DNA of 25,103 bases from a bacterium (lineage in GTDB: Bacteria > T1Sed10-126), in NCBI GenBank assembly GCA_003554945.1, contig PWHN01000093.1, positions 1 through 25,103 on the forward strand, read 5' to 3'. Shown here one piece after another: positions 1 through 25,103 of the stretch. Made by a program: the position numbers and the translations under genes. The notes below the pieces were generated by a model. The model saw nothing but the letters and a program-made list of their open reading frames with translations. It did no database searches and was not told the DNA's origin. Each line of letters starts with the position of its first letter. Positions within the stretch are counted from its first letter, which is position 1.

Positions 1-121
1 AGTTCATCCACAGGACAGCCGTTTATCGTCTCCAAAAAAGGATTAAGCAATTATATTCCAGTCTGGCTATTTCTACATAATGTAATTTTCCAGTTTTTCT
101 GTAAACAGCTGGGCTAACCCC

Positions 122-139
122 CCCATTCCTACGAATGGG
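122..139. repeat. Short hairpin, REP-like
   Basis: CCCATTC and GAATGGG form a perfect 7-bp stem around CTAC, followed by GGGCGGCCCTACGGG. It looks like a dispersed extragenic palindrome. There is no U-tract on either side, so a classical terminator is not supported. It lies just beyond the 3' end of the tlpA-like gene. Confidence 0.5.
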
Positions 140-152
140 CGGCCCTACGGGT

Positions 153-180
153 GATTAATTCATCAGCTGATGAATTAATC
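153..180. repeat. Perfect 28-bp palindrome downstream of tlpA-like gene
   Basis: GATTAATTCATCAG is followed directly by its exact reverse complement, a 14-bp arm with no spacer. It ends 3 bases before the stop codon of the tlpA-like gene on the minus strand. It could form a cruciform, serve as a dimeric protein site, or act as an RNA 3'-end hairpin. No T-run follows on either strand, so a Rho-independent terminator is only weakly supported. Confidence 0.6.
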
Positions 181-183
181 AGG

Positions 184-819
184 CTAATCACTAAATAGCT
201 GTTTAAAGTGGCTTATAAACTCGTCGTCGTTCCAGTAGGAGAACCCGTATTTCTTCATGATAGGACGCCCTTCCGGGGTAATCAACGCGGCCGATGGATA
301 CACACGCAGAGGATAATTATCCGCGATTTGCATCGCTTTTTGTCGCGACGGCGCTTTCAGCAGAGTAAAACTCAATCCATAATCATCCCGCACTTCTTTG
401 ATCGTCTCCTTGCGGTCCTCCAAATTCACGGCTACCAGCTCAAAATCATAGCTCTCCAACTGACCGTAGAACTCTTCCAGCTTCGGCATCTCCTCCATAC
501 AAAGTATACAGCTGGTTGACCAGAACTTCATCAAAACCCAAGAACCGCGAAAATCATCCCCGGTTACCGCCTCGTTTTCGAGATTTCGGAGCTCAAACTC
601 CGCTTCAGCAGGCGTTAACACATTGTCCTGAAATCCAAGCTCACGCAATGATTCAAGATCAACATTTTCTGCCAACTGGTCAGCAGAGGGTTGACTATCG
701 TCTGCCGCAGGCTCTTCTGAGCTTTGAAAGATCTCGCCATCCATTTGGAAATAGTAACCTAGCACCAAGACTACCGCAAGAATAATCAAAAAATAGAATA
801 AATTTCTTTTCAAAAACAT
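184..819 (-). CDS. Membrane-anchored TlpA/ResA-like thioredoxin-fold protein
   Basis: A predicted thiol-disulfide oxidoreductase of 211 residues on the outer face of the cytoplasmic membrane. Residues 1-25 (MFLKRNLFYFLIILAVVLV) form a signal anchor, followed by a Glu/Asp/Ser-rich linker and a thioredoxin-like domain from about residue 75. The active site is WSTSCILC (Cys104, Cys107); the usual WCPPC-type proline pair is absent. The sequence VYPS carries the expected cis-proline. The start at 819 was chosen because AGGAG lies about 7 bases before that ATG; a longer frame from 846 lacks a site. It diverges from a ccdA-like gene, the usual electron donor of TlpA/ResA proteins, so the two probably form one reducing pathway for cytochrome c or other extracytoplasmic thiols. 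The exact substrate cannot be told. Confidence 0.85.
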   Translation of the reverse strand: MFLKRNLFYFLIILAVVLVLGYYFQMDGEIFQSSEEPAADDSQPSADQLAENVDLESLRELGFQDNVLTPAEAEFELRNLENEAVTGDDFRGSWVLMKFWSTSCILCMEEMPKLEEFYGQLESYDFELVAVNLEDRKETIKEVRDDYGLSFTLLKAPSRQKAMQIADNYPLRVYPSAALITPEGRPIMKKYGFSYWNDDEFISHFKQLFSD

Positions 820-904
820 CACTCTCCTATAGAGTAATAATAGCAAAAATTTATAATTGAAACTACTGCCCTATTGAAATCCTTTGTACTATCTTAGAGA
901 GCAA

Positions 905-935
905 TTGATTAGTGCCACATTTTAAATATCTATAG
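905..935 (+). promoter_or_regulatory. Putative promoter of ccdA leader
   Basis: TTGATT (905-910) is followed after 16 bases by TATCTA (927-932), within TATCTATA. The same arrangement is kept in the second cassette at 9659-9690, with one extra T in the spacer. Transcription would begin near 940, a few bases before the 5' arm of the closing stem. The upstream sequence TTGAAATCCTTT is also shared by both cassettes and may be an additional promoter or operator element. Confidence 0.6.
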
Positions 936-940
936 ACTTA

Positions 941-1128
941 ACTTGGGCTACTCAAAGGTGTTTGACGGGTTTATAGCTGGCAATAGATCCTGGAGGATCT
1001 GGTTATTGCCAGATATACCTCGGAGATTGGCAGGAGGCTAATCGAGAATGAGTCCCAACACCTTTGAGTAGCCCGGCTTCAGCAAGGATTTTAATAGAGC
1101 CGAAACTACTGACTCAGGTGCTTGTTAA
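941..1128 (+). promoter_or_regulatory. Structured 5' leader RNA, copy 1 (three-way junction)
   Basis: Closing stem P1 pairs 945-962 with 1057-1074, 18 bp perfect. P2 (972-1017) has CTGGCAATA/TATTGCCAG, a one-sided four-base bulge TGGT and a GATCC-TGGA-GGATC tip. P3 (1019-1046) has CTCG/CGAG, a bulged GAG and ATTGGC/GCTAAT closing the loop AGGAG. A small 3' helix pairs GGCT (1075-1078) with AGCC (1098-1101), 27 bases before the ccdA start. Segments near the junction (GACGGGTTTATAG, GAATGAGTCCC) are nearly identical in the copy before kdsA. The gene's ribosome binding region ACTCAGGTG resembles the P1 5' arm ACTCAAAGGTG, so the P1 3' arm could alternatively cover it. I do not recognise a known riboswitch class. 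Confidence 0.7.
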
Positions 1129-1845
1129 ATGAGATTCGAAACAATCGGTATAATCAGCGCCTTTTTGGCCGGAACTGCAACCTTCTTCTCCCCCTGTGTC
1201 CTCCCGGTGGTGCCCGGCTTCCTGGCCTACATTACCGGAAGCTCCCATGCCGACACAAAACAAAACCCCAGCCTGCAACAGCGAGTTTTTTTCCTTTATC
1301 GCACCTTTATTTTCGTGCTTGGATTTTCGTCCATCCTCTTCATACTTGGCGGCCTCGCCGGACTGGCGGGCGACTTCCTGCTCCGTTACCAACGAAGTGC
1401 AGAGGTTATTGGCGGGCTACTGGTCCTCTGCTTCGGACTCCTTTTGAGTGACTTGCTGCGTCTCAGCCCCCTGATGAGAAGCTACAGCTTCGATCTCCAG
1501 CCGGAAAATTCCGCCGTCGGGGCTTATCTGCTGGGGCTGAGCTTTGGTTTTGGTTGGACCCCCTGTGTCGGACCAATACTGGGCAGCATCCTCACCCTCG
1601 CCGGCGCCGGTGGTGGTTTCTGGCGCGGCGGCGCGCTACTGCTCATCTACTCCACCGGGCTGGCCCTTCCGTTCCTCCTGGTAGCCTTTTTGTTTGAAAC
1701 AGTATTCAGCCGAATAACTGGACAGGGAAAATTTGGGGCGCGACTTAAAAAGATGGCGGGATATCTCTTGATTCTACTTGGTTTGCTGATGGTTTCAGGC
1801 TATTTCGGCAGGTTTTCACAATACGCAGCAAGACTCACACAATAA
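1129..1845 (+). CDS. ccdA: CcdA/DsbD-type thiol-disulfide transmembrane transporter
   Basis: A 238-residue polytopic membrane protein, the usual length for CcdA. It moves reducing equivalents from cytoplasmic thioredoxin across the membrane to TlpA/ResA-type proteins. About six hydrophobic segments are visible. The two hallmark half-sites are FSPCVLPVVPG (Cys23, TM1) and GWTPCVGPILGSI (Cys146, TM4); these cysteines form the shuttling disulfide in the family. The start is the ATG at 1129, with AGGTG 8 bases upstream. It diverges from the tlpA-like gene and sits behind structured leader copy 1. The stop codon lies 1 base from the 3' end of the convergent tRNA-Arg gene, so the two transcripts must meet there. 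Whether it serves cytochrome c maturation or another extracytoplasmic target is not shown. Confidence 0.9.
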   Translation: MRFETIGIISAFLAGTATFFSPCVLPVVPGFLAYITGSSHADTKQNPSLQQRVFFLYRTFIFVLGFSSILFILGGLAGLAGDFLLRYQRSAEVIGGLLVLCFGLLLSDLLRLSPLMRSYSFDLQPENSAVGAYLLGLSFGFGWTPCVGPILGSILTLAGAGGGFWRGGALLLIYSTGLALPFLLVAFLFETVFSRITGQGKFGARLKKMAGYLLILLGLLMVSGYFGRFSQYAARLTQ

Positions 1846-1846
1846 G

Positions 1847-1921
1847 AGCGCCCGGCAGGATTCGAACCCGCGACACTCGGCTCCGAAGGCCGATGCTCTG
1901 TCCAGACTGAGCTACGGGCGC
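1847..1921 (-). tRNA. tRNA-Arg, anticodon TCG
   Basis: A complete cloverleaf reads on the minus strand: acceptor GCGCCCG/CGGGCGC, D-stem GCTC/GAGC, anticodon stem TCGGC/GCCGA with loop CTTCGGA (anticodon TCG), a five-base variable loop, and T-stem GCGGG/CCTGC with the TTCGAAT loop. CCA is not encoded. The base after the acceptor stem would be T, which is unusual for tRNA-Arg (normally A or G). It lies 14 bases downstream of the truD stop on the same strand and may share its transcript. Confidence 0.95.
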
Positions 1922-1935
1922 CTAATACTTATTTT

Positions 1936-3216
1936 TTAAACTTCGTCTCCAGGATAGTGCAGATTACGGCAGAGCAACTCCTCAACTACCGTCACCCCGT
2001 CACTTCCCTGGGGCAGACAGAATGATAATTCCAGTACGCCTTCCTCTAATTTTTGAACCCGGACCTGAGTCAACGGAGCTCTCAGGGGTCGCCGGCGCCC
2101 GGGTATAGGAAAACGCGAGTGCTGAAAATCCTCGTAAGTTATACCCAGCTCTTCCAGCACTCCGTCCTCTTCCTCCTCTATATCACCCGCCGTGCCGAGA
2201 AACTTTTCGCCAAACATCGGCCCGGTCGGACTAATTGCAAATCTCTCCAGGCGGGGCTGTTCGTCACGCGGATCAACAACCGGAAAACAGCCGGCGCTGT
2301 CGTGCATAAATGCTACGTCCCCTTCAAAAAGTTTATCAAACGTATCACGCCTTTTGGCCAGGAAACGGTTGAACGCGTAAGCCTGCAGTGCATACATAAA
2401 AAATCGTCGGTATTCTGCCGGAATAACAGCACAGGCCCGTTCCTTATTATCAGGATACCGCTTGAGACTTTCAATAACTGAGCGTTCAGGTACATAACGA
2501 AGCGGAAACAGCTCCAGCGCTTCCTCCCACTCGGTTTCCAGGACAAGCTCTCTCCCCTTTCTAACCTCCTCAGTATCCGTCGGGCCAACAGACCCCAGCA
2601 GCTCTTTGATAAACCAGTCCCATTTACGCTTGACCAGCGCCCAGCCAAGCAGGTGCCGGTTACGCCGAGCACCAAAATTCTTGCCACTCAGCCAGTTGGG
2701 CATTCCACGGCGGCGGAACTCATTTAAAACTCGGCGAACTTTATCTTCCGCACCATTTTCCACATCACGCACTATAATTTCAAAACGGTTCACCTTCAGG
2801 TGATCCGGGCTTAACCGCTCCATGTTACGCGTAATTTGTATAACTTTAATTTGCTCGTGCTCAAACTCATCCAGCGAACGTGGATCCAGGTGCTCCAGGG
2901 AAAACCATTGAATATCCATCGAACGGCGTTCCTTGTAATCACCAACACAAAAGTCCTCAACCTCACGATCAAGAAATTCAGCAAAAATACGTATTAGCTC
3001 AACCGTTGTCAACTCTTTTTTCTGCACTCGCACGTATGTGTTCGGACCATTTCCCGATGGAGATTTCTCCAGTTGTTCAGAAACTTGAAAATCCGTTAAA
3101 TTCTTCTTTATCTTCCCCGACTTGATAACTGCTTCCTCTGCCAGATAACACTCCGGCCGCAGTATCTCCTGCATCGTTTCGGGCCATACGGGTTCAACCT
3201 CTTTTAACCAGCTAAT
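1936..3216 (-). CDS. truD: TruD-family tRNA pseudouridine synthase, probable ATT start
   Basis: TruD makes pseudouridine 13 in tRNA (in E. coli tRNA-Glu). Family signs are an N-terminal DFxV-like segment (LTDFQVSEQ), QWFSLE after the catalytic motif, PNWLSGKNFG as a variant of the PNYFGxQRFG motif, ISPTGPMFG, and LPQGSDGVTVVEELL near the C terminus. The catalytic motif, normally GxKDxxAxTxQ, reads GDYKERRSMDIQ, so the essential Asp appears to be Glu96 (codon GAA). The first in-frame ATG (3174) has no ribosome site. A perfect AGGAGG at 3225-3230 sits 8 bases before an in-frame ATT at 3216, directly after an in-frame stop, which argues for an ATT start (426 residues). Family membership is clear; activity is uncertain because of the Asp to Glu change. 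Confidence 0.82.
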   Translation of the reverse strand: MSWLKEVEPVWPETMQEILRPECYLAEEAVIKSGKIKKNLTDFQVSEQLEKSPSGNGPNTYVRVQKKELTTVELIRIFAEFLDREVEDFCVGDYKERRSMDIQWFSLEHLDPRSLDEFEHEQIKVIQITRNMERLSPDHLKVNRFEIIVRDVENGAEDKVRRVLNEFRRRGMPNWLSGKNFGARRNRHLLGWALVKRKWDWFIKELLGSVGPTDTEEVRKGRELVLETEWEEALELFPLRYVPERSVIESLKRYPDNKERACAVIPAEYRRFFMYALQAYAFNRFLAKRRDTFDKLFEGDVAFMHDSAGCFPVVDPRDEQPRLERFAISPTGPMFGEKFLGTAGDIEEEEDGVLEELGITYEDFQHSRFPIPGRRRPLRAPLTQVRVQKLEEGVLELSFCLPQGSDGVTVVEELLCRNLHYPGDEV

Positions 3217-3707
3217 CGGTTACACCTCCTGCAAAAATACATACTTTTAAACCGAAGCTCCTCTTGTTACCATACTTGATCCGGCAAGCCTTTTTCATGA
3301 AATCATAACTCGGGCCATTGTTGCAAACCGACCGGCAACTTCAGTCACCTCTTCAAAAAACCAAAATTAGCTGATAAGTATACCAAATATTTATAGATTT
3401 TACAGGCTCAATTTCAATTTTCTCGGTCTCCCGCCCAATTTCCAGCCTGTAACTACTCATCTATCCCCTCTCCCCTGGAGGGAGAGGGCCAGGGGGAGGG
3501 GGAAAGATAAGGTGAGTAGTTATCCCAACCTTTTCAACGCCAGAGTGGTCTAAAAATGTATTATAATTCGGCAGTTATTTAACAACTTTACCTCCGAGGC
3601 CAACCTGGAATCACTTACGTATCCCCCCGCCCTTCAGTTATACTTATAGGCTTCGTATTTGACTGAGATTACCAACTACTGTGAAATAGCTTAGGAGGCG
3701 ACATATT
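3217..3707. other. Intergenic region between divergent truD and dapL
   Basis: Apart from the truD ribosome site (3225-3230) and the hairpin repeat at 3451-3521, no gene is seen. TATAAT at 3562-3567 is a good -10 candidate for the dapL operon, but no convincing -35 precedes it. The stretch between it and the dapL ribosome site has no riboswitch that I recognise. Confidence 0.5.
3451..3521. repeat. Composite inverted repeat with CCCTCTCCC hairpin
   Basis: AACTACTCA (3451-3459) pairs exactly with TGAGTAGTT (3513-3521). Inside, CCCTCTCCC (3466-3474) pairs with GGGAGAGGG (3480-3488) around CTGGA. A related CTCTCCC/GGGAGAG hairpin occurs at 9442-9461 and a degenerate one near 7757-7795, so this is a dispersed family and not a gene-specific terminator. 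Confidence 0.6.
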
Positions 3708-4901
3708 ATGAACTTAACACCCAGCAGTTATCTCGACAGCCTTGGCGGTTATGCCTTCGCCGAGGTTGATAAAGCAAAAGAAAAAATTATCGCCGAACGC
3801 GGTTCCGATTACTTGATCGACTTCGGAGTCGGCGATCCCACAGATCCAACCCCGGCAGTTGCTCGTGAAGAAGCGGCTGTGCACGCCCTCCGCAATCCCG
3901 ATGAGGGCTATCCTTCTTACGAGGGCGAAGAATTCTTTCGCCACGCTGTTGCCGGCTGGTTCAAACGCCGATTCGACGTCGAACTCGACCCCGAGTCGGA
4001 AATAACCGCCACTCTCGGTTCCAAGCAGTCCGTTTTCTCACTCCCTATGGCCTTTGTTGATCCCGGCGACGTCGTCTTGATCCCCGATCCCGGCTATCCT
4101 CCCTACACTACGGGCGCCAAACAACGAGGCGGACAGCCGGTTTACATGCCCCTGAAACCAGAAAATAACTTTTTGCCCGACCTTGATGCGATTGATCCCA
4201 AAACCGCAGACAAAGCTTCTCTCCTCTGGTTAAACAGCCCCAACAACCCCACGACAGCCGTCATCCCGCCGGATTTCTACCGCCAGGCCATCGCCTTCTG
4301 TCGCCAGCACAATATCCTGCTCTGTTCCGATGAAGCCTACAGCGAGATGTATTACGAGGCCGGCCCCACCCCCACTTCACTTTTTGAGATCGATGGTGGC
4401 CGCGATGTTGGGCTGGTCATCCACTCGCTCTCCAAACGTTCCAATATGACTAACTACCGGGTCGGGTTTGTAGCCGGTAAGAACGAGCTCCTTCAGCACT
4501 TCAAAGAGGTTCAAACCAACATGCACTCGGGCCAGGCCCAGATACTGCAAGCCGCCGCCGCGGCTGCTCTCACTGATGAGCAGCACGTCCAGGAGATGCG
4601 CCAAACCTACGGACAGAGGCGCGAGATCCTACTTCCTTACCTGCAGCAGGCCGGTTTCCGCGACGTCTACGCCAGCGCCGGTTTTTACGTCTGGGCCCGC
4701 ACTCCTGAATCTACTGGCAGCGCCGACCTCTGTAAGCTGCTGCTTGAAGAGGCCGGCGTCAACACAACTCCCGGTGCCGCCCTCGCTCAACAGCCTGAAA
4801 ACGGCTCGGATTTCGTCCGGTTCGCCCTCATCCAGAATCAAAATCGAACTGAAGAAGCCGGTAAGCGGCTCGCCAATCTTGATCTGTCGGAGGTTTCCTA
4901 A
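3708..4901 (+). CDS. dapL: PLP aminotransferase of diaminopimelate synthesis (LL-DAP aminotransferase type)
   Basis: A fold-type I aminotransferase of 397 residues. The PLP lysine is Lys243 in HSLSKRSNMTNYRVGFVAG. SPNNPTTAV (about 177-185) and CSDEAYSEMYY (Asp208, binds the pyridine nitrogen) are further family marks. DapL converts tetrahydrodipicolinate and glutamate to LL-2,6-diaminopimelate. The neighbour dapF, whose ATG shares a base with this gene's TAA, strongly supports a diaminopimelate role. The SLSKRSNMT signature also occurs in proteins annotated as N-succinyl-diaminopimelate aminotransferase (DapC), so the exact substrate (free or succinylated) is open. AGGAGG 9 bases before the ATG fixes the start. 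Confidence 0.75.
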   Translation: MNLTPSSYLDSLGGYAFAEVDKAKEKIIAERGSDYLIDFGVGDPTDPTPAVAREEAAVHALRNPDEGYPSYEGEEFFRHAVAGWFKRRFDVELDPESEITATLGSKQSVFSLPMAFVDPGDVVLIPDPGYPPYTTGAKQRGGQPVYMPLKPENNFLPDLDAIDPKTADKASLLWLNSPNNPTTAVIPPDFYRQAIAFCRQHNILLCSDEAYSEMYYEAGPTPTSLFEIDGGRDVGLVIHSLSKRSNMTNYRVGFVAGKNELLQHFKEVQTNMHSGQAQILQAAAAAALTDEQHVQEMRQTYGQRREILLPYLQQAGFRDVYASAGFYVWARTPESTGSADLCKLLLEEAGVNTTPGAALAQQPENGSDFVRFALIQNQNRTEEAGKRLANLDLSEVS

Positions 4902-5728
4902 TGAAATTTTTTAAACTTCATGGTCTTGGCAACGATTATATTGTTATCGATGAGCGAGAGGAAAATTCTGTGCCTGAGGAAGAAAAAGGAGAACGTGCCA
5001 CACAGCTCTGCAGACGCAGTTTAGGACCGGGAGCCGACGGCGTCTTATACCTGAACAACTCGCAAAGCTCGGACGTGGAAATGCGCATTTTCAACGCCGA
5101 CGGGTCAGAAGCCGAAAGCTGTGGTAATGGTCTGCGCTGTTGCGCTTACTATCACCACGGATTGGAGAATATAGGGACGGGCGAATACGAAATTGAACTC
5201 CCGCTGGCCTCACCAGTGCAGGCATCAGTTCAGCTAAAACAGCCACCAACCGCCGAAGTTACCCTGCAGATGGAGACAGCAGGCAAATACGAAGCCCGCA
5301 AAACACTTGAGCTCGAAGACCTGGAACTACGTTACCACTCGGTTAACGTCGGTAACCCACATGCCGTTGTCTTCCTCGATGAAAATCCGGCGCTGTCCCG
5401 TAAACCAGCCAACGCTGCTGTAGTAGAGATAGGCAAACAGCTCCAGACACATCCCACTTTTGCACCAACCCACGGCGTCAACGTTGAGTTCGTCCGCGAG
5501 CTAACAGCCGCTCGTTATGAAATGCGAGTCTTTGAACGCGGCGTCGGTGAGACAACTTCCTGCGGCACAGGCAGCGTCGCCGTTGCACGCGCCGCTCACG
5601 TCCTCGGCCGCGCCCCCGACGACTGGGTTACCGTCGCTCAACCGGGCGGCGACCTCGACATTGAGCCCGTCCAGCATAAGCTGCGCGGCCCGGCCGAATG
5701 GGTTTACACCGCCCAACTATCCAACTAG
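4901..5728 (+). CDS. dapF: Diaminopimelate epimerase
   Basis: Converts LL- to meso-diaminopimelate, the precursor of lysine and of the peptidoglycan cross-link, without a cofactor. Its 275 residues are the normal length. The N terminus MKFFKLHGLGNDYIVID is typical. The two catalytic cysteines are Cys74 in ESCGNGLRC and Cys221 in TTSCGTGS. The gene overlaps the aminotransferase stop (TAATG), indicating translational coupling and consecutive steps in one pathway. The gene is followed by a CCAACTA-type tandem array and the convergent E1-like gene. Confidence 0.96.
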   Translation: MKFFKLHGLGNDYIVIDEREENSVPEEEKGERATQLCRRSLGPGADGVLYLNNSQSSDVEMRIFNADGSEAESCGNGLRCCAYYHHGLENIGTGEYEIELPLASPVQASVQLKQPPTAEVTLQMETAGKYEARKTLELEDLELRYHSVNVGNPHAVVFLDENPALSRKPANAAVVEIGKQLQTHPTFAPTHGVNVEFVRELTAARYEMRVFERGVGETTSCGTGSVAVARAAHVLGRAPDDWVTVAQPGGDLDIEPVQHKLRGPAEWVYTAQLSN

Positions 5729-5799
5729 CCAACTAACCAACCAGCCAACCAGCAAACTAGCTAACTAACCAACCAGCCAACTAACAAACTAAACAACCA
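5716..5799. repeat. Degenerate CCAACTA/CCAACCA tandem array
   Basis: From the end of dapF to the end of the convergent gene the sequence is a run of words such as CCAACTAGCCAACTAACC, with a period of about 8 bases. A similar array occurs at 13845-13884. It overlaps the last codons of dapF (AQLSN), suggesting that array sequence has replaced or extended the original 3' end. Confidence 0.6.
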
Positions 5800-6500
5800 C
5801 CATCCCGCTGTACTTTTAATGTCATAAATGACATCCGGCGCAGATCGACACGCAGTAGCCGGCCGACAAGCAATTCATCCATCCCCAGCAGCAATTTTAT
5901 CGTCTCCGCCGCTTCCAGTGTTCCGATAACCCCGGGCGTAAAACTTGCCGGGCCGGGTGCCGCATCATCGGCCTCCGGAGCTTCTGCATAAAGACAGGCA
6001 TAACAGGGACCCTTGCCCGGATAAAAGGTGGAGACTTCTCCCTCAAACCGGTAGACAGCGCCGTGAACAAAAGGAATTTCATGCTCCTGAGAAAGCTTGT
6101 TCATTGCCTGGCGGGCAGCAAAGTTATCAACCGCGTCTACAATTACGTCGTAATTGTCTGCCGACAGGATTTTCTCGCCGGATTCGCAGGTAAACTCAGA
6201 CGTATAAGTCTTTATATCCAGCTCCGAATTTAGCTCCTGCAGCCCGCGTTGCGCCGACTCCACCTTCAGTTTACCGACATCACTTTCCTTATACAGTATC
6301 TGCCGCTGCAAATTTGAAAGTTCCAGGTTATCAAAATCTACCAGCCCGAGTCGACCCACTCCAGAAGCCGCCAGATAGTAAGCAATTGCCCCCCCTAAAC
6401 CTCCGGCGCCGACCAGCAGCACGCTCGCTTCGCTCAGCTTCTGCTGCCCGGCCGGACCAATTCCCGACATTGCCAGGTGACGGCTGTAACGCTCCTGCAA
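5781..6500 (-). CDS. ThiF/MoeB/HesA-family E1-like adenylyltransferase
   Basis: This family adenylates the C terminus of ubiquitin-like sulfur carriers (ThiS, MoaD) or related peptides. RYSRHL begins the domain; VGAGGLGGAIAYYLA is the nucleotide-binding loop; DFDNLELSNLQRQILY and DAVDNFAARQ follow the MoeB/ThiF pattern. CYAC and the terminal CLVC give the structural zinc site. No rhodanese domain is present. The start is uncertain: the frame is open to a TTG at 6587, overlapping the upstream gene, while a TTG at 6500 lies 4 bases after that gene's TGA and gives a normal N terminus; a GTG in between is also possible. No sulfur carrier is visible nearby, so thiamine, molybdopterin or another role cannot be chosen. 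It is linked to a TMEM43-family gene. Confidence 0.85.
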   Translation of the reverse strand: MQERYSRHLAMSGIGPAGQQKLSEASVLLVGAGGLGGAIAYYLAASGVGRLGLVDFDNLELSNLQRQILYKESDVGKLKVESAQRGLQELNSELDIKTYTSEFTCESGEKILSADNYDVIVDAVDNFAARQAMNKLSQEHEIPFVHGAVYRFEGEVSTFYPGKGPCYACLYAEAPEADDAAPGPASFTPGVIGTLEAAETIKLLLGMDELLVGRLLRVDLRRMSFMTLKVQRDGGCLVC

Positions 6501-6504
6501 GACT

Positions 6505-7647
6505 TCAGGCTTCAGCGGTAGTTTCGGGAATCTCGGCAGCGCCACCGGCGCTAACCTTGACCAGCACTGCTCCAACGGCGGCTCCAACGATCAACACAAC
6601 CAGCCCGAGAATTGGCCGGTAAAAGAGCCAGGCCAAACCAATTGTCAGGCTGGTAAACACCAGTCCCGCCGCCAGGGCGATCACAAAAACACCGGCCGAG
6701 AGCAAACTGCCAAGAACAGGAATAAAACTAGTGACCATCAGCAGCGGTTTGAAGAGCAATCCAACTCCGATTACCATCATCAGAAAGCCAACCCCACGCA
6801 GTATCCAGGTCAAAATTACCGCCTCGGTCCGCGCCTCTTCAATCATCCCCTCGGCTGTAACTTCACCCACGCTCAGGCGCCCAACTGTGCCGCCCGCTTC
6901 CGCCTGGAAATCTTCAAACGTCGAGCCCGTCTGCCGGGCCAGCACACTGACCGTGGCGGGTCGTATTATTTGATAGCTAACCCGGATGTCGCCAACTTGT
7001 GGTTCGGCCGGATCTTCTCCGACATAGATGTAATCACCGCTAATTTCATATTCAAGCGCCTCGCTGTCCTCAACCGCCTGTCCCGGCGATAAATCCTCAT
7101 AATTATCCATCTGGTCAATTAAAAAATCGGGTAGGTCATAAGCACCAAGGACAACCTCGTCTGCACGAAACTCACGCGGTTCATACTTCATTGAAGCAGG
7201 ATTCTGATAATCCTCCGGATACTCAAACTCGCTGTGGTCAATCACCTGGCTCGCCCAGGTTCTACTGTAAGTATACTCAATCGTATCGTTGCGTTCCTCT
7301 TCTTCCTCCTGCCACTGGTACATCTCGGCTACCCGTTTCAGAATTATCCCCTGCTGGGCGACGTTAAAAGAATCGTCCTCCAGCACTTCGTCAGTTGTTG
7401 CCTCACCGGTCAGATGGACCAGCTTCCCCTCTTCTCCCTCGGCAACCTCGTCCGCCGACGTGCTAATTACCGCCTCTTCAGCTTCTGCCAGCGTCTGCCA
7501 GTCACGCACCGCCCGCCCCTCGTTCCACCAGAGCAGCGGGAAGGCGGCCAGAAACAATACGAGACCAATAACCACCCCCGCAATCGCATTTTTTATCCGT
7601 TCTCCAAACGACTTCGACTCCTTCTTCTTAACTCGCTTCTCTGCCAT
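6505..7647 (-). CDS. TMEM43/LUMA-family membrane protein
   Basis: A 380-residue protein matching the TMEM43 family pattern: N-terminal TM (about 25-43) ending FPLLWWNEGRAVR, then GKLVHLTGEATT, VEMYQW-like AEMYQW, SRTWASQVIDHSEFEYPEDYQNP, VGDIRVSYQ, and a C-terminal group of about four TMs with RPILGLVVLI. The central part is very acidic. The animal relative is a nuclear-envelope/ER protein; the bacterial role is unknown to me. The ATG at 7647 is chosen because AAGGAG lies 8 bases upstream; a GTG at 7656 falls in that site. The E1-like gene follows with almost no gap. TATAAT at 7680-7685 (minus strand) is a good -10 candidate. Confidence 0.8.
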   Translation of the reverse strand: MAEKRVKKKESKSFGERIKNAIAGVVIGLVLFLAAFPLLWWNEGRAVRDWQTLAEAEEAVISTSADEVAEGEEGKLVHLTGEATTDEVLEDDSFNVAQQGIILKRVAEMYQWQEEEEERNDTIEYTYSRTWASQVIDHSEFEYPEDYQNPASMKYEPREFRADEVVLGAYDLPDFLIDQMDNYEDLSPGQAVEDSEALEYEISGDYIYVGEDPAEPQVGDIRVSYQIIRPATVSVLARQTGSTFEDFQAEAGGTVGRLSVGEVTAEGMIEEARTEAVILTWILRGVGFLMMVIGVGLLFKPLLMVTSFIPVLGSLLSAGVFVIALAAGLVFTSLTIGLAWLFYRPILGLVVLIVGAAVGAVLVKVSAGGAAEIPETTAEA

Positions 7648-7679
7648 CTCAACCACTCCTTTAAATTTTTTAACACCTA

Positions 7680-7685
7680 ATTATA
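7680..7685 (-). promoter_or_regulatory. Candidate -10 box of the TMEM43-E1 operon
   Basis: TATAAT on the minus strand, 32 bases before the start codon. The -35 region would fall at the edge of the CTTTGC array, where no good -35 hexamer is seen. Confidence 0.4.
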
Positions 7686-7710
7686 CTCTCACATTAACCC
7701 CCGCCCTTGC

Positions 7711-7758
7711 CTTTGCCTTTGCCTTTGCCTTTGCCTTTGCCTTTGCCTTTGCCTTTGC
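7711..7758. repeat. CTTTGC hexamer tandem array, eight perfect units
   Basis: Eight uninterrupted CTTTGC units, preceded by an imperfect one. It lies directly upstream of the -10 candidate of the TMEM43-E1 operon, so unit gain or loss would change its upstream region. The reading frame through it encodes only alternating Ala-Lys or Ala-Phe and is not a gene. Confidence 0.95.
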
Positions 7759-7806
7759 CCCTCCGAGAGAGAGGATACCGGTGAGTGGGGAACTTGACCT
7801 AAAGCT

Positions 7807-7860
7807 CGTCATTCCGGCCCACGAGCCGGAATCCAGTGACTTTGACCTTGATTTTCGGTC
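7807..7860. repeat. ATTCCGGC palindrome repeat, copy A
   Basis: ATTCCGGC (7811-7818) and GCCGGAAT (7825-7832) form an 8-bp stem around CCACGA, flanked by CGTC and by CCAGTGACTTTGACC. Four more copies lie in this window, all between genes. The layout resembles the widespread GTCATTCC...GGAATCCAG type of extragenic palindrome. Confidence 0.85.
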
Positions 7861-8006
7861 TTCCGCCTCTTCGCATGTTCGAAAGCTCGAATGCTCGCCT
7901 GTTCGATGTTTACTCCCAGCGCCGAGCGCCCTGCGCCCCCCGATCTTTCGCTCCTCGCTTTTCGCTCCCTCGCTCCTCGCCCTTTCGCCCATCCCCCACT
8001 CGCATG

Positions 8007-8804
8007 TCAAGCCCCCTTAAAATAGTATATCAAATCGCTGATTCGATTTTTGGTCCACCAGAACGGCCGCTGCAAATGGTAGCAAGCCTTCAAACGCTTG
8101 CCGTTGGCAACTTCGTGATAACCACGTAAAAAAGCATCCATCACCGGCCAGGAAAAACCTGCTTTACTTAACGAACGGATAAAACGGTGCTGCCGGTAAG
8201 CTCGACGACAAACCTTGGGCACACCGAAATTTACCGGATCGAAATCAACCGCCATTAATTGACCTTGCTCACTTTCAAACAGGTTACCAACGTGATAATC
8301 ACAGGCATCAACCCCCACCTGGTGCATACGGCCCAGCAGACGACCAGCCTCATTCATATGTTCTCTCGCTTGCGTCTCCTCAAACCTTTCTTTGCCTAAC
8401 GGCCTGTGTGCAACATACCTGGCAAGGTAAAATCCACGGTACCCCTCAGCTTCCTCCGCCCAGAAGACTCCCAGCGGCTTCGGCGTCTGACCGCAGGCTT
8501 CATAAACCGATTTCGCAGCCCGCAGTTCCTTCAAAAAACGTACCGGCGATCGATAAAATACATCACCGGTTGAGGACAACAATCCCCCGTGATGATATTG
8601 TTTTAAAAAAATCTCCGCCCCGTTATTCAGTTTAACTTGTTGGTTCCTCTCCCCCCGTTCACCCCTCAACTGCCGGCTCGCTTCAATCAACTCTTCAACA
8701 GCCATCCCCTCAAAATCGGAGCTCAGCATAAATTTCCATTCGCCCCGCTCTGAAACCTCAAACCCACTGCCCTCCAACCACTTACACAGCTCATCAGCAG
8801 CCAT
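8007..8804 (-). CDS. Kdo kinase (KdkA/WaaP-like LPS kinase family)
   Basis: Predicted to phosphorylate the Kdo residue attached to lipid A, at the inner face of the cytoplasmic membrane. It is 265 residues, close to KdkA length. Kinase-like marks are FLKQYHHGGLL (ATP-lysine strand plus glycine segment), a catalytic loop DACDYHVGNLF with Asp and Asn correctly spaced, and MAVDFD as the DFG-like metal site. The YHHGGLL segment is typical of the Kdo kinase group. It starts 27 bases after kdsC with an AGGAAG site and lies back to back with kdsA-kdsD, so the neighbourhood supports a Kdo substrate. A heptose kinase of the same superfamily remains possible. Confidence 0.82.
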   Translation of the reverse strand: MAADELCKWLEGSGFEVSERGEWKFMLSSDFEGMAVEELIEASRQLRGERGERNQQVKLNNGAEIFLKQYHHGGLLSSTGDVFYRSPVRFLKELRAAKSVYEACGQTPKPLGVFWAEEAEGYRGFYLARYVAHRPLGKERFEETQAREHMNEAGRLLGRMHQVGVDACDYHVGNLFESEQGQLMAVDFDPVNFGVPKVCRRAYRQHRFIRSLSKAGFSWPVMDAFLRGYHEVANGKRLKACYHLQRPFWWTKNRISDLIYYFKGA

Positions 8805-8831
8805 AAATCTTCCTACTTCCTAAAAAGTTAG

Positions 8832-9341
8832 TCAGAAATACTTCTCCATTATTTTATCAAACTCACCACGCTCTTTCAGCAGCCACTCCACGATCTCTCT
8901 AATTGCCCCCGACCCACCCGGTGCCTCACTCACATAGTCGACCGCCTCCCGGACCTCCGGGCGGGCATTAGACGGCGCCATCGACAGCCCAACCTGCCGC
9001 AACACCGGCAGATCAAAGACATCATCGCCTATGTAGGCAAGCTCGTCAGCACTGTATTCTTTCAGTATGTCCTCCAGCGCTTCATTTTTGTCCGAGTATC
9101 CCTGGTAAACACGCTCGATCCCCAGCTCCTCAGCCCGCTTGCGAACTGCTTCCGACACACGACCCGTTATTATCCCCACTTCCATCCCGGCCCGTCGGGC
9201 AAGCATCACACCCAGCCCGTCCTGGACGTCAAACTTCTTCGCCTCACCGCCGGGATACAGATATATTCCTCCGTCAGTCATTACTCCGTCGACGTCTAAC
9301 AGTAACAGCTTTAGCTTTTGCGCTCCCGCCTCTGTCGTCAT
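8832..9341 (-). CDS. kdsC: 3-deoxy-D-manno-octulosonate 8-phosphate phosphatase
   Basis: A HAD phosphatase of 169 residues, the usual KdsC length, with no cap domain. It hydrolyses Kdo-8-phosphate to Kdo and phosphate. LLLDVDGVMTDG carries the nucleophile Asp16 and Asp18; FDVQDGLG, IITGRVSEA (motif II) and YIGDDVFDLPVL (motif IV) match KdsC closely, and APGGSGAIREIVEWLL is the typical C terminus. The ATG at 9341 is chosen because GGAGGT stands 7 bases before it; the ATG at 9356 overlaps that site. TATAAT at 9383-9388 on this strand is a likely -10. First gene of a kdsC-Kdo kinase operon divergent from kdsA. Confidence 0.93.
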   Translation of the reverse strand: MTTEAGAQKLKLLLLDVDGVMTDGGIYLYPGGEAKKFDVQDGLGVMLARRAGMEVGIITGRVSEAVRKRAEELGIERVYQGYSDKNEALEDILKEYSADELAYIGDDVFDLPVLRQVGLSMAPSNARPEVREAVDYVSEAPGGSGAIREIVEWLLKERGEFDKIMEKYF

Positions 9342-9441
9342 AACAATTACCTCCATAGATCGATATATTTTTTTAACCGTTCATTATATAATAATTTTGC
9401 GCTCAAGTGAGATGTTCGTTATTATGCCCTTGAATTAATTT

Positions 9442-9478
9442 CTCTCCCCTCCGAGGGAGAGGACTCAGGTGAGGGGGG
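9442..9478. repeat. CTCTCCC hairpin repeat
   Basis: CTCTCCC (9442-9448) pairs with GGGAGAG (9455-9461), followed by GACTCAGGTGAGGGGGG. Same family as the element at 3466-3502. Confidence 0.6.
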
Positions 9479-9506
9479 AACTTGATCTTGACCTTGACCT
9501 AACGCT

Positions 9507-9535
9507 CGTCATTCCGGCCCACGAGCCGGAATCCA
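9507..9535. repeat. ATTCCGGC palindrome repeat, copy B
   Basis: Palindrome arms at 9511-9518 and 9525-9532 around CCACGA. The copy lacks the CAGTGACTTTGACC tail after the palindrome; similar CTTGACCTTGACC words stand before it instead. Confidence 0.8.
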
Positions 9536-9658
9536 TCTTTACGGTCTACGGTCAACGAATTTCAGTTTTTGGATTTAACTTTTAAACTTTTACACTTTTA
9601 AACTTTCACACTTTTTAACTGGCTATGTTGAAATCCTTTTTACTATCTCAAAGAGAAA

Positions 9659-9690
9659 TTGATTAGTGTTACCTTTTTAAATATCTATAA
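9659..9690 (+). promoter_or_regulatory. Putative promoter of kdsA leader
   Basis: TTGATT (9659-9664), 17-base spacer, TATCTA (9682-9687) within TATCTATAA. It matches the promoter of the ccdA cassette in sequence and position relative to the folded leader. Confidence 0.6.
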
Positions 9691-9695
9691 ACGTT

Positions 9696-9882
9696 AATTA
9701 AGCTACTCAAAGGTGTTTGACGGATTTATAGCTGGCAATAGATCCTGGAGGATCTGATTATTGCCAGATATACCTTGGAGATTGGCCGGAGGCCAATCAA
9801 GAATGAGTCCCAACACCTTTGGGTAGCGCGGCTTCAGCAGAGACTTCAATAAAGCCTTTCAACTCACAAAAAGGTGTTCTCA
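9696..9882 (+). promoter_or_regulatory. Structured 5' leader RNA, copy 2 (three-way junction)
   Basis: Second copy of the fold before ccdA. P1 pairs 9702-9717 with 9812-9827 (16 bp, one U-G). P2 has CTGGCAATA (9732-9740) with TATTGCCAG (9759-9767), bulge TGAT and the GATCC-TGGA-GGATC tip. P3 reads CTTG...CAAG where copy 1 has CTCG...CGAG, and ATTGGC/GCCAAT where copy 1 has ATTGGC/GCTAAT, so pairing is preserved by base changes. The 3' helix GGCTT/AAGCC ends 26 bases before the kdsA ATG, against 27 in copy 1. The ribosome site AAAGGTGTT (9870-9878) is perfectly complementary to the P1 3' arm AACACCTTT (9812-9820). Confidence 0.7.
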
Positions 9883-10722
9883 ATGTCTGAAAACATTGTC
9901 TCTAAATATTTACAGAGCGAGGAGCTCTTCTTTTTCCTCGGCCCCTGCGTCATTGAAAATGAATCGATCATGATGGAAGCTGGCGAGCAGATCGCCCAAC
10001 TGCGCGATAAGCTCGAGCTGAACGTTGTTTTTAAGAGCTCCTTCGACAAGGCAAACCGCACCTCGCTCGATTCTTATCGCGGCCCCGGCCTGGACGAGGG
10101 CCTCAAACTGCTGCAGCAGGTCGGCCAGCAGTTTGACCTGCCACTGATCACCGACATTCATCTGCCCGACCAGGCTGCTCCGGCCGCTGAAGTTGTCGAC
10201 GCTCTGCAGGTCCCGGCTTTTCTCAGCCGACAGACAGACATCCTTGTCGCTGCCGCCAAGACCGGCCTGCCGGTCAACGTCAAAAAGGGCCAGTTCCTTG
10301 ACCCCGGCTCGGCTCGTCATACAATGAATAAAGTTCTCCAGACCTCGCCGCTCTCCCGGCACGCGATTACCGAACGGGGTAACTTCTTCGGTTACAACCG
10401 CTGGGTTGTCGATATGCGCAATCTCGTTGATATGCGCGCTGACGACATCGCGGTAATTTACGACGCCACCCACAGCATCCAGACCCCCGGCGGCAAAGGG
10501 GGCGAAAGCGGCGGCGATCGTCGCTTTATTTTTCCGCTCGCTCGCGCGGCAGTGGCAACTGGAGTTGACGGCCTTTTCCTGGAAACACATCCCCGGGTTG
10601 ACGAAGCACTCTGCGACGCTGAAAACATGCTCCCCCTCGAGGATGCCGAAAAGGTAATTACAAAACTCCTCGAAATAAATGAAGTGATAAAAAGGAGATC
10701 ACACAATGACACAAGAAAATAA
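9883..10722 (+). CDS. kdsA: 3-deoxy-D-manno-octulosonate 8-phosphate synthase, metal-dependent type
   Basis: Condenses arabinose-5-phosphate and phosphoenolpyruvate to Kdo-8-phosphate, the committed step to Kdo. The (beta/alpha)8 enzyme shows GPCVIENE, KSSFDKANRTSLDSYRGPG, TDIHLPDQ, VNVKKGQFLDP, ERGNFFGYN and YDATHS. Cys22 in GPCVIE is the metal ligand of class II (metal-dependent) enzymes; the metal-free E. coli type has Asn there. The ATG at 9883 lies 6 bases after AAGGTG; a GTG at 9874 falls inside that site. Its leader is structured RNA copy 2. The downstream gene overlaps it by 17 bases. Confidence 0.96.
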   Translation: MSENIVSKYLQSEELFFFLGPCVIENESIMMEAGEQIAQLRDKLELNVVFKSSFDKANRTSLDSYRGPGLDEGLKLLQQVGQQFDLPLITDIHLPDQAAPAAEVVDALQVPAFLSRQTDILVAAAKTGLPVNVKKGQFLDPGSARHTMNKVLQTSPLSRHAITERGNFFGYNRWVVDMRNLVDMRADDIAVIYDATHSIQTPGGKGGESGGDRRFIFPLARAAVATGVDGLFLETHPRVDEALCDAENMLPLEDAEKVITKLLEINEVIKRRSHNDTRK

Positions 10723-11698
10723 CCAAACCCACTCAGATCCCCTGCTCGCCCGCGCCGAACGCACCCTGCGCCTCGAAGCCGAGGCCGTTTATTCCCTGAT
10801 TGACCACCTGGGCGACGAGTTTTGCCAGGCAGTTGACCTTATAAAAAATCTTGAAGGCCGACTTGTTGTTACAGGCATGGGCAAATCCGGTGCCATTGGC
10901 CGCAAACTGGTCGCCACCTTCGCCAGCACCGGCACCCCCGCCTTCTTCATGCATCCCGCCGAGGCCCACCACGGCGACCTGGGAATGATTCGCCCCGAAG
11001 ACGTAGTCCTTGCCCTCTCCTACAGCGGCGAGACCGAGGAGGTCAAGTCTTTACTTATTCCGCTCAAACGTATCGGGCCCACTCTTATTGCTATAACCGG
11101 CGACACCAGCAGCATGCTCGCGGTCGAGGCTGATGTGAGTCTCGACACTTCGGTCGAACGGGAGGCCGGGCCGCTTGCCCTCGCCCCCACCTCCAGCTCC
11201 ACAGCCATGCTCGCACTTGGCGACGCACTGGCCATGACTGTCGTCGATCAGATTGACTTTCAACCCGAGGATTTTGCTAAATTTCACCCCGGAGGCAGTC
11301 TCGGCAAACAGCTTCTGCTCGAGGTTCGGGATTTGATGCATACCGGTGAGTCCGTCCCCGTGGTCAGCCTCGATACCTCAATGGACGAGGCGATCTACGA
11401 GATGACGGCCAAAAGACTGGGTATCACTGCTGTAGTTGACGACCGGGGAAAGCTTATCGGCTGTCTGACGGATGGCGACCTGCGCCGCATACTCGAATCA
11501 AGCGACGACTTCTTCGATAACGAACTTGCCGATGTCATGACCCGGGACCCGCTTACTATCAACCCTGAACAGGGAGCCGTTGAAGCCCTTCAGATCATGG
11601 AAGAACACGAGATTACCGTCCTCTTCATCGCCGACGACCAACACAAACCGGTCGGCGCTTTACATCTACACGACCTCTTCCGCGAAGGCATAACTTAA
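10706..11698 (+). CDS. kdsD: D-arabinose 5-phosphate isomerase (SIS plus two CBS domains)
   Basis: Interconverts ribulose-5-phosphate and arabinose-5-phosphate, giving the substrate for the KdsA encoded just upstream. At 330 residues it has the KdsD/KpsF layout: SIS domain (about 35-190; VTGMGKSGAIGRK, AEAHHGDLGMI, ALSYSGETEEV, LAPTSSSTAMLALGDALA, FHPGGSLGK) and two CBS repeats (about 205-330; LGITAVVDDRGKLIGCLTDGDLRR and ITVLFIADDQHKPVGALHLHDL). Its start overlaps the end of kdsA; AAGGAG lies 8 bases upstream inside kdsA. KpsF and GutQ are paralogous names for the same activity. Confidence 0.93.
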   Translation: MTQENNQTHSDPLLARAERTLRLEAEAVYSLIDHLGDEFCQAVDLIKNLEGRLVVTGMGKSGAIGRKLVATFASTGTPAFFMHPAEAHHGDLGMIRPEDVVLALSYSGETEEVKSLLIPLKRIGPTLIAITGDTSSMLAVEADVSLDTSVEREAGPLALAPTSSSTAMLALGDALAMTVVDQIDFQPEDFAKFHPGGSLGKQLLLEVRDLMHTGESVPVVSLDTSMDEAIYEMTAKRLGITAVVDDRGKLIGCLTDGDLRRILESSDDFFDNELADVMTRDPLTINPEQGAVEALQIMEEHEITVLFIADDQHKPVGALHLHDLFREGIT

Positions 11699-11734
11699 CC
11701 CCCCCACTTTCCCACTAACTCCACCTGCTCGAAT

Positions 11735-11783
11735 GCTCGCGTTTTTTGATCGCGGCGGTAGCGGCGCCTTTACGAGACCACTG
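11735..11783. repeat. GTTTTTTGATCGCGGCGG repeat, copy 1
   Basis: TGCTCG, GTTTTTTGATCGCGGCGG and a GGCGCCTTTACGAG tail. A second copy occurs at 17246-17295, where GCGGC-GGGA-GCCGC forms a small hairpin. Confidence 0.6.
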
Positions 11784-11892
11784 CTTCTTGGGTTATACTC
11801 CTCGCGCCATTGCCTTTGTATTCCCCGCCCTGGCTCTTGATTTACACGAACTTGCGCCTCTGCGCCTTCGCGTTCCCCGCTCTTGAACTTGA

Positions 11893-11940
11893 CGTCATTC
11901 CGGCCCCTGAGCCGGAATCCAGTGACTTTGATCTTGAACT
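11893..11940. repeat. ATTCCGGC palindrome repeat, copy C
   Basis: Arms at 11897-11904 and 11911-11918; the loop is CCCTGA instead of CCACGA. The CCAGTGACTTTGA tail is kept. Confidence 0.8.
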
Positions 11941-12178
11941 TGATTCCCCCGAACTTTCGCCCCCTCGCCCCATCGCCCGCTCCCCACATCGTGAACTTTC
12001 CCCTGTTCGCAGGCTCGATGTTTAACGCCCCGCGCTCAGCCATCAACTTTCCTTTGCGCCTTTGCGTTCCCCGAACTTGATCTTGATTTACACGAACTTT
12101 CGCTCCTCGCCCTTTCCCCCACTCCCCCTCTCCCACTCCCCCCATCGCCCTTCTCCCCCGCTCGTTGATTACCGGTTG

Positions 12179-13582
12179 TCAGACCAAATCTTCAGGTTCC
12201 AACAGGTGCAGTGTGGGGTCGGATTTTTGTATTTTTATAAGCTCTTCAGTAAACCCTGTTTTTGAAAAAATAAGTCGGTGTTTACGAACCGTCTCTTTGC
12301 TGTAAGCTGTTTCTACGATTTTATCCTCCAGATCAGTTAATACATTTTTTCCTACCGAACTGGACCACCATTTACATTCGCCATAAAACTCTTCGCCGTT
12401 TAGCAATCGCCCGGCAATGTCAATATCGTAATCTCCCGTCCAAATCTGGCCCAGCTCTTTTGGAGCGGTGCCAAAAATTTCTGTCCCGTAATACTTGAGC
12501 CAGTTCTGTGCAATTCGTTCAAACTCCCAACCCATGTGATCATCCAGGTGAGGGGCAATTGCATCCCGATATGTTTCCTTAATTGCCCCCCCCTGTAGCG
12601 CTGACATGTTTGGCGCTATAAATCGAAACCAGAAACGAAAAAATGGATCCTTTAAGTAGTACCTTTTATTTTTACCTTTTTTGTGTAAAGACTGAACGCG
12701 GCAAATTAAATCCAGTTCTTCCAATCGACCCAGGTAATGACCAAGTTGCCCGGATTCCACATCCGCTATTCTGTTCAAAATGTCGCCCCACCTGGTCTGC
12801 CCGGCGGCAATCGCACGCAGGGCACTTGAGTATCTGTTAACATTATTTAGTTCGGCGTCAAGCAAGCGCAGCGGCTCCTCGTATAATACGGCTCCCTTCT
12901 TTAAAACAAGAGAACAAAGGTTTTCTTTTAAAGATTTATCGGAATCACACAGGGATGGATAGTAAGGAACGCCTCCAAAAACTCCATAACCGTACAACTG
13001 TTTCGTGGCTGACCAACCCTCAAAAAATTGAACCGCGTCCCGCACAGGGAGTGGCTCTACTTTCAACTGCAGACTCTGTCGCCCATAGAGAGCATTTTTC
13101 TCATTAAGCAAAGATTCCATGAACGAAACAAGAGACCCGCATAAAATTAAATTCAGGCTTTCTTCGTTTCGCTGTATCTCATCCCAGATTTTTTGCAGAA
13201 TAGATGGCAGCCCCGGTTCATTCTGGCACAGATAAGGAAATTCATCTAAAACTACAGTTAATTCCTCCCCCCGGCTTTCACGGCGTAATATTTCAAATAT
13301 GTTTTCCCAGCCCTGGATTGAATCAAGCAAAGCTCCGTGGTCAGGCTTGATAGACTTTTTGATAACATTTTTAAAATCCTGCTGGTTTACACGATCCGTT
13401 ACCGCTTCAGCCTGAAAATAAATGGAACGCCGATTTGTCAGCGCATTTAAAATCAATTCAGTTTTCCCTATTCGCCTCCGCCCGTATATAACCTGCAGCG
13501 AAGCTCTGTCTGCCTCGAGGTCCTCTTTTATTAGTTCAATTTCCTGTTTTCGACCTATAAATTTCAAAACGTTCCACCACAT
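12179..13582 (-). CDS. ATPase_2/DUF234-type AAA protein with PD-(D/E)XK-like C terminus
   Basis: A 467-residue P-loop protein. Walker A is GRRRIGKT (34-41) and Walker B VVLDEF (Asp113, Glu114). ILCGSLVSFMESLL resembles the sensor segment of the archaeal-type ATPase family, a winged-helix-like part follows, and YYLKDPFFRFWFRF is typical of the DUF234 region. Near the C terminus DYDIDIAG followed by YGECKW has the D...ExK spacing of PD-(D/E)XK nucleases. Such genes are common in archaea and anaerobes, often in accessory DNA; function is unknown. ATG 13582 lacks a clear ribosome site; a TTG at 13567 (LKFIGRKQEI, the usual N terminus) is an alternative. A near-perfect inverted repeat covers the promoter region. 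Confidence 0.8.
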   Translation of the reverse strand: MWWNVLKFIGRKQEIELIKEDLEADRASLQVIYGRRRIGKTELILNALTNRRSIYFQAEAVTDRVNQQDFKNVIKKSIKPDHGALLDSIQGWENIFEILRRESRGEELTVVLDEFPYLCQNEPGLPSILQKIWDEIQRNEESLNLILCGSLVSFMESLLNEKNALYGRQSLQLKVEPLPVRDAVQFFEGWSATKQLYGYGVFGGVPYYPSLCDSDKSLKENLCSLVLKKGAVLYEEPLRLLDAELNNVNRYSSALRAIAAGQTRWGDILNRIADVESGQLGHYLGRLEELDLICRVQSLHKKGKNKRYYLKDPFFRFWFRFIAPNMSALQGGAIKETYRDAIAPHLDDHMGWEFERIAQNWLKYYGTEIFGTAPKELGQIWTGDYDIDIAGRLLNGEEFYGECKWWSSSVGKNVLTDLEDKIVETAYSKETVRKHRLIFSKTGFTEELIKIQKSDPTLHLLEPEDLV

Positions 13583-13585
13583 TTC

Positions 13586-13618
13586 ACTAAGTATAAACTA
13601 TGTAAGTTTAAACTTAGT
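13586..13618 (-). promoter_or_regulatory. Inverted repeat over the ATPase gene promoter
   Basis: ACTAAGTATAAACT (13586-13599) and AGTTTAAACTTAGT (13605-13618) are 14-base arms with one mismatch around five bases. On the minus strand the inner arm contains TATACT, a plausible -10 box. The position, 4 bases before the start codon, fits an operator for a dimeric regulator, possibly autoregulation. Confidence 0.5.
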
Positions 13619-13994
13619 ATAATACATGGCCCCGAAAATATCAAACTTTATCTTGCTGCCTATCGTCCCCCGTTTTCACCTGGGGCTTGTCCCTTAATCT
13701 TTCTTTGCCCCCCTTTCCCTCTTTTCTTCGCTCTTGAATTTACGCTCTCTCGCTCTTCGCTCTTATGATTTCCCGAACTTTCGCTCCTCGCTTTTTGCTT
13801 TTCCCCGAACTAACGCCAAGCGCCCTGCTCCCTGCGCTCTGCGAACTAACCAACTACCCAACTAGCCAACTACCTAACCACCATCTTCCCTAAACTCGCC
13901 TCGCTTGTTAAACTGAAACAGAACCTAATAGCTCCAATTGACGGTTTATATCATTATCCCTGCTCAACTTTACTCCTAATTCGGTGACGCTGCA
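13619..13994. other. Intergenic low-complexity region
   Basis: Pyrimidine-rich words (CTTTCGCTCCTCGC, CTCTCTCGCTCTTCGC) and a short CCAACTACCCAACTAGCC array at about 13845-13884, the same family as at 5716-5799. The downstream CDS has only a weak GGTGA ribosome site. No gene is seen. Confidence 0.5.
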
Positions 13995-14984
13995 ATGTCT
14001 GACTCAAATAAAAAAACAACCCCCTCAAGTGGCATCTGGTCCTCTCTGGGCGGTAAATTTCTACGTTCACCGCTCACTCCAGTTTATCGCTTAATCATCC
14101 AGCCACTCAGCCTCCCTTTCCTCCCCTTAATCCTCTGGCTCCCTCTACCCCCCGATTTCTGGACCGTCCTCTGCGGCCTGGCAAAATTTGCCGCCGGACT
14201 CCTCCTGTTTTTCCCGGACTACCGTTTTCTGTTCGTCGTCCTACTTGCCGCCGGCATGCTCTTCGATAGTTTTGACGGGGTCGTCGCTCGCGCCCGCGGT
14301 CAGAGCAGCTACCGGGGCGCCTATTTAGATCGGGCCGTCGATAGACTGGGCGCCTGTTGGATACTGAGTTGCTACGCCCTTTACTGGTTTCAAAACGGAC
14401 CAGATTTTGCTTTTCTTCCCTTAATTGGTCTCTTTGTAATTGATATCTGGCACGAAACCCTGCGCTGCTGGGTTGCCCTGACCGGCAGCTTGCTTCAATC
14501 AGATCCCCCTCTGCCCGCCTGGGACACCTGGCTGCGCCGCCACGGAATACTTCCGCTTTACGGCCAGGATAGCCTCTTTCTTATTCTGTCCGCTGGACTC
14601 TTCTGGTCTCCGGCCTCGGCTGTAAAGACCGCTCTCTTGCTCGGCTCCCTCTCCCTGGTTTACCAGCTCTGGCTTCACCGGAGGCGCGCAAACCGCTCCG
14701 CTGATGGCGATCTTTACTGGTTTCATCTGCTGCGACTGCTCTTCAACCGGCTGGCCGGCCTGGCACTGCTGAGTTCTATCTGGCTGATTATTAGCACCAA
14801 TCTCGATTACCGCCTGGCGCCGGTCTTCTTTCTCGCCTGGCTCGACTTTCTTATCTTTTACTTCCTGGCCAATCGACTGATGAGCCTGAGCGCTAACCTG
14901 CCGAGCGAGGAATCCGACCGTCAGAATTATTTAAATATGATGAAAAAACGCGACCAAAATTTCCTCACCCGCTTCTGGCCCTGA
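13995..14984 (+). CDS. CDP-alcohol phosphatidyltransferase family membrane protein
   Basis: Transfers a substituted phosphate from a CDP-alcohol to a second alcohol within the membrane. The full signature DX2DGX2ARX8GX3DX3D is present: Asp91, Asp94, Gly95, Ala98-Arg99, Gly108, Asp112, Asp116. Several hydrophobic segments lie on both sides. At 329 residues it is longer than phosphatidylglycerophosphate or phosphatidylserine synthases, with an N-terminal extension and a charged C terminus. The specific alcohol cannot be read from sequence; phospholipid head-group or inositol-phosphate-type synthesis are possible. No operon partner: flanked by repeat-filled DNA. Ribosome site GGTGA is weak. Confidence 0.85.
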   Translation: MSDSNKKTTPSSGIWSSLGGKFLRSPLTPVYRLIIQPLSLPFLPLILWLPLPPDFWTVLCGLAKFAAGLLLFFPDYRFLFVVLLAAGMLFDSFDGVVARARGQSSYRGAYLDRAVDRLGACWILSCYALYWFQNGPDFAFLPLIGLFVIDIWHETLRCWVALTGSLLQSDPPLPAWDTWLRRHGILPLYGQDSLFLILSAGLFWSPASAVKTALLLGSLSLVYQLWLHRRRANRSADGDLYWFHLLRLLFNRLAGLALLSSIWLIISTNLDYRLAPVFFLAWLDFLIFYFLANRLMSLSANLPSEESDRQNYLNMMKKRDQNFLTRFWP

Positions 14985-15172
14985 ACTGCACCCAGCCCAA
15001 CCCCCCGCACTTCTGCTTATCGCACTTTCCCATAAGATTTTTCGCTCCTCGCACTGTCGCAACCTCGCTGTTTTCCGTCCTTTGATTGGTTTTTTCGCAT
15101 GCTCGCAAGCTCGCCTGTTCGCCGGCTCGATGTTTACGCCCCGCGCCCCACGAACTTTCACCCGCTCGAGCC

Positions 15173-15586
15173 TTACCCCTCCGGTTCAACCCATTCAACC
15201 GTCAATTTTTTAAAATCCTCCCTGTCAAAAGTAACTACCTTCACCTGTTCTTTTTTCGCTCGCAGAGACAAAATAGCGTCAATAAAATCTACATTCTTCT
15301 CAGCGGCCAACTCCAGGGCCTCACCAATCAACTCAACTTCTGCCGTCTCAATTCCCTGGGCCCTTATAAGCTTCCCCAGGACCTGAGCTATCTTCTCCCG
15401 AGAAAATTCGTAATAGGAATTTAAAACCCAGTACACCTCAGCTACAACAAGAGGCGAAAGTTTGAGCTTAATTTCATCCCGGTCGGCTCTCTGCATCAGT
15501 TTACGACTGCGCTCGGCCATATCCTCCGGCTCACCGGTCAAAAAACGAAGCACTACATTGGCGTCCAGCTTGTATATTTCAGTCAT
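15173..15586 (-). CDS. PIN-domain toxin, VapC-like
   Basis: A predicted endoribonuclease toxin of 137 residues. The PIN acidic residues are present: Asp8 (YKLDANVVLRFL), Glu50 (VVAEVYWVL), Asp100/Asp103 (VDFIDAILSL) and Asp121/Asp124 (TFDREDFKKL). The ATG overlaps the TGA of the upstream antitoxin gene by 4 bases, the usual coupling for such pairs. Known VapC proteins cleave tRNA or rRNA; the target here is unknown. Confidence 0.88.
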   Translation of the reverse strand: MTEIYKLDANVVLRFLTGEPEDMAERSRKLMQRADRDEIKLKLSPLVVAEVYWVLNSYYEFSREKIAQVLGKLIRAQGIETAEVELIGEALELAAEKNVDFIDAILSLRAKKEQVKVVTFDREDFKKLTVEWVEPEG

Positions 15587-15840
15587 TCCGATTCATCCCC
15601 GGCTAACTCTTTACCCTTCTTCTTTCCCACTGCCTCACGAACTTCTTTTTTACCCGGATATGACTTATCGGTTTCAAGAACACCATACAGGTCCTCAAGC
15701 GAAGGGGATTTCGAAATTTTCAATCTTGCCTCCTCTTCTTCTACAATTTCAACCTCCACCATATCTCCCGGCTCAATATTTAGTTGACGTCTTATTTCTA
15801 CCGGTAGCGTTACCTGACCCTTACTGGTCACTTTAACCAT
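15583..15840 (-). CDS. AbrB/MazE-type antitoxin (VapB-like)
   Basis: An 85-residue protein. Residues 1-45 form a swapped-hairpin AbrB DNA-binding domain (VKVTSKGQVTLPVEIRRQLNIEPGD); the remaining charged tail probably wraps the PIN toxin. It precedes the toxin with a 4-base overlap. AGGAGG sits 9 bases before the ATG, and a strong promoter is seen upstream; such antitoxins normally repress their own operon. Confidence 0.88.
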   Translation of the reverse strand: MVKVTSKGQVTLPVEIRRQLNIEPGDMVEVEIVEEEEARLKISKSPSLEDLYGVLETDKSYPGKKEVREAVGKKKGKELAGDESE

Positions 15841-15878
15841 AATTACTTACCTCCTTTAATTTTCTTCTTTCCAACAAA

Positions 15879-15907
15879 AGTATACTATCTAAAAAGGTAA
15901 GAATCAA
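15879..15907 (-). promoter_or_regulatory. Promoter of the toxin-antitoxin operon
   Basis: On the minus strand, TTGATT (15902-15907) and TATACT (15879-15884) are separated by exactly 17 bases, about 40 bases before the antitoxin start. Confidence 0.7.
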
Positions 15908-15983
15908 ATTTTACGTAAGAATTCCCGAATTCTTCCACAATACAATACTTGAGGCAGTGAAAGAATAAACACCAACCCTCCCT

Positions 15984-16079
15984 CTCGCCGGTCTCCCGTC
16001 CGTCATTCCGGCCCACGAGCCGGAATCCAGTGACTTTGACCTTGATTTTCGGTCTTTCGCAAGCTCCCATGCTCGCCTG
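15984..16079. repeat. 96-bp direct repeat, left copy (contains palindrome copy D)
   Basis: Identical to 17152-17247 except for one base (CCCGTCCG against CCCGCCCG). It contains the ATTCCGGC palindrome (arms 16005-16012 and 16019-16026). The two copies flank the small-protein/nucleotidyltransferase pair in direct orientation. Confidence 0.9.
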
Positions 16080-16185
16080 TTCGCCTGCTCGGCAATTTAC
16101 CGCCCCGCGCCCCGCGAACTCCCCCTTCCCCCCACAACTACTGTTATTTCATAGTTAAAATGGTAAAATATGGGTGGTGATAGCT

Positions 16186-16410
16186 ATGAAAAAAGAAGTT
16201 CAGGTCTTTGATTCTTTTCAGGAAAAAAACGCGGCAAATATAAATGAAGCTCAAGCTTTAACTCCCCAGCAACGACTGCACAATTTGTCCCCTCTTAAAC
16301 GCCAGTATATGGAATTTCACGGCTTGAAAGAAGAAAAATTGCAAGGACATTTAAAAAAGAGTCGGATAGAAAAAACTAAAGCCCCCTGGATTCAAGATGA
16401 AGCGGCCTGA
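16186..16410 (+). CDS. Small charged protein upstream of nucleotidyltransferase
   Basis: A 74-residue hydrophilic protein of no recognised family. It has a central segment TPQQRLHNLSPLKRQYMEFHG and a Lys-rich second half. ATG 16186 has GGTGGTGA 5 bases upstream; GTG codons at 16174 and 16177 lie in or next to that site. It overlaps the following nucleotidyltransferase gene by 14 bases, which suggests the two proteins act together. By position it could be the antitoxin or partner of the nucleotidyltransferase; sequence alone does not show this. Confidence 0.65.
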   Translation: MKKEVQVFDSFQEKNAANINEAQALTPQQRLHNLSPLKRQYMEFHGLKEEKLQGHLKKSRIEKTKAPWIQDEAA

Positions 16411-16873
16411 CTGGCTTGATGACGATACCTTCGAACTATTTTATCTTCTCCAGAAACATGAGGTCCGTTATTTGATTGTTGGTGGTCTGGCCGTTATTTA
16501 TCACGGCTATACTCGAAACACAAATGATGCGGATATCTTTTTTAATAGAACCTCCGAAAACGGGGGGCGTCTTTACAATTGCTTGCAAGAGTTCTGGGAA
16601 GGCTCAATCCCCGGAATTGAAACAAAAGAGGATCTGCTGGAAGAAGACGTGATTTTCCAGTTTGGCCGCGAACCAAATCGAATTGATCTTATGAACAAAA
16701 TTCCGGGTATAAAATTCAAAGAGGCCTGGCCCAAACGAGAGACTCAAACACTTGAAACTGAGCCCCCGGTTGAGCTAAATATAATCTCCCGTGATGAGCT
16801 GATTCGGTCTAAGGAAGCTGCCGATCGTCCAATCGACGAGGCCGATCTTCAATACCTTAAATTCAACGAATAA
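16397..16873 (+). CDS. Minimal nucleotidyltransferase-fold protein (DUF6036-like)
   Basis: A 158-residue protein with the nucleotidyltransferase core: GG at 29-30 in YLIVGGLAVIYHGYTR and the metal pair Asp44/Asp46 in NDADIFF. FQFGREPNRIDLMNKIPGIKF, EAW and a final RPIDEADLQYL match a family of stand-alone nucleotidyltransferases related to AbiEii-type and MNT-type toxins or antitoxins. It is translationally linked to the small gene before it. Its acceptor substrate, and whether it acts as toxin, antitoxin or housekeeping enzyme, is unknown. Confidence 0.75.
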   Translation: MKRPDWLDDDTFELFYLLQKHEVRYLIVGGLAVIYHGYTRNTNDADIFFNRTSENGGRLYNCLQEFWEGSIPGIETKEDLLEEDVIFQFGREPNRIDLMNKIPGIKFKEAWPKRETQTLETEPPVELNIISRDELIRSKEAADRPIDEADLQYLKFNE

Positions 16874-17151
16874 ATTCCGAAATTATCAACCCCCAACCTT
16901 CAAGTTCTTTTTTTCACGTTAACATATTACTCATTTACTCCCTCTATCTCTTACGGTTTTGCGCTCCTCGCTTCTCGCCCCTTCGCTTCTTGTTCTTATG
17001 TTTCCCCGAACTTTCGCTTCTCGCTCCTCGCCCCTTCGCTCCTCGCTATGTCGCACTTTCCCCCGCTCGCCCCATCACCCCATCAACGATTTTACGCTCC
17101 GCGCCCTGCTCCCTGCGCCCCGCGAATCCACCACGCTCTCCCTTTCTCCCC

Positions 17152-17247
17152 CTCGCCGGTCTCCCGCCCGTCATTCCGGCCCACGAGCCGGAATCCAGTG
17201 ACTTTGACCTTGATTTTCGGTCTTTCGCAAGCTCCCATGCTCGCCTG
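17152..17247. repeat. 96-bp direct repeat, right copy (contains palindrome copy E)
   Basis: One mismatch to 15984-16079. Palindrome arms at 17173-17180 and 17187-17194. Confidence 0.9.
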
Positions 17248-17295
17248 CTCGAGTTTTTTGATCGCGGCGGGAGCCGCGCCTTTTCGAGGCCACTC
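17246..17295. repeat. GTTTTTTGATCGCGGCGG repeat, copy 2
   Basis: Shares GTTTTTTGATCGCGGCGG and a GCGCCTTTTCGAGGCCACT tail with the element at 11735-11783. It directly abuts the 96-bp repeat. Confidence 0.6.
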
Positions 17296-17622
17296 GAAAA
17301 GTGAAAGGTGAGTAACTTGGCATAAAAATGAATTCATTCATTTTTTGTCATAGTTCGATCCGCCATCAAAAAAACTACCATCCCGTCCATCCTGTAAATC
17401 CTGTCAATTAGCCTTTGTTTTTGAATTTGATTCTGAATTTATCTGCGCAAATCCGCGTTAATCTGTGTCCCTTTTGTTCTTGACCTTGACGTTGACGCCA
17501 AGCGCCTCGCTCCCCAACTCTCACCCTCCGAGGTAACGTGGGGGGGTTGACTTTATTGGCGTAAACTATCACACTTAGAATACCTTTTACGCTCTCTAAT
17601 ATCCCAATTTTCGGTGAATCAG

Positions 17623-18849
17623 ATGGACTCCCAGTTATCCTGGCTCCTTGAGCTGCTCGAAGAACATAAAATCAACTACTGGCTCGACAGCGGCACCCTG
17701 CTCGGCCTGGCCCGCGACGGCCGCCTGCTCGAAGCCGATCACGACCTGGACATCGGCTGCTTTGTCGATGAGACCGATAAAGTTCTCGAGCTTATTGACA
17801 TTTTCCGCAAGCGTAACTACTCAATCACGCGCGAGGTTTTTGACAACACCTTGACCAAATTGTTTTTAAACAACGACACCAATGATACTCCACGTAGTAT
17901 AGATTTTAAGTTTTTCTTCCGCTCAAACGAGCACATCTGGACTCCCCAGGCAACTATCAGTCCTCACCGCTCTAGCCCGAGCAACACCTTAAGTTATCTA
18001 ACAAACGAACTATTACGCCAAACAATAATAAGAGCTCGAGATTATTGCATTAAACAGAAAGGGCCTGTGCCCAGTTATCGTTGGCCCTTCAACAAAGCTT
18101 ACGACGCCGCCAGCTGGATCTTCCCAGCCCGTCATTTTCAAAACACTGAACAAGTAAAACTGGCCGATCGCGAGGTTCACGTTCCTGCAGATTACAAAGA
18201 TTACCTCAAATATCGTTACGGCGACTGGAAACAGGCCAAGAAAGACTGGGAATACTGGTGGGACGACCGCGGCTTGAATCACGTCTCCCCTTATACCGTA
18301 AAAGATTGGCAGCCGAATGATTTCCCCGATCAACCGCTTAAAAAGGAAAGAAAAGTAGAGACTGATAAATTCAGCTTGCCCCCGGAACACAATCGGTGGC
18401 TGATAATCAAAACTTCAGGCCGCACCTACCGCAAACTCACTGAAGCCATCAACACAAACCACACCCCGGACCAGCTCGATGTCCTCGTAATGAGCGAAAG
18501 CGGCCAGGCTATCGATCCACCGCTCGAAGATTCCCGTATTTATACCTTCCCGGGCAACCGTTTCCAGCCCGAGGAAATATCAGAGGACTGGCTCCAAAAA
18601 ATAAATGCCGCCGACTACGACGCCGCCCTACTTCTCTACAATAACATCACGGACAGCAGCTACCGGACGGCTGAAAACGCTTTCGCCAAATTCCCCACTT
18701 CCCACAAGTATGTCCTCGACGAGGGCGGTTTCCGCCGACCCTTTAATTCCCTATCCTTTCGCTTCCTCCAACGTTTGCGTCCACTGCTAAATTTATCCCA
18801 AACCCTGCTCTCAAAAATGATTTATTTTTCCTTGTCTCACGTATCATAA
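17623..18849 (+). CDS. LicD-like nucleotidyltransferase-fold protein with C-terminal accessory module
   Basis: A 408-residue protein. Residues about 15-220 resemble LicD/fukutin proteins, which transfer phospho-alcohols such as phosphocholine to glycans: LDSGTLLGLARDGRLLEADHDLDIG supplies Gly-Thr and the metal residues Asp41/Asp43, and YLKYRYGDW is the typical closing motif. Residues about 257-382 form a second, Rossmann-like segment (RWLIIKTSG, LDVLVMSES, IYTFPGNRF, DYDAALLLYNN) that resembles the N terminus of the methyltransferases downstream. ATG 17623 follows GGTGA by 5 bases; GTG 17614 lies in that site. First gene of the polysaccharide cluster and still GC-rich like the DNA to its left. 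Confidence 0.75.
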   Translation: MDSQLSWLLELLEEHKINYWLDSGTLLGLARDGRLLEADHDLDIGCFVDETDKVLELIDIFRKRNYSITREVFDNTLTKLFLNNDTNDTPRSIDFKFFFRSNEHIWTPQATISPHRSSPSNTLSYLTNELLRQTIIRARDYCIKQKGPVPSYRWPFNKAYDAASWIFPARHFQNTEQVKLADREVHVPADYKDYLKYRYGDWKQAKKDWEYWWDDRGLNHVSPYTVKDWQPNDFPDQPLKKERKVETDKFSLPPEHNRWLIIKTSGRTYRKLTEAINTNHTPDQLDVLVMSESGQAIDPPLEDSRIYTFPGNRFQPEEISEDWLQKINAADYDAALLLYNNITDSSYRTAENAFAKFPTSHKYVLDEGGFRRPFNSLSFRFLQRLRPLLNLSQTLLSKMIYFSLSHVS

Positions 18850-18866
18850 ATAGCACTGTTTCAGAT

Positions 18867-18895
18867 AAATCAAACACTTTCGTTGATTTCTTTTT
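18867..18895 (+). terminator. Rho-independent terminator of LicD-like gene
   Basis: AAATCAA (18867-18873) pairs with TTGATTT (18883-18889), followed by CTTTTT. It lies 17 bases after the stop and overlaps the last codons of the convergent gene. Confidence 0.55.
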
Positions 18896-20309
18896 GTTGA
18901 TGGATTTCCAGCAAAATCTGATGTTTTTGTTCTTCAAATATATCAAAAAAGTTAATGATTTTCCCCTTGGTCAAGCCAGTATCAACTAATTTCTCCTCTA
19001 TTTCTTCTCCCCAGGTATCACTTGTAATTAAAACAGTTCCCTCTAAATCTCCAGGTATATTTTGATACTTTAGCAATTTCATTTCCTCAGTACCTTCCAC
19101 GGGACGTGGATCACGATCTAATATTCCTTCAATCGCAAAATCAAGAAACTCTCTTTCTTTTGATATATGCCGCGTAACCAATCCCTGGGGAGCCAGCCAG
19201 ACTGGGGGATTTATCTTCCCCTCGTTAACTGCCCTATTAAGCAGTTCAGAAAAACCTGGTAATTCTTCCTGTTTTGAGATAAGCAACTTTTCTTCAACCT
19301 CTGCTTTTTTGACAAAATCAACTAATTTTTTAGCCATCGTCTCTGAAGCCGATCCATCAGTTACAGCATAAGCGGCATTTACAGCCTTCCTTCTTAGTGA
19401 TGGCTGCGGTGGCTCATCCTTAAGGGCTTTCCTAATTGTTCCCGGTAAATCTTCGGGCTTATCGCATTGAATCCCAACATCAGCATGCTCCCAAAATCGC
19501 AGTCCATGTTCAACTTCCCGCCGGAACCAGGGAGCATTTAAAACTACTACAGGGCGATCCGTATAGGCAAATTCATACAGGGTTGAAGGACTGTCGCATG
19601 CGTAGACGTCTGCCTGTTTCATTACTTCTTCAAAATCTCTAGTATAATTTATGCCAAGTTCCTCGTATTTTGGTATTAACTCGTCAATGAATCTTGGATG
19701 CCCATGTCCCAAAAGCTCCCATTCATTACTTTGGGCCAATTTCGGAAGAATAGACTGGTAATGCGGATAAGTTCCACGCGTTTCTGGAACCGCTTTATGA
19801 TTGAAATGGAAGGATATAGCAACAACCGGCGGTTCGGATAGACTTTTACTAAAATCACACCATCTATCCATTTTTGGACAGCCGGCTACAATTTTATCGC
19901 TGACAGGAAATTTTTCAGAAAACTTTTCACGACTGTATTCATTCGGGAGCAAATCCAGGATTACCTGTTCTCTATTTCGATCGGGTATTTTCTCATCTTT
20001 ATAAGTTTGAGCCACCCCATGAGCAATACGCGCCAGGGGGCGTGGGATTAAACTAAGAAAACCACTACGATCCGTAGGCACAATCATCAGCCGGGGCGAA
20101 GGCGTCAGTACGTCTATTAATTCATAAGGATTCTTCACAAAAATACTATCCTCTGATTCAGGCAATTTATATTTACCTTTTTTCACTTGATGTTCACTCA
20201 CATAGTAATTTCCTCTATATTCTCGTGGGATAGCTTCCCACAAGGGGTTAATATGATCGGCATAATGCTCACGCCAAACAAAAACATCGATTTTGTCTTC
20301 AAGTTTCAT
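18870..20309 (-). CDS. CDP-glycerol glycerophosphotransferase-like GT-B protein
   Basis: A 479-residue protein. The central part matches the CDP-glycerol:polyol glycerophosphotransferase family: AHGVAQTYKDEK, VAGCPKMDRW, LLGHGHPRFIDELI, and DVYACDSPSTLYEFAYTDRPVVVLNAPWF, which forms the nucleotide-binding site of the GT-B fold. The family adds glycerol-phosphate or ribitol-phosphate to surface glycans at the cytoplasmic membrane. Residues beyond about 350 form an extra C-terminal region with a Rossmann-like strand GTVLITSDTWGEEI, whose role I do not recognise. It starts 6 bases after the stop of the FkbM remnant, with only a distant AGAGG. The DNA is more AT-rich than the cluster's left flank. 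Confidence 0.78.
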   Translation of the reverse strand: MKLEDKIDVFVWREHYADHINPLWEAIPREYRGNYYVSEHQVKKGKYKLPESEDSIFVKNPYELIDVLTPSPRLMIVPTDRSGFLSLIPRPLARIAHGVAQTYKDEKIPDRNREQVILDLLPNEYSREKFSEKFPVSDKIVAGCPKMDRWCDFSKSLSEPPVVAISFHFNHKAVPETRGTYPHYQSILPKLAQSNEWELLGHGHPRFIDELIPKYEELGINYTRDFEEVMKQADVYACDSPSTLYEFAYTDRPVVVLNAPWFRREVEHGLRFWEHADVGIQCDKPEDLPGTIRKALKDEPPQPSLRRKAVNAAYAVTDGSASETMAKKLVDFVKKAEVEEKLLISKQEELPGFSELLNRAVNEGKINPPVWLAPQGLVTRHISKEREFLDFAIEGILDRDPRPVEGTEEMKLLKYQNIPGDLEGTVLITSDTWGEEIEEKLVDTGLTKGKIINFFDIFEEQKHQILLEIHQQKEINESV

Positions 20310-20315
20310 ATAAGA

Positions 20316-20732
20316 TCACAATATTTCCTCTTTAGGGCTAGCTGTCAAATATTCGTGCTCAGGTTGATAATTTTCTATTAAGCTGTCTCCCATAAGATCA
20401 TCTCTATCCTTGAGACGAAAAAGAGAATAATCAACCTCTTTAAATTTTTTGAAAATCTCTTCAAAAGTATCAGGAAAACTTTTTATTCCCTCCGGATGAT
20501 ATTCAAAAAGCACCAAAGGACGACACTCTTTAAGTATTTTACTCATCCCTGAAATCACACGCCCTTCCGCCCCCTCCACATCTATTTTTATCAGATTTGG
20601 TACCAGTTTTGTTTTTTTAACAAAATTATCAAAAAACAACTGGCCAAACTGTCCAAGACCATAGGCGAAGACTATCTCCACTGCCATACCACGGTCCCGC
20701 AGATACGAAGCCAGATTATATAAAAATCTCAC
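20316..20732 (-). pseudogene. N-terminally truncated FkbM-type methyltransferase
   Basis: A 138-residue frame from a GTG. NLIKIDVEGAEGRVISGM and RPLVLFEYHPEG are the hallmark C-terminal half of FkbM-family SAM methyltransferases, which O-methylate sugars. The N-terminal half with the SAM-binding glycine loop is missing. An in-frame TGA lies 24 bases before the GTG, and the sequence between them is one arm of an inverted-repeat element (20738-20842). No ribosome site is visible. It is therefore most likely a remnant cut by an insertion or rearrangement, although the downstream transferase follows closely. Confidence 0.7.
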
Positions 20733-20737
20733 CCGAC

Positions 20738-20842
20738 CATCGGCAGCATCCTTTCATCCCTCCTAATGGTGATAGATTAAGAGGGAAAGAATATATGAAG
20801 GTTCAGCTAGATTACAGGACCTTCATCGGGATGTTGCCGATG
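20738..20842. repeat. Inverted-repeat element with nested hairpins
   Basis: Outer arms CATCGGCAGCATCC (20738-20751) and GGATGTTGCCGATG (20829-20842) pair over 14 bases with one G-T. Inside lie CCCTC/GAGGG (20758-20762, 20781-20785) and ATGAAGGT/ACCTTCAT (20795-20802, 20819-20826), making a three-way-junction-like fold. It borders the break point of the FkbM remnant. It may be the end of a lost mobile element or a small structured RNA; no coding frame spans it. Confidence 0.55.
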
Positions 20843-21062
20843 GGCTTTTCACCCTCTATCAGCTCCTTTTTCAGTACTCACTTTTTAGTTGCCATCTTCT
20901 ACACTTTTAGTTTGCCATACACAAAAAAATCCCGTGATTATAATTGACGACGTCTCAAACGCTTACTGTAAATTTATAGCAAAAACAGGTACAATTAACA
21001 AATCTATCTTTTTTCACGTCTGAATAGTAGCAACCATCTATCCGTAAAAAGGAACTAAAAGC
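20843..21062. other. Intergenic, AT-rich
   Basis: No gene or convincing terminator. It joins the inverted-repeat element to the methyltransferase pair; AAAGGA stands 9 bases before the downstream TTG start. Confidence 0.4.
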
Positions 21063-22187
21063 TTGATTAAAAAAAATGACCATTATTTGGTTTTAAACTC
21101 TTATTCAATAATACTTCCAAAACTATTGGAAGAAATGAATGCCCTCGATATAAATACCAAATTCACCATTGCTAATCCAAAAAATTCCAGTCTTGATAGT
21201 GATGAAATACAAAACAAATATCATAAGCTGAAGGTAAATGTTCTTGTGTTTAACGAGTCAAGGTTTTCTAAAAATAGTTTACAAAAATTAAATAGTAATA
21301 ATTATGGTGGCGTTATTATACTGGTTCATCCTCGGGATGTGTCCAAACATTTTCACCTTCTTAAAAATGCTCGCAAAATATTTGACTTGCCCATCCTTAC
21401 TTATAATAACATCGATGGACTACAAAAATTAACTTTTAAAACCTTTTTGAAATTATTGCCTCGATATCTTTTCGAAACTTCTTTCTTAAATAATTTAGCA
21501 GCATTTCGCAAAATTTACTACTTTGGGTTTAAATATCATTGTCCAATATGTAATTCAAAACTCAGAAAATTCGAACCATTTGGCTCCCGCAAACCTCCCC
21601 GCCCGCACGCTCAATGCCCCGTCTGCAAAAGCGTTGAAAGACAGCGGTTAACTTGGATGTATTTGAAAAATCATACTGATTTATTTTCTGAAAAAAACAG
21701 TCTTCTTCACTTTGCGCCAAGAAGCTCCATCTACGAAAAATTGAAAGCCAAAAAATCAATCAAATATTATCCCGTGGATATTACGGACCGTAATGCAAAT
21801 ATCCAGTTGGATATCCAGCGCTTACCTTTCAATGATAATTCATTTGACTATATCTGGTGTAGTCATGTTCTAGAACATGTAAAAAATGATCAACAGGCTT
21901 TGGGTGAATTAAATAGGGTGCTAAAAGTAGATGGAAAGGCGATAATTTTAATCCCACTTCAAGCAGAAAAAACAGAAGAATTTACCCATCTTAGTTCGAG
22001 AAAAGCACGATTAGAGAAAACCGGACACCCCGAACATCTCAGAAATTACGGCCCGGACTTTAAAAAACGTCTTATGGATGCCGGTTTTAATGTTAAAATT
22101 TTAGAAGCAAATGAATTATTTCAAGAACATCTACTTAAAAAAACGAATTGTAACAAAAAGGAAAATATATTTTTGTGTTCTAAATAA
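21063..22187 (+). CDS. Zinc-ribbon SAM-dependent methyltransferase, paralog 1
   Basis: A 374-residue protein in three parts. Residues 5-150 are a Rossmann-like N-terminal module (HYLVLNSYS, FTIANPKNSSL, YGGVIILVHP, ILTYNNIDG). Residues 160-188 hold a zinc ribbon with Cys160, Cys163, Cys185 and Cys188. Residues 210-310 are a class I methyltransferase: LLHFAP in place of the glycine loop, IQLDIQRLPF, and FDYIWCSHVLEHV, followed by GELNRVL. The TTG start is supported by colinear alignment with the next gene, which starts with ATG at the same residue, and by GGA about 10 bases upstream. In this setting a sugar or glycan is the likely substrate. Distinctly AT-rich. Confidence 0.82.
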   Translation: MIKKNDHYLVLNSYSIILPKLLEEMNALDINTKFTIANPKNSSLDSDEIQNKYHKLKVNVLVFNESRFSKNSLQKLNSNNYGGVIILVHPRDVSKHFHLLKNARKIFDLPILTYNNIDGLQKLTFKTFLKLLPRYLFETSFLNNLAAFRKIYYFGFKYHCPICNSKLRKFEPFGSRKPPRPHAQCPVCKSVERQRLTWMYLKNHTDLFSEKNSLLHFAPRSSIYEKLKAKKSIKYYPVDITDRNANIQLDIQRLPFNDNSFDYIWCSHVLEHVKNDQQALGELNRVLKVDGKAIILIPLQAEKTEEFTHLSSRKARLEKTGHPEHLRNYGPDFKKRLMDAGFNVKILEANELFQEHLLKKTNCNKKENIFLCSK

Positions 22188-22305
22188 ATTGTTCGATCTA
22201 AGATTTTTGTAAATTTGTTACAGTTTCTATTTTTCCAAGGATAATTCCGAACCTCAAAATAAACATTCACAAAAATATTTACTTAATTTCTAAAGTGGTG
22301 ACTTT

Positions 22306-23430
22306 ATGTTTAAGAACAATAATCATTACCTGATTCTAAAATCATATTCAATAATGCTTGAGGAATTATTACATGATTTAAATGATTCAAGTAATGATTT
22401 TGAAATCACAGTGGTTAGTACTAATAATTCCAGTCTTCCCAAAGATAAAATTAACAAAATTAGCTCAAAACTTGATGTAAATATAACTGAAATCACTGAA
22501 AACAAATACTCCAAAAACGCATTGAAAAGCTTTAAGAAACAAGACTTCTCAGGAATAATTCTTCCTATACATCCTGAAAAAACAGAAAAGTATTTTCCCC
22601 TAATACGACTCATAAAAAAAGAATTCATTCCACCGTTATTCACTTATAACAATTTGGATGGTTATCAAAAAATTACCCGGTGGAATTATTTTAAGTTATT
22701 CACAAAATACTTAATTGAATCGCTTGAGCTGGAACGTTTTACTCCTTTCAGAAAATTATATTACTTTGGTTTGAAGCATAAATGCCCTGTTTGTCATTCG
22801 AAACTCCGAAAATTTAACCCACATGGCACTAAGAAGCTTCCCCGTCCAAATGCTAAATGTCCTGTATGTAACAGCATGGATCGCCAAAGATTATTGTGGC
22901 TTTACCTAAAAAACTTTACAGACTTTTTCAATAAAAATCTAAAACTTCTCCATTTTGCCGCCCCTGAAAAAATATATAACTTGCTCAAATCACATGAAAA
23001 AATTGACTATTACCCAGTTGATTTTAAAAAGCGTCGGTCCGACCTTCAACTAGACATACAAAAAATTCCTTTAGAAGATAATTGTTTTGATTATATTTGG
23101 TGCAGTCATGTTTTAGAACATGTGAAAGATGACCAAAAAGCGCTACGAGAATTATATCGTGTACTAAAACCAGGCGGTACAGCAATAATATTGATCCCAA
23201 TAAATGCTGAAAAAACAGAGGAATTTATCCATCTAAACACTCCAAAACAACGTTTGGAAAAAACCGGGCATCATGATCATTATAGAAATTATGGTTTCGA
23301 CTTTAAAAAACGCCTGGTAGACTCAGGTTTTAAGGTTCAAGACTTAAAAGCCAAGGACGTGTTTAGCAGCGAAGAACTTGAAAAAATACAATGTGACGAA
23401 TCGGAAATAATATATTTTTGCTCTAAATGA
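22306..23430 (+). CDS. Zinc-ribbon SAM-dependent methyltransferase, paralog 2
   Basis: Same length (374 residues) and architecture as the preceding gene, with the cysteines at the same positions (160, 163, 185, 188) and long near-identical blocks such as FDYIWCSHVLEHVK and AEKTEEF. The N-terminal module is the most diverged part. LKPGGTAIILIPIN is a more canonical post-motif than LKVDGKAIILIPLQ in paralog 1. GTGGTGA lies just before the ATG. Tandem duplication followed by divergence is likely, perhaps for methylation at two positions of one glycan. Confidence 0.85.
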   Translation: MFKNNNHYLILKSYSIMLEELLHDLNDSSNDFEITVVSTNNSSLPKDKINKISSKLDVNITEITENKYSKNALKSFKKQDFSGIILPIHPEKTEKYFPLIRLIKKEFIPPLFTYNNLDGYQKITRWNYFKLFTKYLIESLELERFTPFRKLYYFGLKHKCPVCHSKLRKFNPHGTKKLPRPNAKCPVCNSMDRQRLLWLYLKNFTDFFNKNLKLLHFAAPEKIYNLLKSHEKIDYYPVDFKKRRSDLQLDIQKIPLEDNCFDYIWCSHVLEHVKDDQKALRELYRVLKPGGTAIILIPINAEKTEEFIHLNTPKQRLEKTGHHDHYRNYGFDFKKRLVDSGFKVQDLKAKDVFSSEELEKIQCDESEIIYFCSK

Positions 23431-23461
23431 TAATTATTTTTTTGAAGGGAAACTTCTCTAA

Positions 23462-24940
23462 ATGGAAAACACTGCAAATAAACATCTAGTGTTTTGTACA
23501 TGTCGACCAAAATTGCTTGGTAAATTTCTAAGGGAATACCGTGAAACTTTATCCCAGTCTAAAACTACTTTTATAGTTCCCGAACCGACCTACCAAAGAT
23601 CTACAGCCCATTTTAAAGACAAAATCCAACAACTGGGTGAAATCCATCAGACAAAACCGGGGGAAATTAAATGGGAAAAATTGAACGATAGTTTTCAAAA
23701 CAAACTATTATCTACTGATTGGAAAACAATCACCGTCTTGCAGCATGCTTCTCAAAACTATAAAAACATATACAACATTTATCACAAAATTACGTCAAGT
23801 GCCTCCTTACAGATTTTTGCTTCCAAACAAATAGATATTATTTTTTCTAATCCGTCTCAATTCAAACGATATAAATACTATAACTCAATACTTGAACCTC
23901 TCTTTCGATTTACTTTGACTATAGTTGCGATAATTTGTTTCCCTGTCTTCAAAATTCACGGTTTGGCCCAATCCAAACCCGATTCCACAAAATTTAAAAA
24001 ATCAGAGGATGAAGATTTGCAACTAACAAAAATAAAATCCAATAATCTTCATGCCGCTATTTGTATCGTGACCTGCAAACGTAGCAAGGAACTTTCAAGA
24101 CTTCTTAAGTCTATTGAAAATATAAATGTCCCCTTTGATGACAGTAATTTGCTTATCTTGATTGCAGATAATGATAAAGAATTAAGTGCTCGTGAAATCT
24201 GGGAAAACCACTCAGAAGAAACAAGGTTCTCAACTCAATATGTTTCAGAGCCCCAACCAGGCATCCCTTTCGTTAGAAATCGAGCTCTGAACTCTTTACC
24301 ACAAAATATTAAAAATGCCATTTTTGTAGATGATGACGAAATTGTTACTGAAAATTGGCTCAAAGAATTAATTCGAGTACAAAAAAAAACGGATAGTGAT
24401 TTAGTTGCCGGTCCAGCTATTTATGAATTCGCGAAAGAACCATCAAAATGGCTTAAAAATCATCAACCATTGCAGCGTGATCGTTATATTACCTCCACCC
24501 CTCTATCGAAAACGAGAACTAGTAACTTATTACTTCACAAAACGGTTCTATCCAGCAAGCAACGTTTTGCTGAATCTTATGGATTGCGCGGTGGATCAGA
24601 TATAGATTTCACAACAAAACTTACCCAAAACGGGAAAAAGATATGCTGGGCAGATCAAGCTGTAGCCAAGGAAATTTTACCTCCGGAAAGGTGTAATATT
24701 TTTTGGTATTTTAAGAGAAAATTCCGGAATGGGAGTGCTAAATTTAATATCTATTATGGAGAAAAAAGAGAGGCAAGATTAAGTAAATTTACTACTGTCT
24801 ATTCAAAGCTTCTTTGTAAGATTTTGTTTAATCAAATTCCAAGCAAAACTTTGAAATTTATTGGAGAATTTTGTGAATTTTTAGGGAAATGCTGGGGATT
24901 ATCAGGAGCCAAATATCAAGAATATAAAAATAGACATTAG
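23462..24940 (+). CDS. GT2 glycosyltransferase with N-terminal module
   Basis: A 492-residue protein. Residues about 198-440 form a GT-A domain of family GT2: AAICIVTCKRSKELSRLLKSI, LILIADNDKE, PGIPFVRNRALN, and FVDDDEIVTENWL with the metal-binding Asp290-292; LRGGSDIDFTTKL is the acceptor-side motif typical of this subgroup. Residues 1-145 (KHLVFCTCRP, TTFIVPE, WKTITVLQHA, DIIFSNPSQF) look like a divergent relative of the N-terminal module in the two methyltransferases. One hydrophobic segment (about 147-163) lies between. It probably adds a sugar to the surface polysaccharide; donor and acceptor are unknown. Confidence 0.85.
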   Translation: MENTANKHLVFCTCRPKLLGKFLREYRETLSQSKTTFIVPEPTYQRSTAHFKDKIQQLGEIHQTKPGEIKWEKLNDSFQNKLLSTDWKTITVLQHASQNYKNIYNIYHKITSSASLQIFASKQIDIIFSNPSQFKRYKYYNSILEPLFRFTLTIVAIICFPVFKIHGLAQSKPDSTKFKKSEDEDLQLTKIKSNNLHAAICIVTCKRSKELSRLLKSIENINVPFDDSNLLILIADNDKELSAREIWENHSEETRFSTQYVSEPQPGIPFVRNRALNSLPQNIKNAIFVDDDEIVTENWLKELIRVQKKTDSDLVAGPAIYEFAKEPSKWLKNHQPLQRDRYITSTPLSKTRTSNLLLHKTVLSSKQRFAESYGLRGGSDIDFTTKLTQNGKKICWADQAVAKEILPPERCNIFWYFKRKFRNGSAKFNIYYGEKREARLSKFTTVYSKLLCKILFNQIPSKTLKFIGEFCEFLGKCWGLSGAKYQEYKNRH

Positions 24941-24975
24941 TATGATCTATTGAAAATATTTTGGGAGCCAAAATT

Positions 24976-25103
24976 ATGAACATCGAATTGAGAGGAACTG
25001 GTTTCTCTAACAAAGGAGCATATTTGATGCTTCTTTCGATAGTTGAAGCTATTAAGGAATACAAAAATCGACCTGTTTTGCATCCAAATATAGGTGAATA
25101 TCA
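24976..25103 (+). CDS. Polysaccharide pyruvyltransferase family protein (5' end only)
   Basis: The window ends inside this gene after 42 codons. The N terminus NIELRGTGFSNKGAYLMLLS matches the start of polysaccharide pyruvyltransferase proteins (ielrGtgf.NKGAe.M pattern), which add ketal-linked pyruvate from phosphoenolpyruvate to sugars and give the glycan a negative charge. GGGAG lies 9 bases before the ATG, and the gene is 35 bases after the GT2 gene, so it continues the same cluster. Confidence 0.75.
   Translation, partial: MNIELRGTGFSNKGAYLMLLSIVEAIKEYKNRPVLHPNIGEY

Follow-up and report, generated by a model that had tools for sequence, protein, structure and literature searches.

Several prokaryotic MITEs with structured transcripts have been described, among them QMITE, BOX, RUP, SPRITE and ERIC, and such elements often fold and nest (PMC10969869). 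The repeat analysed here resembles them in being short, intergenic and multicopy, in its inverted ends and short direct repeats, and in nesting. It differs in that a single junction core, its helices replaced, recurs in families whose ends differ and in several lineages. In the open-licence literature, we found no described MITE with one junction common to families with different ends and to unrelated bacteria. For IS6100, a member of the IS6 family, an inverted repeat (GGCTCTGTTGCAAA) and an 8-bp target duplication are described (PMC4478539).

Other systems share single properties with this locus. The HEARO or omega RNAs of IS200/IS605 and IS607 are also structured RNAs on transposable elements, but here there was no Rfam match and no adjoining TnpB or IscB was seen. 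IS200/IS605 elements lack inverted ends and target duplications, both of which are present here. The bcr1-type repeats of the Bacillus cereus group are likewise mobile non-coding elements with a predicted RNA fold; however, no shared sequence was recognised, and bcr1 forms a single family confined to one lineage. Integron attC sites, like the present core, keep their geometry and unpaired letters while their stem sequence is free, but attC is a single hairpin, whereas the core is a three-way junction, and no integron context was seen.

MITE-like elements upstream of ccdA and kdsA

The window, by which we mean the whole stretch of 25,103 nucleotides that was analysed, carries two copies of a repeat. 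The initial annotation had placed the limits of the first copy at 871 and about 1105. Both copies are present, but the repeat is a bounded element that runs from 867 to 1101. Between the two copies, a 182-nt stretch is 90% identical and a 53-nt stretch 85% identical. As had been reported, they stop 27 bases short of the ATG of ccdA (1129) and 26 bases short of the ATG of kdsA (9883). The features of the two copies are as follows.

859..866, no strand: left target-site duplication of element 1, GAAACTAC, identical at 8/8 letters to 1102-1109
867..1101, + strand: family-A MITE-like element, copy 1, 235 bp
867..884, + strand: left terminal inverted repeat of copy 1, TGCCCTATTGAAATCCTT
945..966, + strand: P1 5′ strand, ending at the invariant junction C
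966..971, + strand: junction strand J1/2, CGGGTT here and CGGATT in nearly all other copies
972..1017, + strand: P2 hairpin with a TATA/TATA base, a 4-nt 3′ bulge and a GGA apical loop
1017..1024, + strand: invariant ACCTCGGA between P2 and P3, the same letters in 12/12 families
1025..1043, + strand: P3 hairpin, in whose place other copies have unrelated hairpins
1044..1051, + strand: invariant GAGAATGA between P3 and P1, the same letters in 11-12/12 families
1052..1074, + strand: P1 3′ strand
1084..1101, − strand: right terminal inverted repeat of copy 1
1102..1109, no strand: right target-site duplication of element 1, GAAACTAC
9613..9620, no strand: left target-site duplication of element 2, TTTTAACT, identical at 7/8 letters to 9857-9864
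9621..9856, + strand: family-A MITE-like element, copy 2, 236 bp
9712..9817, + strand: three-way-junction core of copy 2, 120 bits with the covariance model
9857..9864, no strand: right target-site duplication of element 2, TTTCAACT

Both copies are, with high confidence, non-autonomous MITE-like DNA transposons: they have inverted repeats and a target duplication of fixed length, and they are multicopy, non-coding and intergenic. When copy 1 was used as a BLAST query against the draft assembly from which it comes (2.2 Mb, 121 contigs, 93.5% complete), 79 matches were obtained, many of which were pieces or inverted arms of one copy. This result identifies a dispersed repeat rather than a pair of leaders. 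The consensus of the family-A terminal inverted repeat is GGCTCTGTTGAAATCC. Its first 15 letters, GGCTCTGTTGAAATC, occurred 65 times in the genome at no more than 2 mismatches, compared with 5 occurrences of a reversed-pattern control.

For 25 elements with definable bounds, the match between the two flanks peaked at exactly 8 bp (identity 0.59 versus 0.31 in shuffled flanks, sd 0.037) and was much lower at the adjoining lengths. Nine of these elements shared at least 7 of 8 flanking letters, where 0.5 were expected (0/2000 shuffles). The 8-bp duplication holds for families A and B, while the sample for families C, D and E consisted of 8 elements only. Terminal inverted repeats were found in families A and B; those of families C, D and E and of genome G284 (see below) were read by eye.

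Family A has the appearance of a MITE of IS6 type. The ends (GGCTCTGTTGAAATC) together with the 8-bp duplication are like those of IS6100, from which 1-2 letters differ; in contrast, the interior of the element is non-coding, and a Pfam search of the 93.5%-complete draft at E<=0.01 found no IS240-type transposase (PF13610). Derivation from IS6 was not adopted: the ends and the duplication fit, but a mobilising IS6 transposase was not found in the genome. An ISL3 origin was rejected, as the ISL3 transposase family (Pfam) was absent from the draft at E<=0.01. Several contigs terminate within these repeats, and draft genomes from metagenomes (MAGs) often lose repeats and insertion sequences. An autonomous copy was sought by reading solitary inverted-repeat ends in the genome, which gave remnants only. 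Four elements of 66-92 bp consist of little beyond family-A ends and lack the core, so the core is dispensable for the movement or persistence of some copies.

The window has other repeats. A palindromic dispersed repeat, CGTCATTCCGGCCCACGAGCCGGAATCCA, is present in five copies (7790-7835, 9490-9535, 11876-11921, 15984-16029 and 17152-17197) and is apparently unrelated to the MITE-like element. At 5704-5804 and 13841-13885, after dapF and elsewhere, 8-bp units such as CCAACTAG/CCAACTAA are repeated in tandem. The adjoining genes at 21063-22187 and 22306-23430, of 374 amino acids each, are tandem duplicates whose DNA stretches are 71-72% identical.

A three-way junction with invariant strands and covarying helices

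The core has the layout CGGAUUU-P2-ACCUCGGA-P3-GAGAAUGA and is closed by P1, which is about 20 bp long and begins at the junction in nearly all families. Its pattern was written as CGGATTTN{24,54}ACCTCGGAN{12,42}GAGAATGA. Helices P1, P2 and P3 of the initial annotation are all present, and the compensating changes that it had seen between the two copies hold up, with much more support than a pair of copies could give. In a first set of 11 cores from three families, 28 of 44 pairs had changed on both sides. Among 40 distinct cores, 95.3% of pairs were kept, compared with 68.2% when the letters of the 3′ strands were shuffled. The covariation score of these cores was 0.69 versus 0.19 after shuffling, and structures slid by 1-3 columns scored no more than 0.12; the 40-core alignment was fitted to the model and is thus biased towards the structure, but the gaps to slid and shuffled controls are still large. 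A second covariation test gave 95.5% of pairs kept versus 62.6% shuffled, with a score of 0.80 versus 0.19. Changes on both sides were seen in 29-30 of 35 pairs, with 29 in the 40-core set. Two parts of the fold are putative, since they vary too little across copies: the P2 closing pairs GG/CC and an extension of P3 by CUC/GAG.

The junction behaves in the opposite way. When one core per family was compared (n = 12, with genomes G284, G176 and G124 included), the strands CGGAUUU, ACCUCGGA and GAGAAUGA were identical in 11 or 12 of the 12, whereas the helices shared almost nothing. About 20 junction letters are thus kept while the helices are replaced. A three-way junction in which the single strands are invariant and the helices covary is well supported, and our confidence in it is high. 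A conserved ATG in GAGAATGA was considered as a start codon and rejected, since by eye it led to unrelated peptides or early stops, depending on the family.

The covariance model placed the core at about 60 sites in this genome, where cases at contig ends were possibly counted twice. It is carried by nine or more element families, labelled A to I, which differ in their ends or helices. P3 can be exchanged whole: several family-A copies bear a 72-nt hairpin with the stem CCGAGCACTCAAT instead. At one place, a family-B element is inserted in the P2 arm of a family-I element, and head-to-head pairs of cores were found at three places. Family-D cores at three loci were apparently nested where a degenerate family-E core would have its P3; in other family-D cores, P3 was larger by about 130 nt.

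Further copies were found outside this genome. A family-D copy is on contig PWHR01000048.1 of a MAG labelled Thermoplasmata from sample T1Sed10, a name that we take to indicate soda-lake sediment. The genes on this contig are bacterial (ExbD- and TonB-like), so its placement is probably a binning error. The first GTDB pattern yielded only one related contig because it demanded the TATA base of P2. A covariance model (R2) trained on the present genome plus PWHR01000048.1 was then applied to 386 genomes. It matched G176 (E 7e-16), G284 (five copies, best 9e-16) and G124 (1e-10), with weaker matches in G068; a match in another genome at E 0.003 was too weak and was treated as chance. Four bacterial lineages other than that of the present genome share the core. 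The exact three-strand junction pattern was present in 4 of the 386 genomes (the present one, G176, G124 and G284), compared with none for the reversed control. The initial annotation had expected that a covariance model run on relatives would give many matches with more covariation, and the cores of this genome and of three unrelated genomes agree with that expectation.

The core of G176 has 71% G+C and wholly different stems, which excludes contamination. The copies of G284 lie inside an element with the ends TTAAGCAAAAGTG. The core was found once each in G124 and G176, which gives no sign of mobility there. It was absent from the sister genomes of G284, G176 and G068, from a genome of the same family as the present one, from plasmids and phages, and from viral contigs (three patterns).

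In Rfam at the gathering threshold, nothing in the window was matched apart from one tRNA, and copy 1 had no match at E<=10. A search with 13 related loci from other families and lineages gave only one snoRNA match, which was due to chance. No family of Rfam 15, with HEARO and the small ribozymes included, was matched by covariance model. The earlier statement that the fold belongs to no known class thus stands for copy 1 and for representatives of the other families and lineages.

Folding strand and possible function of the core

In paired positions, G-T/T-G outnumbered A-C/C-A by 53 to 8 when counted by cell, and by 21 to 8 with a single count per family and position (p 0.024). This excess marks the + strand as the folding strand. 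The asymmetry favours RNA over DNA without proving it, because G-T is a milder mismatch than A-C in DNA also and is better tolerated there.

The function of the core, unlike the element and the fold, we infer. The best reading, to which we give about an even chance, is an element-borne structured RNA that is read through its junction by a trans factor acting on many elements. The core would act as a + strand RNA, with either the element or a neighbour as the origin of its transcription, and the invariant junction would be recognised in trans by a putative factor that serves many elements. Candidates for this factor are a protein that binds RNA or mobilises elements, and an enzyme that processes RNA at the P1 duplex (about 20 bp). 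What is selected would then be how well the elements spread or are tolerated, and not the control of neighbouring genes.

A single-stranded DNA fold is the next possibility, and we consider it rather unlikely. In this case, the + strand hairpin would be recognised as DNA by a recombinase, a relaxase or a replication factor, as integron attC sites and IS200/IS605 ends are recognised as folded single-stranded DNA. Free stems with kept geometry and unpaired letters would suit such recognition, and so would mobile elements that exchange or nest hairpins; the excess of G-T over A-C is also expected of folded single-stranded DNA. However, the inverted repeats and 8-bp duplications of families A and B are of the DDE type and need no single-stranded fold, and no recombinase partner was seen.

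Mobile elements are also known to carry hammerhead and HDV ribozymes, and three helices of free sequence around some 20 invariant letters, in mobile hosts with no fixed gene context, might form a new small self-cleaving or otherwise catalytic RNA. We regard this as improbable from the comparison with known ribozymes: Rfam, where the known small ribozymes are deposited, yields nothing, P1 is always longer than a ribozyme needs, and no signature of a cleavage site was recognised.

The conserved, covarying fold of no known class stands from the initial annotation, but its interpretation as a promoter-plus-leader cassette or riboswitch does not. Both window copies are in sense orientation just ahead of a start codon, as expected for a cis-acting leader of ccdA and kdsA. 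Yet the shared upstream sequence, which had been taken for a common promoter, is the element's own left end, and a search for sigma-70-like promoters gave none in either copy (1.0-1.1 expected in shuffles). Across the genome, a gene start faced the 5′ side of the core (core antisense and upstream) at 34 of 46 places and the 3′ side (core sense and upstream) at 20 of 45 (Fisher p 0.006), the opposite of what a leader would give; only places with a callable neighbour were counted, and genes were called as the longest ORF, a simple rule that may err in individual cases. The class of the downstream gene is not constant, with ccdA and kdsA here and varied, unrelated genes elsewhere. With no preference for the sense-upstream position and no sigma-70 promoter found, and with an element that is bounded by target duplications and has varied neighbours, we rejected a leader or riboswitch role as very unlikely. 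That an ordinary MITE merely folds by chance in a functionless interior is the least credible explanation of all, since stable hairpins are common in MITEs (PMC10969869) but one invariant junction is kept here across unrelated families and lineages, and its helices covary far more than shuffled controls do.

The analysis also corrects what is probably a wrong annotation, namely a 'riboswitch' ahead of ccdA and kdsA. Because the junction letters are kept while the stems are rewritten, both between families whose ends differ and between unrelated bacteria, something appears to read the junction. MITEs are usually viewed as passive leftovers of insertion sequences. The core may possibly, though we hold this doubtful, represent an undescribed class of trans-recognised or catalytic RNA that unrelated small DNA transposons have spread across several bacterial lineages and that serves their movement as a shared cofactor or signal. 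HEARO earlier pointed to RNA-guided nucleases. If the core is an RNA, these elements would carry a functional RNA class that is missing from Rfam, with a cofactor or an activity that is directly testable.
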